NCBI RefSeq assembly: GCF_001578885.1
Contig: NZ_KQ969495.1
Location: 1,161,123 to 1,225,122, forward strand
Direction of reading: 5' to 3'
DNA length: 64,000 nucleotides
DNA from: Streptococcus sp. DD12
GTDB lineage: Bacteria; Bacillota; Bacilli; Lactobacillales; Streptococcaceae
Positions within the stretch are counted from its first letter, which is position 1, and each line of letters starts with the position of its first letter. Shown in pieces: positions 1 through 64,000 of the stretch. Below the pieces are notes generated by a model, which saw only the letters and a list, made by a program, of their open reading frames with translations, was not told the DNA's origin and did not search any database. Both the position numbers and the translations under genes were made by a program.

Positions 1-356
1 TGGCTGATACTAGGCCTTGGCCGTTGGTAAATATTTTTCAAGGTCAAAATCAAGAGACCCCCTACTAGCCCGTTGGCCAGAAGGTAAAGACTCTCTGCAT
101 ACCACTTGACCCAAGGGCTAGCAAACAGCAGGGCAATTAGAGCGATGAGCACCACCTGAGTAGAGGTATTTCCCAGAACGGTCAGATGGCTAAAGAAGGC
201 TGTTGCCATAGCTGGCAGTTGCCCGCGAACAGCGGTTTGAATCATGTGGTCAAACGGTTTTAAAGCATCAGGGTAAAATTTGACCACATAACCCAAAATC
301 ACAAAAATCAGCGCTGCAAAACTTGCCTGTAGATGGTAAAAACGTTTATTTTTCAT
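1..356 (-). CDS. PAP2-family membrane phosphatase (3' part missing)
   Basis: The first 118 codons of a gene that runs off the left edge of the window; the stop lies outside. The ATG is at 356. The protein starts with a short basic stretch and then hydrophobic segments, and ends in the window with K-N-I-Y-Q-R-P-R-P, which fits the KX6RP first motif of type 2 phosphatidic acid phosphatases. Members dephosphorylate phospholipids or undecaprenyl pyrophosphate at the membrane. It lies just downstream of ribU (6 nt gap) and is probably cotranscribed with it, so the FMN riboswitch may also affect it. The specific substrate cannot be told because the other catalytic motifs are outside the window. Confidence 0.8.
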   Translation of the reverse strand, partial: MKNKRFYHLQASFAALIFVILGYVVKFYPDALKPFDHMIQTAVRGQLPAMATAFFSHLTVLGNTSTQVVLIALIALLFASPWVKWYAESLYLLANGLVGGLLILTLKNIYQRPRPSIS

Positions 357-361
357 GCTCC

Positions 362-922
362 CTATTTTACGCTATCTAAAATAGGTTTGCAAGCCAGATA
401 GATGGGGTAAATGATAATCGATAGGATAACCCCCTCCAAGAGGTTAAATGGTAGCACCATGCCCCAGATGTAGTTCCCCAAACCAATAAAGGTATTAATA
501 TCAAAATTTGCAAACTGTGCATATAAGGGCACGGCGTAAACAATATTTAAAAGAATCATGCCCAGAGTCAGACCGACAGTCCCAATTACCGCAGCCAAAG
601 TATAATTTTTTAGCCCTGGCTTTTTCACCCAGAAGTAGGCGAAAGCTGTCACAAAAATACCCAGGGCAATCACATTCATCGGCATCCCAATCCAAGTGTT
701 GGGACCTTCAAAATTCAGCAAGAACTTCAGAACCGTCCGCAGTAAAAGAACAGCATAGGCACTCTTTAAATCAAAGAGAACCAAAGCCACTAAAACAGGC
801 AGAACACTGAGGTCCAGCTTTAAAAAGCTCGCCCCTGGAATCAACTGAAATTGCACAAATAAAAGTACAAAAGAAAGGGCTGAAAGAATGGCGATAAGCA
901 CCAACTTACGTGTGTTTGTCAT
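362..922 (-). CDS. ribU: Riboflavin ECF transporter S component RibU
   Basis: A 186-aa integral membrane protein with about six hydrophobic segments. It is the substrate-binding S component that works with the shared ECF energy module to import riboflavin. The early LVLIAILSALSFVLLF segment and overall length match RibU, and the gene sits directly behind an FMN riboswitch, which supports the substrate. I chose the ATG at 922 because GGAGGA lies 7 nt upstream; an in-frame TTG at 937 would place that ribosome-binding site inside the gene. The same GGAGG is the 3' arm of a hairpin, so translation start and transcription stop are linked (see regulatory entries). Confidence 0.93.
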   Translation of the reverse strand: MTNTRKLVLIAILSALSFVLLFVQFQLIPGASFLKLDLSVLPVLVALVLFDLKSAYAVLLLRTVLKFLLNFEGPNTWIGMPMNVIALGIFVTAFAYFWVKKPGLKNYTLAAVIGTVGLTLGMILLNIVYAVPLYAQFANFDINTFIGLGNYIWGMVLPFNLLEGVILSIIIYPIYLACKPILDSVK

Positions 923-925
923 AAA

Positions 926-955
926 AAAATCCTCCAATTTTTAACAAATTGGAGG
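926..955 (-). terminator. Terminator hairpin that also buries the ribU ribosome-binding site
   Basis: A perfect 10-bp inverted repeat (CCTCCAATTT / AAATTGGAGG) with a 5-nt loop, followed on the minus strand by ATTTTTTT that runs into the ribU ATG. The 3' arm contains the Shine-Dalgarno GGAGGA. It can act as an intrinsic terminator and as a ribosome-binding-site sequestering stem, and forms the expression platform of the FMN riboswitch. Confidence 0.75.
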
Positions 956-987
956 AGCCTAGGAGTTCAATTTAGTTTAGCGTACGC

Positions 988-1007
988 AAAAAATCCTGAA
1001 ATCAGGA
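988..1007 (-). terminator. Second terminator-like hairpin behind the FMN aptamer
   Basis: A TCCTGATTTCAGGA stem (6 bp) followed on the minus strand by TTTTTT. It lies between the aptamer and the hairpin that overlaps the ribU start, so the leader holds two tandem terminator-like structures. Confidence 0.55.
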
Positions 1008-1035
1008 AAGCTAGCACTCGCCAAGTTATTCAACT

Positions 1036-1163
1036 CTTCGTCTCCTCCCATCCAGACTATCACTGTCGGTTGTGGATTTGCACCACATCAGCTTGCGCTC
1101 GCGGACTTCTAGGAAGACAACCTAGTCACCGCCGGTAGGGAATTACACCCTGCCCTGAAGACC
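1036..1163 (-). promoter_or_regulatory. FMN riboswitch (RFN element)
   Basis: On the minus strand this leader contains the conserved RFN blocks: CTTCAGGGCAGGGTG, AATTCCCTACCGGCGGT, and near the end GTGATAGTCTGGATGGGAGGAG. They occur in the expected order and spacing for the FMN aptamer, directly upstream of ribU. FMN binding is expected to lower riboflavin uptake by favouring the downstream terminator/anti-SD hairpin. Confidence 0.96.
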
Positions 1164-1168
1164 CCTTA

Positions 1169-1197
1169 ACTATAACATAAAGTTTTTAGTTGAGCAA
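1169..1197 (-). promoter_or_regulatory. Promoter of the riboswitch-ribU transcript
   Basis: Minus strand TTGCTC (1197-1192), 17-nt spacer, TATAGT (1174-1169) preceded by an extended TGN. Transcription would start just before the first conserved bases of the FMN aptamer. Confidence 0.65.
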
Positions 1198-1238
1198 GAG
1201 CTTAATTTGTCGATGTGCTACAAAGTCCCTGAGACAAG

Positions 1239-1270
1239 CAAAAAAAGCCTAGAACTTTTTTCTAGACTTT
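1239..1270 (-). terminator. Intrinsic terminator of pyrG
   Basis: An 11-bp stem (AAAGTCTAGAA / TTCTAGGCTTT) with a run of T on the minus strand, 35 nt past the pyrG stop. Confidence 0.85.
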
Positions 1271-1304
1271 CCTTGCTAATGAGTTACAAGCAGACCACCT
1301 GGGC

Positions 1305-2984
<1,680 letters not shown>

Positions 2985-2992
2985 TTACCTAC

Positions 2993-3029
2993 AAAAAAAT
3001 AAAACAGCCCCCTAAAAACTAGGGAGCCT
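2993..3029 (-). terminator. Attenuator terminator in the pyrG leader
   Basis: A stem pairing GGCTCCCTA with TAGGGGGCT, then TGTTTTATTTTTTT on the minus strand. Its 5' arm holds a pyrimidine run (GCTCCCT) able to pair with extra G residues at the transcript 5' end. It lies about 75 nt upstream of the pyrG ATG. Confidence 0.8.
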
Positions 3030-3049
3030 TCTTGACCTCTTAAAGAGGT

Positions 3050-3089
3050 GCCCGATAAATATATTAACGCAAAGCAGACCGTTTGTCAA
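3050..3089 (-). promoter_or_regulatory. pyrG promoter with GGGC start (CTP-sensing by reiterative G addition)
   Basis: Minus strand TTGACA (3089-3084), 17-nt spacer, TAATAT (3066-3061), then 7 nt to a GGGC start at 3053. In Bacillus subtilis and Lactococcus lactis the pyrG transcript starts with GGGC. When CTP is low the polymerase stutters and adds G residues, and the poly-G pairs with the pyrimidine-rich 5' arm of the terminator to prevent termination. All the required parts are visible here. Confidence 0.8.
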
Positions 3090-3148
3090 TGATTAACTGT
3101 TGATTCAGCTAAAAGACAAAAGTCTTTATAAGTGACATATCTAAACGC

Positions 3149-3715
3149 TTAGTCTTCGTCTAAATCGTCTTCGTCGCCTTCTTCAAGCTCTACCGCTTCT
3201 AAGTCAGCCTCTTCAGGGATGATTTCGTTGATTTCAGAGTCGTAGCTTTCTGCTTCTTCTTTCTCATCATCAGGATTTTCATCGTCATAGTTGTCATCGG
3301 CTGCTGGCGCTGTGTAGTCTTCGTCTTCTGGGTCATCGTCGTTGTAGTCGATGGCATTTTCATCCCCATCCATGAAGGCATTGACCCGTTTAGGTTTACG
3401 TTTAGGAGTGCCTTCCTCTTCGTCTTCTAGGGTGATAATTTCTTCATCAATCTCATCAACCGCATACCAAGAACGCAAGCCCCATTTGTTATCCCCTAGC
3501 GGGATGAAGCTTCCATCCACATTCAATGTGGTATAAAAGCCTGGCAGAGCTTCACGGATAGCTTCGTCAGACTTTCCGAGGTAGTTTTGAATGGCATTGA
3601 CCAGGTCATTGAAGTACATTTCGTGACCGCGTCCATGCGTCTCTAAAATAGCGTGAGCGACCTCAACCATTGACAGCTCATTTTTGTCTTGTCCTGCAAA
3701 TACTTCTAATTCCAA
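3149..3715 (-). CDS. rpoE: RNA polymerase delta subunit
   Basis: A 188-aa accessory subunit of Gram-positive RNA polymerase that affects promoter-complex stability and recycling. The N-terminal winged-helix domain (about residues 1-90, with [12 protein letters not shown] and [21 protein letters not shown]) is followed by a very acidic, disordered tail rich in Asp and Glu, as usual in the family. The start is a TTG at 3715 with AAGGAG 8 nt upstream; no ATG fits the conserved ME-LEVFAG start. It precedes pyrG, an arrangement also seen in Bacillus. Confidence 0.96.
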
Positions 3716-3793
3716 GTCCTTACTCCTTAAAATGTCGTTATTCCTATTTTACTTTAATTTGGTCCAATAGTCAAAAGACTTTCTTCAATTGAC

Positions 3794-3823
3794 AAAAAAA
3801 GAAAGCCAGAAAACTGAACTTTC
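3794..3823 (-). terminator. Intrinsic terminator of tig
   Basis: Stem GAAAGTTCAG / CTGGCTTTC with a TTTT loop, followed by seven T on the minus strand, just past the tig stop. Confidence 0.85.
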
Positions 3824-3847
3824 TTTTCTCTGCCTTCAATTTAGGCA

Positions 3848-5131
3848 TTAGGCAACTGTTGCAGTGCCTGTAATCAATTCGATTGCTTTTTTCGCAGCGA
3901 TGTCATGTTGCAACATGTCTGGTGACAAGAGGTTGCGCACTTGTGCTTCATCCATGCTGTATTCTGCAGCAAGGTCAGCAATTTCTTTGTTGACTTCTTC
4001 TTCAGATGCTTCAAAACCTTCTGCTTTAGCAACTGCTTCGATGACCAAGTTAGTCTTCACGCGACGGTCTGCATCATCAGCGTATTGTTTACGCAAGTCT
4101 TCTTCTGTTGTACCAGTAATTTGGAAGTACATGTCTGGTGAAATACCTTGACGTTGCATGTTGCCCAACATTTCGTTCATGGCACGATCAACTTCAGCAT
4201 CAACCATTTCTTGTGGCAATTCAACAATTTCAGCATTTTCGACAGCTTTATCGATAGCTGCTGTTTCAACAGCATCTTTGTAAGCTGCTTCTTTTTGGTC
4301 TTCGAGTTCTTTGCGGTATTTAGCTTTCAACTCATCCAAAGTTTCGACTTCGTCATCGATGTCTTTAGCCAACTCGTCGTCCAAGGCTGGAACTTCTTTC
4401 GCTTTTACTTCGTGAATAGTTGTCACAAAGAGGGCTTCTTTTCCAGCCAAGTCTTCTGCTTGGTAATCTTCTGGGAAAGTGACTTTAACGTCAACTGTTT
4501 CGCCAGCCTTGTGGCCAACCAATTGGTCTTCAAAACCTGGAATGAATTGACCTGAGCCTAATTCCAAACTGTGGTTTTCACCTTTTCCACCGTCAAACTC
4601 AACACCGTCGATTGAACCCACGAAGTCGATAACAGCTGTGTCGCCGTTTTCAGCAGCAGCGTCTTTAAGCACCAACTCTGCCAAGTTGTTGCGTTCACGT
4701 TCAACACGTTCGTCAACTTCAGCGTCTGTGACTTCTTTAACAGCATCCACTGAAACCGTCAAGTCTTTGTAGTCACCCAATTTTACTTCAGGTTTTGTCA
4801 CAACTTCTGCTGTCAAGACCCATTCTTGACCTTTTTCCATTGACGTTACATCAATTTTTGGTTGTGCCACGACATCCAAGTCCAATTCAGCTACAGCAGC
4901 TTCATATGCTTCTGGAACCAAGGCATTTAAAGCGTCTTGATAAAGAGCTTCTTCTCCAAATTGTTGGTTGAAAACGGCACGTGGCAAGTGACCTTTACGG
5001 AATCCTGGAACTTGCAAATCTTTCTTCACACGGTTGAAGACTTGGTCAAGAGCTGGTTTGATTTTGTCTTGAGCAATGGTAAAGGTAATTACCCCATGGT
5101 TTGTCTCTTTATTTTCAAATGACGTAGACAT
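3848..5131 (-). CDS. tig: Trigger factor
   Basis: A 427-aa ribosome-bound chaperone and peptidyl-prolyl isomerase that meets nascent chains at the exit tunnel. The N-terminal ribosome-binding domain carries the signature GFRKGHLPR (around residue 43). The FKBP-like domain (about residues 160-245) shows DFVGSIDG and [20 protein letters not shown]. The C-terminal helical chaperone arms are acidic. Full length for the family. It is transcribed alone and ends at its own terminator. Confidence 0.97.
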
Positions 5132-5208
5132 CTCATTCTCCTTAAAAAATATAATTTCACTCTAGTTTATCATAAAATCTAGCAGTTTGAAAGTTTTTCT
5201 TTCGGCAA

Positions 5209-5248
5209 TTGTCAAGTCCTAACTTTTTGTGTAAACTGTATTACACAA
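5209..5248 (+). promoter_or_regulatory. Promoter of the MscS gene with overlapping inverted repeat
   Basis: TTGTCA (5209-5214), 17-nt spacer, TAAACT (5232-5237). The -10 lies within an inverted repeat TGTGTAA-6 nt-TTACACA (5229-5248), which could be an operator or a leader hairpin just before the AAAGGAGG ribosome-binding site. Confidence 0.55.
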
Positions 5249-5260
5249 AGGAGGCAGGAT

Positions 5261-6100
5261 ATGGCCATTATCGAACGTTACATCGCATCATTAAACCTAG
5301 AGGGTTTGGTCAATAGCTTGATTTCAAAAGGAATTTCGCTGATTGTTCTCTACTTTTTCTTTTTTCTAGGCAAGCGCGCCATCACCTTTTCTTTTGATAA
5401 GGTCCTCTCAAAATCTGTCCAGCTCACCAAACAAACTTCAGGCCGTCAAAAAACCATCTTGCGCTTAAGCAATAGTTTCATCAATTATTGCCTGTATTTT
5501 CTCCTGCTGTATTGGACCCTAGATGTGATTGGGCTACCCGTTTCTAGCCTACTGGCTGGTGCCGGAATTGCCGGGGTCGCCATCGGCCTTGGTGCCCAAG
5601 GGTTTTTGACAGATGTGGTAAATGGCTTTTTCATCCTTTTAGAAAACCAATACGATGTCGGGGACGCAGTCGAAATCGGAACTGTCTCAGGGAATGTGGT
5701 ATCCGTCGGTATCCGCACCACACAAGTTCGCAGTGCTGATGGTACCTTGAATTTCATTCCCAACCGTAATATCACCATCGTAAGCAACAAATCCCGTGGC
5801 GATATGCGGGCACTAATCGACCTCCCCTTGAGTGCTGACGTCGACCTCCAAAAAGTTACCCAGATCATCACAGAGGTCAACCAAGTCGAAGTTCCCAACC
5901 ACCCTGAAATTGTCGGTTTTCCTAACATTTTAGGACCGCAAACCTCAGCGACAACAGGTCAATTCTTCTTTAGAGTAGCTATTTTTACAGAAAGTGGTAA
6001 GCAGATAGATACTTACCATACCTTTTACCAGCTCTACCAAGAAGCCCTCCGGACACAGGGCATTAGCCTGGCCACCTCACCCTCTCTTTTTGGACAATAA
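5261..6100 (+). CDS. MscS-family mechanosensitive ion channel
   Basis: A 279-aa small-conductance mechanosensitive channel protein that should release solutes on hypo-osmotic shock. There are three hydrophobic segments in the first 110 residues. The pore helix is rich in Ala and Gly (SSLLAGAGIAGVAIGLGAQGFLTDVVNGFFILLENQYDVGD is the region at residues 100-140, typical of MscS TM3 and the following beta domain). A conserved N-F-I-P-N-R-N strand follows. ATG at 5261 has AAGGAGG upstream. It is flanked by its own promoter and terminator, so it is monocistronic and points against its neighbours. Confidence 0.93.
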   Translation: MAIIERYIASLNLEGLVNSLISKGISLIVLYFFFFLGKRAITFSFDKVLSKSVQLTKQTSGRQKTILRLSNSFINYCLYFLLLYWTLDVIGLPVSSLLAGAGIAGVAIGLGAQGFLTDVVNGFFILLENQYDVGDAVEIGTVSGNVVSVGIRTTQVRSADGTLNFIPNRNITIVSNKSRGDMRALIDLPLSADVDLQKVTQIITEVNQVEVPNHPEIVGFPNILGPQTSATTGQFFFRVAIFTESGKQIDTYHTFYQLYQEALRTQGISLATSPSLFGQ

Positions 6101-6108
6101 GCAAACAA

Positions 6109-6139
6109 CCCCTGAAAGCCATATCTTTCAGGGGTTTTA
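6109..6139 (+). terminator. Intrinsic terminator of the MscS gene
   Basis: Perfect 10-bp stem CCCCTGAAAG / CTTTCAGGGG followed by TTTTA. It lies between convergent genes and may serve both. Confidence 0.85.
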
Positions 6140-6153
6140 TTCCTTAAAATTGA

Positions 6154-6717
6154 TTAGAATTTTCGAATGCTATCGGTTGGGTAGGCTGCTCGGCTTCCTC
6201 CGATAAGCTTAGGCCGGCTGGCCAGTGCAGACAGATGGGCCCCACCGAGTTCTTTTTGCAGGGGCAACAAGGGAACTTGGACATGTTTGACATGCATACC
6301 AATCGCCGTATCCCCAATATCAAGGCCTGCTTGCGCTTGAATGAATTCAACCTCTACAGGGTCAACCATATAGTCAAAAGCTGCCAGTTGTCCAGACCCT
6401 CCTGCATGAAGTGTCGGCAAGACACTGACGATTTCTAGTCGGTCACGCAGAGCTAAGTCCCGTTCAACCACCAGGGCGCGGTTCACATGCTCGCAACCTT
6501 GAACCGCCAAGTAAATCCCGAGTGGCCTGAGGGTATCCAAAATCGCCTTGACAATGACCTGGCCAATCTCTCGGCTAGAGGCTTTGCCAATCACGCCACC
6601 CGCCACTGCACTAGAGGACATGCCTAGGACAAATACCTGCCCTTTTTGTAGGCCACTGCGTTGCACCAAATCGCTTACGATGGCTTGCGTTTCTTGCCTT
6701 AGCTTTTCAACCACCAT
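6154..6717 (-). CDS. UPF0340 / TIGR01440 family protein (YwlG-like)
   Basis: A 187-aa soluble protein of a conserved family of unknown function found in many Firmicutes. Recognisable family stretches are [20 protein letters not shown], the G[15 protein letters not shown] segment around residue 70, and [11 protein letters not shown] near residue 145. It is the last gene of a truA-thiD-ECF-YwlG group, with 11 nt between its start and the preceding gene. The gene is intact and of normal family length. I cannot assign a biochemical function; the neighbours suggest a link to vitamin or cofactor metabolism, which is inference only. Confidence 0.88.
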
Positions 6718-6728
6718 GTTGTCCTCCC

Positions 6729-7193
6729 TTAATGCGCTACTTTTTCATAGGCCTTTGAGACGGTAAATCCAACCAAGAGACCGAAAACCGTTTGCCCAAT
6801 ATTGCCCCAAACACCTGCCACAGAGGCGCCAATGCCATACAGTAAAGCTCCTGCAATCAGGTAAATGACTACCATACTAAGACAGGCCAAGAAGGCACCT
6901 AAAGGACGACGCAGGCCTGTCCAGCCAGCAAAGTAACCCTGCAGACCGTGGGCCAAGAGAGAAACCAGCATGTATTGCGGATAGCCTGATATCAAGTCAA
7001 TCAGAAAACCAGACAAGCCACCGACAATCGCTGCTTCTTTTTTCCCCAAGGTAAAAGCCGTGAAAAAAATACCGGCATCTAGAAGTGTTAACATCCCTGT
7101 CGGCGTTGGAATTCTGACAAAGTAGCCTAGAACGACAGAAAGTGCCGTCAAAACAGCAAGGCTACTGATACGTTGAACCGTTTGATTTCTCAT
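6729..7193 (-). CDS. ECF transporter S component, probably for HMP or a B6 vitamer
   Basis: A 154-aa membrane protein with five to six hydrophobic segments. S-component features include [17 protein letters not shown] at the start and the [34 protein letters not shown] region, whose G-x-x-G-F-x-x-D-L is typical of ECF S proteins. Such proteins bind a vitamin and use the common EcfAA'T module for import. The gene overlaps the upstream HMP/pyridoxal kinase gene by 4 nt, so transport and phosphorylation of the same substrate (hydroxymethylpyrimidine or pyridoxine) is likely. The exact vitamin cannot be told from sequence alone. Confidence 0.85.
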
Positions 7194-7945
7194 TTTGGGT
7201 TTACTCCATAGGCATTTGATGCGTTAATCGCTTGATAAGTGTATTCTTTTGCATTTTGGACAGCACGGTAGACATCGCGTCCCATGGCTAGATTCGCTGC
7301 CAGAGCTGATGAAAAAGCACAGCCAGAACCATTGGCGTTTTTTTCCAAAACAGGGCGGGCAATCAAGTAACAAAAAAGACCGTTACAGTAGACGTCAATG
7401 GCTTTATTTCGTCCGAGACGAATCCCCCCTTTGATGACCACCTGCCGAGCCCCCATATCTTTTAGTTGCCAAGCCGCTGCAATCAAGTCAGCGACCGTTG
7501 CAATCGTGCGTCCTGTGAGAATTTCTGCCTCCCGCAGGTTAGGGGTCACTAGGTCTGCATAGGGAAAGAGTTCCTGCAATTTCTCTGACATTTCTGTCAC
7601 AGTCGCGTCCTTATTTTCTTTAAAGACCAAAACAGGGTCTAGCACGACTGGCGTATTGACTTTCTTTTTAAGGAAACGTTTGACATTAGAAGCCGCCCCG
7701 GGAGTTGGCAAAAGACCAATCTTGATGGCTCCAAAAGGGACTTTGAGCAGGCTATCCAGCTCTTGGCGAAAGAGACGGTTGGCTACCGGATGGAGAACTA
7801 GTTGCTCGTCTTCTAAGGTCGTCAGACTGGTCAAGGCCAAAAAACCAAAAAGCCCATGGTGGGCATAAACAGATAAATCCGTCTGCGCCCCACCACCGCT
7901 TAGGATATCAGAGCCTGAAATCGTTAAAATGTTATCATTGATCAT
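7190..7945 (-). CDS. Hydroxymethylpyrimidine / pyridoxal kinase (ThiD/PdxK-like)
   Basis: A 251-aa ribokinase-fold kinase. The start [19 protein letters not shown] matches the substrate-binding GSD-x-x-x-G-x-G-x-Q-x-D motif of ThiD, and [19 protein letters not shown] carries the family C-terminal G-x-G-C-x-x-S-A anion-hole motif. In Firmicutes this branch can phosphorylate HMP(-P), pyridoxine or pyridoxal, and in streptococci it is named either thiD or pdxK. Its start overlaps truA and its stop overlaps the ECF gene, so all are translated from one mRNA. I leave the symbol open because the substrate is ambiguous. Confidence 0.85.
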
Positions 7946-8684
7946 ATCTTATCTCTTTCAAATAAAGCCCCTGAGGTCCTGCTGTCGGCCCTGCCAAATG
8001 CCGGTCTTTCTCTTGAATGACACGCGCCATCTGTTCAACAGGCATTCGTCCATTCCCAATTTTTAGCAAGGTGCCTACCATGTTGCGAACCTGTTTGTAC
8101 AAAAACCCATTTCCTGTAAAGCGAAACGTATACAGATGCTTGTCTGCTTGATAAGTGACACTGGCCTGGCTGATGGTTCTGACCTTATCTTGAACCGCTG
8201 TCCCTGTAGCTGTAAAGCCTGTGAAGTCATGCTGTCCAACAACCGCCTGAATAGCCTCTTGCATCGCCTCTAAGTCTAAAGCATAGGGGTAAGCTGTTGC
8301 ATAATTACGCATCATGGGATTCTTAGGGCGCCCAGTGTCAACCAGAAATTCATAGGTCTTTTCATGCTTGTCATAGCGGGCATGAAAGCTATCCGAAACC
8401 TGCTCGACACGCACACAAGCAATGTCGGGAGCCGACTGAGTATCTAAGGCAAAGCGTAATTTCTCCACATCACGGGCTTGTGGGAGGTCAAAGTGCACAA
8501 CTTGCCCATAGGCATGCACCCCTGCATCGGTGCGCCCTGCCGCAAAAAGTTTTTGGGCAGTCCCCGAAGAAATTTTGACCAAGGTCTTAGTCAATTCTTC
8601 CTCAACCGTTCGCTGGCCTGGTTGCTTTTGAAAACCCGAAAATGCTGTGCCATCATAGGCGATGGTTGCCTTGTACCTTACCAT
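7935..8684 (-). CDS. truA: tRNA pseudouridine(38-40) synthase TruA
   Basis: A 249-aa enzyme that converts U38-U40 of tRNA anticodon stem-loops to pseudouridine. The start [25 protein letters not shown] is typical. The catalytic Asp is in [17 protein letters not shown] (about residue 53). The C-terminal region [21 protein letters not shown] is also conserved. Full length. It is the first gene of the vitamin-related operon and overlaps the kinase gene by 11 nt. About 180 nt lie between it and the next upstream gene, leaving room for a promoter. Confidence 0.97.
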
Positions 8685-8826
8685 ATATTAAGTATAGCAA
8701 GCTTATTCAAGGGTTTCAAGGGCTTAGCTAAATTTTTGTCATCAAATTGTCACATAAACCAACTATGTCAAACAGTCCCACCAAGCTTTTTTCTCCAGAT
8801 TTTGGATAGGACGTTTGCCAGCAGAG

Positions 8827-8857
8827 AAAAACCGTCTAGAAAGGCTCTTCTAAACGG
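8827..8857 (-). terminator. Intrinsic terminator of the EEP-family gene
   Basis: A 10-bp stem (CCGTTTAGAA / TTCTAGACGG) followed by a T run on the minus strand; also T-rich on the plus strand. Confidence 0.8.
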
Positions 8858-8866
8858 TTTTTTTGA

Positions 8867-9682
8867 CTACACATCCAGCACAGCAAAGACTCCAAAATGG
8901 TCGCTCACTTGCGGGGTATTTCCCCCATCAAAAACTACCTGCGACAAACTAACAGGAATACCTTGGCTGAGTAAAATATGGTCCACTTTGAGCTGCTGAC
9001 GATTGCCTTCCCAACCGTCAATAGCCGCTTGAATGGTATGCTCACCACTGACCACCCGCGCTTGCTTGTGGCTGTCTGCCAGTTCTAAGGGGCCAGAGGT
9101 CATGAGCTGATAGCCTGGACCAGCAACGGGGTTGTTAAAGTCGCCCGCCACAATGACAGGTAGCTGGGCTTCTTCCAAAGCCCGCTCTAGACGTAGCCAT
9201 TCCCTTGCAAACCCTTTTTCCCACCATGACAGGTGGACACTGGCCACCAGGTAAGGGTGACCGGATAGATGCGTTTGCGCCAACAATACACAGCGGGTGC
9301 GGTAATCCGTCTCATCTGTACTGTCTGACACCCGTAAAAGCCGAGGGTGCAAAGGGGTCAGTGATAAGATGGCCACGCCTTCCTGATATTTGTCATAACC
9401 GATATGGTTATAAGCCCAAGACCAGTAATAATCAAGCCCCCGCTCACGAAGGGCCGTGACCAAAAGCAAGGCATAGTTATCGACATGGATGGCTGGGCTG
9501 TCTGACACCGCCACATAGCCCGGGGTAACCTCTGCTGGTTCACTGGAGATGAGTTGATTGATTTCCTGTAGAAAAATCAAGTCACAGGCTTTTTCTGCTA
9601 AAGTGTCTACTAACTGCTCCAGCTTTTCTTGAGGATGTTCCTCCATCCAGCTATGGGTGTTTAAGGTGAGGATTTTCATCAT
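8867..9682 (-). CDS. Endonuclease/exonuclease/phosphatase family hydrolase
   Basis: A 271-aa Mg-dependent hydrolase of the EEP (DNase I-like) fold. Active-site motifs seen: LTLNTHSW at the N terminus, DLIFLQEIN (metal-binding Glu, residue 41), ASVHLSWW, VIVAGDFNNP (Asp-x-Asn), KVDHIL and the terminal SDHFGV (catalytic Asp-His). Substrates in this family range from DNA to phosphodiesters and sphingomyelin, so the target is unknown; no secretion signal is visible. Two tandem ATGs (9682 and 9679) are possible. It follows ptsG at a short distance in the opposite order of transcription (ptsG upstream) and may be partly cotranscribed with it. Confidence 0.88.
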   Translation of the reverse strand: MMKILTLNTHSWMEEHPQEKLEQLVDTLAEKACDLIFLQEINQLISSEPAEVTPGYVAVSDSPAIHVDNYALLLVTALRERGLDYYWSWAYNHIGYDKYQEGVAILSLTPLHPRLLRVSDSTDETDYRTRCVLLAQTHLSGHPYLVASVHLSWWEKGFAREWLRLERALEEAQLPVIVAGDFNNPVAGPGYQLMTSGPLELADSHKQARVVSGEHTIQAAIDGWEGNRQQLKVDHILLSQGIPVSLSQVVFDGGNTPQVSDHFGVFAVLDV

Positions 9683-9707
9683 AGTACCTTTCCGTGTTGC
9701 TACAACA

Positions 9708-9742
9708 AATGAGAGTGACGAAACGGTCGGACACTCTCATTT
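9708..9742 (-). terminator. Hairpin between ptsG and the EEP gene
   Basis: An 11-bp inverted repeat AAATGAGAGTG / CACTCTCATTT. The T-run is weak on the minus strand (ATTTGTTG), so some readthrough from ptsG into the EEP gene is likely. Confidence 0.55.
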
Positions 9743-9748
9743 TTAGCT

Positions 9749-11932
9749 TTATAAATCAACGTGAGCGACCACAGTCTTGGCCTTTTGCTCGCCCGTCTTG
9801 TCCAGATGGACAGCTTGAATTTCAGCTGTATTGGTGAATGCCACAATGGTCGTGGTTTCTCGGTCAGCTGACACAATCGCTTCTAAATCAGCTACCAAGA
9901 GGAGGTCCCCGCGTTGGACACGGTCCCCGTCAGCTACCTTGGCTGAAAATGGCACGCCATTGAGCGCTACAGTATCTAAGCCAACATGGACCAAAACCTC
10001 TAGGCCATTATCCGATAAAATTCCTAGGGCATGCTTGGTCGGAAAGACGCTGGTAACCACACCGCTGACAGGTGCATAGATGTTCCCATTGGCTGGTTGG
10101 ACAGCAAAGCCATCGCCCATCATTTTTTGAGAAAAGACAGGGTCGTCCACCTCCGTAATTGGAAGGACCTGACCATCTGCAACAGTCGCCACCTCATCGG
10201 TCACACCCTTAACCTTTTCAGGAACTTCGTTGGCTACTGGCGCTTGTGCCAAATCGACAACTGGAATGTCTGCACCTGAGTCCAAGAGGTCTTGGATGTC
10301 AGACTTGAGGACATCTGCCTTAGGGCCATAGACTGCCTGCACGCCAGAACCTTTGAGGATGAGCCCCATAGCCCCTGCTTTTTTCCATTGGTCTTCTTGT
10401 CCCACACGGTCAATGTCTTTAACCGTCACACGCAGGCGGGTCATACAAGCATCGACATCTTCGATATTAGCCTTACCACCTAAAAGGTTAATGATTTGCA
10501 CAACTTGAGAATTCGCATCGGTTACCCCTTTTGGCTCACCGGTTTCTTCTGAGTTGTCAGCATCATCGTAGTTGCCCATACGTCCAGGTGTTGCCAATTT
10601 AAAGGTCTTAATCATGAAGTTTGCAATGAAGTAGGTCAATACCCCAAAGAGCAGAGAAACCCAAACAAAGTTAATCAGGTCCATGGTCAAGCCTGCTCGG
10701 ATAGCTACAGGCGTTCTGGTCAAGAGTTCAATATTACCAAATGAGTGCACACGCAGAGACACCAAGTCGGCAAAACCAAAGGAAATCCCTTGGATAACAG
10801 CATAGACCAAATAAAGTGGCAAAGCAGAGAACATGAACATGTACTCGATAGGCTCTGTTACCCCTGTCAGGAAGGTTGCCGCCGCCGCTGAGATGAACAT
10901 GGCTTTGTATTTTTGTTTCTTATCAGGGTCAACATTGCGGTACATGGCTAAGGTTAAGCCCATCAAGGTACCCGTTGAACCAATCATTTGACCAACTTTA
11001 AAGCGAGCCGGTGTCACGCTAGCCAGCAAGTTATTGTAGCCTTGCGTGTTACCAGCGCTCTTGAAGTTAACCAGGTCAGTAACCCAAGACAACCACAGTG
11101 GGTCTTGACCAAAGACCTGAGCTCCCTTAGTTGCCCCTGTCAAGATTGTATAGGTGCCTCCCAAGGAGGTATAGTTCATCGGAATGGTCAACATGTGGTG
11201 CAAACCAAATGGCAAGAGCAAGCGTTCCAGCGTTCCATAGACAAATGGCGCCAAGAATGGAGCAGTGTCTTGAGAAGAGGCAATCCACATGCCAAACCCA
11301 TTAATCCCAGATTGGACGATAGGCCAGAACATGGCCATAAAAAGACCAACCAAGGTGGCACGGAAAATCACCACGAAAGGCACAAAGCGTTTGCCATTAA
11401 AGAAAGAGAGCACATCGGGCAGTTTGCGGAAATTGTAGTATTTGTTATAGGCAGTAGCCCCCACAAAACCTGCTATAATCCCAACGAAAACCCCCATATT
11501 AAGTGCTGGTTGGTTGAGCACATTGACAAAATAGTCTGAAACATGCATTTGCCCACCGAAGATATTGTGCACATAGGCCTTGTCATCAGACAGCATGTCC
11601 AGCGTTACACTGTAGAAGTTCCCTGTGATGAGGTTGATGAGGATAAAGGCAATCCCAGCCGCAAAAGCACCGCCAGCCTTTTCCTTGGCCCAACTCCCAC
11701 CGATAGCCAGCGCAAATAAAATGTGCAGGTTGTTAATGACCCCCCAACCAATCTGGGCAATCATATTCCCAACCGTTGTTAAAATGGTGTTGGTCGGGTC
11801 AATCATCGGCAAGGAATTCCCAATAGAAACCATCAAACCAGCCGCAGGCATGACGGCAATCACGACCATCAGACACTTCCCGAATTTTTGCCAAAATTCA
11901 AAACTGGTCAGATTTTTGTACATCTGCTTCAT
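9749..11932 (-). CDS. ptsG: PTS glucose-type transporter IICBA
   Basis: A 727-aa membrane phosphotransferase permease that imports and phosphorylates glucose or a related hexose. Order of domains: IIC (about residues 1-430, ten or so membrane segments, with HHMLTIPMNYT and the loop TEPIEYMFMF, close to the substrate motif GITEPLE), IIB (about 475-545, phosphorylated Cys in EDVDACMTRLRV), IIA (about 585-727, phospho-His in VLVHVGLDTVALNG). This fused IICBA form is the main glucose permease of streptococci. It has its own promoter with a cre site in the leader, so CcpA control is likely. Confidence 0.93.
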   Translation of the reverse strand: MKQMYKNLTSFEFWQKFGKCLMVVIAVMPAAGLMVSIGNSLPMIDPTNTILTTVGNMIAQIGWGVINNLHILFALAIGGSWAKEKAGGAFAAGIAFILINLITGNFYSVTLDMLSDDKAYVHNIFGGQMHVSDYFVNVLNQPALNMGVFVGIIAGFVGATAYNKYYNFRKLPDVLSFFNGKRFVPFVVIFRATLVGLFMAMFWPIVQSGINGFGMWIASSQDTAPFLAPFVYGTLERLLLPFGLHHMLTIPMNYTSLGGTYTILTGATKGAQVFGQDPLWLSWVTDLVNFKSAGNTQGYNNLLASVTPARFKVGQMIGSTGTLMGLTLAMYRNVDPDKKQKYKAMFISAAAATFLTGVTEPIEYMFMFSALPLYLVYAVIQGISFGFADLVSLRVHSFGNIELLTRTPVAIRAGLTMDLINFVWVSLLFGVLTYFIANFMIKTFKLATPGRMGNYDDADNSEETGEPKGVTDANSQVVQIINLLGGKANIEDVDACMTRLRVTVKDIDRVGQEDQWKKAGAMGLILKGSGVQAVYGPKADVLKSDIQDLLDSGADIPVVDLAQAPVANEVPEKVKGVTDEVATVADGQVLPITEVDDPVFSQKMMGDGFAVQPANGNIYAPVSGVVTSVFPTKHALGILSDNGLEVLVHVGLDTVALNGVPFSAKVADGDRVQRGDLLLVADLEAIVSADRETTTIVAFTNTAEIQAVHLDKTGEQKAKTVVAHVDL

Positions 11933-11960
11933 AAGAGCATCTCCTTTGAATTAGAATTTA

Positions 11961-11974
11961 TGCAAACGCTTGCG
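11961..11974 (-). promoter_or_regulatory. cre-like site (CcpA) in the ptsG leader
   Basis: TGCAAACGCTTGCG read on the plus strand; it keeps the core AA-x-CG-x-T-T and the near-palindrome of cre sites, with a final G instead of A. It lies about 10-20 nt downstream of the predicted transcription start, a position typical for roadblock repression. Confidence 0.6.
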
Positions 11975-11986
11975 TTAACTGTCTCT

Positions 11987-12015
11987 ATTATAACGCAGGA
12001 TGACAGACTTGTAAA
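11987..12015 (-). promoter_or_regulatory. ptsG promoter
   Basis: Minus strand TTTACA (12015-12010), 17-nt spacer, TATAAT (11992-11987). Confidence 0.75.
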
Positions 12016-12097
12016 CCCTTTCTTGGAAAAATTTCCAAAAGACGTGTGTCGACTAAAAGTTCTTTGGTAAAACGTGACAAAATTTACCAGAACAAGC

Positions 12098-12124
12098 AAA
12101 AAAAGCCCGTCAAATCAGGCTTTT
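12098..12124 (-). terminator. Terminator after the 6S RNA / tRNA-Lys unit
   Basis: Stem AAGCCTGATTTGACGGGCTT followed by TTTTT on the minus strand, 16 nt past the tRNA. Confidence 0.8.
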
Positions 12125-12139
12125 TCTTCTCTATTTCTA

Positions 12140-12212
12140 TGCCCCCTGCAGGGCTCGAACCTGCGACCCATAGATTAAGAGTCTACTGCTCTACCAACTG
12201 AGCTAAGGAGGC
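12140..12212 (-). tRNA. tRNA-Lys (anticodon CTT)
   Basis: A 73-nt cloverleaf on the minus strand. The acceptor arms GCCTCCT and AGGGGGC pair over 7 bp with a discriminator A. The D arm has AGCTCAGTTGGTAGAGC and the T arm has GGTTCGAGCC. The anticodon loop is CTCTTAA, giving anticodon CTT, which reads AAG (Lys). The 3' CCA is not encoded. It follows the 6S RNA gene directly and is probably cut from the same transcript. Confidence 0.96.
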
Positions 12213-12402
12213 TAAGGCTGTATTGGTACCGGTGATCTACGTTTTGTATTGAACCCGCAAAATTAAGCAGGTGGGCGACTCGCTCTAACTGAAGTTGCTC
12301 CGCGTGAAACGGCCTGCATACTGTTAGATGACTTTTGTCTCCCGAAATACAAAGATTTAGTCGGTCAACACATTGGTGTAGATTCGTATACCACAGCAAC
12401 TA
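12213..12402 (-). ncRNA. ssrS: Probable 6S RNA
   Basis: A roughly 190-nt region with no ORF that folds as one long interrupted hairpin. The ends pair (GCTGT with ACAGC, GGTA with TACC, ATCTAC with GTAGAT), then TTTGTATT pairs with AATACAAA, followed by a large unpaired bubble and an apical stem GCAGG/CCTGC. This is the layout of 6S RNA, which mimics an open promoter and binds sigma-A RNA polymerase. The location between rarA and tRNA-Lys also fits what I recall of streptococcal 6S genes. The exact ends are estimates; the 3' end probably comes from tRNA 5' processing. Confidence 0.72.
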
Positions 12403-12407
12403 TTGTT

Positions 12408-12435
12408 ATTATATCCTATTTTTTGAAAATTTCAA
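12408..12435 (-). promoter_or_regulatory. Promoter of the 6S RNA / tRNA-Lys transcript
   Basis: Minus strand TTGAAA (12435-12430), 16-nt spacer, TATAAT (12413-12408). The start would be near 12401. Confidence 0.7.
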
Positions 12436-12444
12436 GAGGTAAGT

Positions 12445-13725
12445 TCACTTTTTTTGTTGGCGTTTCCATTCTTGAATTTGCTGGTATCTTCCTAGCAAGG
12501 CATTCTCGTAGCGACCCGTTGCCTCAGGCTGATAATAACGCGCCTTTTTGAGCTTTTCTGGCAAGTAATCCTGAGCCACCCAGTGGTTGGGATAATGATG
12601 AGGGTACAGATAGTCCTTGGCGTTTCCCAGTTCTTTACTGCCACTATAATGCCCATCCCGCAAATGCCGAGGAATGGGGAGAGCACCTGATGAGCGCAAG
12701 TCTGCCAAGGCCTGGTCCATGGCAAGGTAGGCTGTGTTGGACTTGGGTGAGAGAGCCAGGTCGACCACGATGTTAGCGATAGGAATCCGTGCTTCTGGAA
12801 ACCCGATACGCTGAGCCGCCTCTAGTGCTGTCACCACCCGCACCTGCAAGTCGGGATTGGCAAGGCCAATGTCCTCATAGGCGATGACGGTTAGCCGTCT
12901 TGCTAGACTGGGTAAATCCCCAGCTTCGATGAGCCTTGCCGCATAGTGGAGACTGGCATCAACATCTGAACCACGAATGGATTTTTGCAGGGCCGATAAG
13001 ACGTCATAATGGGCGTCACCATCTCTATCCATACTGACATAGGACCGTTGCAAGCTATTTTCAGCATCGTCAAGCCGAACATGGCGTTCCTTTTTGTCAT
13101 CTGGTTTGGTCGAAAGAACTGCCAGTTCCAAAGAATTCAAGGCAGCTCGCAGGTCGCCGTTGGTACTGTTGGCAATGAAATCCAAGACCGCCTCATCATA
13201 GGTGACGGCCTCTGTAAAACCACGTTCAGGGTCGCTTAGGGCAATCTCCAGCGCCCTTTTGACATCTGCCACTGACAAGGGTTCCAGTTCAAAAATCTGC
13301 ACCCGTGAGCGGATGGCCGGAGTGACTGAAAAGAAAGGATTTTCCGTCGTAGCTCCAATCATGGTCAGGGTGCCGGACTCCAGCAAGGGCAAAAGGAAAT
13401 CCTGTTTGCCTTTGTCCAACCGATGAATCTCATCTAGCAACAAGACCAGACCACCTGAAAACTTGGCTTCCTCAGCGATTTCCTGCAGGCGTTTCTTACT
13501 GTCCGTCGTCGCATTGAAGGTCCGAAAAGCAAACTTAGTCGTACCAGCAATAGCCGAGGCGATAGAGGTTTTCCCGATACCGGGTGGCCCATACAATATC
13601 ATGGACGTCAGGCGATTGGCCTCCACCATACGACGAATAATTTTTCCTGGTCCGACCAGATGCGTTTGGCCGATTACCTGGTCGATGGTTTTAGGGCGCA
13701 TGCGCAGGGCGAGATTATCTGTCAC
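12445..13725 (-). CDS. rarA: Replication-associated recombination protein A (RarA/MgsA)
   Basis: A 426-aa AAA+ ATPase that acts at stalled replication forks. Walker A is GPPGIGKTS (about residue 46), Walker B is LLLDEIHRLDK, sensor 1 is MIGATTENPFF and the arginine finger region is AIRSRVQIFEL. The C-terminal tetramerisation part with SDPERGF and a Tyr-rich end (PHHYPNHWVAQDYLP) is present. The start is a GTG at 13725 with GGAGG 4 nt upstream. The gene is full length. It lies upstream of the 6S RNA gene, which has its own promoter. Confidence 0.96.
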   Translation of the reverse strand: MTDNLALRMRPKTIDQVIGQTHLVGPGKIIRRMVEANRLTSMILYGPPGIGKTSIASAIAGTTKFAFRTFNATTDSKKRLQEIAEEAKFSGGLVLLLDEIHRLDKGKQDFLLPLLESGTLTMIGATTENPFFSVTPAIRSRVQIFELEPLSVADVKRALEIALSDPERGFTEAVTYDEAVLDFIANSTNGDLRAALNSLELAVLSTKPDDKKERHVRLDDAENSLQRSYVSMDRDGDAHYDVLSALQKSIRGSDVDASLHYAARLIEAGDLPSLARRLTVIAYEDIGLANPDLQVRVVTALEAAQRIGFPEARIPIANIVVDLALSPKSNTAYLAMDQALADLRSSGALPIPRHLRDGHYSGSKELGNAKDYLYPHHYPNHWVAQDYLPEKLKKARYYQPEATGRYENALLGRYQQIQEWKRQQKK

Positions 13726-13834
13726 TATGCCCTCCTTTCAAGGGGAAATTACGGATTTGGCCAGCAAACAGCTTGCCACTTATCTTTTTATTATATCACC
13801 TTTGGCCCTGGCCCCCAAGGATTGACTATGGGTG

Positions 13835-13849
13835 TGGTATAATAAGGGC
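13835..13849 (+). promoter_or_regulatory. Extended -10 promoter placing the start at the DUF3013 ATG
   Basis: TGGTATAAT (TG at 13835, -10 at 13838-13843) followed by AAGGGC and the ATG at 13850. A transcript beginning 7 nt after the -10 would start at the start codon, giving a leaderless mRNA. Confidence 0.6.
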
Positions 13850-14320
13850 ATGGCAAAATTAGATTTTTTTACAGTATTAGAAGAGGAAATGGACAAGCAT
13901 TTCCAGTACGACTATGCGTTTGAATGGGACAAGAAAAACCATGCGCTAGAGCTGAGTTTTATCCTAGATGTGCAAAACCAAGCAGGCATCAGTTTGATCG
14001 ATGAAGATGGCCAAGAAAACAGTCAGGATATTGCTTTTGAGGACGCCATTCTCTTTTACGAGACAGGCAAGAGTCGCTTTGTCAGCGAAGATTTTCTAGC
14101 CACCATTCCTTTTGATGGCAAAAAGGGACTCAGCCGTGAATTTTTGGCCTACTTGGCCAATTTTCTCAACGACACAGCCACCCAAGGTCTAGACGACCTG
14201 ATGGACTTTTTGGCTGACCCTGAAGCTGAGAGTTTTGAACTAACTTGGAATGCGGCTGTCTTTGAAGAAGGCAAGGCAGAGCTGGTTGAGACGGATAGTT
14301 ACCCTTATCCGAGATATTAG
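13850..14320 (+). CDS. DUF3013 family protein
   Basis: A 156-aa acidic soluble protein of a family restricted mainly to streptococci and relatives, without a known function. Typical traits are the start [18 protein letters not shown] and a long run of Asp and Glu. I place the start at ATG 13850; the longer reading from 13832 would put the -10 box inside the gene. The only GGG near the ATG is one base away, too close for a normal ribosome-binding site. It is followed by prmA and rsmE with tight spacing, so all three are likely one operon. Confidence 0.85.
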
Positions 14321-14331
14321 GAGGCAAGCTT

Positions 14332-15285
14332 ATGGACACATGGCAAGAATTTTGTATTTCGATTGACCGAGAGGCGCAGGAGGCCCTCTCCAACTGCTTG
14401 ATTGAGCTGGGCTCTCAGGGGGTGGCTATTTCAGACAGTCAGGACATTTTAGGGCACAAGGACTCCTTCGGTGAAATTCTTCCCGAGGTCACACCCAGCG
14501 ACCAAGTCACGGTAACCGCCTATTTCCCAGATACAGCCGATTTACCAGCTATTGAGACTGCCGTCCGAGCTGCCATCCTGGATTTTGAGAAAGCCGGTCT
14601 CAAGACGGGAACGGTCAGCTTACAACAGGAAAACCTAGCGGAAGAAGACTGGGCAGAAAATTGGAAGCAATACTTTCAGCCAGCTCGCATCACCCATGAC
14701 CTGACTATCGTGCCCTCTTGGACGGACTACAGCCCAGCCCCTGGGGAAAAGATTATCACGCTGGACCCAGGCATGGCCTTTGGGACAGGGACCCACCCGA
14801 CGACCAAGATGAGCCTCTACGCTCTGGAACAAGTCCTGCGGGGCGGAGAAACCCTTCTAGATGTGGGAACGGGTTCTGGGGTCCTCTCTATCGCCAGTTC
14901 CCTCTTGGGGGCCAAGGACATCTACGCCTATGATTTGGACGAAGTCGCTGTCCGTGTCGCTCAGGAAAATATCGCCATGAACCCTAACATGGGTAACATC
15001 CAGGTGGCGACAGGCGACCTGCTCCGTGGGGTCACCCAAAAAGCCGATGTCATCGTGGCCAATATTTTAGCTGACATTCTCATCCACCTCACAGATGATG
15101 CTTACCGCCTGCTCAAGGATGAAGGTGTTCTGATTATGTCAGGGATTATCTCTGAAAAATGGCCAATGGTCAAAGACAGCGCTGAAAAGGCCGGTCTTTT
15201 CCTTGAAACCCATATGATTCAAGGCGAGTGGAACGCCTGCATTTTTCGTAAAACCGATGACGTGTCAGGTGTGATTGGAGGCTAA
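14332..15285 (+). CDS. prmA: Ribosomal protein L11 methyltransferase
   Basis: A 317-aa SAM-dependent methyltransferase that trimethylates ribosomal protein L11 (its target rplK is at 52.4 kb in this window). The N-terminal substrate-recognition domain is followed by a Rossmann methyltransferase domain with [17 protein letters not shown] (about residues 145-160), the SAM loop [12 protein letters not shown] and the catalytic-region [12 protein letters not shown]. Length is normal. ATG 14332 has AGGAGG 7 nt upstream. The stop is 1 nt before the rsmE start. Confidence 0.97.
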
Positions 15286-15286
15286 G

Positions 15287-16036
15287 ATGCAACAATACTT
15301 TATCCCCCAAGACCAGCTCACGACAACAGTCACTATCACGGACAAGGACAGTTTTAAGCATATGTTTACTGTGATGCGCTTAAAAGCTGATGATGAGGTC
15401 ACCCTGGTGGCTCAGGATGGTCAAAAGGGGCGCTACTGCGTCACCAATCCCGAAGAGGGCCAGCTAGACCTTCTGGAACCCCTAGACCAAAACAATGAAC
15501 TGCCTGTGGCGGTCACCATTGCCTGTGGCTTTTCCAAAGGGGACAAGTTGGACCTGATTAGCCAAAAGGCAACAGAGCTGGGCGCTAGCGCTATCTGGGG
15601 CTTTCCGGGTGACTGGTCTGTGGTCAAATGGGACAGCAAAAAACTGGCTAAACGCCAAGACAAATTTTCCAAAATCGCTCTGGGCGCAGCGCAACAATCC
15701 AAACGCAACCAGGTCCCTCAGGTCCGACTCTTTGATCAAAAAAAGGATTTTCTAAGCAGTTTATCAGATTTTGATCAGGTCCTGGTCGCCTACGAAGAGT
15801 CCGCCAAGGAAGGGGAAAGCAGTCAACTGGCCCAAACCTTGGAGCAAGTTCAAGCAGGACAGCAGATCTTGCTTATCTTTGGTCCCGAGGGCGGCTTGTC
15901 GCCAAAGGAAATCCAAGCTTTCCAAGACCAGGGAGCTAAGCTTATCGGCCTTGGTCCTCGCATCTTACGGGCAGAGACTGCACCGCTTTATGCCCTCAGC
16001 GCCATCTCCTACGCCTTAGAATTACACGAAAACTAA
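15287..16036 (+). CDS. rsmE: 16S rRNA (uracil(1498)-N3)-methyltransferase
   Basis: A 249-aa SPOUT-class methyltransferase that modifies U1498 in the decoding region of 16S rRNA. The N-terminal PUA-like domain is followed by the trefoil-knot domain with LIFGPEGGLSPKEI and GLGPRILRAETAPLYAL, the SAM-binding knot motifs. ATG 15287 sits right after GGAGGCTAAG. It is tightly coupled to prmA, which fits a shared role in ribosome modification. Confidence 0.96.
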   Translation: MQQYFIPQDQLTTTVTITDKDSFKHMFTVMRLKADDEVTLVAQDGQKGRYCVTNPEEGQLDLLEPLDQNNELPVAVTIACGFSKGDKLDLISQKATELGASAIWGFPGDWSVVKWDSKKLAKRQDKFSKIALGAAQQSKRNQVPQVRLFDQKKDFLSSLSDFDQVLVAYEESAKEGESSQLAQTLEQVQAGQQILLIFGPEGGLSPKEIQAFQDQGAKLIGLGPRILRAETAPLYALSAISYALELHEN

Positions 16037-16070
16037 AATGCGCTTGGTCCTTCGACCAAACGCATTTTTC
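16036..16070 (+). terminator. Intrinsic terminator of prmA-rsmE operon
   Basis: Stem AAATGCGcTTGGTC / GACCAAaCGCATTT with a short CTTC loop, then TTTTCT. It is nearly symmetric, so may also serve the convergent TetR gene. Confidence 0.85.
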
Positions 16071-16128
16071 TATTCACAAATCCTTCTCACTAAGGCGTCA
16101 GACAAGACCAGCTCCTTCAAGGAAAAAA

Positions 16129-16701
16129 TCACGAGTCTTTTTCATCCTCACTGACAAAATCCACCAAGGCATGGCCGACAATTTTTTTAAATTGCTCGCC
16201 AAAGAGTTCTGGTGGTACAGGCACGGGTTGTGTAATCCAGGATTCTATGATGGCCAGCATGGTCGTCACCACGATATCCAGTGCGAGCTGCTGGTCTAAA
16301 TCGGCCATGTTACCGTTGATGTGCAAGTGCTGAGAGAGCCAATGACGGTAATGCCGTTTCAAAAAAGGGCGCCAGGTCGGGTCAGCAGCCGTTGAATACA
16401 AGTAACGCAACCACAATTTGTCCTGATAGAGCAAGGGGATAATCTCGCTGGCAAAAAAAGCGATAGCCTCTTTGCCATTACCTTCAAAATGCGCCAGACG
16501 ACTACTAATCTTATGGTCAATCTCCTGATGGATGTCTAGGATGATTTCCTCAGAACTATTGTAGTGGTTGCGATAGATGGTCTGTCTTGCGATACCTGCT
16601 TCCTTAGCAATTTCAGAAAAAGAAAAATTAGAGCGTAGGGGTTCTTTTTCCGCTAAACGAAAGAAGGCGGTGATAATACGTTGTCGTGTCGTTTTAGCCA
16701 T
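16129..16701 (-). CDS. TetR/AcrR family transcriptional regulator
   Basis: A 190-aa one-component repressor. The helix-turn-helix is in residues 20-45 (FSEIAKEAGIARQTIYRNHYNS). The ligand-binding C-terminal half is helical with aromatic residues (WLRYLYSTAADPTW). ATG 16701 has AAGGAGG just upstream; a longer start at 16719 has no good site. It is divergent from a small membrane protein gene, and both promoters lie in the 210-nt gap with their -35 boxes close together, so the regulator may control itself and the small gene. The inducer is unknown. Confidence 0.88.
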   Translation of the reverse strand: MAKTTRQRIITAFFRLAEKEPLRSNFSFSEIAKEAGIARQTIYRNHYNSSEEIILDIHQEIDHKISSRLAHFEGNGKEAIAFFASEIIPLLYQDKLWLRYLYSTAADPTWRPFLKRHYRHWLSQHLHINGNMADLDQQLALDIVVTTMLAIIESWITQPVPVPPELFGEQFKKIVGHALVDFVSEDEKDS

Positions 16702-16856
16702 GTTGCCTCCTTTTGACATCTCTTAAGATACAAGCAGCTGATGGCACTACAAATAGCGCATCTTTTTTTGACAGCTTGTTGCAAAATCGCCACCAGCATA
16801 CCTCAAGATAGACCTATTTTAACATATTATGCACCAAATTGTCACTAAGACAGGGA

Positions 16857-16885
16857 TTGACAGCGGTTTTACTTAGACATAAACT
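16857..16885 (+). promoter_or_regulatory. Promoter of the 61-aa membrane protein gene
   Basis: TTGACA (16857-16862), 17-nt spacer, TAAACT (16880-16885). A leftward promoter for the TetR gene (minus strand TGACAA-like -35 and TAAAAT -10 near 16815-16845) begins close by. Confidence 0.6.
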
Positions 16886-16913
16886 ATAGCTAGTTGCACT
16901 TAAGGAGCTTTTG

Positions 16914-17099
16914 ATGTTGAAATATTACACTCTCACCTTACTCATCTTCTTACTCTGTCTTTTGGCCTTATCCCTCTGGAGCCATCTCTCTAAGGTCTAT
17001 CTGATACTCTTGACGCTTGTTTTCGCCCTTATTTTTGTCCTATGGACCCACAAAAAGCAAAAGAGACGGCAGCCGACAAAAGCGAACAAGTCCTCATAA
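16914..17099 (+). CDS. Small membrane protein, unknown function
   Basis: A 61-aa protein with two hydrophobic helices (about residues 3-24 and 28-46) and a basic tail rich in Lys, Arg and Gln. ATG 16914 has AAGGAG 6 nt upstream and a consensus-like promoter. I do not recognise the family. The divergent TetR regulator is the obvious candidate controller, and dacA follows 42 nt later but has its own -10 box, so it may be independent. Confidence 0.65.
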   Translation: MLKYYTLTLLIFLLCLLALSLWSHLSKVYLILLTLVFALIFVLWTHKKQKRRQPTKANKSS

Positions 17100-17126
17100 A
17101 ATGCCCGCCAAGCCCAGCAGTCTTTA

Positions 17127-17141
17127 TGCTATAATAAGGGC
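17127..17141 (+). promoter_or_regulatory. Extended -10 promoter placing the start at the dacA ATG
   Basis: TGCTATAAT (-10 at 17130-17135), then AAGGGC and ATG 17142. The 15-base string TATAATAAGGGCATG is identical to that in front of the DUF3013 gene. A start 7 nt after the -10 gives a leaderless message. Confidence 0.6.
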
Positions 17142-18419
17142 ATGAACTATTTGTCTAAAACACTTTATGCCCTACTGGCCTCGCTGGCTTTCCTCTTGAC
17201 TGGTTTGACTGTTCAAGCAGATGACTTCAATGCTGCAGCCAGCCATGCCATCGCCGTCGAGGCTTCAACAGGAAAAATCCTCTATGAAAAGGACGCTACC
17301 AGTACAGCTGGCATTGCCTCCATTACTAAGATACTGACTGTCTACCTGGTCTACAAACAAATTGATGAAGGCAAGCTCAAATGGGATGACCAAGTGGCTA
17401 TTTCGGACTACGCCTACAATCTGACAGCCAACTCCGATGCCTCAAATGTTCCCATGGAAGCCCGTTCCTATAGCGTCAAGCAGTTAGTCGATGCCGCCAT
17501 GATTGCCTCTGCCAATAGTGCTGCGATTGCCCTCGCTGAAAAAATCGGTGGTAGTGAAACCAAGTTTGTCGATATGATGACAGCTCAACTCAAATCCTGG
17601 GGAATTACCGATGCGCGCCTGGTCAATGCTTCAGGGCTCAACAACAGCTATTTGGGTAGCAACATCTATCCGGGGTCTTCTGCCTCAGATGAAAATACCA
17701 TGTCCGCACTAGACGTGGCTATTATTGCCCGTCACCTTATTACTGACTACCCTGATGTCCTAAAAATCACTAGTCAGACCAGCATGGACTTTGATGGGTC
17801 AACGACTTTACAAACCTATAATGAAATGCTTTCCGGAATGTCCTACACCCGCGAAGGCGTTGACGGCCTCAAGACCGGTACCACAGAACTAGCTGGCGCT
17901 TCTTTTGTCGCAACGACAACTGAAAATGGTATGCGTATCATTACTGTTATCCTACATGCTGACGATGCCGATAACAATACCATGGCGCGTTTTAGTGCAA
18001 CCAACGATTTGATGAATTATGTCTACAGCACCTGGCAACTGCAAACCCTCCTCAAAAAAGGAGCTAGCTACAACAAGTCTCAAGCCAAAATCACTGATGG
18101 CAAACAAGCCAGTGTCGCAGCTGTCGCTCAAAATGACTTTAAGGTTGTCACACGCAAGAACGCCACAGATGCCCCTAAACTGACCCTAAAAACAAAAACT
18201 TTAGAAGCACCTGCTAAAAAAGGCAGCTCAGCAGGCAGCCTCACCTTTGAAGATAGCGACCTCGTGGGGACTGGCTACCTAGAAAACGCTCGTCCACAGG
18301 TCAAACTTGTCACCAAGACAAGCGTCAAACGCAGCATTTTCCTTAAGGTGTGGTGGAACCATTTTGTCAACTGGGTCAATACCAGCTTAACCGCTACATG
18401 GCTAGCTTTTTCTGAGTGA
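17142..18419 (+). CDS. dacA: D-alanyl-D-alanine carboxypeptidase (PBP3/DacA type)
   Basis: A 425-aa secreted, membrane-anchored penicillin-binding protein that trims the terminal D-Ala of peptidoglycan stem peptides. A signal peptide covers residues 1-26 (hydrophobic core, cut near VQA-DD). Active-site motifs: SITK (Ser nucleophile, about residue 60), SAN (about 122) and KTGT (about 245). The C-terminal part ends with a basic amphipathic segment containing WWNHFVNWVN, expected to dock on the membrane. The signal peptide fixes the ATG at 17142, although no normal ribosome-binding site precedes it. Confidence 0.95.
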   Translation: MNYLSKTLYALLASLAFLLTGLTVQADDFNAAASHAIAVEASTGKILYEKDATSTAGIASITKILTVYLVYKQIDEGKLKWDDQVAISDYAYNLTANSDASNVPMEARSYSVKQLVDAAMIASANSAAIALAEKIGGSETKFVDMMTAQLKSWGITDARLVNASGLNNSYLGSNIYPGSSASDENTMSALDVAIIARHLITDYPDVLKITSQTSMDFDGSTTLQTYNEMLSGMSYTREGVDGLKTGTTELAGASFVATTTENGMRIITVILHADDADNNTMARFSATNDLMNYVYSTWQLQTLLKKGASYNKSQAKITDGKQASVAAVAQNDFKVVTRKNATDAPKLTLKTKTLEAPAKKGSSAGSLTFEDSDLVGTGYLENARPQVKLVTKTSVKRSIFLKVWWNHFVNWVNTSLTATWLAFSE

Positions 18420-18442
18420 GCATCGCCTGATAAAACCATAAA

Positions 18443-18478
18443 GTGAAAAGACGTGATGAAACATCACGTCTTTTCGGT
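18443..18478 (+). terminator. Intrinsic terminator of dacA
   Basis: A perfect 14-bp stem (GAAAAGACGTGATG / CATCACGTCTTTTC) with a 3-nt loop, close to the dacA stop. Confidence 0.85.
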
Positions 18479-18578
18479 GTCTTATCAAATCGTTCGCTAG
18501 TCAGTTATCGGGCTAGCACGATGGTGCAATAGGCCTCTCCGTCAAAAAAGCCTCGTGAATCTTCCAAGAGTTTCAAGC

Positions 18579-18737
18579 TTAACCACGGACCTTTTGGTAA
18601 GCGTAACCGGCCAAACCACCGAGGGCAAGACCGACTGCTACGCAGACAAAATCTTGCAGCTGTAGTAAGGGTGCACCCGCACCACCGGCTATCGCTCCCA
18701 GCACCGCTCCACCTGAGGCACTCTTTAGAACATCCAT
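18579..18737 (-). CDS. 52-aa glycine-rich membrane mini-protein
   Basis: A short gene with all the signs of being real: AAAGGAG 6 nt before ATG 18737, and a promoter of its own. The product is 52 aa with two Gly/Ala-rich hydrophobic segments (SGGAVLGAIAGGAGAP and VAVGLALGGLAGYAY) that carry small-x3-small glycine-zipper spacing, and a basic end (YQKVRG). Such composition is seen in class II bacteriocins, small holins and glycine-zipper membrane proteins. No double-glycine leader and no immunity gene are adjacent, so I cannot name a function. Confidence 0.7.
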   Translation of the reverse strand: MDVLKSASGGAVLGAIAGGAGAPLLQLQDFVCVAVGLALGGLAGYAYQKVRG

Positions 18738-18774
18738 CTTAGGCTCCTTTGTCTTATGATGATATTGCTTTTAT

Positions 18775-18803
18775 ATTATATCGACAAGTCCAAACAAATT
18801 CAA
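18775..18803 (-). promoter_or_regulatory. Promoter of the 52-aa mini-protein gene
   Basis: Minus strand TTGAAT (18803-18798), 17-nt spacer, TATAAT (18780-18775). A leader of about 30 nt precedes the ATG. Confidence 0.7.
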
Positions 18804-18932
18804 GACAAATCAGAGAGATTTATGCCACTTTTCCGGGAAATTTTTTGACGAATTGTTGCAAAATGTCACACCAACTGGCACAGAGCTTTTTGGGAATAGA
18901 GAATGCCTGTTTTACCCCGACTAAAAACCATG

Positions 18933-18962
18933 AAAAAAGCCTGAGACATTGTCTCAGACTCA
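18933..18962 (-). terminator. Intrinsic terminator of the suf operon
   Basis: Stem AGTCTGAGACA / TGTCTCAGGCT followed by TTTTT on the minus strand, 11 nt after the sufB stop. Confidence 0.85.
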
Positions 18963-18972
18963 TCCTTAGGTG

Positions 18973-20391
18973 TTAGCCAACGGAACCTTCCATACTCATG
19001 CCAATCAGCTGGTTGAGCTCGACGGCGTATTCCATCGGTAATTCTTTAGAAATAGGTTCCATGAAACCATTGATAATCATCGCTGTGGCTTCTTCTTCTG
19101 AAATTCCCCGACTCATGAGGTAGTAGAGTTGTTCCTCGGAAACCTTGGACACCTTAGCTTCGTGTTCCAAGGTCACATCGGAGTTATGAATTTCATTGTA
19201 AGGAATCGTGTCTGAGCTGGATTTGTCATCCATCAGGATGGTATCACACTCGATATGCGATTTGGAGCCTTTAGAATTACGTCCAAACTTCACCTGGCCA
19301 CGGTAGTCGGTCCGACCACCATCCTTGGCAACCGATTTTGAGATCAAGGTTGAGGAAGTGTTAGGCGCATTGTGGAAAACCTTAGCACCCGCATCTAAAT
19401 GCTGACCCTCATTGGCAAAAGCCATCGAAATGATTGAGGTCCGTGCGTAAGGCCCATTGAGCACCGAACAAGGGTACTTCATATTTACCTTGGAACCTAA
19501 GTTCCCGTCAATCCACTCCAAGGTCCCATTTTCTTCTACAGTCCCACGCTCTGTGACAAGATTGTAGACATTGTCTGACCAGTTTTGCATGGTCGTGTAG
19601 CGGAAAGTCGCATCGCGTTTAACAATAATTTCAACATTGGCCGCGTGCAAGGTATTGGTCGTATAAGCTGGTGCGGTACACCCTTCCACGTAGTGGATAG
19701 AAGCTCCCTCATCCACAATCATCAAGGAGCGCTCAAACTGACCGGCATTTTCACTATTAATCCGGAAATAGGTCTGCACAGGGAAATCACACTGTACCCC
19801 CTTAGGAACATAGATGAAAGTCCCTCCTGACCAGACCGCACTATTGAGCGCTGAAAACTTGTGCTCAAAGGGTGAGATGACCGTCGAGAAATATTCCTTA
19901 AAGAGCTCTGGGTATTCCTTGAGAGCTGTATCCGTATCTGTAAAAATAATGCCGAGTTTTTCAAACTCGTCCTTCATGTTATGGTAAACTACCTCAGACT
20001 CATACTGGGCGACAGTACCCGCTAAGTACTCCCGTTCGGCCTGAGGAATCCCGATACGTTCGAAGGTTTCCTTGATTTTTTCAGGGACCTCATCCCAGTC
20101 TCGTGTCACGTGTTCAGCGGCCTTTTGGTAGTAGATAACATCGTCAAAGTCAATATCTGACAAATCTGGCCCAAAGTCTGGCATGGGAAGCTTGTAAAAT
20201 GCTTCTAGGGCCTTTAGACGGTAGTCTAACATCCACTCAGGTTCCCCTTTTTCAGCGGACATTTCACGAACGACAGCCTCACTCAACCCTTTCCCAGTCG
20301 AAATAACAGGCTTAACATCGTCATGGAAACCATACTTATAATCACCAAAGTCCAAATCCTTGGCTAATAATTCTTCTTTTTCTTCTGCCAT
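18973..20391 (-). CDS. sufB: Fe-S cluster assembly protein SufB
   Basis: A 472-aa scaffold component that, with SufC and SufD, builds Fe-S clusters. Family signatures include [26 protein letters not shown], the VEGCTAPAY stretch, the beta-helix core ending in [29 protein letters not shown] region, and the C-terminal [18 protein letters not shown]. The ATG at 20391 has AAGG 6-7 nt upstream. It is the last gene of sufC-sufD-sufS-sufU-sufB, the order usual in Firmicutes, and is followed directly by the operon terminator. Confidence 0.98.
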
Positions 20392-20409
20392 GGTTACCTT
20401 TCTATTTGG

Positions 20410-20856
20410 TTACTTTTCTTTCGTCGCATCATCTTCAGAGATGGCACGTTTTAGGGCATTCCACCCTAGCATCGCACATTTAACCCTTTGGGGAAATTTA
20501 GCCACACCAGCAAGAAGGGCTGCTTCCCCCAAAACTTTTTGCTGGCTGTCTTGCTCGCCTTGCACCATTTTGGAGAAAATATCTGCCATTTCAAGGGCTT
20601 CCTGCTTGGTTTTACCCAAAACAGCATCCGTCATCATGGAAGATGAAGCTGTCGAAATCGAACAGCCCTCACCAGCAAACTTGATGTCAGCAATTCTATC
20701 TGCATCAAATTGCACGGATAAGCTGATAACATCTCCACAAGTGGGGTTGTTCATATTGATATGATTAACATCTTCAATACGTCCATGGTGGTGGGGGGCC
20801 TTTGAATGGTCGGTCACTACGGCCATATAAAGACTATCTAGTCTAGAGAGTGCCAT
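20410..20856 (-). CDS. sufU: Fe-S assembly sulfur-transfer protein SufU
   Basis: A 148-aa zinc-dependent sulfurtransferase that takes persulfide sulfur from SufS. The three conserved Cys are seen in NPTCGDVI, GEGCSISTASSSMM and RVKCAMLGW, with the Asp in CGD completing the Zn site. The start at ATG 20856 lies inside the end of sufS (14-nt overlap) and has AAGGAG 7 nt upstream, pointing to translational coupling with sufS. Normal length for SufU. Confidence 0.96.
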   Translation of the reverse strand: MALSRLDSLYMAVVTDHSKAPHHHGRIEDVNHINMNNPTCGDVISLSVQFDADRIADIKFAGEGCSISTASSSMMTDAVLGKTKQEALEMADIFSKMVQGEQDSQQKVLGEAALLAGVAKFPQRVKCAMLGWNALKRAISEDDATKEK

Positions 20857-22075
20857 TGAAAAACTCCTTCGTCTTGAGGATGGCGTCAATCAACTTGTCA
20901 CAATCCTCTTTGGTATTGTATAGGTAAAAGCTCGCACGCACCGCTGAAGATATCCCCAAATACTGAATCAAAGGTTGCGCACAATGGTGGCCTGCACGCA
21001 CCGCAACCCCCTCATAATCCAGCGCTGTTGCGACATCATGAGGGTGGAGGCCGTCGATATTAAATGCCAGAACAGCTGCATGCTGACTGGGGTCTTGCGG
21101 TCCATAAACCGTTACACCGTCGATGGCTTGCAGTTTGGGTAACACATAAGCGACCAGTTCTTGTTCGTGGGCGTGGACAGCTGACATACCCAGATGGTTC
21201 AAATAATCCAAGGCAGCGCCAAAAGCGATGGCCCCCGCAATATTAGGGGTTCCCGCCTCAAACTTCCAGGGAAGTTCCTTCCAGTTAGCTTCTTGTTCGT
21301 AGACAAAGTCAATCATCTCTCCGCCAAATTCGACTGGTGCCATCTCTTCAAGGATGGCTTCTTTTCCATAGAGGACTCCGATACCAGTCGGACCTAGCAT
21401 TTTATGCCCAGACAAGGTGTAGAAATCACAATCCAGGTCTTGAACATCTACTGGCATATGTGGCGCAGATTGGGCCCCGTCAACCACCATATAGGCACCG
21501 ACAGCGTGAGCCAACTGGCCAATCTCCTTAACAGGATTGATAGCCCCCAGAACATTGGAAACGTGGGCTAGACTGACAAACTTTGTGCGGGCATTCAGCT
21601 TAGCTTTTAAGTCTGCCATATCCAACTGACCATCCTTGAGATAGGCGTAAACGAGTTTGGCACCTGTTAGACGGCAGGCTTCCTGCCAAGGAATGATGTT
21701 GGAATGGTGTTCCATGATCGAAATCAGTACTTCATCACCTGGTTGTAAAACCTGGCGGGCAAATTGAGCTACCCAGTTTAACCCTGTCGTCGTCCCCCTG
21801 GTAAAGAGGACTTCCTTGGTCGAAGCAGCATGCAAAAAGGCACGCACTTTTTCCCGACTGGCCTCATAATCAGCAGTCGCCCGCTCTGCCAGCGTATGTA
21901 CCCCACGGTGCACGTTGGCATTGTCTGTGTGGTAGTAGGCCAACAAACGCTGGAGCACAGCCTCTGGTTTTTGCGTGGTCGCCGCATTATCCAGATAGAC
22001 AAGTGGCTCATCATTAACGCGTTGATCTAAAATAGGGAAATCTTTACGTAAGTTTGCTGCATCAATTGAGGGCAT
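20843..22075 (-). CDS. sufS: Cysteine desulfurase SufS
   Basis: A 410-aa PLP enzyme that removes sulfur from cysteine. Seen: YLDNAATTQKP near the start, the ANVHRGVHTLAERAT segment, the PLP lysine in TLSGHKMLGPTGIGVLYG (about residue 225) and the persulfide-carrying Cys in RAGHHCAQPL (about residue 362). ATG 22075 has AGGAG 5 nt upstream; an in-frame GTG at 22081 would overlap that site. It overlaps sufU at the 3' end and is separated from sufD by 8 nt. Confidence 0.97.
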   Translation of the reverse strand: MPSIDAANLRKDFPILDQRVNDEPLVYLDNAATTQKPEAVLQRLLAYYHTDNANVHRGVHTLAERATADYEASREKVRAFLHAASTKEVLFTRGTTTGLNWVAQFARQVLQPGDEVLISIMEHHSNIIPWQEACRLTGAKLVYAYLKDGQLDMADLKAKLNARTKFVSLAHVSNVLGAINPVKEIGQLAHAVGAYMVVDGAQSAPHMPVDVQDLDCDFYTLSGHKMLGPTGIGVLYGKEAILEEMAPVEFGGEMIDFVYEQEANWKELPWKFEAGTPNIAGAIAFGAALDYLNHLGMSAVHAHEQELVAYVLPKLQAIDGVTVYGPQDPSQHAAVLAFNIDGLHPHDVATALDYEGVAVRAGHHCAQPLIQYLGISSAVRASFYLYNTKEDCDKLIDAILKTKEFFNGTL

Positions 22076-22083
22076 AAACACTC

Positions 22084-23346
22084 CTATCGTTTGTCCAACT
22101 GCTTGTCAATAACCGTCATGAGCTCTTCTCGAACAGCCTTGACAGGAATCTCAGCAATAACCCCACCGAGGAAGCCACGGATTACCAACCGTTCTGCTGT
22201 TTCCTTATCCAAGCCACGACTCATCAGATAGTACATATCTTGTTCGTCGATTTGTCCGATAGAGGCCGCATGGCCTGCTGTCACATCATTTTCATCTATG
22301 AGCAAAATAGGGTTGGCATCTGCTCGCGCCTTGTCAGACAACATGAGGACACGGCTCTCTTGTTGGGCATCAGAGCCCTTGGCTCCTTTGATAATGTGCC
22401 CAATACCATTGAAGGTAAGGGTACCACTTTCCAAAATTACCCCATGTTGCAAGATATGACCAACGGAATGACGGCCATAATTGGTCACCCGTGTGTCAAT
22501 CCCTTGAGTCTGACGGCCACTGGATAGAGCGACCACTTTTAGCTCAGCGTGGCTACCTTGTCCCATCAAGTCTGAATCAAAATCAGCGATAACATTGCCC
22601 TCATTCATGACACCGAGGGCCCAGTCAATCCGAGCATCCTTACCTAGGCGCCCACGGCGACTCATGTAGGTCGTCAGGTGTTTGCCCAAGCGGTCAATAG
22701 CTGAAAACTTGATTTGGCTACCTGCTTGAGCGATGACTTCCACACTGATGGTTGCTGTGGACTTGACATCGCCATTGCCAATACTTTCAAAACGCTCCAA
22801 ATAAGAGAACTTAGCGTCTTTACCCGCTAAAATCAGCACATGCTTGTTAAAAGGAACCTCGCTATCAGAATCCTGATAGAAATGCCCTTCAATGGGTTGG
22901 TCAACTTCGACAGCATCAGGCACATAAAGAACAGCTGCACTATTCCAATGGGCATAATGATAAGCCGCCAGCTTGTCTTCGTCAAAGGCCAGGGCAGCAC
23001 CAAAATATTCCTTTGCCAACTCAGGATGGCTGTCAATAAAACTGTACAAGTCCGTGAAAATCACACCTTTAGCCACTAAGTCCGGCGTTAGCTGTTCCAA
23101 AACAGTCTGTGTCCCGACTTGCACTAATTTTGGGGCATCTCCCAAGACCGTAAAATCTGGGACATGACCTGACGGCTCATTATCTGCCAACTCCCCTTGG
23201 CCAAAATTCCAGCGGTGAAAACGCACGCGCTCAATTTTGGGAAGCGCTAGGTGGTCGATTTGCTCAAAGGCCTTTAGCCGCAAATCACGGAGCCAACTTG
23301 GCTCTGCGTGGGCTTGAGAATAGGCTTTAATAGCTTCTTGTGTCAC
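22084..23346 (-). CDS. sufD: Fe-S cluster assembly protein SufD
   Basis: A 420-aa SufB paralogue and partner in the SufBCD complex. Family traits are the AHWNSAAVLYVPDAVEVDQPIEGHFY segment, the DRLGKHLTTYMSRRGRLGKDARIDWALG core of the beta-helix and the end MSRGLDKETAERLVIRGFLGGVI. Start is a GTG at 23346 with GGAGG upstream. The gene is second in the suf operon, 43 nt after sufC. Confidence 0.97.
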   Translation of the reverse strand: MTQEAIKAYSQAHAEPSWLRDLRLKAFEQIDHLALPKIERVRFHRWNFGQGELADNEPSGHVPDFTVLGDAPKLVQVGTQTVLEQLTPDLVAKGVIFTDLYSFIDSHPELAKEYFGAALAFDEDKLAAYHYAHWNSAAVLYVPDAVEVDQPIEGHFYQDSDSEVPFNKHVLILAGKDAKFSYLERFESIGNGDVKSTATISVEVIAQAGSQIKFSAIDRLGKHLTTYMSRRGRLGKDARIDWALGVMNEGNVIADFDSDLMGQGSHAELKVVALSSGRQTQGIDTRVTNYGRHSVGHILQHGVILESGTLTFNGIGHIIKGAKGSDAQQESRVLMLSDKARADANPILLIDENDVTAGHAASIGQIDEQDMYYLMSRGLDKETAERLVIRGFLGGVIAEIPVKAVREELMTVIDKQLDKR

Positions 23347-23389
23347 GATTTCCTCCTTCTTTCTCTGTCATTTATATGGTGAAAACCGC

Positions 23390-24160
23390 TTAAACGTCTT
23401 CCTCATAAGTCAGTCCCAATTCTTCAGCGATTTGAGCATAACCTTCAGTCTCCAAGCGCGCCGCTAGGCTGGCATCGCCAGAGACGACAATCCGCCCGTC
23501 CATCATGATATGAACAACATCTGGCGTAATGTAATTTAACAAGCGTTGGTAATGGGTGATAATCATCGCTCCAAAACCTTCGCCACGCATGGCATTAACC
23601 CCTTTAGAGACAACCTTCAAGGCATCAATGTCCAAACCTGAGTCAATCTCATCCAAGAGGGCAAAAGTTGGTTCAAGCATCAATAGTTGCAGGATTTCAT
23701 TGCGTTTTTTCTCACCACCTGAGAAACCTTCATTGAGGTAACGCTCAGCCATTTCTTCCTTCATTCCCAAAAAGGCCATTTTTTCATCTAATTTTGTGAT
23801 GAACTCCATGACATTGACCTTATCCTCATCAGCTTTACCAGCGTTCATGGCTGACCGGATAAATTCTGCGTTGGTAATCCCCGGAATTTCTGATGGGTAC
23901 TGCATAGCCAAAAAGAGCCCCAAGCGTGCCCTTTCATCCGTTTCCATCTCCAGGATGTTTTCGCCATCAAAAAGGATTTCACCACGGGTCACCTCGTAGG
24001 CAGGATTTCCCATGATAGCAGCCGACAAGGTTGATTTCCCTGTCCCATTTGGCCCCATAATCGCTGCAATTTCTCCCGTTTTGAGCGTCAGGTTAACCCC
24101 TTTTAAAATTTCTTTCTCCTCAATCGAGACATGCAAGTCTTTGATTTCTAACGTTGACAT
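23390..24160 (-). CDS. sufC: Fe-S cluster assembly ATPase SufC
   Basis: A 256-aa ABC-type ATPase that drives conformational change in SufBD during cluster assembly. Walker A is MGPNGTGKST (about residue 35), the signature is EGFSGGEKKRNEI, Walker B is PTFALLDEIDSGLDID, and the switch His is in MIITHYQR. It is the first gene of the operon, preceded by an extended -10 TGTTATAAT (about 24188-24196). Confidence 0.98.
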   Translation of the reverse strand: MSTLEIKDLHVSIEEKEILKGVNLTLKTGEIAAIMGPNGTGKSTLSAAIMGNPAYEVTRGEILFDGENILEMETDERARLGLFLAMQYPSEIPGITNAEFIRSAMNAGKADEDKVNVMEFITKLDEKMAFLGMKEEMAERYLNEGFSGGEKKRNEILQLLMLEPTFALLDEIDSGLDIDALKVVSKGVNAMRGEGFGAMIITHYQRLLNYITPDVVHIMMDGRIVVSGDASLAARLETEGYAQIAEELGLTYEEDV

Positions 24161-24187
24161 AATAGCTCCTTTCAGTCCTTACTCTTC

Positions 24188-24196
24188 ATTATAACA
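24188..24196 (-). promoter_or_regulatory. Extended -10 promoter of the suf operon
   Basis: TGTTATAAT on the minus strand, 28 nt before the sufC ATG, partly overlapping the terminator of the upstream gene. No good -35 is visible at 17 nt. Confidence 0.55.
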
Positions 24197-24220
24197 AATA
24201 AAGCCCCAGAGGGCTTTATT
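24197..24220 (-). terminator. Intrinsic terminator of the rgpG-like gene
   Basis: AATAAAGCCCTCTGGGGCTTTATT hairpin region at 24197-24220, 13 nt past the stop. Confidence 0.75.
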
Positions 24221-24232
24221 GTGGATTGAAAA

Positions 24233-25405
24233 CTAGTGTTTCGCCTTCCATTTAGCCACCACTTCTTGACGGTAGCTGGAATTTCCGATAAATTTCAGAC
24301 AACTCAGTAATGGTGTCCGATTAGGTCCCATGATTTCAACTTGTTCAATGAATAGTTCGACCATGATAACTAGGCCAATAACCAAGAGCACCCCGCCAAC
24401 ACGACTAGAGACATTGAGCAAGAGAGAAACCAGTGAGAAAAAGATTGAGATGCCATAGACGACCAAAACTGCCCCGCGATGGGTAAAGCCCATGGCTAAC
24501 AAGCGGTGATGCAGATGGCGGTTATCTGCTTCGGAGATTTTCCTGCCTGACAATTTTCGTCTTAAGATGGCAAAGGCCGTATCAATAACAGGTACCCCTA
24601 AGATGATGACTGGGGTAATGACTGCCACAGCTGTTGCATTTTTTAGCCCCTGCAGGGACAAGACACTAATCATAAACCCAATAAAAAGTGCCCCTGTATC
24701 CCCTAGATAAATAATAGCTGGGTGATAATTATAAGGGAAAAATCCTAAGATGGCTGACAAGAGTAAAAAGATGGTCATGGTCAGCATCAGGTCTTTCCCA
24801 AAGAGGAAGAAGTAGGATACCAAGCCCATGGTTCCTAGGGAAATCATCGACACCCCACAGACCAGGCCATCTAGACCATCAATCAAATTAATGGCATTGG
24901 TAATCCCAACAATCCACAAAATCGTAAAGCAAAAACTTACAAAAGGACCAAAGTGCAACATAGGCCCCCCAAAGGGTACCTTGAAACTGTCAAAATGAAA
25001 ATCCGTCAAAAACCATATTAACACTGCTGCTAGGGTAATACCTGCTAACTTCATCCGTGGTGCCAGTTCTTTGACATCATCAACCAAACCTGTCAGGGCA
25101 ATCACGCCACCGGCTAAAAGGATGGGAGCGACATAGTGCAGAAAACGGCCGCCCGCCGCATGCCCTTGCAAGGCCCAAGGCATGTATACGAGACAGGCCA
25201 GAGCAAAGGCCGCCACAATGGCAAGCCCCCCTGCACTTGGCATGGGAACCTTATTGATCCGTCTGGCATTGGGATTATCGACGGCACCAATCCGAAAAGC
25301 CAAAAAACGCACTAAAGGGGTCAAGATGAGCGAGGTTAAGAAAGTCCCAATCAAAACCAAGATGATTTCAATCATCAGCGGAGCTGCTTGTTGAATGCCT
25401 GTCAT
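24233..25405 (-). CDS. rgpG: Undecaprenyl-phosphate GlcNAc-1-phosphate transferase (RgpG/TagO type)
   Basis: A 390-aa polytopic enzyme of the MraY/WecA family that loads GlcNAc-1-P onto undecaprenyl phosphate, starting wall rhamnopolysaccharide or teichoic acid synthesis. About ten membrane segments. Seen: GAVDNPNARRINKVPMPSAGG near the start, LTGLVDDVKEL (Asp-Asp), the catalytic NAINLIDGLDGL and the cytosolic HxHH-like RHLHHRLLAMG. ATG 25405 is 1 nt from the mecA stop, so the two are coupled; in S. mutans rgpG also follows mecA, which is why I use that name. Confidence 0.88.
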   Translation of the reverse strand: MTGIQQAAPLMIEIILVLIGTFLTSLILTPLVRFLAFRIGAVDNPNARRINKVPMPSAGGLAIVAAFALACLVYMPWALQGHAAGGRFLHYVAPILLAGGVIALTGLVDDVKELAPRMKLAGITLAAVLIWFLTDFHFDSFKVPFGGPMLHFGPFVSFCFTILWIVGITNAINLIDGLDGLVCGVSMISLGTMGLVSYFFLFGKDLMLTMTIFLLLSAILGFFPYNYHPAIIYLGDTGALFIGFMISVLSLQGLKNATAVAVITPVIILGVPVIDTAFAILRRKLSGRKISEADNRHLHHRLLAMGFTHRGAVLVVYGISIFFSLVSLLLNVSSRVGGVLLVIGLVIMVELFIEQVEIMGPNRTPLLSCLKFIGNSSYRQEVVAKWKAKH

Positions 25406-25406
25406 C

Positions 25407-26159
25407 TTATGCAACCCTTAGCCGTTTCAAAAAGTCGACAGCTCCCTCAGTCATCAGGACAGTGGCATGTTCTTGTAGGTAAGCCCTCGTCCGATCGGCA
25501 TCTTTGGCGTATTCTAACAGCAGGCCATGGGCCTCATTGGCAAAGTCTTTTTCTTTGTCCATGGCATTCACCAAAACAGTCATGTAATAGTGCCCCTTAT
25601 CCAACTTATACAGTTCAGAAGCTTCGATAGGGAGTTGGATGGTTTGCGAAAAGCGAACAGCTTCAGGGATGTCGGAAAATCCCAAGACATAGTGGATAAA
25701 TTCTGGCAATTCAGCGGTTTCCGTTTCTTCTGATTTTTCCTTGAAGGCATCGACTTCCTTACGGAGGCGGTCGAGTTCATCCAGGTCTTCGTCTGTTGCT
25801 CCTGTATTTTTCAACAGGTCTTCCAGCATGGTCAAAGCTTCTTCCGGCGTGACATTTTCAGGGTCAGTCAGAGCCTTGGTCAAATCCGCATACTCTTCTA
25901 GATCCTCCATGTCTTGTCCCACCTCAGCTTGCGTGACGTAAACTTCGATGCGGTCTGGTTTTGGGGTCACCCGAAAACTGAGCATGCCTGTTTCGCCAAA
26001 ACCTTCTGGTAGGTCCAACTCCTGCATCACAGTATAGAAAAAATCTTCCGTTTTTTCCTGTGGCGCTAGAAAGTCCATCAGCTCCATACCATGTTCCGCC
26101 AAATCCTCCATGGAGAGCGTGATGCGAATAGTCGTATCATTTACTTGTGTCAATTTCAT
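25407..26159 (-). CDS. mecA: Adaptor protein MecA
   Basis: A 250-aa ClpC adaptor that delivers substrates such as ComX/SigX or ComK to ClpCP. The start KLTQVNDTTIRITLSMEDLAEHGMELMDFL is the conserved N-terminal target-binding domain; an acidic linker (about residues 95-165) leads to the C-terminal ClpC-binding domain ending with the FANEAHGLLLEYAKDADRTRAYL region. ATG 26159 has GAGG upstream; the longer reading adds six residues with no site. Cotranscribed with the rgpG-like gene. Confidence 0.95.
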   Translation of the reverse strand: MKLTQVNDTTIRITLSMEDLAEHGMELMDFLAPQEKTEDFFYTVMQELDLPEGFGETGMLSFRVTPKPDRIEVYVTQAEVGQDMEDLEEYADLTKALTDPENVTPEEALTMLEDLLKNTGATDEDLDELDRLRKEVDAFKEKSEETETAELPEFIHYVLGFSDIPEAVRFSQTIQLPIEASELYKLDKGHYYMTVLVNAMDKEKDFANEAHGLLLEYAKDADRTRAYLQEHATVLMTEGAVDFLKRLRVA

Positions 26160-26235
26160 CTCTTTACCTCGTAGCAATCGTTCTTTTCATTATACTGTAA
26201 AAGCGCTAAGCAAGCAAGAAAGCACTCAGTCTCCG

Positions 26236-26280
26236 CAAAAAAGAGAGTGTGATCAGGCCAAAAGCACAACCCACTCTCTC
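26236..26280 (-). terminator. Intrinsic terminator of uppP
   Basis: GAGAGTG ... CACTCTC stem followed by TTTTTT on the minus strand, about 20 nt after uppP. Confidence 0.75.
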
Positions 26281-26301
26281 ATACAACGGTTGACAGCATC
26301 T

Positions 26302-27147
26302 TTAGAAAATCGCTTGGAGGGCTGCCACTAAGAGCAGACCAATCCCCAAGATAATGCGGTATTTCCCAAAAATCTTGAAGTCATGATTCTTGACATAGTC
26401 GGTCAAAAAGCGGATGGCCCACATGGACACGAAAAAGGCTGTCAAGCAAGCAACCAACAGGACCAGCCATTGCCCTAAGGCTAAGCTGCTTCCACTAAGC
26501 ACAAATTTCGCAACTTTAAGCAGACTGGCCCCAAACATGGTTGGAATCCCCAAAAAGAAGGTAAACTCCGTCACGACACTCCGACTGGTCCCCGCCAAAA
26601 GCCCCCCGATGATGGTCGCCCCTGAACGACTGGTCCCAGGCATGAGACTCAAGACTTGAAAGAGCCCGATAATCAGGGCCGTTTTATAAGGGAGTTTGGC
26701 CAAACTGGTTACCTTGGGCTTTAGGCCGCCCCGCGCAATATGGTTTTCCACCCAAATGAAGATAAAGCCATAAAGGATTAACATGCAGGCGATGGAAATA
26801 AAGTTATAAAAATGCGCGTCAAACCAATCGTCTAGTGGCAAACCAATGATAACTGATGGCAAGACGGCGATCACCACCTTAGTCCACAACTGCCAGGTCT
26901 TTCGCACTTCTAGCGGTGTCTTTCCAGGTTGGAAAGGGTTGAGTTTTTTAAAATAAATGACGATAACCGCTAAAATAGCTCCCAATTGGATGACGACATT
27001 GAACATATCCATAAAGGTTTGGTTTTGAGCGGAAAATTTGATAAATTCTTCTGCTAAAATCAAATGGCCCGTACTTGAAATCGGTAGCCACTCCGTGATA
27101 CCTTCGATAATTCCAAGGATGATAGCCTTAAGCAAATCAAACAGCAT
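26302..27147 (-). CDS. uppP: Undecaprenyl-diphosphatase UppP/BacA
   Basis: A 281-aa polytopic phosphatase that recycles undecaprenyl pyrophosphate to the carrier monophosphate for wall synthesis; extra copies give bacitracin resistance. Both catalytic motifs are present: [17 protein letters not shown] (about residues 17-33) and [17 protein letters not shown] (about residues 165-181). ATG 27147 has AAGGAG 7 nt upstream. Monocistronic, with its own terminator. Confidence 0.97.
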
Positions 27148-27199
27148 GCAGGTCTCCTTTTCAAACAAGTAGATTCATTATAGCAAAAGTTAGGCAGCT

Positions 27200-29110
27200 T
27201 TAAAAGGCACCGCCGCCACCTCCACCACCACCACCAGAGAAGCCTCCTCCGCCACCTGACGATGGCAAGTTGAAGTTTACGGCTTGATTAGCAGCTTGAC
27301 TGTAGGTACTGATGCGTTGGAGGGAATGACTGAAGTAAGCAGTTGTGATGACATCCATGGCATCAACACTTGCCAACTGCTCGCTTGGTAAGGTCAAACC
27401 TTTCACCGTCAAGGCTTCTTGGACACGCTTGGCATAGCCAAAGAGTGTCGCATAAACCAAGACTTTTTCCCAGACGATGATGCTTTCTAGCTCCGCACGG
27501 TCAAAGGTCTTAATGTCCTGCAACATATGGCGGAAGCCCAACCAGAGCCGGTACTCCGTTTGATGGGCCAGATTAATCTTTCCTTCATGAGAGAGGATTT
27601 GTTGTTGGCTTATGACATACCAGAAAGTCAGGGCAGTGATGATTAAGATAAAGCCATTGACGACCATGCCTTTCAGATAGCCCTGAGATAAACTATAGGC
27701 TGCTGCACCAACTGAACAGAGGGCTGAACCGACAAGGAAAGCGTTGGACAGCATCAGTGGGTACTTATCCTGAACTGACAAGGGCTTACGGTAGTTTGGC
27801 AAACCTTCTGTTCGGAAGGCTTGTGCCACGGCCCGGTCCACTTTCGTAACGCGATTCTGCAAGCGTCGTAAGATAGCCGCGCCACGGGCAGTGATTTCAT
27901 GCTTTTTAGCTGCTCCCTTAAGATCTGAAGCGAGGATAGTCTTTCGGTCAGCCTGATAGTCATCAAATACAGATGATAAGGTATAGCTTTCTCTCACCTC
28001 ACCAAAGAGATAGGTCAAAAACGCTGACTCGTAGGCAGTCAAAGCTTTGTCGGGCTTTTGTAGCAACTGCTTTTTATCAGAGGATAGGACATATTTGCCT
28101 TGGGCTATCAGGTCTAGGAGTTCTGCTTGGATGTAATTCTCCAATTTGATGTCAGCCCCATGTATCGCATCTGGCGGTGACAATTCTTCCAGTTCCAAGC
28201 CATTGACCTGTTTGGCTACCAAAAGTGGCGATAAGTCTGATGGCAATGCAAAGGAATAACCCTTATCCTCAGAAAAAGGTAGCAAGCGTTTTTTCGCGCG
28301 ATGAAAGACCCAAACTGCTACAACAGTCAAAAGTATAGCTCCTAAAGGAATCCATAGCGTCAATAGCTCCATCAATAGCTCACGCCTGTGGTCAATCCCT
28401 CGTTCGGTTGCTAGTATCTTGTCCTTAGCTTGACCAGCCTTTGTCGGTGCCACGCTGACCACACTGCGGTCCCAGTAAGCGTGTAATTCGATAAGACCAG
28501 AGACATCTTTAGCTGTGAGCGTGTAAGAATTCCCGTCTTTTGTCACCGATGCCTTGGGATGCATCCCACCCCGATGGCCCCAGAGTTGGCTTTCTGAAAC
28601 GCTCTTATCTGTCGTCACCGTCAGACGTACATCCCTTAGCGTCTCATCCCAGTTACTGATAGGAACCCAGTTGAGTTCGGCCACATCCTGGTAGACATTT
28701 AAGAGATTGGTCAAGGTCCAAGTCACCGTCACTTGCACTTGGTCACCTGACGATCCCCCGTTATAGATTTTCAATCGCACGCCTTTAGACAGGTCTTCAA
28801 ATTCTGTTCTGACACTGTCTGTGATATTTTCCCCGTTGCGAAGGACTTGAACCGTTGGCGTACGACCGATAGCAAAGCCCTGTGGCATATTGCCTCCAGT
28901 TCCCAAGCTCAGATACTGGCCATTATAGGAGGAGTCAAAGTTATACGTGACTTGCTCCACGTAGCTAGCCGTATTGTCCTCATGGATAATGAGGTGGCCC
29001 TCGTAACGTGGGATGCTGTAGTCTACATCATCGGCTAAAACGCCCTGGCCAGTCCATAAAAAACCAAGCAGTAAGGTCGTCAGCAACCACAAAAACCATT
29101 GCTTTTTCAT
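27200..29110 (-). CDS. DUF2207 domain membrane protein
   Basis: A 636-aa protein with a signal peptide (residues 1-26, cut near VLA-DD) and an extracellular DUF2207 domain (about residues 30-220) that carries YNFDSSYNGQYLSLG. A membrane segment lies near residue 250. A cytosolic part with DLSPLLVAKQVNGLELEELSPPDAIHGADIKLENYI follows, then two more membrane segments near residues 465-505. The C-terminal tail consists almost only of Gly with a few Phe and Ala, as in many DUF2207 proteins. Function unknown; the family is common in Gram-positive bacteria and possibly involved in the envelope. Confidence 0.88.
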   Translation of the reverse strand: MKKQWFLWLLTTLLLGFLWTGQGVLADDVDYSIPRYEGHLIIHEDNTASYVEQVTYNFDSSYNGQYLSLGTGGNMPQGFAIGRTPTVQVLRNGENITDSVRTEFEDLSKGVRLKIYNGGSSGDQVQVTVTWTLTNLLNVYQDVAELNWVPISNWDETLRDVRLTVTTDKSVSESQLWGHRGGMHPKASVTKDGNSYTLTAKDVSGLIELHAYWDRSVVSVAPTKAGQAKDKILATERGIDHRRELLMELLTLWIPLGAILLTVVAVWVFHRAKKRLLPFSEDKGYSFALPSDLSPLLVAKQVNGLELEELSPPDAIHGADIKLENYIQAELLDLIAQGKYVLSSDKKQLLQKPDKALTAYESAFLTYLFGEVRESYTLSSVFDDYQADRKTILASDLKGAAKKHEITARGAAILRRLQNRVTKVDRAVAQAFRTEGLPNYRKPLSVQDKYPLMLSNAFLVGSALCSVGAAAYSLSQGYLKGMVVNGFILIITALTFWYVISQQQILSHEGKINLAHQTEYRLWLGFRHMLQDIKTFDRAELESIIVWEKVLVYATLFGYAKRVQEALTVKGLTLPSEQLASVDAMDVITTAYFSHSLQRISTYSQAANQAVNFNLPSSGGGGGFSGGGGGGGGGAF

Positions 29111-29184
29111 CGCCTGTATTCCTTTCTAAAATGCGTGACTTTTTTCTTTATTATACCCTAGCTCTAATCTTAAAGCTAGCTTTA

Positions 29185-29213
29185 TTGAATACTTATCCGT
29201 TTTTTAGTAGAAT
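29185..29213 (+). promoter_or_regulatory. Promoter of the amino-acid ABC transporter operon
   Basis: TTGAAT (29185-29190), 17-nt spacer, TAGAAT (29208-29213); start near 29220, giving a 165-nt leader. Confidence 0.65.
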
Positions 29214-29229
29214 ATAAAACGAGTCAAAT

Positions 29230-29352
29230 TTTGGTGATCGGCTACCCGCCTCCTCTAGCCTTACTTTTTCAGCAGGAGGCAATAAGGGGCTATTCGCCGA
29301 ATAATCACAGATACGATCAGTTAGCTTGTCAGGCAAGCTACTAAGTTACTGA
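29230..29352 (+). promoter_or_regulatory. Structured 5' leader of unknown class
   Basis: The leader can fold as a long, nested structure. GTGAT (29234-29238) pairs with ATCAC (29304-29308), CGGC (29239-29242) with GCCG (29296-29299), CCC (29245-29247) with GGG (29286-29288), and GCCTCCT (29248-29254) with AGGAGGC (29274-29280). A second hairpin, TAGCTTG/CAAGCTA, follows at about 29322-29341. There is no T tract, so this is not a plain terminator, and I see no T-box or known riboswitch signature. It may be a cis-regulatory RNA controlling the transporter. Confidence 0.5.
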
Positions 29353-29384
29353 CTTTAGACATCCTAAAAATGAACGGAGTTCCC

Positions 29385-30947
29385 ATGAAGAAATTCTTCC
29401 TAAGCTGTCTACTCTTTATCGGCCTTGGCCTTGGAGTGGGCATGCAGACAACCAGCGTCTCAGCTGACGATTACCTACGGGTCGGCATGGAGGCAGCCTA
29501 CGCCCCTTTTAACTGGACGCAAAATGACAACAGTAATGGCGCTGTGAAAATTGATGGCACCAACCAATACGCCAATGGCTATGACGTGCAAATCGCCAAA
29601 AAAATTGCCAAAGCGATGGGCAAAAAGCTCTTAGTGGTCAAAACGTCTTGGTCTGGCCTGATTCCTGCTCTAACGTCTGGAAAAATTGACATGATTGCGG
29701 CTGGGATGAGCCCAACTGCTGAGCGCCGTCAAGAAATTGCCTTTTCCAATAGCTACTACACCTCCAATCCTGTTATCGTCGTTAAACGCAGTGGTAACTA
29801 TGCCAAAGCCACTAGCCTAGCTGATTTCAAAGACGCCAAAATCACCTCACAACAAGGGGTCTATCTCTATAATCTCATCAGCCAAATCCCCGACGTCAAA
29901 AAACAAACGGCTATGGGCGACTTTGCTCAGATGCGACAAGCCTTGTCCTCTGGTGTTATTGATGGTTACATTTCCGAGCGACCTGATGCCATCTCTGCCC
30001 AAAATGCCAACAAAGATTTCAAAATGATTGCCTTTTCAGATGGTAAGGGCTTCAGCGTTTCTGAATCAGATACAGCTATCGCTGTCGGACTCCGTAAGGA
30101 TGAAACCGCAACATTAGAAACCGTTAACCAAGTCTTGGCTGGGATTTCTGAATCAGACCGCATCAAACTCATGGACCGTATGATTGCCCAACAACCTGCT
30201 GACAACTCATCTGATGACAAAGCCAGCAGCAACTTCGTCCAACAAATGTGGACAATCCTTAAAGGCAACTGGAGTCAATTCCTACGAGGGGCTGGGATTA
30301 CGCTGCTCATCTCCATCATTGGGACTGTCGCAGGTCTCATCATCGGTCTGCTTATCGGGGTCTATCGCACCGCACCTAAAGCGGCGAACAAGTTTCTTGC
30401 TGGCCTACAAACTGCCTTTGGTTGGTTCCTCAATGTCTATATCGAGATTTTCCGTGGCACGCCTATGATTGTTCAAGCCATGGTTATCTACTACGGCACC
30501 GCTCAAGCTTTTGGCATTTCCATCGACCGCACCTGGGCGGCTATTGTCATCGTCTCCATCAACACAGGGGCTTACATGAGTGAAATCGTCCGTGGAGGAA
30601 TCTTTGCTGTGGATAAGGGACAATTCGAAGCAGCTACTGCTCTAGGATTTTCTCACAACCAAACCATGCGTAAGATTGTCCTGCCACAAGTTGTCCGCAA
30701 CATTTTACCAGCAACGGGGAATGAATTCGTCATTAACATCAAAGACACTTCCGTCCTCAATGTTATCTCCGTGGTCGAGCTTTATTTCGCAGGAAATACC
30801 GTGGCGACACAGACCTACCAATATTTCCAAACCTTTATGATTATCGCTGTGATTTACTTTGTCTTGACCTTTACGGTCACACGCCTCTTGCGCTATGTTG
30901 AGCGCCGTTTTGACCAAGACACCTACACCATCGAAGGAGGCAACTAA
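29385..30947 (+). CDS. Amino-acid ABC transporter, fused substrate-binding protein and permease
   Basis: A 520-aa fusion of an extracellular type-3 solute-binding domain (about residues 30-265) and a HisM/GlnP-type permease domain (about residues 290-510). A signal segment covers residues 1-27. Binding-domain traits are [16 protein letters not shown] and the R in [13 protein letters not shown], which contacts the amino-acid carboxylate. The permease has [18 protein letters not shown] and the EAA loop [21 protein letters not shown]. Likely substrate glutamine, glutamate or another polar amino acid. ATG 29385 has ACGGAG upstream. The next gene encodes the ATPase and overlaps by 1 nt. Confidence 0.93.
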
Positions 30948-31687
30948 TGGCTGCTAACATCTTAGAGATTAAACATTTAAAAAAATCCTTCGGTAAAAAC
31001 GAGGTCCTTAAAGATATTTCCCTCAGTGTCAATCAGGGGGAAGTCATCTCCATCATCGGGTCATCAGGTTCTGGAAAATCCACCTTCTTGCGTTCGATTA
31101 ACCTGCTAGAAGAACCTACCGATGGACAGATTCTGTTTCATGGAAAAAATGTTCTTGAAAAAGGGTTCGATTTGACGACCTATCGCGAAAAAATGGGCAT
31201 GGTTTTCCAATCTTTCAACCTTTTTGAAAACCTCAACGTCTTAGAAAATACCATTGTGGCCCAAACGACTGTCCTCAAGCGAGAGCGTTCTGAGGCTGAG
31301 CGCATCGCCAAGGAAAACCTAAACCGTGTCGGCATGACCGAGCAATATTGGCAAGCCAAACCCAAGCAACTCTCCGGTGGACAAAAACAGCGTGTGGCTA
31401 TCGCTCGGGCCCTGTCCGTCGACCCTGAGGCTGTCCTCTTTGATGAACCTACTTCAGCCCTAGACCCTGAAATGGTTGACGAAGTCCTAAAGACCATGCA
31501 AGATTTGGCCAAGTCTGGATTGACCATGATTATCGTTACCCATGAAATGGAGTTTGCCCGCGATGTTTCAGACCGTGTCATCTTCATGGACAAGGGACTT
31601 ATCGCCGAAGAAGGCACCCCCGCTCAAATCTTTGAAAACCCACAAGAAGCCCGCACCAAGGAATTCTTGCAACGCTTCTTGAAGTGA
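30947..31687 (+). CDS. glnQ: Amino-acid ABC transporter ATP-binding protein (GlnQ type)
   Basis: A 246-aa ATPase that energises the fused transporter upstream. Walker [10 protein letters not shown] (about residue 37), Q loop VFQSFNLF, signature LSGGQKQR, Walker [14 protein letters not shown], switch His in IVTHEM. Start and previous stop share a base (TAATG). The close pairing with a polar amino-acid permease fits the GlnQ/HisP family; the exact substrate is not proven. Confidence 0.95.
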
Positions 31688-31688
31688 C

Positions 31689-31714
31689 AAAAAACGCCTA
31701 AGGGCGTTTTTCTT
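31689..31714 (+). terminator. Intrinsic terminator of the amino-acid ABC operon
   Basis: AAAACGCC-TAA-GGGCGTTTT followed by TCTTTT, directly after glnQ. Confidence 0.85.
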
Positions 31715-31770
31715 TTGCTCTAGCAAGCCTTACCTGCCCTTACTGCTAGCTTTGATAGGGCTAAGGACAT

Positions 31771-31809
31771 AAAAAGCGCTGAAAACCTGCACAGGTCTTC
31801 AGCGCTTTT
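31771..31809 (-). terminator. Intrinsic terminator of rnr-smpB
   Basis: Near-perfect stem AAAAGCGCTGAAGACCTG / CAGGTTTTCAGCGCTTTT, with T tract on the minus strand, 43 nt past smpB. Confidence 0.85.
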
Positions 31810-31851
31810 GAGTTTGACACCTCACAAACCTAAGGCAAACCTCGGCAGAGG

Positions 31852-32325
31852 CTAACGGTTATTGTAGGCTTTGATTTGGCGAGCGATATCACGGTTTTGT
31901 TCCCGTCGTTTGATACTTTCTCGCTTATCGTAATCATGTTTTCCTTTGGCAAGGCCCATCAGAACCTTGGCAAAACCGTGCTTAAGATAAACGCGTAAAG
32001 GAATCAGGGTCATTCCAGACCCCTTGAGCGCTTCGTTAATCTTTGCAATTTCCTTTTTTTTGAGCAATAATTTACGATCTCTAAGCGGGTCAACGTTCCA
32101 GATATTGCCTTGTTCATAAGGGGTGATGTGAACATTAGACAGCCAGACTTCGCCATGACGCACACGGGCAAACCCATCTTTGATGGTCAAGCGTGAGGCA
32201 CGGACACTTTTGATCTCCGTACCTGTCAAAACAAGACCAGCCTCATAGGTTTCCACAATGGTATAGTCGTGTCTGGCTTTTTTATTTTGTGCTAAGACAT
32301 TGTCTGTCTGCTTTTGTTTGGCCAT
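31852..32325 (-). CDS. smpB: SsrA-binding protein SmpB
   Basis: A 157-aa RNA-binding protein that delivers tmRNA to stalled ribosomes. Family stretches: [27 protein letters not shown] near the start, the [11 protein letters not shown] region and the basic C-terminal tail [23 protein letters not shown] that reaches into the decoding centre. ATG overlaps the rnr stop by one base, coupling the two; RNase R degrades the faulty mRNAs released by trans-translation, so the pairing is functional. Confidence 0.97.
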
Positions 32326-34598
32326 TAGTTCTTCCTCTTTTTCGCTTGGTCTTTATAAAAAGGCTTGCGATTGTTCTTGAACCGTCCATTTCCTTGACCT
32401 TTATTCGTGTCATCACGACGACGTCTGCGGTCACGGTCAGATTTTGGTTTCTTTTCGATGACATCAAAATCGCTTGGCAGGTATTCAAAGTCAATGTCGC
32501 CCGTTTCCTTATCGGCACGGGTTAACTTGATTTTAATCTTTTGGCCAACCCGAAAGGCTTTTCCTGTGCTTTCTCCATGCAAGCTCATGGTACGCTCATT
32601 ATACTGGTAAAACTCTGGGAATGTGGTGATGTGAATCAAACCCTCAATCGTATTAGGCAACTCCACAAAGAGACCAAATTTGACTACGCTAGCAACAACT
32701 CCCTCGAATTCTTGACCGACATAGCTTGCCATGAATTCAGCCTTCTTCATTGCTTCTACCGCACGCTCAGCATCGATAGCTCGGCGCTCTAGAGTTGACG
32801 CAGTGCTGGCAATTTCTGGAATGACTTGTGCAAAATGTTCTTCTTTTTCCGGCGTAACCGTCGCATACTCCCTAATCAGACGGTGAACCAGGAGGTCAGG
32901 GTAGCGACGAATCGGACTCGTGAAGTGGGTATAATAGGTTGCCGCCAAACCATAGTGACCGTGGTTGTGTTCAGAATAGCGGGCTTGTTGCATGGAGCGT
33001 AAGAGCATCATAGCCAAAACATCTGCCCCAGGTTTGCCCTCGACCTTAGCCATAAAGTCCTGCAAGGCTTCTTGCGTGATTTTTTGCGCTGTCCCACGAA
33101 TCGGTACGCCAAAAATAGTGGCGTAATCAATGAATTTCTGTAATTTTTCAGCCTTGGGTTCTTCGTGAATCCGGTAGATAAAAGGCAGGTTTTTACGGGC
33201 AAAGTGCTCTGCCACAGTTTCATTGGCTGCCAGCATAAAGGACTCAATCATGCGTTCCGCAATACCACGCTGGCGGACTTGAATATCCACAGGCTTCCCT
33301 TTATCGTCAACCAAAATTTTTGCCTCTTGGGTATCAAAGTTCAAGGCCCCACGACGCACCCGCATCGCTTCTAAAATCTGGTGAAGACTTGCCATATAGC
33401 GGACAGATTCTGTGATGGGAGCGTAGCGCTCCAAGAGTTCCTGGTCGCCTTTTAGCATGGCATTGACATCGCTGTAGGTCATACGGAAAGTGGTTTTAAT
33501 GACCGATGGCGCAATCTGGTGGGCCACAACACGCCCTTGACGGTCGATTTCCATGATACAAGATTGGGTTAAGCGGTTGACGTTAGGATTCAGCGAGCAG
33601 ATGCCATTGGACAAGCGCTCGGGTAACATAGGTACCACTCGGTCGGTCACATAGACGGAGGTTCCACGGCTGACGGCTTCACGGTCAAGGGCTGACCCTT
33701 CTGTGACATAATAAGAGACATCAGCGATATGAACACCCAGTTCAAAGTTCCCATTAGGCAAGTATTTGATATGAACGGCATCATCCAAATCCTTGGCATC
33801 CTTGCCATCAATGGTAAAGGTAACTTCCTGGCGCAAATCAATCCGTCCCATGAAGTCTTTTTCACTTGGAGCATCAGCGACATTATTGGCCTCTGCCATG
33901 ACAGCCTGAGGAAATTCAGACACGATATCCATAGACTCCAAGACTTCAAGCACATCAATCCCTACATCCTCTTGGTGACCGATGATGTCGCGAACTTCTC
34001 CGACAAAATAATCATGTTTTTTGCTTGGGTATTTGACAATGTCTAGTTTGATAATCTCTGTTCCGTCTAAGACGACAGGTTCTTTTTTGATATAGATACG
34101 CTGTTGAATTTTACGGTTTTTTGAAGTGATATAGCCCGCGTATTTTGGTTTTTCATCGTCTAAGACGAATTTCCCGACCACTGTCTTGAGGGCCCGTTCA
34201 ACGATGGCTACCACACGGACTTCCGCAGATGTGCCCTTTAACCGATTGGCTGGCTTTTTAACCACGACCTCGACGGTATCCCCGTCGACAGCATGGCCGA
34301 CATCCGTCCGCCCCACAAAGAGATCTTCTTCTTCACCTTCGACAGACAAGAAACCAAAGCCTGCTTTATTGGCGTGAAAGACACCTGTGATGCGAACAGG
34401 TTCATTGGCCTGTGATTTTTCAGCTAAGGCAATCAAGCCATCACGGGTAAAGATAAGGGTTCCTGTCGATTCTAAGCGCGACACCACTTTAACCAATTGG
34501 GGAAAACGTTGTGCCCCTGCTTGATCGAGTCCCTCGGCCAATTCATTCATGCTGACCTTGGGATGCTCCTTGAGATAAGTAATAATTTGTGATTCCAT
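32325..34598 (-). CDS. rnr: Ribonuclease R
   Basis: A 757-aa 3'-5' exoribonuclease for structured RNA and tmRNA-linked decay. Order: N-terminal winged helix (about residues 1-60), cold-shock domains (about 65-220), catalytic RNB domain with [11 protein letters not shown] (metal-binding Asp residues, about 268-278) and [11 protein letters not shown], an S1 domain (about 620-705), and a Lys/Arg-rich tail. Length and order are normal. Gene order secG-rnr-smpB is typical of streptococci. Confidence 0.97.
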
Positions 34599-34656
34599 AT
34601 ATACTTGTTATTCCTTTTCCTAATAAAAAAGCACTCGGCGACTGCCAAGGCTTGAT

Positions 34657-34893
34657 TTACCGACTTGATAGAATAGCCAAAGCCAGAGCGATTGCTAGCC
34701 AAAAGAAGACCATAATCCCTGTAAAACGTTGCATGAAGGCTTCAAACCCACGTGCTTTGGACCGTTCAAACAGTGCTTCTGAGCCACTGCTATCAAAAAC
34801 ATTGCTACTTGGATTTTTGGTCGGTTGCATAAAGATAGCCACAATCAAAATGGCCGATAAGACCAAAAGTAAAATCAGTAGTAGACGATACAT
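34657..34893 (-). CDS. secG: Preprotein translocase subunit SecG
   Basis: A 78-aa membrane protein with two hydrophobic helices (residues 3-22 and 56-75) and a polar loop containing NPSSNVFDSSGSEALFERSKARGFE, typical of SecG, which assists the SecYE translocon. Lies between rpmG and rnr, the standard streptococcal order. Confidence 0.93.
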   Translation of the reverse strand: MYRLLLILLLVLSAILIVAIFMQPTKNPSSNVFDSSGSEALFERSKARGFEAFMQRFTGIMVFFWLAIALALAILSSR

Positions 34894-34938
34894 CCTTTTT
34901 CCTCCGTATAAGTCCTAAATATCTTAACACAATTTTGG

Positions 34939-35085
34939 CTAAGATTCAATATGGAGGGTGACTTTTCTCTCCTTGGGGCAGAACTTAGGGACTTGCATTT
35001 TCTCTGGGTGGGTTTTCTTATTCTTACTGGTTAAGTAGTTTTTTTGCCCACATGAGCTACATTTGAGATTGATTTTAACTCTCAC
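34939..35085 (-). CDS. rpmG: 50S ribosomal protein L33 (bL33)
   Basis: A 48-aa ribosomal protein: starts [21 protein letters not shown], and ends [15 protein letters not shown] (residues 35-48). A Cys pair (C9, C12) is kept, but the second zinc pair is reduced to one Cys (C36), so zinc binding is doubtful. Start is GTG 35085, overlapping the pmrA stop by 3 nt as GTGA; a normal AAAGGA lies upstream inside pmrA. The pmrA-rpmG-secG order matches S. pneumoniae. Confidence 0.93.
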
Positions 35086-36287
35086 ACGATTTCCTTTACT
35101 GATAGATACTGACGAAGGGTGACAAAGGACCAGATAAAGTTGGTCAACACAATGGCACTAGTGACAAAAAATACCCAGCGATAGCCTAATTGCACGGCAA
35201 CAAAGGAGCCAATAAAAGGACCAATCACTTGCCCCAGATAGCTAAAGGCTTGGTTGTAGGAAAATATCCGTGAAATCCCTTGCTTTGGTGTGATTTTATT
35301 GAGAAGGGCATTGATGGAAGGCATCAAGGCTCCGACTCCAAAACCATAGAAAAAGCGCAAAAGGCCTAGTGTCAATGGTGTCTGAGCATTGGCTGATAAG
35401 AAATACATGACAAAACTATAAAAGAGAGCCATCAAGAGCAAGCGGTGATTGCCGATTCGGTCTCCGAGTTTTCCCAGTGCAGAACTTGACAGCATACTTG
35501 AAAATCCCAAAGCCGATACAATGAGGCCTGAGACAAACATGAGATTTTGCGTCTGTCCCAAGTGACGGATATATAAGGTCAAGATGGGGGCGATGGACTG
35601 GGCTGAAATTTGGATAATCATACTCGTGATAAAAAGACCAAAGAGTACCCGACGGTCGGCCACCTCTCGAAAGACTTCCCGCGTTGGCATGACCTCTTTG
35701 CGAGATTGAGGGCTGACATTCTCCTTGACAAAACAAACTGTCAGGAGGTGAACCGCCAAGAGGAGACAACCCACTAGGATAAAGACCATCCGAATTCCCA
35801 AAATATCCGCTAAAAGCCCTCCCAAAAGAGGGCCAATCAAGGTCCCAGCAGTCACACCAGTTGCCAAGGTCCCTAAAGCATAGCCCGTCTTTTCCTTAGG
35901 AACCTGCGAAGCGATCAAGGCTGTCGAATTAGGGACATAGCCTGAAAACAAGCCATTAATCAATCGTAAGCCGAGTAACCAATAAACATTATGCACTAGA
36001 GCCAGCCCACCCATGGTAAAGGCCATAACAAAACTGGCCCGGGCCATCATGAGTTTACGACCAAAACGGTCGGCGAGTTTTCCCCAGATTGGTGAGACCA
36101 GAGCCGCAGCCAAGGCCGAAATCGAAACTGCCAGACCTGCATACCACTCAACCATCCCTTTTGGGGCCCCTAGTTCTTCGACAAAAAGAGCCATAAAAGG
36201 CATAACCAAAGAAAAACTAGCCCCCGTCAGCAGATTTCCCAGCCAGGCAATCTTTAAATTACGTTTCCAATAAGATTCAGCCTCCAA
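35082..36287 (-). CDS. pmrA: MFS multidrug efflux transporter, PmrA type
   Basis: A 401-aa drug:proton antiporter with 12 predicted membrane segments. Major-facilitator motif A is seen as [13 protein letters not shown] (about residues 69-81), and [26 protein letters not shown] (about residues 120-145) is almost as in pneumococcal PmrA, which exports fluoroquinolones and dyes. Start is a TTG at 36287 with AAGGA 7 nt upstream; the N terminus aligns with the pneumococcal protein. Located between coaE and rpmG as in relatives. Confidence 0.92.
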
Positions 36288-36308
36288 AACGCTTCCTTCT
36301 TTCTAGTG

Positions 36309-36920
36309 TCATTTTAAAGTCTTTAAGGCCTTTTTTACCTGCGCTAAAGTCGCCTTCTTGCTCCCGTTATTGTCAATCACAAGGCTTGCATAGGCACGCT
36401 TTTCCGCCAAGGGCATCTGGCTAGCGATGCGGGCCTTAGCCTGTTCCTTTGTTAGGGGATTACGTGCTAACAGGCGAGTCAGCTGTTTTTCTTCCGAGAG
36501 ACTGACCAGCCAGATAGCATCAAACCAAGTCACATAATCTTGCTCAATCAATAAGGGAATATCCATAAAAACCACAGCATGGTGCTTAAGCGCCTGGTCT
36601 CTCGCTTTTGCCAATTCTTCTCGAATAATAGCCCCCTGCACCTTTTGCGACCAAGCCATGGCCGTCGCATCCTGAAAGAGTTTGTCTGCCAGACGATGTC
36701 GGTCCAACTCTCCCTCAGGTGTCAAAATAGCCTCTCCAAAGTGCTCCTGCAGGACCAAAAAGAGACGACCACCTGGAGCCTGTAAGGCATGGACCAAGGC
36801 ATCCGCATCAATCACCGGGTAACCTTGCTCCTGCAAATAGCGACTCACCGTGGACTTCCCTGAGGCAATCCCCCCTGTCAAACCAATCAAGTGCGATTTT
36901 TTTCTTGACATACAGGACAT
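36309..36920 (-). CDS. coaE: Dephospho-CoA kinase
   Basis: A 203-aa P-loop kinase that performs the last step of coenzyme A synthesis. P-loop [17 protein letters not shown] (about residues 13-29), DADALVHAL, and MDIPLLIE are family landmarks. ATG 36920 has a GGGGAAG site and overlaps the end of mutM by 34 nt; a second in-frame ATG at 36911 lacks a site. The mutM-coaE-pmrA order is as in S. pneumoniae. Confidence 0.96.
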
Positions 36921-37717
36921 AAATGGCTTCCCCTTCCTCCTACTTTTATTTTTTCAATCGGATGCCCACAGCGTGGACAGGCTTGGCCTGTCTGGCCATA
37001 GACCTTGAGTTCATCTTGCATCCGCCCATTTTCGCCAAAGGCATTATGATAGGTGCGAATGGTCGATCCCCCCTTCTCGATAGCCAAGGCCATGATACGG
37101 ATAATATTTTCTCGTAGACGGATAACTTCATCTTGGCTGAGCGACTGGCTTGGGCGTTCCGGATGGAGGGAGCTGGCCCAAAGCACTTCGTCAACATAAA
37201 TATTACCCAAACCTGCCACCAAACTTTGGTCTAACAAATGGTTCTTGATGGGCTTTTTGGAGCGTTTGAGCCCTGCTTGAAAACTGTCGAGGGTAAAAGA
37301 TTCGGCAACCGGTTCAGGCCCTAAGCGATGACTGGCTATAAAAGCCTCTAAGTCCTTTTTGGCAACTAACTCCATGGTGCCGAACTTGCGCACATCCTGA
37401 TAGACTAAGTGAGAGCCATCATCTAGGCCAAAATCCACGTGGGCATGCTTATCCTCTGGCGCTTGCCTTGGGTAATGGAAATATTTTCCCTCCATCCGCA
37501 GATGGGAAATCAATAAGACTTCCCCCAGATCAAAGAGCAAATATTTCCCGCGTCGGTTTACCGCCAAAATAGTCTGGCCGGTGACTTCTTGAATAAAGCG
37601 CTCCTTGTCCATTCGAATCATTTTGGCATAGGTCACAGTGACTTGTTTGATTGTCCGACCAAGCACCTGGCCCTCTAGGCCCCGACGAACGGTTTCCACC
37701 TCAGGTAATTCTGGCAT
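36887..37717 (-). CDS. mutM: Formamidopyrimidine-DNA glycosylase (MutM/Fpg)
   Basis: A 276-aa base-excision repair enzyme that removes 8-oxoguanine and nicks the strand. The catalytic N terminus [16 protein letters not shown] is intact and fixes the start at ATG 37717 (GGAGG upstream). The helix-two-turn-helix region [20 protein letters not shown] and the C-terminal zinc finger with CPRCG and CPVCQ are complete. Confidence 0.98.
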
Positions 37718-37776
37718 AGCCCCTCCTTTATAGGATTTTCTCCCAAAATGAAGAAGCAGGCACTGGCCCACCTCTT

Positions 37777-38673
37777 TTAGTATTCTTTCTTGTTGTAACC
37801 AAAGTCTGCCAAGTCCAGCTTTTTATCGCGCCAGTTCTTTTTGACTTTGACCCAAGTCTCCAAAAAGACTTTATCCCCTAGCATTAACTCAATATCTTGC
37901 CGGGCCAAGGTCCCAATCTTTTTAAGCATGGCCCCTTTTTTACCGATGATAATCCCTTTTTGACTGTCACGCTCAACCATGATGGTCGCTCGAATGTGGA
38001 CTTTATCCGTGTCCTCGTCCCGTGTCATGGCATCGATAACAACAGCCACCGAATGAGGGATTTCCTCCCGTGTCAAGAGCAAGACCTTTTCACGAATCAT
38101 CTCAGACACCAAGAACCGTTCCGGATGGTCCGTGATTTGATCAGCAGGAAAATATTGAAAACCCTCTTCAAGGTTTTCACTCAAAACATCCACCAGATGT
38201 GAGACGTTATTGCCTTGCAAGGCAGAAATCGGAATGATTTCTTTAAAGTCCATCTGATTTCTAAAATCATCAATCTGTTCTAGGAGTTGGTCAGGATGGA
38301 CCTTGTCGATTTTGTTAATAACTAGGATAACGGGCACCTTGGCTTCTTTGAGGCGGGCGATAATCATATCATCTCCCTTACCACGCGCTTCATCAGCAGG
38401 CACCATAAACAACACCGTGTCCACTTCTCTCAGGGTACTATAAGCGGATTCCACCATAAAATCACCCAAGGCTGTTTTGGGTTTATGAATCCCTGGCGTA
38501 TCAATAAAAACGATTTGTTCCTTGTCCGTTGTGTAAATGCCCATGATTTTATTGCGCGTTGTCTGCGCCTTATCACTCATGATAGCAATCTTTTGCCCCA
38601 TGACATGGTTCAAGAAAGTGGACTTGCCCACATTGGGCCGACCAATAATAGCCACAAAGCCTGATTTAAACAT
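37777..38673 (-). CDS. era: GTPase Era
   Basis: A 298-aa GTPase required for 16S rRNA maturation and 30S assembly. G1 GRPNVGKST, switch [13 protein letters not shown]3 [10 protein letters not shown]4 NKIDKV in the first 180 residues; C-terminal KH domain with [21 protein letters not shown] binds the 16S 3' end. Follows ybeY and dgkA, a conserved cluster (ybeY-dgkA-era) whose products act in ribosome and lipid metabolism. Confidence 0.98.
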
Positions 38674-38708
38674 AAACTTCTAGACCTCTCCTGAGGCCTT
38701 CCTCCCTT

Positions 38709-39116
38709 TTAGTGAAAAATGATTTGCCAAATTTTCGGAATGAAGATGAGACAGCCGACAATAGCAGCACCCGCTGACATAACCAAAACTGCCCCGGCAG
38801 CCATGTCCTTAGCATTTTTTGCCAGCATGGAAAAGTGGTAGTCACTAGCCAAATCAACGACATTTTCGATGGCCGAGTTGATAATCTCCATCACCATGAC
38901 CAAACAAATACAAAAGACCAGTGCTACCCACTCCAGACGAGACACCTGAAAAATTAGCCCTGCAATCAATACCAGAACAGCAGAGACCAGGTGTTTACGC
39001 ATATTGCGTTCTTCTTTAAAAGCAGTGAAAACGCCCGTCAAGGCAAACTCCAAACTAGACACCATGGTCCGGTTCTTCCATTTGCGTGGCGATGAATTAG
39101 TGTCGTGTGAGGCCAT
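38709..39116 (-). CDS. dgkA: Diacylglycerol / undecaprenol kinase family protein
   Basis: A 135-aa small membrane kinase with three hydrophobic segments. Family motifs are EERNMRKH and [35 protein letters not shown] with the catalytic Glu and Asp. In Gram-positive bacteria this family phosphorylates undecaprenol rather than diacylglycerol. Starts inside the ybeY stop region (20-nt overlap), so it is translationally coupled. Confidence 0.94.
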
Positions 39117-39594
39117 AAGCAGTTAAAATCTCTTCTTGCAAGCTGAACATTTCTTTTTCTTCTTCAGGCGTGTAGTGATCGTAGCCATTAATGTGTAAAA
39201 AACCATGCACGGCTAAAAAGCCCATTTCACGCTCAAAAGAGTGGCCGTAGTCTGCCGCTTGTTCACGCGCCTTGTCGACCGAGATAAAGAGTTCGCCGAT
39301 ATAGCTATCGTATTCTGCCAACATTTCTGCCAGGTCTGGGTCCTCTGCCAAATCTTCCTCATCAAAACTAATCGGAAGTTCAGGCTTATACTCCAAACTG
39401 ATAACATCCGTTGGACGGTCCGTCTCCCGGTAGGCCAAGTTCAGCTCATGACTGCGCTCATTGGTTACAAAGGTCACGGCCATTTCCTTGTCTTCTTTGC
39501 CAGTCTTTTTGGCAGCAAAGTCCAGCAAATCCAAGGTCTGTTGTTTAATCGCATCAGACACTTCATTGGTCTCATCAATCAATTCGACGTACAT
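39097..39594 (-). CDS. ybeY: Endoribonuclease YbeY (rRNA maturation factor)
   Basis: A 165-aa metal-dependent RNase of 16S rRNA 3' processing and ribosome quality control. The zinc motif H-x3-H-x5-H is in [20 protein letters not shown] (about residues 130-150). The N-terminal region has [19 protein letters not shown]. Full length; first gene of the ybeY-dgkA-era group. Confidence 0.97.
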
Positions 39595-39686
39595 AGCTCA
39601 CCTCTCATCTTACTTTTCTACATTATAACACAAAAATAAGCTTCCACCACTTCAAGACCCTGATAGCAGGTCGCTCCCCCATTTTC

Positions 39687-39741
39687 AAAAAGAGCCCGAG
39701 GAAAAGACCTCGGACTCACATGCCCCTTGCTTGGGCATGCT
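39687..39741 (-). terminator. Two hairpins after the UDG-family gene
   Basis: GCATGCCC/GGGGCATG (about 39719-39741) and, further along the minus strand, GAGTCCGAGG/CCTCGGGCTC (39692-39717) followed by TTTTT. The second is a strong terminator of the phoH/UDG transcript. Confidence 0.8.
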
Positions 39742-39744
39742 CCT

Positions 39745-40320
39745 TTATTTTTTTAGGATATCAGCGATGGTTTGTTTGAAAACAGGTAAAACGTCCGCTT
39801 CAAACCACGGATTTTTGGACATCCAGATTTGGTTACGTGGCGAAGGATGTACCAAGGGAAAATAAGTCGGCAAATAAATCGCAAAGTCTTGAACCGTCGC
39901 GGTTAAGGTTCGTTGAGCCTTGTCTTTGAGATAGTATTTCTGAGCGTAAGACCCCACCAGGACAAAGAGTTCCACATGTGGCATCGTGGCTAAAAGTTTT
40001 GGATGCCACTTGTCTGCAAAGCCTTTTCGTGGGGGCAAATCGCCTGATTTCCCATGACCAGGAAAGTAAAAATCCAAAGGCAAGATGGCCAACTTGTCGG
40101 ACTGGTAAAAGGTTTCACGGTCAATCCCCATCCAGTCTCTGAGGCGGTCACCCGACGGGTCGTCCCAGTAACGGCGTTTGGCTTCTGCCTTAGCGCCAGG
40201 AGCCTGCCCCACAATCACAATTCTTGCCGTTTTTGGCGCTGTGTAAAGCGGGTCAATCCCACGTGCAGTAAAATCTGCATTTTGAGGGTCTTGTTTGATT
40301 GCTTCAAAAATAGAATCCAT
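39745..40320 (-). CDS. Uracil-DNA glycosylase family protein
   Basis: A 191-aa protein of the UDG superfamily fold. The first motif is VIVGQAPGAKAEAKRRYWDDPSGDRLRDWMGID (about residues 32-64, GQAPG as the water-activating loop) and the second is FPLVHPSPRN (about residue 158), similar to the H-P-S of family glycosylases. It likely removes uracil or a related lesion from DNA, though some members have no proven activity. ATG 40320 has GAAAGGA upstream and lies 19 nt after phoH; a longer frame would run into phoH. Confidence 0.87.
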   Translation of the reverse strand: MDSIFEAIKQDPQNADFTARGIDPLYTAPKTARIVIVGQAPGAKAEAKRRYWDDPSGDRLRDWMGIDRETFYQSDKLAILPLDFYFPGHGKSGDLPPRKGFADKWHPKLLATMPHVELFVLVGSYAQKYYLKDKAQRTLTATVQDFAIYLPTYFPLVHPSPRNQIWMSKNPWFEADVLPVFKQTIADILKK

Positions 40321-40339
40321 CTGACTGTCCTTTCTGAGA

Positions 40340-41302
40340 CTATGCGTCCTCGCGTTCTGACTCGTAGGCCTTGATGATGTCAGCCACCACAGGGTGGCGT
40401 ACCACGTCCTGAGCTGAAAAATGAACAAAATCAATCTGCGAAATGCCTTGCAATTTCTCTTTGGCGTCAATCAACCCTGATTTCACTCGGCCAGGTAAGT
40501 CAATCTGACTGGTATCTCCGTTGACAATCATCTTAGAGTTAAAGCCTAAACGGGTCAAAAACATTTTCATCTGCATGATGGTCGTGTTTTGAGCTTCATC
40601 TAGGATGACAAACGCATCTTCTAGGGTCCGCCCCCGCATATAAGCCAAAGGTGCTATTTCAATCGTATCACGCTCCATAAGGCGAGTCGTCTGTTCTTTC
40701 CCCAAGATGCGATAAAGGGCATCATAAACCGGACGCAAGTAAGGGTCCACCTTTTCCTTTAGGTCCCCTGGCAAAAACCCTAAACTTTCGCCAGCTTCGA
40801 CAGCTGGACGGGTCAAGATGATACGCTTAACCTGACCACGTTTTAAAGCCGTGACCGCCAAAGTCACTGCTAGAAAGGTCTTTCCTGTCCCAGCAGGCCC
40901 AATACCAAACACGACATCATGTTGCTTGATACTATCCACATAGACCTTTTGTCCTAGCGTTTTGACACGGATAGGTTTTCCAGCGTGGTCTTTAATAATT
41001 TCTTCCTCATAAAGAGCAACAAATTTGTCAATTTCCTTATTTCTCGCCATGGTGAGGGCCGTGACCATATCAGAGCTATTGATCACCATCCCTCTGCCGA
41101 CTAAGACCAGCAAGGCTTGAATTATCTGACGCACCAATTCAACCGCAGCTTCCTCTCCGATGACTTGAATCCGCTCGCTCCGGGCATGAATGGTAACACC
41201 AACTTCATCTTCCAAAAAACGCAGGTGACGTTCATTGCTCCCAAACAGGGATAAGACATCATCCGGGTGCGCTAAGGGAATTTCAATCGAGTAATGAGAC
41301 AT
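40340..41302 (-). CDS. phoH: PhoH family protein
   Basis: A 320-aa ATPase-like protein. An N-terminal KH-like part (about residues 15-75) is followed by the PhoH domain with Walker A GPAGTGKTFLAV (about residue 128) and Walker B FVILDEAQNTT (about residue 230), plus the MILTRPAVEAGESLGFLPGD-like segment LTRPAVEAGESLGFLPGD. Often found near ybeY and linked to RNA metabolism. ATG 41302 has AAAGGGAG upstream. Confidence 0.94.
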   Translation of the reverse strand: MSHYSIEIPLAHPDDVLSLFGSNERHLRFLEDEVGVTIHARSERIQVIGEEAAVELVRQIIQALLVLVGRGMVINSSDMVTALTMARNKEIDKFVALYEEEIIKDHAGKPIRVKTLGQKVYVDSIKQHDVVFGIGPAGTGKTFLAVTLAVTALKRGQVKRIILTRPAVEAGESLGFLPGDLKEKVDPYLRPVYDALYRILGKEQTTRLMERDTIEIAPLAYMRGRTLEDAFVILDEAQNTTIMQMKMFLTRLGFNSKMIVNGDTSQIDLPGRVKSGLIDAKEKLQGISQIDFVHFSAQDVVRHPVVADIIKAYESEREDA

Positions 41303-41329
41303 AGTTCTCCCTTTCATTCTTTGCATTGT

Positions 41330-41551
41330 TTAAGCTAAGGCCGCCTCATAGGCCTCCCAAATCCGGTCAAACTCTGACAAGGAAAAGGCAAAGCTCGCCT
41401 CTTCTTCTAGAAAACGACTCACCTGATCAAAGTCACTAGATTGCTTGGGAAAATCCGCCTCGTAAAAAACATGTTCCGCCAAGTCTGCCATCCCCGCATC
41501 CGTCCCATGGTGACGTTGCGTCATGAGCCAATGATAAAATGATTTGCGCAT
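41330..41551 (-). CDS. YozE family protein
   Basis: A 73-aa helical protein, start RKSFYHWLMTQRHHG and F-x-x-D/E-P-K-Q-S-x-D-F-D (ADFPKQSSDFDQVSRFLE) typical of the YozE/UPF0346 family. Function unknown. It lies 9 nt after cvfB, as in other streptococci. Confidence 0.92.
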   Translation of the reverse strand: MRKSFYHWLMTQRHHGTDAGMADLAEHVFYEADFPKQSSDFDQVSRFLEEEASFAFSLSEFDRIWEAYEAALA

Positions 41552-41560
41552 AGGCCTCCT

Positions 41561-42439
41561 CTAGTCTTTATCGCTTGAAAGCTCAGCCAGTAGCTCCGTT
41601 CCACTTGCGTCCTGACGAATGCGCCCTTTTTTCATTAGACCACCCAGCGCTTTTTTAAATTGCCCCTTGGAAATTCCAAAGGTGGCCTTAATCTCTTCTG
41701 GGGTAGACTTGTCATTTAAGGTCATAAAGCCACCAACAGTCTCTAGATAAGTCACAATCATTTGAGCATCATTGTCGAGCATTTCAAAGGAACGGGGTTT
41801 GAGAGACAGGTTGAGCGTGCGATCAACCTGACGGTAACCGATGACACGCGCCTCTAGAACTTGACCCAGACGGGGTTCTTGGTACCGTTCACTGGGGTGA
41901 ATAAAGCCCAACATATTGTTATCAGGGAGGTAAACAAAGGTCCCAGATAATTTGAGGCGATAGGGAATAGCTTTGAGCGTTTGGTTTTGCATATTACCAT
42001 AGGCAGGCCCTGCTAATTGTTGAAAAGCCTCTTGGTCAGCTAGTTGCCCCCACAAGCGGTCTTTCTTATCCTTGTAGAGCGCGATGTAAAGCTGATCCCC
42101 TTTTTTAGGCCAAAGCTCTTTCATCTCAGGAAGATGATCTAAGGAGACAACGATATCCTTATCTGGAAGGCCTGTGTCGACAAAAACGCCCAAGTCTTTG
42201 CGAACTTCGGTCACACTTCCCCAACCGTAGTGGCCCAAACGTGCTTCTTGTTTTTTTGTCGTTAGGCGCCATTTTTTGTGGCTATCTTGGTAAACAAAAC
42301 CGCGCACACTTTGCCCCAAACGGTAAGCTCCCTCGGCCTTATCCAAAGCCAGTGTCTGCCCATCCTTTTGGACAAAGTAGTATTTTTCATTTTCGTCTGT
42401 GACGATTCCCGTCACTAGAGTTGCCAATAATTGTGACAT
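41561..42439 (-). CDS. cvfB: CvfB-like S1 RNA-binding protein
   Basis: A 292-aa protein of tandem S1-like OB domains (for example GWGSVTEVRKDLGVFVDTGLPDKDIVVS at about 80-108) ending with a winged-helix segment (about residues 230-280, FGISKGQFKKALGGLMKKGRI). CvfB affects virulence-gene expression in staphylococci and streptococci through RNA. ATG 42439 has AAGAGA upstream. Sits between frr and yozE. Confidence 0.92.
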   Translation of the reverse strand: MSQLLATLVTGIVTDENEKYYFVQKDGQTLALDKAEGAYRLGQSVRGFVYQDSHKKWRLTTKKQEARLGHYGWGSVTEVRKDLGVFVDTGLPDKDIVVSLDHLPEMKELWPKKGDQLYIALYKDKKDRLWGQLADQEAFQQLAGPAYGNMQNQTLKAIPYRLKLSGTFVYLPDNNMLGFIHPSERYQEPRLGQVLEARVIGYRQVDRTLNLSLKPRSFEMLDNDAQMIVTYLETVGGFMTLNDKSTPEEIKATFGISKGQFKKALGGLMKKGRIRQDASGTELLAELSSDKD

Positions 42440-42477
42440 AGTTCTCTTTTCTAGCTGAGTAGGCTTTAGCAAAAGGA

Positions 42478-42502
42478 AGCCAGTCGGTTTCCCAACTGGC
42501 TC
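42478..42502 (-). terminator. Weak terminator or processing hairpin after frr
   Basis: GCCAGT...ACTGGC stem with TTCCTTTT on the minus strand, between frr and cvfB. The T tract is broken, so readthrough is likely. Confidence 0.45.
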
Positions 42503-42511
42503 ACGTCATGC

Positions 42512-43069
42512 TTAGACCTCAAGCAATTCTTTTTCCTTGTTGGCCGTCATGGTATCAATGTGTTTAACGGCTTCATCTGTCGCTTTTTGGATGTCTTTTT
42601 CCAGACCTTTGAGCTGGTCTTCGGTAATTTCTTTGGCTTTTTCTTGCTTTTTAGCCTCATCCATGGCATCGCGACGGATGTTACGAATCGCTACCTTGGC
42701 ATTTTCACCAACTTTTTTCACTTCTTTAGCCAGTTCTTTACGTGTTTCTTCCGTCAAGGCTGGGATAACCAATCGAATAACTTCCCCATCGTTGGCTGGT
42801 GTAATACCAATGTCAGAAGCATTGATTGACCGTTCAATTTCCTTGAGGGCTGACTTATCAAATGGCGAAACCAAAAGCACACGTGCCTCTGGAACTGTGA
42901 TAGAAGCCAGTTGGTTAAGAGGGGTCATCGCTCCGTAGTATTCCACTTCGATGCGGTCTAAGAGACTGGCATTAGCGCGACCAGCACGGATGCTTCCAAA
43001 TTCCCGCGCCAAGGCTTGGTGAGACTGCTCGAAACGGTCTTTCGCTTTTTGGATAATTTCTTGTGTCAT
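42512..43069 (-). CDS. frr: Ribosome recycling factor
   Basis: A 185-aa protein that splits post-termination ribosomes together with EF-G. Signatures: [41 protein letters not shown] and [14 protein letters not shown]. The three-helix bundle length is normal. 14 nt after pyrH; pyrH-frr is a conserved pair. Confidence 0.98.
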
Positions 43070-43083
43070 GTGTCTGTTTTCTC

Positions 43084-43818
43084 CTATTCGTTTTCGTTCT
43101 TATTTGTCACAGTGGTTCCGATTTGTTCACCCAGAACCACACGTTTGATATTACCAGGTTGATTGAGGTTGAAGACTACCAGGTCGATATCATTGTCCAT
43201 GGACAGTGAGCTGGCCGTAGAATCCATGATTTTCAAGCCACGTTTGAGCACTTCCATGTGGGTCAACTCATCAAACTTAAAGGCGTCTGCATTTTTTCGT
43301 GGGTCGTCATTATAGACCCCGTCGACACCATTTTTAGCCATCAAAATGGCATCCGCATCAATTTCTGCTGCCCGAAGCGCAGAGGTCGTATCTGTTGAAA
43401 AATAGGGAGAACCAACACCTGCAGCAAAAATCACAATACGTCCTTTTTCCAAATGACGCAGGGCCCGTCCTCGTACATAAGGCTCAGCCACTTGTTGCAT
43501 GTTGATAGCGGTTTGTACTCGGGTATCTACACCGATTTGTTTGAGACTGTCGGCCATCACCAAGGCATTCATGACCGTTCCCAGCATACCTGTGTAGTCT
43601 GCTTGAACACGATCCATGCCCGCCTGAGAGGCAGGTTCGCCACGCCAGAGGTTTCCACCTCCGATAACTAAGGCAATCTCTACCCCAAAATCATGCACTT
43701 CTTTAATCTCACGAGCGACAGCCTGAACCGTTGGCAAATCAATACCAACACCCCTCTCACCCGCTAGGGCTTCTCCTGACAACTTAATCAAAATACGCTT
43801 ATATTTGGCTTCAACCAT
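43084..43818 (-). CDS. pyrH: UMP kinase
   Basis: A 244-aa hexameric amino-acid-kinase-fold enzyme that makes UDP from [18 protein letters not shown] (residues 7-21), GGGNLWRG, and [20 protein letters not shown] are family motifs. Two adjacent ATGs; I take 43818, as AGGAG then lies at a normal 7 nt. In S. mutans rplK-rplA directly precede pyrH-frr; here about 7.7 kb of AT-rich accessory DNA separates them. Confidence 0.97.
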
Positions 43819-43891
43819 CATTTCACTCCTTGCACGTTATCCTATTTATTTTACCACAAAAAGCATTGATAGCCTAGGAGGAAAGAAGGAT

Positions 43892-44125
43892 TTATGGAGG
43901 AAAATCTCCAAAGAAAAATGGTAGTCTAATATTTACCAATTTTTTATGAGCTAAAATATAAGCCATAGTTTTAGCGTCAGTAAGACTCCCCAAAATCATC
44001 GGGAGGACAAGCGAGCCTAGAGCCCCGCAAATACTTAAAATAACACCCAATAAAAATAATAATTGATATGGTACAATCAACTGCCTGTATTGCAGTTGAT
44101 TTGTGGAAATTCTTTTTCTTACCAT
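43892..44125 (-). pseudogene. Truncated ABC exporter (membrane-domain N terminus only)
   Basis: A 77-residue reading frame with a good start (AGGAGG before ATG 44125) whose first 50 residues, including LLFLLGVILSICGALGSLVLPMILGSLTD, look like the first membrane helix of a fused ABC exporter. The rest of the protein, including the ATPase half, is absent; the frame ends in unrelated residues close to the pyrH promoter region. It is the last gene of the leftward ABC cassette and looks like a remnant left at the left edge of the island. Confidence 0.6.
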
Positions 44126-44143
44126 AAGAACCTCCTACAATCA

Positions 44144-44902
44144 TTAGTACTCCAATTTACGATAAAATCTAAGCGAAAGCACGTAGATACTAATAAAATA
44201 CACAGCAAAGACAATTGTTGTAAGGAGAATTGCAAAACCAAAGGACAAATTATTGAGCACATTTATATAACCATTTGGAAAAATGAATCTCAGATGTGTG
44301 AGAGATGGTGCTATAAATGAGAACAGAGCAAAAACAATCCCAACCAACATCGTAATGCCGTTAGAAAAGGAAATAGAAGCAAGATTAGCAATCATAGAAC
44401 AAAGCAGAAAGACTAATACCGTCCCTGTTATGCTAACCAATGTATACTGTATATCAGCACTAGCCCTTGGCAGAAAATTTCCAGAAGTATAAGGCTGATG
44501 AATAAGATATAAATAATATGTAATCAGTGACATAATCGCCGTTAACCCGATATACAAGAATTGAAGGAGTATAATCGCACCAATTTTTGCATTTAAGACT
44601 AGACGACGACTAATGTCTTTATAGAGATACATAATTCCTGTAGTGATTTCATCTCGAAAGACGGTACTCGATATATAGATAAAGACCACGAGTGGTAGCG
44701 TAATCTGATATTGTGTCGATAATACCGCACTAAAAAATTCTAAAAAGCTCATTGAGCCTGGCGGCGCACTTAATCTCATAAAATTCGTATTAAACAAGCC
44801 GACAACAATCAAAAGCAGTGGAAAAAAACTGAATGCAAGAGCTATTTTGGATTCAGTTTTCTTCAGTAGTGCCTTAAAAAAAGGTATAGTCAAATAGTTC
44901 AT
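44144..44902 (-). CDS. ABC-2 type transporter permease
   Basis: A 252-aa membrane protein with six hydrophobic segments. The early part STVFRDEITTGIMYLYKDISRRLVLNAK (about residues 79-106) is typical of ABC-2 permeases that pair with stand-alone ATPases, such as antibiotic or bacteriocin immunity exporters. It starts 4 nt after the ATPase gene. Base composition is clearly AT-richer than in the flanking core genes. Substrate unknown. Confidence 0.82.
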   Translation of the reverse strand: MNYLTIPFFKALLKKTESKIALAFSFFPLLLIVVGLFNTNFMRLSAPPGSMSFLEFFSAVLSTQYQITLPLVVFIYISSTVFRDEITTGIMYLYKDISRRLVLNAKIGAIILLQFLYIGLTAIMSLITYYLYLIHQPYTSGNFLPRASADIQYTLVSITGTVLVFLLCSMIANLASISFSNGITMLVGIVFALFSFIAPSLTHLRFIFPNGYINVLNNLSFGFAILLTTIVFAVYFISIYVLSLRFYRKLEY

Positions 44903-44905
44903 TAT

Positions 44906-45799
44906 TTAATCCTCGCTAAAGAGTCGCTCTAAGCTTTCTTTCTTAGACAATATTGTTTTAATTGATTGAGTAGCTGCGAGTTGCTCCAAAATTTCATTGA
45001 GAGCACGATTATCTTCTACATTCGTGATTTCAACTTTATCTTCATAATAAAGCAATCCATACTCAGCTACCAATTTATCGATACTAGACACACTATTATC
45101 CTGACGCTCGTCCTCCCTATTCAGTTCAATTATAATGCTGTTTTGTTCAGACTTAAACTGACTTTGAATAACACCCTGATCAATGAAAAGGTATCTATTA
45201 CAAAGGTCCTCCAACTCTGCGAGTTGGTGACTAGAGACGATCATTGAAGTTTTATTTGTCTGTGCCCACTCTTTCAAAATCGTTAAAAGATTTTTCACAC
45301 CAATAGGATCCAGACCGACAAAAGGTTCATCAAGTAGAACAAACTTAGGCTTTGTAATCAAGGCTAAGGCCAGGGCGGTCCGCTGCTTCATCCCGAAAGA
45401 AAAATCAGATGGCTTTCTAGTTCTCGCTTCCCACAAACCTACCAAGCGTAAAGTGCTCTCAATATTTGGTAGGTACTCTTCCTTTTTATGAATTTTCAAA
45501 AACAACTTTAAATTTTCCTCCACACTAATCTGAGGAAAGTAGACGGGGTCAATCATAATACCAAAGTCATTAAGAATATTATCTTCTTTAAAAATATTTT
45601 TACCTCTGAAAAAGACTTCTCCTTCTGTTGGACGTTGTGATTTTGCCAAGAGCTTAAGCAATGTACTCTTCCCTGAGCCATTTTTCCCAACAAGTCCTAC
45701 GATATCACCTTCTTCAATGACAAAGCTAGCGTTTTTCAAAGAATAGAAATCGTTTTTCCGATATCTTTTTCCAAGGTTTTTGACCTCAATTATTTTCAT
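44906..45799 (-). CDS. ABC transporter ATP-binding protein
   Basis: A 297-aa ATPase. Walker A GLVGKNGSGKSTLLKLL (about residue 36), an unusual signature FSFGMKQRTALALAL in place of LSGGQ, as in bacteriocin-immunity and multidrug ATPases, Walker B KFVLLDEPFVGLDP, switch His SSHQLAE. An extra C-terminal domain of about 90 residues follows. ATG 45799 has GAAGGAA upstream and overlaps the previous gene by 14 nt. Works with the permease downstream. Confidence 0.88.
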   Translation of the reverse strand: MKIIEVKNLGKRYRKNDFYSLKNASFVIEEGDIVGLVGKNGSGKSTLLKLLAKSQRPTEGEVFFRGKNIFKEDNILNDFGIMIDPVYFPQISVEENLKLFLKIHKKEEYLPNIESTLRLVGLWEARTRKPSDFSFGMKQRTALALALITKPKFVLLDEPFVGLDPIGVKNLLTILKEWAQTNKTSMIVSSHQLAELEDLCNRYLFIDQGVIQSQFKSEQNSIIIELNREDERQDNSVSSIDKLVAEYGLLYYEDKVEITNVEDNRALNEILEQLAATQSIKTILSKKESLERLFSED

Positions 45800-46205
45800 A
45801 CTTGTTCCTTCTTTCAATCAACTTCAAGCATAAGAATTCTACTAAAAAATATAGCAAGGCAACAAATATAATCTGTGACAAATCCAGCAAATTCGAATTT
45901 ACTCTAATATACATTTCTCCACTTGAAATCACATTATTTTCAATAAAATTAATCCAACTTTGACTATGGTATAACAAAACTCCAATTATCAAGTACATAA
46001 TCAAAGACATTGAAGGAAAACTATAGCAATAGTTACCTTTTTTTCCTCCTTTATCAATGGCCAAAGCAGACAGCGTTATATTCATTATTATAGGAAAAAA
46101 ATAAATGATAGAAATAAAGCCCAAAATAGACATACTATCTAAAAATATAGTTGCTACAAAAACTAATATTACGTTTATCAATATAGCAGTAATCAAATAA
46201 ATCAT
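45786..46205 (-). CDS. Membrane protein of unknown function in the ABC cassette
   Basis: A 139-aa protein with four hydrophobic segments and no motif I can name. ATG 46205 has AAAAGGAG 7 nt upstream; a longer frame to 46283 overlaps the CPBP-type gene and has no site. It lies between the protease-like gene and the ATPase with tight spacing, so it belongs to the same transcript and may be an accessory membrane subunit or immunity protein. Very AT-rich. Confidence 0.65.
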   Translation of the reverse strand: MIYLITAILINVILVFVATIFLDSMSILGFISIIYFFPIIMNITLSALAIDKGGKKGNYCYSFPSMSLIMYLIIGVLLYHSQSWINFIENNVISSGEMYIRVNSNLLDLSQIIFVALLYFLVEFLCLKLIERRNKYENN

Positions 46206-46218
46206 AAAAATTCTCCTT

Positions 46219-46695
46219 TTAAGATAAACTACCAATAAGCACATTGTAGAACCAATGAAGGCCAATTGAATATTGAATTCCATACCTATCTGCCAACAAA
46301 TATAAAATGATACTTGACGGAAATTTAATTAGTAAATTTGCTAAAAAATCACCATTTAAGTGAAGAATCACGGCAAACAGCATCGAACCAATAAAAATAG
46401 CTTGTCGTCTTGGATAATAAGATAACAATGCAGAAAATAAAATATATCTAAACAGCAATTCCTCGCAAGTTGCTATTATAAACGCATGTGCAACTTCTAC
46501 GAAATTTAGAAAAAGGTAAGAAAACCCTACAATTGCTACCCCAAGTATTACAGCAACCAAAATATTTAAATTTATCTCTTTGATCTTATAACCTAATATT
46601 TTAAATATTAAAAGGGGTATAATGACAAAGCCGAAAACTGCAGAAGTCGCAATTGTTAGATTAACGAGGATTCGATTATTTATCTGATGTAACAT
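46219..46695 (-). CDS. CPBP-family intramembrane protease-like protein, possibly 5'-truncated
   Basis: A 158-aa membrane protein. CPBP (Abi) motifs: EELLFRYILFSAL (EExxxR, residue 78), FAVILHLNGDF (FxxxH, residue 108) and HWFYNVL (HxxxN, residue 147). These enzymes are common beside bacteriocin and immunity genes. Two facts suggest 5' loss: there is no ribosome-binding site before ATG 46695, and the first motif is nearer to the N terminus than usual. The start lies within 20 nt of a possible att repeat of the neighbouring integrative element. Confidence 0.72.
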   Translation of the reverse strand: MLHQINNRILVNLTIATSAVFGFVIIPLLIFKILGYKIKEINLNILVAVILGVAIVGFSYLFLNFVEVAHAFIIATCEELLFRYILFSALLSYYPRRQAIFIGSMLFAVILHLNGDFLANLLIKFPSSIILYLLADRYGIQYSIGLHWFYNVLIGSLS

Positions 46696-46702
46696 ACAGC
46701 TA

Positions 46703-46712
46703 TTGATTTAAC
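46703..46712. repeat. Possible att repeat (left)
   Basis: TTGATTTAAC, repeated exactly at 51042-51051. AACGCTAT also occurs within 15 nt of both copies. The two copies would bound a 4.3-kb element containing the XRE, Rep, DUF3173 and integrase genes. A 10-bp match in AT-rich DNA may be chance. Confidence 0.3.
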
Positions 46713-46766
46713 TAAAACGCTATGTTTTATTAGGTTCTAATAAGGTTTAAGTTACTAAAAATAGGG

Positions 46767-47249
46767 TTATTTTGTTTCTGTTGTTTCCGAATTGTTGCCA
46801 GTCTGTACTTTACTGCTGATTTCTTTTAATTCTTTTTTTAAATCTTGAACAATTGTATTCAACCACTCTTTTTGTTTATCAGTTTTAGCCAATAACTCTA
46901 CGAGTTGGTCGAGAGAATAGCCAGTTTCTTTGGTAGCAATGACTAAACTCATTTTAGTATCCCTTATGTTAGATGTTCCTATATCGATAATTTCTTCTTC
47001 TGTAAGAGTATCAAGTTCGTTTTTAAAGTTGTGCATATCTATATTTTTATCTGAATTACCGAGTAAATAATCGGAAGTTGTTCCCAAAATGGCAGTTAAC
47101 TTTATCAAATTTGTAAAACTAGGTTCTCTGTTACCTTTTTCCCAGTTCGTATATGTAACACGATTGATACTAAGTTCATCTGCAATTTGTTGTTGTGTTA
47201 ATCCTCGTCTTTTTCTAAGCGCGGATAGTCTATCTGAGAAAATTGACAT
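46767..47249 (-). CDS. XRE-family repressor of the integrative element
   Basis: A 160-aa phage-type regulator. The helix-turn-helix lies in residues 4-60 (LSALRKRRGLTQQQIADELSINRVTYTNWEKGNREPSFTNL is the region at 8-48), followed by a helical C-terminal half with many Lys and Glu. ATG 47249 has AAGGAGG upstream; a longer frame overlaps the operators. Four related 15-bp operator-like sites stand just upstream, one inside a rightward promoter, so the protein likely represses the element's rightward genes and its own. Confidence 0.85.
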   Translation of the reverse strand: MSIFSDRLSALRKRRGLTQQQIADELSINRVTYTNWEKGNREPSFTNLIKLTAILGTTSDYLLGNSDKNIDMHNFKNELDTLTEEEIIDIGTSNIRDTKMSLVIATKETGYSLDQLVELLAKTDKQKEWLNTIVQDLKKELKEISSKVQTGNNSETTETK

Positions 47250-47263
47250 AGGTCCTCCTTTTT

Positions 47264-47359
47264 GTATCGAAACGACACTTTCCTCTTGACAATGTATCAA
47301 AATGATACTAAAATAGAAGTATCAAAACGATACTTTAACAAAGTATATCATTTTGATGA
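47264..47359. promoter_or_regulatory. Four-site operator array of the XRE repressor
   Basis: Four 15-bp near-palindromes with the form GTATC-N5-GATAC: GTATCGAAACGACAC at 47264, GTATCAAAATGATAC at 47294, GTATCAAAACGATAC at 47319, and ATATCATTTTGATGA at 47345. Centre spacings are 30, 25 and 26 bp. The second site fills the spacer of a TTGACA-17-TAAAAT promoter. Confidence 0.7.
47286..47314 (+). promoter_or_regulatory. Rightward promoter of the integrative element
   Basis: TTGACA (47286-47291), 17-nt spacer that is exactly the GTATC-N5-GATAC operator plus two bases, TAAAAT (47309-47314). It points toward the repeat region and the replication genes. Confidence 0.65.
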
Positions 47360-47393
47360 TTAAATTTCAAAGGGGGTATATAACCTATGATTG

Positions 47394-47430
47394 TATAAAA
47401 AAGTCTTTGAAGAAAAAATCCTCAAAGACT
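47394..47430 (-). terminator. Hairpin with leftward T tract
   Basis: 9-bp stem AGTCTTTGA / TCAAAGACT; on the minus strand it is followed by TTTTTTATAC, the arrangement of a terminator for a leftward transcript. No leftward gene lies directly upstream, so a leftward non-coding RNA from the repeat region is possible. Confidence 0.5.
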
Positions 47431-47444
47431 AGTAATTTTGGTTT

Positions 47445-47545
47445 CTTGTTGCTAGTAGCTAGTAACTAGTAGCAGGAGCGAGCGTAAGCCAGCGACTGCG
47501 GGCACTAGTGGGCACTAGCGGGCACTAGCGGGCACTAGCAACAAG
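47445..47545. repeat. Hairpin/iteron unit 1
   Basis: A 101-bp unit closed by 12-bp inverted arms CTTGTTGCTAGT (47445-47456) and ACTAGCAACAAG (47534-47545). Inside are CTAGTAACTAGTAGC, GGAGCG...AAGCCAGCGACTGC and four tandem 10-bp repeats GGGCACTAGY ending at the right arm. Confidence 0.8.
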
Positions 47546-47548
47546 AGG

Positions 47549-47643
47549 GATAGTTACTAGTAGCTAGTAACTAGTAGCAGGAGCGAAAGCGTAAGCCAGC
47601 GACTGCGGGCACTAGTGGGCACTAGCGGGCACTAGTAACTATC
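47549..47643. repeat. Hairpin/iteron unit 2
   Basis: A 95-bp near-copy of unit 1, closed by 13-bp arms GATAGTTACTAGT (47549-47561) and ACTAGTAACTATC (47631-47643) that differ in sequence from those of unit 1 but pair perfectly with each other. It has three copies of GGGCACTAGY. Likely an origin of replication or transfer. Confidence 0.8.
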
Positions 47644-47900
47644 AGTAACATAGTATTTCACAAACTTTTAGTAGAAAAAAGACCTACAATCTCTAATAGG
47701 TAGGTCTAAAAGACATTGAAGAGCCCCTAAACCCTTGGGAGAGTAGGTGCGGAGTGCATTTTATTGAACGAAATCGCTTTGGCGCTTAGAGCCACAAGGG
47801 AACAGGGCCTGTTTGATGTCTTTTGCCGAAAGACAAGTGAATTTCAGCAAGGAAAAAAGATTGTGAAATTTATCAAACATATAGAAAAGGAAAAATTTAA
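47644..47900 (+). other. Non-coding segment with hairpins before the replication genes
   Basis: No convincing gene. It holds an 8-bp stem AGACCTAC/GTAGGTCT (about 47679-47706), a stem GTCTTT/AAAGAC near 47819-47835, and GC-richer blocks such as GGCGCTTAGAGCC that stand out in this AT-rich region. Position between iteron units and the Rep gene fits a double-strand origin or oriT, but I see no nick site that I can name. Confidence 0.4.
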
Positions 47901-48323
47901 ATGGAAAAATTTAAAATAACTGCAACACAATTTATTAAAGGTGAGTTTGAATTTGACAAGGAGCAATTTGAGGTTCCAAGAATATTAAGAGTTGATTTCT
48001 CAAAAGCAAGAGAAAGATATGAATATGCTGAGATTAATGGAGAAAGTACAAAAACTGATAAAATCGAACGGTACACGGTTTATTCTAAAGAGGGGGAATT
48101 AGCTCAGTTCCTTGAAGAAAAAGGTATGGTTTCTGAGATTGGAGAATTGAAAGACTTTGTATTTGAGATTTCAGGTGATTTGGAGAAAGTCAAAATGTTT
48201 AAAGATAAAGGTTTAACTCGTTATATCATTCTGACAGATTATGTTATTAAACCAAAATGGAATGGTTCTAGACAATGCTTTGATGGAATTAAATTAGAGG
48301 TAAGAGAATTTGAAGAGGAGTAA
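47901..48323 (+). CDS. Hypothetical protein of the integrative element
   Basis: A 140-aa soluble, charged protein (many Lys and Glu) that I do not recognise. Beta-strand-like segments alternate through it (FKITATQFIKGEFEFD, ERYTVYSKEGE, TRYIILTDYVIKP), so a small beta-barrel is possible. ATG 47901 has AAAAGG upstream. It is first in a rightward operon and its end overlaps the Rep reading frame by 14 nt, so a helper role in replication or transfer is a reasonable guess only. Confidence 0.7.
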   Translation: MEKFKITATQFIKGEFEFDKEQFEVPRILRVDFSKARERYEYAEINGESTKTDKIERYTVYSKEGELAQFLEEKGMVSEIGELKDFVFEISGDLEKVKMFKDKGLTRYIILTDYVIKPKWNGSRQCFDGIKLEVREFEEE

Positions 48324-49371
48324 TACAGTCACTATTGACTGGTTTGCTAACACAGTCAAACCAGTTGACGATGCTGATTATATTAGGTCTTGTAAATATG
48401 TAGTTGAAGAATTACTAAAATTAAATTTTAATGATTTTGTTCTTGAGTTGTACGGTACAAATCGATATAACCATCATTTTGTCTATGCAGATATTAAGGT
48501 TTACTTTTCTCTTAATGATGATAATTCAATGAATTATGGAATGGGAATATTTACCGAGATGAGGGGGCAAGGGTGTAGGCAATATGAACAATTTATGAAT
48601 GGTTCAGTTAATAACTGGAGCGCTTTAATAAGTCGGTATCTTAATGATTGCGCACATTTTACAAGGTTAGATGTAGCGAATGATATTTATGATGGAAGTT
48701 TATCTGTTCAAAAAATATACGAATATTGCAAACAAGGCTTGTGTATTAGCTATTCAAAAAAATATGAATATCACGAAACTGGTAGACTTGAAGATGGCGA
48801 AATTGTTGGAGAAACTATAAATATTGGGAAAAAAGGAAGTAACTCGCAACAGTGGGGAGTATACAATAAGCTGATGGAACAAGGAGAGAAAGCAAGCGAT
48901 ATTGGAATTAACTCATGGGTTCGATCGGAGTTGAGATTATTTGGAGATAAGGCTGTTTTATTTGCTCAAAATATGGCTTCGAAGAAACCATTGAAAGATT
49001 TGTTTTTTTCTGTATTAGCAAGTCATTATCGTTTCGTTTTATCAGATAAATACTCAATAGATACAAAAAAATCCAGAAGGGAAACTGTTTCATGGTGGAA
49101 TGAATATATCCAAACAAAGGAGCGTACAAAATTGAAAACAATCAGAGAAGAGACTACTTTGCTAAAGTCAAAAGAATTTCTAGAAACTCAAGTTGCACGA
49201 ACGCTTACTAAGGTTTATAAGGCTTATGAGAGTTCCCAAGGTGTAGAATTTGCAAATGCGTATATAAATTATTTGTTAGCTATTGGACTTGAAAAAATGA
49301 ATGATAAAGATTATACAGAAGTCAAAGAATTTTCGATTGAGCAAAATAACAATTTTACATGGGGGGAATAA
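48310..49371 (+). CDS. Rep_trans-family replication initiator (MobT-like)
   Basis: A 353-aa protein of the rolling-circle initiator/relaxase family that includes Tn916 Orf20. Hallmarks: TVTIDWFANTV at the start, HFTRLDVANDIYD (metal-binding R-x-D-x-A-x-D, about residue 117), QWGVYNKLMEQ and VRSELRLFGDKA. It would nick the element at its origin for rolling-circle copying and mobilisation. No ATG is available before the conserved start; TTG 48310 is the best choice, inside the upstream gene, which implies coupled translation. Confidence 0.85.
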   Translation: MKRSNTVTIDWFANTVKPVDDADYIRSCKYVVEELLKLNFNDFVLELYGTNRYNHHFVYADIKVYFSLNDDNSMNYGMGIFTEMRGQGCRQYEQFMNGSVNNWSALISRYLNDCAHFTRLDVANDIYDGSLSVQKIYEYCKQGLCISYSKKYEYHETGRLEDGEIVGETINIGKKGSNSQQWGVYNKLMEQGEKASDIGINSWVRSELRLFGDKAVLFAQNMASKKPLKDLFFSVLASHYRFVLSDKYSIDTKKSRRETVSWWNEYIQTKERTKLKTIREETTLLKSKEFLETQVARTLTKVYKAYESSQGVEFANAYINYLLAIGLEKMNDKDYTEVKEFSIEQNNNFTWGE

Positions 49372-49373
49372 AA

Positions 49374-49553
49374 ATGACTAAAAAGATTGTTATTTTCTTT
49401 GATAAAAGATTAGAAATGGACTTTCGTATAATACGATTTGGGAAAAGTTTGTTGATAAGCGAGGAACTAGATAATATTTATATGTTCATGAATGATAAAA
49501 ATTTATGGACTAGATGCAAAAAAAGATGCGTGAAAAATCACACATCAAAATAA
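49374..49553 (+). CDS. Small hypothetical protein of the element
   Basis: A 59-aa basic protein (KKIVIFFDKRLEMDFRIIRFGKS at the start) with a Cys pair near the end. ATG 49374 has a GGGGGAA sequence upstream and begins 2 nt after the Rep stop. I do not recognise it. It may be an accessory factor of the element or non-functional. Confidence 0.5.
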   Translation: MTKKIVIFFDKRLEMDFRIIRFGKSLLISEELDNIYMFMNDKNLWTRCKKRCVKNHTSK

Positions 49554-49593
49554 AAAACCAAAGTAATTATAACATGAAAAGGAGAAAAAAGCT

Positions 49594-49797
49594 ATGTTCG
49601 TAACAAAAGAAGATTTAAAAAAATTGGGTTTTGGAAATTATCAAGCATATAGTTTGATTAAACAAGCTAAGGCTTTGATGGTACAAAAGGGTTTTGCTTA
49701 CTATAATTCTAAGGGATTGGGTCAAGTTCCTGTGGAAGCTGTTGAGGAGATTTTGGGTACAAAATTAAATTTTAAGGAAGTGGAAGAATATGCCTAA
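49594..49797 (+). CDS. DUF3173 family protein (putative excision factor)
   Basis: A 67-aa protein with the look of a small helix-turn-helix: TKEDLKKLGFGNYQAYSLIKQAK followed by VPVEAVEEILG. DUF3173 genes stand directly before tyrosine integrases in many streptococcal ICE and IME and are thought to be excisionases or controllers of integration. ATG 49594 has AAGGAG upstream. The gene overlaps the integrase by 8 nt. Confidence 0.85.
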   Translation: MFVTKEDLKKLGFGNYQAYSLIKQAKALMVQKGFAYYNSKGLGQVPVEAVEEILGTKLNFKEVEEYA

Positions 49798-50905
49798 AAT
49801 CCCTCATGTATATTATGACAAGGCTAGTAAATCTTATTATACGGTTGCTTCTCTAGGTTTTGATGAAGTGACTGGTAAGAGAATGCAGAAAAAGAAAAGA
49901 GGGTTTAAAACACAAGCAGAAGCTAAGAAATGGTATGATGATTTTATAGCGAAACACTCAAAAAAAGCTATTGTACATGGTGCAACTTTAACGGTTGAGT
50001 TGTTCTTGGAAAAATATTTTGTACCTCACTATCAGAATAAAGTGACAGCTCGGACATTTATGACATTTTCTTCTAAGCTGAAAAGATTGAAATATTTTTA
50101 TCCTATGAAAATGGTTGATGTTAAACCTATTCATATAAAAAAATGGCATACAGATATCTTGGAAGAAGGTTTATCTAATAACTACTTAAAAGATTTACAT
50201 CAAACAGTAAAAGAATTATTTGATATGGCTCTTACTTTGGGTGTTGTCAGTGAAAATCCTGCTAGGCAGGTAGGAAATATGAAGAGGACTAGAAAAAAGG
50301 TTGATTTTTGGACAAAAGAAGAATTTGAAAAATTTATCAAAACATTTGAAAAAAATGACCTTGTAGAACATTTGAAATATACCTGTTTTCTATTTCTCTT
50401 TATGACAGGATTGAGGATTAGCGAATTACAAGCCTTAACGTGGGAAGATGTTGATTTTGAAAATAAAGCTGTACAAGTCAATAAGTCTATGTTTTATCAA
50501 AATAAAAATAATTGGCAAATTAACCCCACAAAAACTTTTTCAAGTAATAGAAAAATCTATCTTGATGCCATGACGATTAAGGCACTATCCTCATGGAAAG
50601 AACATCAGAAACAGCTAGGAAAAATAAGTTTTGTCTTTTCTTATAACTGTTTACCTGTGACTAAGACAATGCTTGCTAATAGCATGAAGAAACACGGAGA
50701 AATAGCAGGAGTCAAAAGTATTCGTATACATGATTTAAGGCACTCCCACGCAAGTCTATTGCTATCTTTGGGTATGAATGACCTAGAACTTAAAAATAGG
50801 CTAGGACATGCGGATATACAGACGACTTTAGGAGTATATTCTCATCTTCGCCCTTCTGCAATGAAAGAGGTGGCGGATAAACTAGAGGGGGTAATATCGC
50901 TTTAG
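49790..50905 (+). CDS. int: Tyrosine-type site-specific integrase
   Basis: A 371-aa recombinase. N-terminal arm-binding domain (about residues 1-60, YYTVASLGFDEVTGKRMQKKKRGF), a SAM-like core-binding domain (about 65-155), and the catalytic domain with Arg in TGLRISELQALTW (about residue 208), HDLRHSHASLLLSLG (about residue 322) and LGHADIQTTLGVYSHL (Tyr nucleophile, about 355). All catalytic residues are present, so it could be active. Closest in type to Tn916/IME integrases with DUF3173. Confidence 0.95.
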   Translation: MPKIPHVYYDKASKSYYTVASLGFDEVTGKRMQKKKRGFKTQAEAKKWYDDFIAKHSKKAIVHGATLTVELFLEKYFVPHYQNKVTARTFMTFSSKLKRLKYFYPMKMVDVKPIHIKKWHTDILEEGLSNNYLKDLHQTVKELFDMALTLGVVSENPARQVGNMKRTRKKVDFWTKEEFEKFIKTFEKNDLVEHLKYTCFLFLFMTGLRISELQALTWEDVDFENKAVQVNKSMFYQNKNNWQINPTKTFSSNRKIYLDAMTIKALSSWKEHQKQLGKISFVFSYNCLPVTKTMLANSMKKHGEIAGVKSIRIHDLRHSHASLLLSLGMNDLELKNRLGHADIQTTLGVYSHLRPSAMKEVADKLEGVISL

Positions 50906-50918
50906 TTTTAATCACGGC

Positions 50919-50951
50919 TTTCGTATCACTAGCGAAGTCTGTTATACGAAA
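50919..50951. repeat. Inverted repeat next to the integrase
   Basis: TTTCGTAT (50919-50926) and ATACGAAA (50944-50951), 17 nt apart. It may be an integrase arm- or core-type site of the element's right end. Confidence 0.35.
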
Positions 50952-50962
50952 ACGGAGATTAT

Positions 50963-50999
50963 AAAAAGGTAGCAAGATTATATCTTACTACCTTTTTGT
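50963..50999 (+). terminator. Intrinsic terminator of the integrase operon
   Basis: 10-bp stem AAAAAGGTAG / CTACCTTTTT followed by G-TT. Symmetric, could work both ways. Confidence 0.8.
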
Positions 51000-51041
51000 T
51001 GCCAAAATGTTTCCACTCGGCTAGTGTTAAGTGTTTAAACG

Positions 51042-51051
51042 TTGATTTAAC
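51042..51051. repeat. Possible att repeat (right)
   Basis: TTGATTTAAC, the second copy of the repeat at 46703-46712, here followed at once by GCTAT. Confidence 0.3.
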
Positions 51052-51066
51052 GCTATTTTCACTAAT

Positions 51067-51189
51067 TTAACTCTTATTTATCTGAAATAAGAGTAATATC
51101 ATACTCCCAACATTCATAAATAATCCAGCAAGTATCACAACACATAGCGATATTGTTATTACCTCAAACCGCTTCTTTACCTTAATCAT
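51067..51189 (-). CDS. 40-aa hydrophobic peptide
   Basis: A 40-residue reading frame with a basic start (MIKVKKRFE), one long hydrophobic helix (about residues 9-36) and a short polar end (QINKS). This is the shape of small membrane peptides, type I toxins or peptide-signal precursors. A GAAGTGA before ATG 51189 is only a weak ribosome-binding site, and a terminator lies between it and the stronger 29-aa gene, so expression would need readthrough. No family recognised. Confidence 0.5.
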   Translation of the reverse strand: MIKVKKRFEVITISLCVVILAGLFMNVGSMILLLFQINKS

Positions 51190-51213
51190 AATAAATCACT
51201 TCATCTCACACTA

Positions 51214-51251
51214 ATAAAAAAGTTGAGAGAAGCAACTACCTTTCTCTCAAC
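51214..51251 (-). terminator. Intrinsic terminator of the 29-aa peptide transcript
   Basis: Perfect 10-bp stem GTTGAGAGAA / TTCTCTCAAC followed by TTTTTTATT on the minus strand. Confidence 0.85.
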
Positions 51252-51295
51252 TACAACTATAGTGACAACACATCTAGTAAACTAGTAGGTTTACA

Positions 51296-51385
51296 TTACC
51301 AGTGCCACTTCTTACCTCTGTACCCAAAAGAAACGATACCTAAGTTTACTTCATGGCGTGAAAATAACCTTTTAAGGAACCGCAT
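51296..51385 (-). CDS. 29-aa basic aromatic peptide with strong expression signals
   Basis: A complete small gene: consensus promoter, AAAGGAGG 8 nt before ATG 51385, stop, and terminator, on a transcript of roughly 220 nt. The peptide begins MRFLKRLFSRHEV, strongly basic and amphipathic, and ends SFGYRGKKWHW with two Trp. It has no double-glycine leader, no Cys, and does not match SHP or XIP pheromones that I know. A bacteriocin-like, signal or toxin peptide is possible. The gene is too short for normal gene finders. Confidence 0.65.
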   Translation of the reverse strand: MRFLKRLFSRHEVNLGIVSFGYRGKKWHW

Positions 51386-51413
51386 GATACTCGCCTCCTT
51401 TCATCAATTATTT

Positions 51414-51425
51414 TAGGTTAACCTA
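51414..51425. promoter_or_regulatory. Perfect 12-bp palindrome in the peptide leader
   Basis: TAGGTTAACCTA, about 10-25 nt downstream of the predicted start of the peptide transcript; a possible operator. Confidence 0.4.
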
Positions 51426-51442
51426 TTTCCTTTTTTCATACC

Positions 51443-51471
51443 ATTATATTGTAATCGTTTTCTTTTGTCAA
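51443..51471 (-). promoter_or_regulatory. Consensus promoter of the 29-aa peptide gene with a cre site
   Basis: Minus strand TTGACA (51471-51466), 17-nt spacer, TATAAT (51448-51443): a perfect sigma-A promoter. The spacer contains, on the plus strand, TGTAATCGTTTTCT (51450-51463), which fits the cre consensus except for the last base. CcpA binding there would block the polymerase. Confidence 0.75.
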
Positions 51472-51572
51472 ATTTAAAACGCTTCCCCAATATTTATTTT
51501 AAAAAATTAAATATACCGATTTTTTGAGAAAGCAAAAATCCCCCAGGTTTCCCTGAGAGACTTTCTCTTTGC

Positions 51573-52262
51573 TTACAATGAGTTTGCATCTACCTTGATA
51601 CCAACACCTTGTGTGGTAGAGATAGAAAGGTTTTCGATGTAAGTTCCTTTAGCAGAAGCTGGTTTTGCTTTTACGATAACATCGTTGAAAGCTTTAAAGT
51701 TTTCCAACAATTTGTCTGCATCAAATGAAACTTTACCGATGATAGCTTGCACGTTACCTGCACGGTCTGCACGGTAAGTGATTTTACCACCTTTAGACTC
51801 TTCAACGGCTTTAGTAACATCCATTGTTACGGTACCAGTTTTAGGGTTTGGCATGAGGTTACGTGGTCCAAGGACACGTCCAAGACGACCAACAACAGCC
51901 ATCATATCTGGTGTTGCGATAACCACGTCAAAGTCTAACCAACCACCGTTGATTTTAGCGACAAGGTCTTCTTCACCGACAAAGTCAGCACCAGCTGCTT
52001 TAGCTTCTTCAGCTTTAGCACCACGCGCAAAGACCAAGACACGTTGTGTTTTACCAGAACCGTTTGGCAAAACCATTGCCCCACGGATTTGTTGGTCTGC
52101 TTGTTTTACGTCGATGTTGAGGTTGTATGCTACTTCAACAGTTGCGTCAAATTTTGCAAAGTTTGTTTCTTTTGCCAAAGCGATTGCTTCTTCAGCAGTG
52201 TACGCTTTTGTTTTGTCTACTTTTTCCAAAGCAGCACGTAATTGTTTGCTTTTTTTAGCCAT
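51573..52262 (-). CDS. rplA: 50S ribosomal protein L1
   Basis: A 229-aa ribosomal protein that forms the L1 stalk and can repress its own mRNA. Typical stretches: [48 protein letters not shown] and [18 protein letters not shown] 52262 has CAAGGAGA upstream. Normal length. It is 95 nt after rplK. Confidence 0.98.
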
Positions 52263-52281
52263 TTATGATTTCTCCTTGTAA

Positions 52282-52310
52282 TGTGGTCTAACGATTTGCA
52301 TCTCCCACGT
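52282..52310 (-). promoter_or_regulatory. L1-leader-like motif before rplA
   Basis: GTGGGAGATGC ... GACCACAT on the minus strand: a GTGG/CCAC stem flanking GGGAG, similar to the L1-binding fold of 23S rRNA and of L1 mRNA leaders. A second copy precedes rplK. Confidence 0.5.
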
Positions 52311-52357
52311 CACTCATCTCAAGATGAAGTTCCTGCGGGTTGTTTGGGTGTCAGTGA

Positions 52358-52783
52358 TTAGTCAGTGACAGTGAATCCCATTGAACGAGCAGTACCTTCA
52401 ATGATACGCATTGCAGCTTCGATGTCTGCAGCGTTCAAATCTGGCATTTTTGTTTCAGCGATTTCTTTAACTTGTGCACGTGTCACAGAAGCTACCTTAA
52501 CGGTGTTAGGTGTTCCTGAACCTTTTTCCACGCCAGCTGCTTTTTTCAAAAGAACAGCTGCTGGAGGTGTTTTAGTGACGAATTCGAATGATTTGTCATC
52601 GTAAACTGTGATAACAACTGGGATAATCATACCAGCTTGGTCAGCAGTACGTGCATTAAATTCTTTGGTGAAGCCCATGATGTTGATACCAGCTTGACCC
52701 AAAGCAGGTCCAACTGGAGGAGCTGGTGTTGCTTTACCAGCAGGAATTTGAAGCTTCACGATGTTTTCGACTTGTTTAGCCAT
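52358..52783 (-). CDS. rplK: 50S ribosomal protein L11
   Basis: A 141-aa ribosomal protein of the GTPase-associated centre and the target of PrmA (gene at 14.3 kb). [27 protein letters not shown] is the N-terminal signature and [14 protein letters not shown]... region with ARSMGFTV at the end is normal. Start at ATG 52783; the longer frame reads through the leader motif. Confidence 0.98.
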
Positions 52784-52800
52784 GTGTAAAATCCTCTCTT

Positions 52801-52843
52801 TGTGGTTCACTCGGTAATTGTAGATTTTTACCTCCCACAGGCA
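52801..52843 (-). promoter_or_regulatory. L1-leader-like motif before rplK
   Basis: CTGTGGGAGGTAAAA ... GAACCACA on the minus strand, same stem and GGGAG core as the motif before rplA, 18 nt before the rplK ATG. Confidence 0.5.
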
Positions 52844-52902
52844 TGCAAGAACGCATACCAATTAACTATACCTCATTTTAAATGAAATTTCAAGGCTTTT
52901 TA

Positions 52903-52937
52903 TTTACACTTGGTCACTTTCGGGGTACAATAACACT
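52903..52937 (+). promoter_or_regulatory. Promoter placing the start at the DUF3397 ATG
   Basis: TTTACA (52903-52908), 17-nt spacer, TACAAT (52926-52931), then six bases AACACT and ATG 52938. The transcript would have no leader. Confidence 0.6.
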
Positions 52938-53291
52938 ATGATATACAAGATTTTAGCTGTCGCCCTGCTCTTTATTACGCCGTTTTTTGCCGTTATCCTC
53001 ACCAAACTCTTTGGTTTACGCAAACGTGGCCTGCTCTTTACCGACCTCGCTTTGGTTTTCTATGCTGTTGAGGCGGTCTGGTTATCGAGCCTCTTTTTCA
53101 CACATCTGATTTTGCCAGCCTACCTGCTTTTGCTAGCCCTTTTGGCTATTGGAGTTACTTTCTTTTTGCTCTTTCGGAGTAAAAAAGCCTTTGGCTACAA
53201 ACGTTTCTTTAAACTTTTTTGGCGACTCGGATTTTTAGCCACTTTGGCTTTTTACCTGGTCGAACTGGCCCTAATCTTTTTAACAGCTTAA
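52938..53291 (+). CDS. DUF3397 family membrane protein
   Basis: A 117-aa protein with four hydrophobic helices and short basic loops (LFGLRKRG and SKKAFGYKRFFKLFW), typical of the DUF3397 family of Lactobacillales. Function unknown. No ribosome-binding site precedes ATG 52938, but the promoter geometry predicts a leaderless message; the next in-frame start is far inside the first helix. Ends at a shared terminator opposite ftsK. Confidence 0.82.
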   Translation: MIYKILAVALLFITPFFAVILTKLFGLRKRGLLFTDLALVFYAVEAVWLSSLFFTHLILPAYLLLLALLAIGVTFFLLFRSKKAFGYKRFFKLFWRLGFLATLAFYLVELALIFLTA

Positions 53292-53319
53292 AAAGCTAGG
53301 ACATCTGTCCTAGCTTTTT
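53290..53319 (+). terminator. Bidirectional terminator between DUF3397 and ftsK
   Basis: 14-bp stem AAAAAGCTAGGACA / TGTCCTAGCTTTTT with a 2-nt loop (TC), T-rich on both strands, between convergent stops. Confidence 0.85.
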
Positions 53320-53322
53320 TTC

Positions 53323-55716
53323 TTACTTTTGTAAAACTTTCCGCGGTTTGGTTCCCTCGGCTGGACCGATAACGCCAGCGGCTTCGAGTTCTTCCATAAG
53401 GCGTGTGGCACGGTTGAATCCAACAGAAAGACGCCGTTGTATCATTGAGGCACTCGCTTTTTGCGACTCAATCACCAAGGCCTTAGCCTCCTCAAAAAGA
53501 GGGTCGCCCTCAGGTTCACTTGAATCACCAAACCCACTAGATGAGTCATTTTCAGAAACTTCACCTGGATCAAAAGTCTCGTCGTAGTCGGCTTCAGCTT
53601 GCGATTTAATGAAATCTACAATATGTTCGACATCATCATCAGAAATAAAGGAGCCTTGCAGACGGATGGGGTGGTTTTCATCAATTGGTTTAAAGAGCAT
53701 GTCCCCACGACCCAAGAGTTTTTCAGCACCATTTTCATCTAGAATGGTGCGTGAGTCCGTTCCGCTAGATACTGCAAAGGCTATGCGTGAGGGGACGTTT
53801 GCCTTGATGAGACCAGAGATGACATCCACTGATGGCCTTTGCGTCGCTAAAATCATATGAATCCCAGCCGCTCGAGCTTTTTGCCCCAAGCGAATAATAG
53901 CATCTTCGACTTCTTTACTAGCAACCATCATGAGGTCAGCCAACTCATCGACAATGACAACGATAAAGGGCAGAGGCGCCATCTTATCGTCTGCTGTGTC
54001 GTTATAGGCAGCAATCTTGGCATTGTAACCAGCCATGTTGCGCACCCCATACTTGCTAAAGAGTTCGTAACGATTTTCCATCTCGTCAACCACCTTTTGC
54101 AAGGCGCGGGCCGCCTTACGTGGGTTGGTCACAACGGGGATGAGGAGGTGGGGAATATCATTATAGACCGAAAGTTCGACCATCTTAGGGTCAACCATGA
54201 GAAACTTCACCTGGTCAGGACGTGCTTTCATCAGAATGCTGGCAATAATGCCATTAACCGCCACCGATTTCCCTGAACCTGTGGACCCTGCCACGAGAAG
54301 GTGGGGCATCCGCCCCAAATCAAAGGAACGAACCGAACCGTCAACGGCCTTACCCAGAGGAATTTCCAAGAGGTTATCTGGTGAGGTTTTGGACTGCTCC
54401 CAAAGCTCCCGATAACTCACCGTGGCCACTTCAGCATTTGGCACCTCAATCCCGACCAGAGACTTCCCTGGAATGGGCGCTTCAATCCGGACATCCTTGG
54501 CAGCTAGAGCCAGCGCCAAGTCATCCGCAAGATTTGAAATGCGGTTAACCCGCACGCCGACAGCTGGTTTGATTTCGTATTTGGTAACCGACGGGCCGAT
54601 TTCGGCTCGCTCAACCGTCGCTTGGATATTAAAGCTCTTAAAGGTATCTTCTAGGGTTCTAATATTTTGGCGAACCAGCGATTTTTCCCGTGACTGGTTC
54701 TTTGGCTTATCTGGAGCAAAAAGACCGATGCCCGGCAGACGGTAATGACTCTGACGCACTGGCCTTTTGCTGGCTGGCTTATCACCGAGCAAGCCGTCCA
54801 TGTCGATTACCTCGTCCTCATCAGCCAGCGCCTCCTGCTCAGAGGAAGCCCGAGGGGCCATTCCGTCTTCATCATGACTAACAATTGCTGGTTCTGCCAA
54901 ACGCTCTGGCAGGGACACCTCATCCAAGCTAGCTGGAGTTTCTAGGATTTCACCCGTTTCAAGGTCAACTGGCAGTTGGGCTAAGCGACTAGCTTCTTCG
55001 GCTTGAGCTTGGGCTTGGGCCTCAGCTTCCGCCTCAGCCTGGGCCTGGCGTTCGGCTTCTAGTGCCGCGCGTTCCCGCGCTTTTTCCTCTCGGCGAATGG
55101 CCCGCTCTTCTGAAGCTTGGCGCCATTTTTCCTGATAAAAACGGATAAAATCACCGATATCCTCTACGGTCCAAGGACTGGCCAGAAAGGCGCCCAAAAG
55201 GATGAGCAGGCCTGCAATGATATAGGTGCCGACATTCGCAAATAAAAAGGCCACTGGATAATAAAGACTGGCGCCTAAGAGACCCCCACCTGCAAAGTGA
55301 ACGACCTTAATCGCCGTCACATCTGGCAAAACTTGTGACAAGACCACCCCAAAAGGAGATTGGCCACCAAAAGCGGGTTTGCCCATAAGGTTGGCTTGCC
55401 AAATCAACAAGAGGCCGATGAAAATGGTCAGTAAACCAGAAGTCAAACCTTCTCTATCTTTAATCCAGCGATGTCCCAGCAAATACCCAATCAAAAGGAC
55501 AATGGCTAGCGGTGCCAAAGACCCGACTAGCAGACGGGTGATATTATAGAGGCTCAGCCCCAAAACACCCAGGCGAAAAAGGGCAAATAAGAGTAACATC
55601 ACGGTCAAAACCGTCACAATCATCCTTTTAACTGCCTGACGTTTTTCTAGCTCTGCCTTCGTTGGGCGCTGGCTCCGGCTTTGTGTTTTCTTTTTCGTGT
55701 TTTTCGTTTTTCCCAT
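53323..55716 (-). CDS. ftsK: DNA translocase FtsK/SpoIIIE
   Basis: A 797-aa septal DNA pump that clears and aligns chromosomes at division. Four to five membrane helices (about residues 25-180), a linker rich in Ala, Glu and Gln, then the motor: Walker [15 protein letters not shown] (about residue 465), Walker [15 protein letters not shown] and the FtsK-characteristic [23 protein letters not shown]. The C-terminal winged-helix gamma domain ([29 protein letters not shown]) reads chromosome polarity. ATG 55716 is supported by similarity; no ribosome-binding site precedes it, and a -10-like TAAAAT lies 7 nt before it. Confidence 0.95.
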
Positions 55717-55799
55717 AAGAGTCATTTTATCACAAATCAGCTCTAAAAGGGAGAGGACTATCAGATAAGCTAGCGAAGGAGTCCCTAGAATTTCGCCAT

Positions 55800-56094
55800 T
55801 CGAAGAAGCTGGACCCCCGCCTTGTGCCATCAATAGCCCCTTCCTCTAGGAAACCTCAAATATGTCACTTCAAACTTGCAAGCTTGCTTGACTCCCTCTC
55901 CTCCTTTGACGGCCTGACAAGCTTTCAGCCCAGGAAATCTCAAAAGGCAATTGTCAAAAAAGCCCTAGTTTTGGTATAATTTAAGGGAGTATACTTGTAC
56001 TCGTTATCGCTTATGACTCGTCATTTTGCAGCCTTTGCAGAATGCCCCTGATAGATGGATGTGTCCTCTTGGGACGCACTGAAAGGATATTTTC
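55800..56094 (+). promoter_or_regulatory. Intergenic region and leader of the efe operon
   Basis: Promoter TTGTCA-18-TATAAT near 55949-55980 with an extended TGG before the -10. Just downstream is an inverted repeat GAGTATACTTGTACTC (55987-56002) that could bind a metal regulator, and a hairpin GTGTCC/GGACGCAC before AAAGGA. No gene is seen between 55717 and 56094. Confidence 0.55.
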
Positions 56095-56961
56095 ATGAAA
56101 AAATTAGGATTTCTCCTAATCGCTACAGCCCTTGTCGTTGTAGGTTGTAGCAAGCAACCGTCGTCGTCTGCTAGCTCGAGCTCGTCGTCAGTGACCTTGT
56201 CTTCATCAGACCAAAAACAGTTGGATAAGGCAACCGCTCAGTACAAGACCTATGTTGAAGAGCAGATTGCGCAACTCTTAACCGACACCGAAACCTTCCG
56301 CGATACCCTCAAGGCAGGAAATATTGATGAGGCCAAAAAACAATACCCCCTCATCCGGATGTCTTATGAGCGTTCAGAGCCTTTGGCTGAAAGTTTCTCC
56401 GAGCTAGACGAGCGTATCGACAGTCGCTTGGTTGACTACAAAAAGGACAACCAAACTGAGGATGGCTGGCGTGGTTTCCACAAGATTGAGCAAATCCTGT
56501 GGGAACAAAACACCACAAACGGAACGGCTGATTATGCTGATCAACTCGTCAACGATGTTAAAGAGCTTAAAGCCAAGGTCGCTACCCTAGACGTGACCCC
56601 ACAAGCCATGTTGACAGGGGCTGTTGACTTGCTCAACGAAGTCGCTGATAGCAAAATTACTGGTGAAGAAGAAATCTATTCTCACACGGACCTCTACGAT
56701 TTCCGCGCCAACATCGAGGGTGCTCAAAAAATCTACGAACTCCTCCGTCCCCTCATTCAAAACAAGGACAAGAGTTTGGTGAAAACCCTTGATAGTGAAT
56801 TCAAAACGGTTAACAGTCTCTTAGACAAACACATGACCGATGACAAACACTACAAATCTTTCACTGAGTTGACCCAAAAAGATACCAAGGAACTCTCCGA
56901 AGCGGTAGCAAAACTCGGTGAACCCCTGTCCCAAATGGGCATTATCTTAAACGGGAACTAA
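56095..56961 (+). CDS. efeO: Iron-uptake lipoprotein EfeO/EfeM (imelysin-type)
   Basis: A 288-aa lipoprotein: signal and lipobox VVVGC (Cys at residue 18), then a Ser-rich linker and an imelysin-like domain with the metal-binding GFHKIEQILWE (about residues 125-135). It binds iron or heme outside the membrane for the EfeU permease. First gene of efeO-efeB-efeU-tatC-tatA; 4 nt before efeB. Confidence 0.93.
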   Translation: MKKLGFLLIATALVVVGCSKQPSSSASSSSSSVTLSSSDQKQLDKATAQYKTYVEEQIAQLLTDTETFRDTLKAGNIDEAKKQYPLIRMSYERSEPLAESFSELDERIDSRLVDYKKDNQTEDGWRGFHKIEQILWEQNTTNGTADYADQLVNDVKELKAKVATLDVTPQAMLTGAVDLLNEVADSKITGEEEIYSHTDLYDFRANIEGAQKIYELLRPLIQNKDKSLVKTLDSEFKTVNSLLDKHMTDDKHYKSFTELTQKDTKELSEAVAKLGEPLSQMGIILNGN

Positions 56962-56965
56962 AGCC

Positions 56966-58198
56966 ATGACAAAAGACGATTCATTCTTCCACAAAAAAAT
57001 GGACCGTCGTGAATTTCTCAAAAAAGCAGGTATCGGAGGGGCTGGCCTTGCCATTGGCCTTTCGGGTGCATCTGCTTTTTTCGGTAAACAAGCCTCCGAT
57101 GAGAAAGCAATCGCTGACGGTGATGAAGCCATTTCTTTTTATGGCAAGCATCAAGCCGGTGTCACGACAGCCATGCAAAAAAACATTTACTTTGTTGTCC
57201 TTGATTTGATTGACACAGACAAGGATACCGTCATCCAAATGTTCAAAGATTGGACAGCTTACAGCCAAAAACTAGTGGATGGCGAGTTGGTCAAAAAAGA
57301 CAATAGCAACGCCTACCTTCCACCAAGTGACACAGGCGAAACAGTCGGACTCAACCCTTATCGCCTTACCCTGACCTTTGGGGTTTCAGCCGACTTCCTA
57401 AAAAAGATGGGCCTCGAAAAAAAACGCCCCAAACTCTTTCGTGACATGCCTCCTTTTCCTCGTGAACAATTACAGGAAAAATACACGGGCGGAGATCTCA
57501 TCATCCAAGCTTGTGCCGACGATGAACAAGTTGCTTTCCACGCCGTGCGAAATCTCGTTCGTAAGGCTAAATACGCTGTTACCATGCGCTGGAGCCAATC
57601 AGGCTTTGCGGCCATTGGCGACCGTTTAGAAACACCGCGGAACCTGTTTGGTTTTAAAGACGGCACGGCCAATGTCAAAACAGAAAAAGACTATGACGAT
57701 GTCATTTGGGTGAAAAGCTCTGACTGGCTCAATGGCGGGACCTATATGGCCGTCCGCCGCGTTCAGATGCTCCTAGACACTTGGGATCGGACAAACCTAA
57801 AAGAACAAGAAAACACTTTTGGGCGCTATAAAGACAGTGGCGCACCATTTGGCAAGACCAATGAATTCGACGAGGTCGACCTCAGTCTCAAAGATGACAA
57901 TGGCGACCCCCTCATTCCAGTAGATGCCCACGTGCGCCTAGCCAAGGAAGCTGGAGTTCCCATCTATCGCCGGTCCTACTCCTATTCAGACGGGATTATC
58001 GAGAGCACAGGGCAGTTTGATACGGGCTTGTTGTTCATTTCCTTTCAAAAGGACCCCGAAAACTTCATCAAAATCCAGACCAACCTGGGTAACTTGGACA
58101 AGATGAATGAATACACCAAACATGTCGGCAGCGGTCTTTTCGCCTGCTTTGGAGGTATTAAGAAAGGAGAATACATTGGACAAGCACTCTTTGACTAA
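56966..58198 (+). CDS. efeB: Dyp-type peroxidase EfeB (Tat-exported)
   Basis: A 410-aa heme peroxidase of the deferrochelatase type, thought to take iron from heme or oxidise ferrous iron. The N terminus has a twin-arginine signal (DRREFLKKAG, then a hydrophobic stretch), matching the tatC and tatA genes in the same operon. The Dyp signature GFKDGTANV (GxxDG) is present at about residue 230, and the heme-binding part near the C terminus includes RRSYSYSDG. Full length. Confidence 0.95.
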   Translation: MTKDDSFFHKKMDRREFLKKAGIGGAGLAIGLSGASAFFGKQASDEKAIADGDEAISFYGKHQAGVTTAMQKNIYFVVLDLIDTDKDTVIQMFKDWTAYSQKLVDGELVKKDNSNAYLPPSDTGETVGLNPYRLTLTFGVSADFLKKMGLEKKRPKLFRDMPPFPREQLQEKYTGGDLIIQACADDEQVAFHAVRNLVRKAKYAVTMRWSQSGFAAIGDRLETPRNLFGFKDGTANVKTEKDYDDVIWVKSSDWLNGGTYMAVRRVQMLLDTWDRTNLKEQENTFGRYKDSGAPFGKTNEFDEVDLSLKDDNGDPLIPVDAHVRLAKEAGVPIYRRSYSYSDGIIESTGQFDTGLLFISFQKDPENFIKIQTNLGNLDKMNEYTKHVGSGLFACFGGIKKGEYIGQALFD

Positions 58199-59884
58199 CC
58201 GCTGGCTCAAGATTTGGCTCCTTTTGTCACTAAGCCTCCTGTGTTTTCTGACCAGACCTGTTTTTGCCAACGTGGATAGTAGCCTTTATATCAAGATTAC
58301 TGATGCAACGACTGCCGTTGAAAATGGTGACCAAACCAAGGCCAAAGACCTCGTAGCAGACATTAAGGATAGCTTTGAAGCCATGGCCAACCATGACTCT
58401 AAGGCTGGGAAAAAAGTTTCTCAAGCATTGACGATTAAAGGCAAGGTCACCAAAAACAACTGACTGCCATCAGCGCAGCTCTTCTGGCCTTCGACAAGGA
58501 GCAAAACCCTGTCGACGCCTCCGCTGAAAAACAACGCCTGGTGAAAAATCTCTCTAGTGATTTTGACCACTTGCAGGCGGCCATCAGTGCCAAGGATTTA
58601 AGCGCCACACGCACCGCATTTAAATCCCTCAACAGCACCTGGACAGCCAATGAAAGCATCGTCCGGGACCAAAGCACTGCTTATTACGGCTCCATCGAAA
58701 CAGCGATTTCTTTCTTGCGTAGCGCTATTGAAACAGAACCAACGGATTTCGCAGACATTCAAACTGCCTTTGATGACCTGCAAACAGAAATTGACAACTT
58801 TGTTCAAGGCAAGGCAGCCAGCACCGTTAGCAGTAACCTGACCCTCAAGGACGGTATCAAGCTTTTGCAAAAGGCCCTCAACCAATTTAAGGCTGGTGAG
58901 ACGGCTAAAGCCAAGGCCAATATGAAGCAATTCATCACGATTTGGCCAACGATTGAAGGAGAAGTCAGCACGCGCGATTCAGCACTTTACACGCGTGTCG
59001 AGAGTCAGACGCCTGTTATCATGGTCAAGGGCGGTCAAAAGGCCTATCAAAAACAATTGGAAACCCTCATCAGCGAACTTTCTGCCATCGACACAAGTGC
59101 AAACTATGGCGCTTTTGATGTCATGCTCATTCTCTTGCGCGAAGGTATCGAAGCCCTCTTAATTATTATGGCTCTCGTGACTACCCTCAAGGCCTCACGA
59201 ATGCAAAAGGGCTTGCGCTGGGTCTATGCTGGTGCTCTCCTCGGGATTTTGGCCAGCCTTGCGATTGCTGTCGTTCTCCAATCCTCTGTCTCTAGCGCCG
59301 TGTCTTCTGGTACCAGTCGTGAAATTATCGAAGGCTTTGTTGGCTTATTCGCCGTCGTCATGATGATTTTCATTGGGATTTGGCTGCACGGCAAGTCAAA
59401 CACCAAAAAGTGGCAAGCATTCATGGATAAGCAAATCAAAGCCGTGGCTGCTACAGGTAGTTTCGTTTCCATGTTTGGGCTGAGTTTCCTAGCTGTCTTC
59501 CGCGAGGGCGCTGAAACCATTCTCTTTTATGCTGGGATATACCCACGGACGGACAGCTTACAATTTTATGGCGGTATCGCTTTAGCTGTGGCGGTGTTGA
59601 TTATCCTTGCTCTTGTGCTATCGCGCGCCTCCAACCATATCCAGCCACAAAAAATCTTCTTCTGGCTGACTTGGTTGATTTACGCTTTGGCCTTCAAGAT
59701 GTTAGGCGTCAGCATCCACGCCTTGCAGTTGACCAATATCGCTCCCAACCATCTGGTTAATGGTTTTCCGACCATCGACTGGGCAGGGATTTACCCCAAC
59801 CTTGAAGGGCTTAGCGCACAACTGGTCTTTGTCGTGATTATCGCTCTTATCACCTTCAAGAATTGGCGAGATAACCATGACTAG
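58176..59884 (+). pseudogene. efeU: Iron permease EfeU (FTR1 family), frameshifted
   Basis: Starts at TTG 58176 (AAGGAG 7 nt upstream), with a signal segment and an extracellular helical domain. At 58452-58457 (AAAAAC) the frame breaks: the first frame ends at TGA 58461-58463 after about 95 codons, while the -1 frame continues with QLTAISAALLAFDKEQNPVD and the rest of the protein to 59884. The membrane part has both REGxE iron motifs (LREGIEALLI and FREGAETILFY). A single missing A in a run of A would explain it. If real, the N-terminal domain and the permease are separated; the permease itself could still be made from an internal start, such as ATG 58541. Confidence 0.85.
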
Positions 59885-60614
59885 AAACCACAAACAACAG
59901 ACTCTAGTTGAGCATTTAAGCGAATTTCGTAAACGTTTTATAGCGGTGGTCATCTGCTTCTTTCTTGCCTTTGGCCTTAGCTTTATCTTTTGTGCCGACA
60001 TTTACCATTTTTTAACACGAGGTTTCCAACAAAAGCTCATCGTTCTCGGACCAAATGATATTCTAGGGATTTATATTTCTCTGGCTAGCCTGATGGCCTT
60101 TGTCGTCACTCTCCCTTTTACCGTTTACCAAATTTGGGCTTTTGTGAGACCTGCACTGGAGAAAAGCGAAGCCCGCGCGATTATTCTCTACGTCCCAGCA
60201 ACCTTTGCCTGTTTTGTCAGTGGCCTCCTCTTTGGTTATTTTCTCATTACCCCTGCAATTCTCAGGGTGCTCCTATCACTGGGACAAGGGCTATTTGAGT
60301 TACAATTGACCGCAGAAAATTACCTGGCCTTTGTCCTCCACACGACTGTCCCTGTGGCTTGTCTATTTGAGTTACCAGTGCTTATCAGCTTTTTAACCAG
60401 CATCGGACTTGTCACTCCGAGATGGCTCAACCATTACCGGCGTTACGCCTATTTTATCTTACTGGTACTAGCAGTCGTCCTCACACCTGCAGATTTTATT
60501 AGTGACATTGCCATGACCGTGCCCCTCATCCTTCTCTATGAACTAAGCGTTCTTTTGAGTTACACCATCACCAAACGCAAAGAAAGGAAGTCTTCCCATG
60601 GGAATCTTACGTGA
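59877..60614 (+). CDS. tatC: Sec-independent translocase TatC
   Basis: A 245-aa membrane protein with six predicted helices that recognises twin-arginine signals. The N-terminal EHLSEFRKRF (near the conserved HL-x-E-L-R-x-R) and the periplasmic/helix 2 segment TLPFTVYQIWAFVRPALEKSEAR are typical. It overlaps efeU by 8 nt, and EfeB is the likely main cargo. Confidence 0.95.
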   Translation: MTRNHKQQTLVEHLSEFRKRFIAVVICFFLAFGLSFIFCADIYHFLTRGFQQKLIVLGPNDILGIYISLASLMAFVVTLPFTVYQIWAFVRPALEKSEARAIILYVPATFACFVSGLLFGYFLITPAILRVLLSLGQGLFELQLTAENYLAFVLHTTVPVACLFELPVLISFLTSIGLVTPRWLNHYRRYAYFILLVLAVVLTPADFISDIAMTVPLILLYELSVLLSYTITKRKERKSSHGNLT

Positions 60615-60792
60615 TATTGGATTACCTGGCATTATTATTATCGTGCTTGGGGCCCTACTCATCTTTGGCCCTAAACGCTTACCTGAGCTAGGCCAATCTA
60701 TTGGAAAAATGTTTTCAGAATTCAAAAAAGCGGTCAATGATACCGACAAAGACAGCGACGAAAAAACTGAAAACCGTGATGATAAAGCCTAA
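60598..60792 (+). CDS. tatA: Twin-arginine translocase subunit TatA
   Basis: A 64-aa protein: one N-terminal helix, the hinge and motif FGPKRLPELGQSIGK, and a charged tail. TatA oligomers form the passage used by folded EfeB. ATG 60598 overlaps tatC by 17 nt and has AAAGGAAG upstream. Confidence 0.95.
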   Translation: MGILRDIGLPGIIIIVLGALLIFGPKRLPELGQSIGKMFSEFKKAVNDTDKDSDEKTENRDDKA

Positions 60793-60828
60793 GAAAAACA
60801 GCTAGGATCAAGTCCTAGCTGTTTTTCT
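60792..60828 (+). terminator. Terminator of the efe-tat operon (and opp)
   Basis: Stem AAAAACAGCTAGGA / TCCTAGCTGTTTTT, T-rich on both sides, between convergent tatA and oppF. Confidence 0.85.
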
Positions 60829-60847
60829 TATACTTGCTTTTTGTCAC

Positions 60848-61771
60848 TTATAATTTTTGACGATAGGCCGCCGCTTCAGCCTCATTCGCCCAAACATAAT
60901 GGCCTGGCCGAATTTCTACCATAGACGGCTTGTCTTGACTGTAGTCATGCTCATCTGGGTTGTAGACGACCAACTGCTTTTGACGTTCCAATATCGGATC
61001 TGGAATAGGCACTGCCGAAAGCAAGGATTTGGTATACGGATGAATCGGATGCAAGAACAATTCTTCTGTTTCAGCTACCTCAACAATATTCCCTCGGTAG
61101 ATGACCGCAATTCGATCTGAAATAAAGCGCACCACCGATAAATCATGGGCAATAAAGAGGTAAGAAACGCCCCTTTCGCGCTGGAATTTTTTCAACAAGT
61201 TGAGCACTTGCGCACGAACGGAAACATCTAAGGCCGAAATCGGCTCATCAGCGATAACCAGGTCAGGATTCATTATCAGAGCCCTGGCAATCCCAATCCG
61301 TTGGCGCTGTCCTCCTGAAAACTCATGCGGATAGCGGGTCAAATGTTCTGGCAAAAGTCCGACAGCATTCAACATTTCACGAACCTTGGCTTTACGATCG
61401 TCTTCATCGGTAAAGAGGTTAAAGTTGTATAGCCCCTCAGAAATGATGTAATCAATAGTGGCACGGTCGTTGAGACTAGCAGCAGGGTCTTGAAAAATCA
61501 TCTGAACCCGACGAACCAAGTCCCGACGCTTTTCCTTAGACATATGACCATTGATATCCTCACCCTCAAAGTGAATTTCACCTTTTGAGATTTCGTTTAG
61601 ACCAATCAAGGCGCGTCCAATTGTCGTTTTCCCTGAGCCAGACTCCCCAACAAGAGAGAGGGTTTCGCCACGATTGATAAAGAAATTCGCATTTTCAACC
61701 GCAACAAAGCGTTTTTTCCCTTCTCCGAATGCAATCTCGAGGTCCTTGACCTCAACAATTTTCTCAGCCAT
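60848..61771 (-). CDS. oppF: Oligopeptide ABC transporter ATPase OppF
   Basis: A 307-aa ATPase of the oligopeptide importer. Walker [17 protein letters not shown] (about residue 39), signature [15 protein letters not shown], Walker [15 protein letters not shown], and the C-terminal oligopeptide domain. ATG 61771 has GGAGG upstream and overlaps oppD by 8 nt. Last gene of the oppBCDF series. Confidence 0.95.
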
Positions 61772-62837
61772 TAGACACCTCCTCAATCACCATTTTCTTT
61801 TTGATTTTATCATGCAAATGATCAATCACTTCAGGTTTTTCTACCTTAGGCGCTTGGGGATGTAAGAGCCAGGTCTTGGCCCAGTGGGTATCTGTCACTT
61901 GAAAAATTGGCGGTTCTTTTTCAAAATCAATGGCCAAGGCATAGTCAGAGCGTAGGGCAAAGGCGTCCCCTTCAATAGGGGTGTACAAGGATGGTGGTGT
62001 CCCAGGAATAGAGAACAACTCACCTCCAGCACTAGCCAGTTGCGGTAAACTTGACAGGAGTCCCCAAGTATAGGGATGACGAGGGTCATAAAAGATTTCC
62101 TCCACCTGACCAAACTCGACAATTTCGCCGGCATACATGACCGCCACACGATCAGCAATACTCGCAACAACCCCTAAGTCATGGGTGATGAAAATGATGG
62201 AGAAATCATACTCCGCTTGCAATTCCTTTAAAAGCGTTAGAATCTGCGCTTGAATCGTAACATCCAAGGCTGTGGTCGGTTCATCACAAATGAGGACATC
62301 TGGCCGACAAGCCAAGGCAATGGCAATAACAATCCGCTGACGCATACCACCAGAATATTGGAAAGGGTATTCGTCAAAGCGCTTTTCAGCCTCGGGAATC
62401 CCTACCCGCTCCATATAATTGATGGCCAAATCACGCGCTTCTTGTTTACTCTTTTTCTGATGTTTAACGATGACTTCTGCAATCTGGCTACCAATGGTCT
62501 TGATGGGGTTCAAGCTGGTCATGGGATCCTGAAAAATGGTTGCAATTTTGGCACCACGGATATGCTCCCAATCCTCATTGCTTTTGATTTGGGTCAATTC
62601 TTGTCCACGGTAGTCAATGGAGCCGGATTCAATCCAACCGTTATCCTCTAACATACCGGTAAAGGTCTTGGTCAGAACAGATTTCCCCGAGCCAGATTCT
62701 CCAACCAAGGCCAATACTTCATTTTCATAGAGGTCCAAAGTCACCCCACGGATAGCTCGCAAAACACGATTACGAGAGTCGAAGGCGACGACCAAATCTT
62801 TAACACTTAAAATGACTTTATCATTAACAGTTGACAT
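61764..62837 (-). CDS. oppD: Oligopeptide ABC transporter ATPase OppD
   Basis: A 357-aa ATPase partner of OppF. Walker [17 protein letters not shown], signature [15 protein letters not shown], Walker [15 protein letters not shown]; the C-terminal domain has [14 protein letters not shown], an oligopeptide/nickel family motif. Normal length. 14 nt after oppC. Confidence 0.95.
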
Positions 62838-62851
62838 GTGACGCCTCCTTT

Positions 62852-63778
62852 CTAACGGTGGGACCGTGGGTCACTGGCATCGGCAAGATTTTGCCCAACG
62901 ATAAAGAGCGCCAGTGAGACTAAAATTAAGACAGCTAAAGGAATCCAAAACAGGTAGGCATTCGTCGTTAAATTGGACGAATAAGTGGAAATCAAACGCC
63001 CCAAACTAGGTTCTGTCAAAGGCAGTCCTAAACCAAAATAGGACAAAAAGGCTTCATAAGAGATAAAGGCCGGCAACATTTGGCTTGCTGATGTCACAAT
63101 GACAGAAATCAACTGTGGCAAGATGTTTTTGGTCACAATCTTATGCGTTGGCGTTCCCAAAGTGCGACTAGCCAAGTTGTAGTCCAAATCACGGTAACGT
63201 AGGATTTGCACACGAATAAAGTAAGCCGTTCCCAACCAGCCAGTAATACACATGGCAAAAATCAAATTCCAGAAACCAGCCCCCATGGAGTAGGTTAAGA
63301 CAATGATAATCAGAAGGGCTGGGATATTGGTGATGACATTGTAGACTTCAAGCATAATGCGGTCAAAAGATTTGGAAACACCCCAAAGCCCCCCAATAAT
63401 AACACCTACCAGAAGGTTGATAAAGGTAGCAATTACCGAAATCAAAATAGAATTTCTCGCACCAAACCAAACCCCATCAAAGAGCGATTGGCCCGTCTTA
63501 TCCGTCCCAAACCAGTACTTGGCACTTGGCGACAAATAACGTAAGGAGAAATCGTTGATATTACTCACATCATTAAAATTATAACGGGAAAATATCGGGT
63601 AGATAAAACTCATGAGGACAATGCCCACCAAGATAAACAACCAGAAAAAGGTTGATTTCTTGCTGAAAAATTGTGTCATGACTGAGCGCCAATAAGAATA
63701 GGCCGGCGCATCAATGACTTCCGAGGCGCTTTGGTCAACTTTTACGCGTTTAAATAAGCTCGCATCATAGGTTTGCAT
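62852..63778 (-). CDS. oppC: Oligopeptide ABC transporter permease OppC
   Basis: A 308-aa permease with one N-terminal helix and five more. Typical: [24 protein letters not shown], and the EAA loop [21 protein letters not shown], which docks to the ATPases. It shares a base with the oppB stop (TAATG). Confidence 0.95.
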
Positions 63779-64000
63779 TACTTACGCCCCTTTCCAGAAG
63801 TAAATGTAATCCGTGGGTCCATCAACATCATGCATAGGTCTCCTAATAACATGGAAATGACAGAAACCACTGTAAAGATAAAGACAATCCCGATAATCAT
63901 GGCATTGTTGGAGGCCTTAACCGAATCAATCAAAATCTTACCCATACCAGGAAAGGCAAAGATAGATTCGGTCAAAGTTGCCCCACCAATAACGCCAATG
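63778..64000 (-). CDS. oppB: Oligopeptide ABC transporter permease OppB (5' part missing)
   Basis: The last 73 codons of oppB; the start lies beyond the window. Ends with [17 protein letters not shown] and [13 protein letters not shown], the family's C terminus. Two conserved membrane helices are seen. It is upstream of oppC in the leftward opp operon. Confidence 0.92.

What the first reader, a model, noticed from the sequence alone, without database searches (positions are those of the whole stretch)
43850..51560. A possible peptide/transporter locus split by an integrative element
Between rplA and pyrH, all on the minus strand, lie two tiny peptide genes (51296-51385 and 51067-51189), then a 4.3-kb integrative element, then a CPBP-type protease, a membrane protein, an ABC ATPase, an ABC permease and an exporter fragment. 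Removing the element between the two TTGATTTAAC repeats would place the second peptide gene about 25 nt upstream of the protease gene. The protease gene has no ribosome-binding site or promoter of its own in the present arrangement. Protease plus ABC genes next to short peptides is a common bacteriocin or peptide-signal layout. The joining is inference.
Basis: partly seen in the sequence, partly recalled or inferred. Interest (0 to 1): 0.72.

Follow-up and report, generated by a model that had tools for sequence, protein, structure and literature searches.

The report
Mobile element inserted inside protease gene
A mobile DNA element has landed inside the protease gene of a small peptide-and-transporter cassette in a streptococcus, so the supposed second peptide is really the cut-off front end of that protease, while the first peptide belongs to a conserved peptide family that accompanies this cassette in many bacteria.

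Summary
The locus exists and is split by an integrative element, but key details were misread.

(1) The junction is not TTGATTTAAC. Four sister elements in other streptococci sit at the 3' end of rpmG, and that sequence lies inside their ends. The window's repeat is TTATTTATCTGA, at 46676-46687 and 51074-51085.

(2) That junction lies inside the CPBP gene. 'Peptide 2' (51067-51189) is its severed first membrane helix: the two pieces tile the CPBP profile (4-39 and 45-193), share codon phase, and match one intact 198-aa Staphylococcus simulans protein. The break falls in the loop after helix 1.

(3) Peptide 1 is real. Its short cationic family is in 23 of 284 Streptococcus genomes; all 23 are among the 27 with MsaC over its cut-off, none among the other 257.

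(4) Streptococcus sp. 121 and an S. simulans plasmid carry the uninterrupted order peptide-CPBP-MsaC-ATPase-permease.

Best reading: a probably acquired peptide export/immunity cassette, perhaps of a leaderless bacteriocin (function inferred), disabled or rewired by off-target insertion of an rpmG-type mobilizable element.

The parts
51443..51471 (-). Promoter of the peptide gene: TTGACA, 17 nt, TATAAT (12 of 12)
   Evidence: the only 12-of-12 site listed in 43800-51700, although sites of 9 or more of 12 are no commoner than in shuffles (29 against a mean of 30.6)
51296..51385 (-). Peptide gene (pep1), 29 aa, MRFLKRLFSRHEVNLGIVSFGYRGKKWHW, member of a conserved cationic peptide family
   Evidence: E 4.9e-15 to the iterated family model; own genome E 3.8e-15; it is one of the 13 seeds
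51215..51252 (-). Hairpin plus U-tract between the peptide gene and CPBP, likely attenuator/terminator
   Evidence: z -4.05, 1 of 200 shuffles as stable; same position in L101 (z -4.93) and L211 (z -2.88). The consensus scan did not list it.
51067..51189 (-). 'Peptide 2' ORF = severed 5' end of the CPBP gene (CPBP codons up to about 51074; the last residues and stop come from the element)
   Evidence: sister elements share the element sequence out to 51080-51083
51074..51085 (.). Right attachment repeat TTATTTATCTGA
46688..51073 (.). Integrative and mobilizable element (body)
51042..51051 (.). TTGATTTAAC, right copy: subterminal and internal to the element
   Evidence: inside the right end of three sister elements at rpmG (G234, G265, G045); one base different in G181
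49790..50905 (+). Tyrosine integrase, 371 aa (PF00589, PF14657, PF14659)
49594..49797 (+). DUF3173 protein, 67 aa; excisionase-like by position
   Evidence: excisionase role inferred from the relaxase-excisionase-integrase order in PMC5357655 (passages)
48310..49371 (+). Rep_trans (PF02486) relaxase/rolling-circle initiator, 353 aa
   Evidence: 167.5 bits, cut-off 29.6; MobT equivalog 101 bits, below cut-off 600
47901..48323 (+). Element ORF of unknown function, 140 aa
   Evidence: no Pfam match
46767..47300 (-). Element HTH repressor-like gene, directly upstream of and co-oriented with the CPBP 3' piece
   Evidence: PF01381, 54.9 bits; no terminator-like site listed between it and the CPBP piece
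46703..46712 (.). TTGATTTAAC, left copy: subterminal and internal to the element
   Evidence: sister elements carry CTATTGATTTAAC (G234) and CTATTGCTTTAAC (G045) inside the left end
46676..46687 (.). Left attachment repeat TTATTTATCTGA
   Evidence: (similarity to the G234 element starts at 46676)
46219..46687 (-). 3' part of the CPBP gene with the EELLFR and HWFYN motifs (reads as a 158-aa ORF 46219-46695 whose ATG is element DNA)
   Evidence: (PF02517, 42.7 bits)
45786..46205 (-). MsaC-type membrane protein (ORF listed from 46283; likely ATG at 46205 behind AAGGAG)
   Evidence: NF038270, 130.3 bits, cut-off 45; start read
44906..45799 (-). ABC transporter ATPase (ORF listed from a TTG at 45817)
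   Evidence: 72% identical to G083 and 60% to Streptococcus sp. 121
44144..44902 (-). ABC permease, 252 aa
   Evidence: 37% over 246 aa to the S. simulans plasmid protein after the ATPase
43892..44125 (-). N-terminal remnant of an MsbA-like ABC exporter, 77 aa

Best explanation
A low-G+C peptide/ABC cassette sits between rplA and pyrH, probably by acquisition. Its order was: peptide gene under a strong promoter, attenuator hairpin, CPBP membrane protease, MsaC membrane protein, ATPase, permease, then an exporter now reduced to an N-terminal remnant. An integrative and mobilizable element, whose close relatives insert at the 3' end of rpmG, integrated off-target at a TAAATAA-containing site in the CPBP gene, in the loop after its first membrane helix. 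Shown: repeats, gene content, shared codon phase, tiling on CPBP, peptide family linkage, and the rpmG site of four sister elements. Inferred: the peptide is secreted and antimicrobial (leaderless-bacteriocin-like), and CPBP, MsaC and the ABC pair export it or protect the producer. The insertion would then disable CPBP and cut the downstream genes off from the peptide promoter, leaving them at most to read-through from the element's repressor gene.
For: Sister elements: G234, G265, G045 and G181 share the right end out to 51080-51083 and abut an L33 (rpmG) gene, 4 of 4; the left ends of G234 and G045 show TTATTTAACCTC/TTACTTAACCTC where the window has TTATTTATCTGA. The 12-bp repeat is in the same codon phase in both pieces: offsets 104 and 8 from the two start codons, both 2 modulo 3 (coordinates). 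CPBP profile from 21 intact homologues: 'peptide 2' at 4-39 with 13.6 bits (best of 2000 shuffles 10.2; best of 548 other small window ORFs 6.2), C piece at 45-193 with 141 bits. Same intact S. simulans protein: residues 3-41 (33%, E 5.8e-6) and 53-194 (40.6%). tblastn of the 40-aa ORF also hits in place and in frame ahead of CPBP in L012 (E 0.002), L015 (0.007) and L013 (0.035). Multiple alignment places the pieces end to end, one column off. Model of the intact relative: helix 1 is residues 5-34 and helix 2 starts at 40 (pLDDT 94.2). Uninterrupted order in L088/L101 and L211. Peptide family in 23 of 27 MsaC-positive and 0 of 257 other genomes (Fisher p 4e-30); 113 peptide hits, none on the opposite strand, among 17,361 small ORFs. 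Cassette G+C 33.5% against 45.1% for the window.
Against: No same-species genome without the element was available. The peptide-2 profile match alone is modest (13.6 bits). Its blastp match to L101 fell at the wrong place (residues 64-99, E 0.19), and in the other six of nine loci searched by tblastn it gave no convincing in-place hit (in L017 the best hit was elsewhere, E 0.003). The pieces fit the profile with a one-position offset. Two further genomes with a similar element end (G008 at 72%, G332 at 79% over short stretches) show no rpmG in the stretch tested, so rpmG is not proven to be the only usual site. No activity or export data exist for any peptide of this family in any call. The exporter is a remnant here, so secretion by this cassette alone is uncertain. 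The association test used a model seeded from some of the same loci.
Confidence: 0.85

Rival explanations
1. One reading: two independent peptide genes, with the element inserted in the intergenic space at TTGATTTAAC just upstream of a complete CPBP gene.
For: The 10-bp repeats exist; 'peptide 2' is an open ORF with its own ATG.
Against: The repeats lie inside the ends of sister elements, and G045 does not even repeat the sequence perfectly. 'Peptide 2' matches CPBP positions 4-39 and was not among the hits of the peptide family model. Related loci mostly have an intact CPBP of 185-205 aa (21 of 27), so a 158-aa CPBP without helix 1 would be the exception.
Confidence: 0.03
2. The peptide is a secreted signal (pheromone) and the CPBP/ABC proteins process and transport it, rather than a bacteriocin with export and immunity genes.
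For: CPBP proteases and short peptides fit processing and signalling; one related locus (L014) has a response regulator and a sensor kinase upstream.
Against: Many loci carry 2 to 8 tandem peptide genes, often nearly identical, as expected of a product made in quantity. Peptides are strongly cationic (net charge +3 to +10, mean 6.8, of 45 distinct forms up to 35 aa). Apart from the element's own repressor no regulator lies between rplA and pyrH in the window. In larger cassettes an exporter is present (22 of 27 loci with an exporter ORF hit, two of them partial), which fits export of either kind of peptide.
Confidence: 0.25
3. The split CPBP still works, either as two separately translated pieces (helix 1 plus catalytic core) or because the element excises and restores the gene, so that the element acts as a reversible switch.
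For: The break falls in the loop between helices 1 and 2; the EExxxR and HxxxN motifs are in the larger piece; both pieces are open; the repeats are perfect and in the same phase.
Against: The C piece has no Shine-Dalgarno sequence and uses an element-derived ATG; CPBP is broken or absent in 5 of 27 related loci, which suggests it can be lost; excision was not observed in any data here.
Confidence: 0.1
4. The peptide acts inside the cell, as a toxin, or like phenol-soluble modulins on other cells, with the ABC pair as a dedicated pump (Pmt-like).
For: The ATPase has sub-threshold similarity to PmtC (120.6 bits against a cut-off of 375); the peptides are short and show no evident leader.
Against: PmtC is only one of many ABC families matched, and the lantibiotic-protection model scores higher (TIGR03740, 156 bits, below its cut-off of 309.75).
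Confidence: 0.1

Closest known systems
Streptococcal integrative and mobilizable elements at the 3' end of rpmG (PMC5357655, passages read)
   Same: Tyrosine integrase gene next to the rpmG-proximal end, Rep_trans (PF02486) relaxase, compact layout; four sisters sit at rpmG
   Different: This copy sits inside a CPBP gene; its site reads GATAAATAA, whereas the sisters' rpmG reads GTTAAATAA and the own genome's unoccupied rpmG reads GTAAAATAA
MsaC-containing ABC cassettes (NCBIfam NF038270, 'Msa family membrane protein')
   Same: MsaC over the curated cut-off, CPBP, ATPase, permease and the short peptide upstream
   Different: One peptide gene, one permease, exporter reduced to a remnant, CPBP interrupted; most streptococcal cassettes have two permeases, an exporter and often several peptide genes
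Leaderless bacteriocin clusters (lacticin Q, aureocin A53, LsbB; recalled) and lantibiotic-protection ABC transporters (TIGR03740)
   Same: Short cationic peptide without an evident leader beside ABC and membrane genes; the ATPase's best NCBIfam model is TIGR03740, below its cut-off
   Different: No NCBIfam match for the 13 peptides scanned and only weak hits of single members in Pfam; no activity data
CPBP (CAAX protease-like) proteins of bacteriocin loci, e.g. SilX of S. anginosus (PMC9298176, seen in a search listing with the start of its abstract)
   Same: PF02517 domain with EExxxR and HxxxN motifs beside a peptide locus
   Different: Severed after helix 1 by the element

Membership tests
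rpmG-type streptococcal IME | Tyrosine integrase at the rpmG-proximal end | tested here: met
   PF00589 integrase at 49790-50905 beside the right end; sisters abut rpmG there. The Tyr_10 family assignment of PMC5357655 was not tested.
rpmG-type streptococcal IME | Relaxase with PF02486 | tested here: met
   167.5 bits against a cut-off of 29.6
rpmG-type streptococcal IME | NCBIfam MobT equivalog (NF041493) | tested here: not met
   101 bits against a cut-off of 600
rpmG-type streptococcal IME | Integrated at the 3' end of rpmG | tested here: not met
   The element is in the CPBP gene; the genome's own rpmG is intact and the element end has one match in the genome
CPBP / Rce1-like protease (PF02517) | PF02517 over the gathering score | tested here: met
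   42.7 bits against 22.4
CPBP / Rce1-like protease (PF02517) | Complete multi-helix membrane fold | tested here: not met
   Helix 1 is severed; the intact relative L101 is modelled with seven helices. Its PDB fold search gave no match at E 0.001 or better; the top hit was SpdC, TM 0.52, E 1.1.
Msa-type peptide/ABC cassette | MsaC over the NF038270 cut-off | tested here: met
   130.3 bits against 45
Msa-type peptide/ABC cassette | Family peptide upstream on the same strand | tested here: met
Msa-type peptide/ABC cassette | Two permeases and an exporter, as in most streptococcal members | tested here: not met
   One permease and an exporter remnant; L088 and L211 also have no exporter next to the permease
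Leaderless bacteriocin | No leader, no double-glycine site | tested here: inconclusive
   The 13 aligned peptides match from their Met over the whole length without a GG motif, but processing cannot be seen from sequence
Leaderless bacteriocin | Antimicrobial activity | not testable with these tools
   needs the peptide

The most novel reading that the evidence does not exclude
The short peptides (strongly cationic, core motif around N-L/V-G-I, often in tandem copies) are an undescribed class of leaderless secreted antimicrobial peptides served by a dedicated MsaC-ABC machine, usually with a CPBP protease. They would occur in Streptococcus, Staphylococcus, Siminovitchia and Lachnospiraceae (peptide and MsaC both found), and in Bombilactobacillus (peptide beside the ATPase; only broken CPBP and partial MsaC similarity). 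The CPBP component would be a repeated target of loss or of mobile-element capture.
Probability: 0.4. Interest if true: 0.65.

Novelty: new variant of a known kind. Interest (0 to 1): 0.42.

Why it matters
It corrects a plausible misreading: a mobile element can turn the first helix of a membrane protein into what looks like a peptide gene. It also ties a short peptide family, unmatched in the NCBIfam and Pfam scans made here apart from weak single hits, to the MsaC/CPBP/ABC cassette: 23 of 27 MsaC-positive and 0 of 257 other Streptococcus genomes. That makes a directly testable candidate class of bacteriocins or signals. The insertion gives a natural CPBP disruption, and an off-target site that can be compared with rpmG to learn the integrase's core requirement.

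Tried and rejected
Rejected: TTGATTTAAC as the attachment repeat; 'peptide 2' as a peptide gene; a lost first permease (the single permease is closer to permease 1 in 7 of 8 loci). Most other hits lie at about 51443-51478 and 50960-50997, in what look like promoter and terminator stretches, and were not pursued. G008 and G332 match the element end weakly; no rpmG was found in the stretches tested, and their sites stay unresolved (the G332 flank reads GAGGATAAATAA, like the CPBP site, but no clear ORF ends there).

Led nowhere: plasmid DNA search at high identity (no match); paper searches for MsaC, 'Msa family', peptide strings and layout words, in whose listings I saw no description of this cassette; only the held open-access library was searched and only listings were seen. 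The PDB fold search gave no confident match. The Bifidobacterium loci (L130, L133, L138) matched by ATPase; the peptide model found nothing in them at E 0.05. Of the 80 loci, 20 carry the peptide; many of the rest are more distant ABC ATPases, and several loci duplicate genomes already among the 27.

Mended after a second look: rpmG was checked by search in all four sister genomes, the S. simulans gene after the ATPase was tested as a permease relative, and MsaC was tested in five non-streptococcal peptide loci (5 of 5 over the cut-off).

Speculation not tested: that the A-for-T difference in the own genome's rpmG (GTAAAATAA) pushed the element to the CPBP site.


Full report
What is there. 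Read on the minus strand between rplA and pyrH, the order is: a 29-aa ORF (51296-51385), a 40-aa ORF (51067-51189), an element of about 4.4 kb, a 158-aa CPBP-type ORF (PF02517, 42.7 bits), an MsaC-type membrane protein (NF038270, 130 bits against a cut-off of 45), an ABC ATPase, a permease and a 77-aa exporter remnant (36.8% over 38 aa to an exporter N-terminus). The cassette has 33.5% G+C, the element 33.2%, the window 45.1%. The element carries a tyrosine integrase, a DUF3173 protein, a Rep_trans (PF02486) relaxase, an unknown ORF and an HTH repressor.

The junction. A search of 284 Streptococcus genomes with window 50960-51580 found 22 genomes with some match, the own one included. In 4 of 4 the element abuts the 3' end of an L33 (rpmG) gene. 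Two more (G008 at 72%, G332 at 79%) match the end over short stretches; no rpmG was found in the stretches tested, and their sites are unresolved. The remaining matches are short and mostly lie elsewhere in the query. The left ends read TTATTTAACCTCTGTAACATATAGC (G234) and TTACTTAACCTCTGTAATATACATC (G045), against TTATTTATCTGATGTAACATACAGC in the window; left ends of G265 and G181 were not read. So the window's attachment repeat is TTATTTATCTGA, 12 bp, at 46676-46687 and 51074-51085. TTGATTTAAC lies inside the ends; G045 has CTATTGCTTTAAC on the left, so it is not even a perfect repeat there. In base-shuffled 121-nt flanks a common word of 12 or more appeared in 11 of 2000 trials and of 10 or more in 68 of 2000.

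The second 'peptide' is the CPBP N-terminus. The repeat starts 104 nt after the 40-aa ORF's ATG and 8 nt after the 158-aa ORF's ATG, the same codon phase (coordinates). A profile from 21 intact CPBP proteins of related loci matches the 40-aa ORF at positions 4-39 (13.6 bits) and the 158-aa ORF at 45-193 (141 bits). Of 2000 shuffles of the 40-aa ORF the best scored 10.2, and of 548 other small window ORFs the best scored 6.2. Against the S. simulans plasmid protein of 198 aa the pieces match residues 3-41 (33% identity, E 5.8e-6) and 53-194 (40.6%). Against Streptococcus sp. 121 (190 aa) the C piece matches 51-188 at 51%, but the 40-aa ORF gave only a misplaced match at 64-99, E 0.19. In tblastn against nine related loci the 40-aa ORF hit in place and in frame ahead of CPBP in three (L012 E 0.002, L015 0.007, L013 0.035) and not convincingly in the other six. 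In a MAFFT alignment of 19 rows the two pieces fall end to end, one column off. The model of the sp. 121 protein (pLDDT 94.2, pTM 0.90) has helix 1 at 5-34 and helix 2 from 40; the break corresponds to that loop in the alignment. The EExxxR and HxxxN motifs are in the larger piece. Its ATG is in element DNA that the G234 sister also carries.

Uninterrupted relatives. Streptococcus sp. 121 (L088 = L101) has a 29-aa peptide, about 100 nt, then CPBP, MsaC, ATPase and permease (MsaC over its cut-off in that genome, G307). The S. simulans plasmid NZ_CP094708.1 has the peptide at L211 4827-4919 (E 2e-7), then CPBP, 'Msa family membrane protein', ATPase and a protein annotated hypothetical that is 37% identical over 246 aa to the window permease. 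Its table lists no gene over the peptide, though that table is known to be incomplete. In 27 further streptococcal MsaC loci (26 genomes), CPBP is 185-205 aa in 21, read as one 339-aa ORF in one (L089), and broken or absent in five (L011, L073, L075, L076, L086). Most have two permeases, and 22 of 27 have an exporter ORF hit (partial in L014 and L086).

The peptide family. Peptide 1 aligns over its whole length with peptides of the related loci. A model seeded with 13 of them and iterated found 113 small ORFs in 108 sequences (27 loci, an 11-kb part of the window and 80 loci, some of them duplicates), all on the cassette strand and none on the other, among 17,361 ORFs of 18-60 aa. Members include Staphylococcus caeli, S. 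nepalensis, S. equorum, Bombilactobacillus, Siminovitchia and a Lachnospiraceae MAG. In five of these (all but Bombilactobacillus) the ORF before the ATPase is MsaC over its cut-off, 5 of 5 tested; in four an intact CPBP was found, and Siminovitchia has only a 102-aa CPBP-like ORF. Of 45 distinct forms up to 35 aa, lengths are 23-34 and net charge +3 to +10, 3 with a cysteine; longer forms were left out of that count and appear to use upstream starts. Over whole genomes the family is in 23 of 284; all 23 are among the 27 over the MsaC cut-off, and none is among the other 257, three of which have a sub-threshold MsaC match (Fisher p 4e-30; the model was seeded from part of these loci). Two of four non-Streptococcus MsaC loci of the order also have a clear peptide (L232 E 5.4e-5, L234 E 4.2e-8). 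NCBIfam gave no match and Pfam only weak hits of single members, the best DUF4236 at E 0.0077.

Expression. The peptide gene has a 12-of-12 promoter at 51471-51443, although weaker sites are at chance frequency. A hairpin with a U-tract lies between the peptide gene and CPBP in the window, in L101 and in L211 (z -4.05, -4.93, -2.88), which fits an attenuator that makes more peptide than downstream mRNA; the consensus scan did not list the window hairpin. After the insertion, the downstream genes lie directly behind the element's repressor gene on the same strand, with no terminator-like site listed between. Read-through is possible but not shown.

Why this site. Sister rpmG ends read GTTAAATAA and the CPBP site GATAAATAA. 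The own genome's rpmG reads GTAAAATAA, and the element end has a single match in the genome. The CPBP site keeps TAAATAA whole while the own rpmG does not. That this steered the insertion is inference.

The chromosomal site. Of 10 relatives' regions fetched around pyrH, 8 had rplA within the region, with gaps from about 170 nt to 5.3 kb, and none had the cassette. Acquisition at this place seems recent or rare, and no empty-site comparison within the species was possible.

Function. The layout of a strongly promoted cationic peptide, an attenuator, and CPBP plus ABC membrane genes is most like a bacteriocin with export and immunity functions. The ATPase's best NCBIfam model is lantibiotic protection, below its cut-off. 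Activity, processing and secretion are untested, and a signalling role remains open. Literature: PMC5357655 was read in passages; other papers were seen in search listings only.

Noticed in passing
47448-47645: Clustered repeats in the element (GGGCACTAGT/C units and two copies of a 34-nt unit GTTGCTAGTAGCTAGTAACTAGTAGCAGGAGCGA) between the repressor and the rightward genes; could be an origin or control region.
   Followed up: no
L179 (own rpmG, G000:C1:1260552-1260698): The own genome's rpmG 3' end reads GTAAAATAA, not the GTTAAATAA of genomes carrying the sister elements, and is followed by CTCTACCTTTTGCTCTACCTTTT, which resembles sequence beside another element in G008.
   Followed up: partly
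L011, L073, L075, L076, L086: CPBP is broken or missing in 5 of 27 related streptococcal cassettes, which suggests it is often lost.
   Followed up: partly
L081 / L107 (Streptococcus cristatus A53): Eight tandem, nearly identical copies of the peptide gene at 106-nt spacing; S. mitis 321A (L108) has three and G036 (L017) six.
   Followed up: no
L014:351-2346: A response regulator and a sensor kinase lie upstream of the related cassette, a possible peptide-sensing system (names from reading the translations).
   Followed up: no
L034 (G332), around 1532: A similar element end abuts a flank reading GAGGATAAATAA that is not rpmG, so other sites with TAAATAA may be used.
   Followed up: partly
L213-L222: The rplA-pyrH interval is 170-235 nt in some relatives and up to about 5 kb in others with different genes, so it may be an insertion hotspot.
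   Followed up: partly
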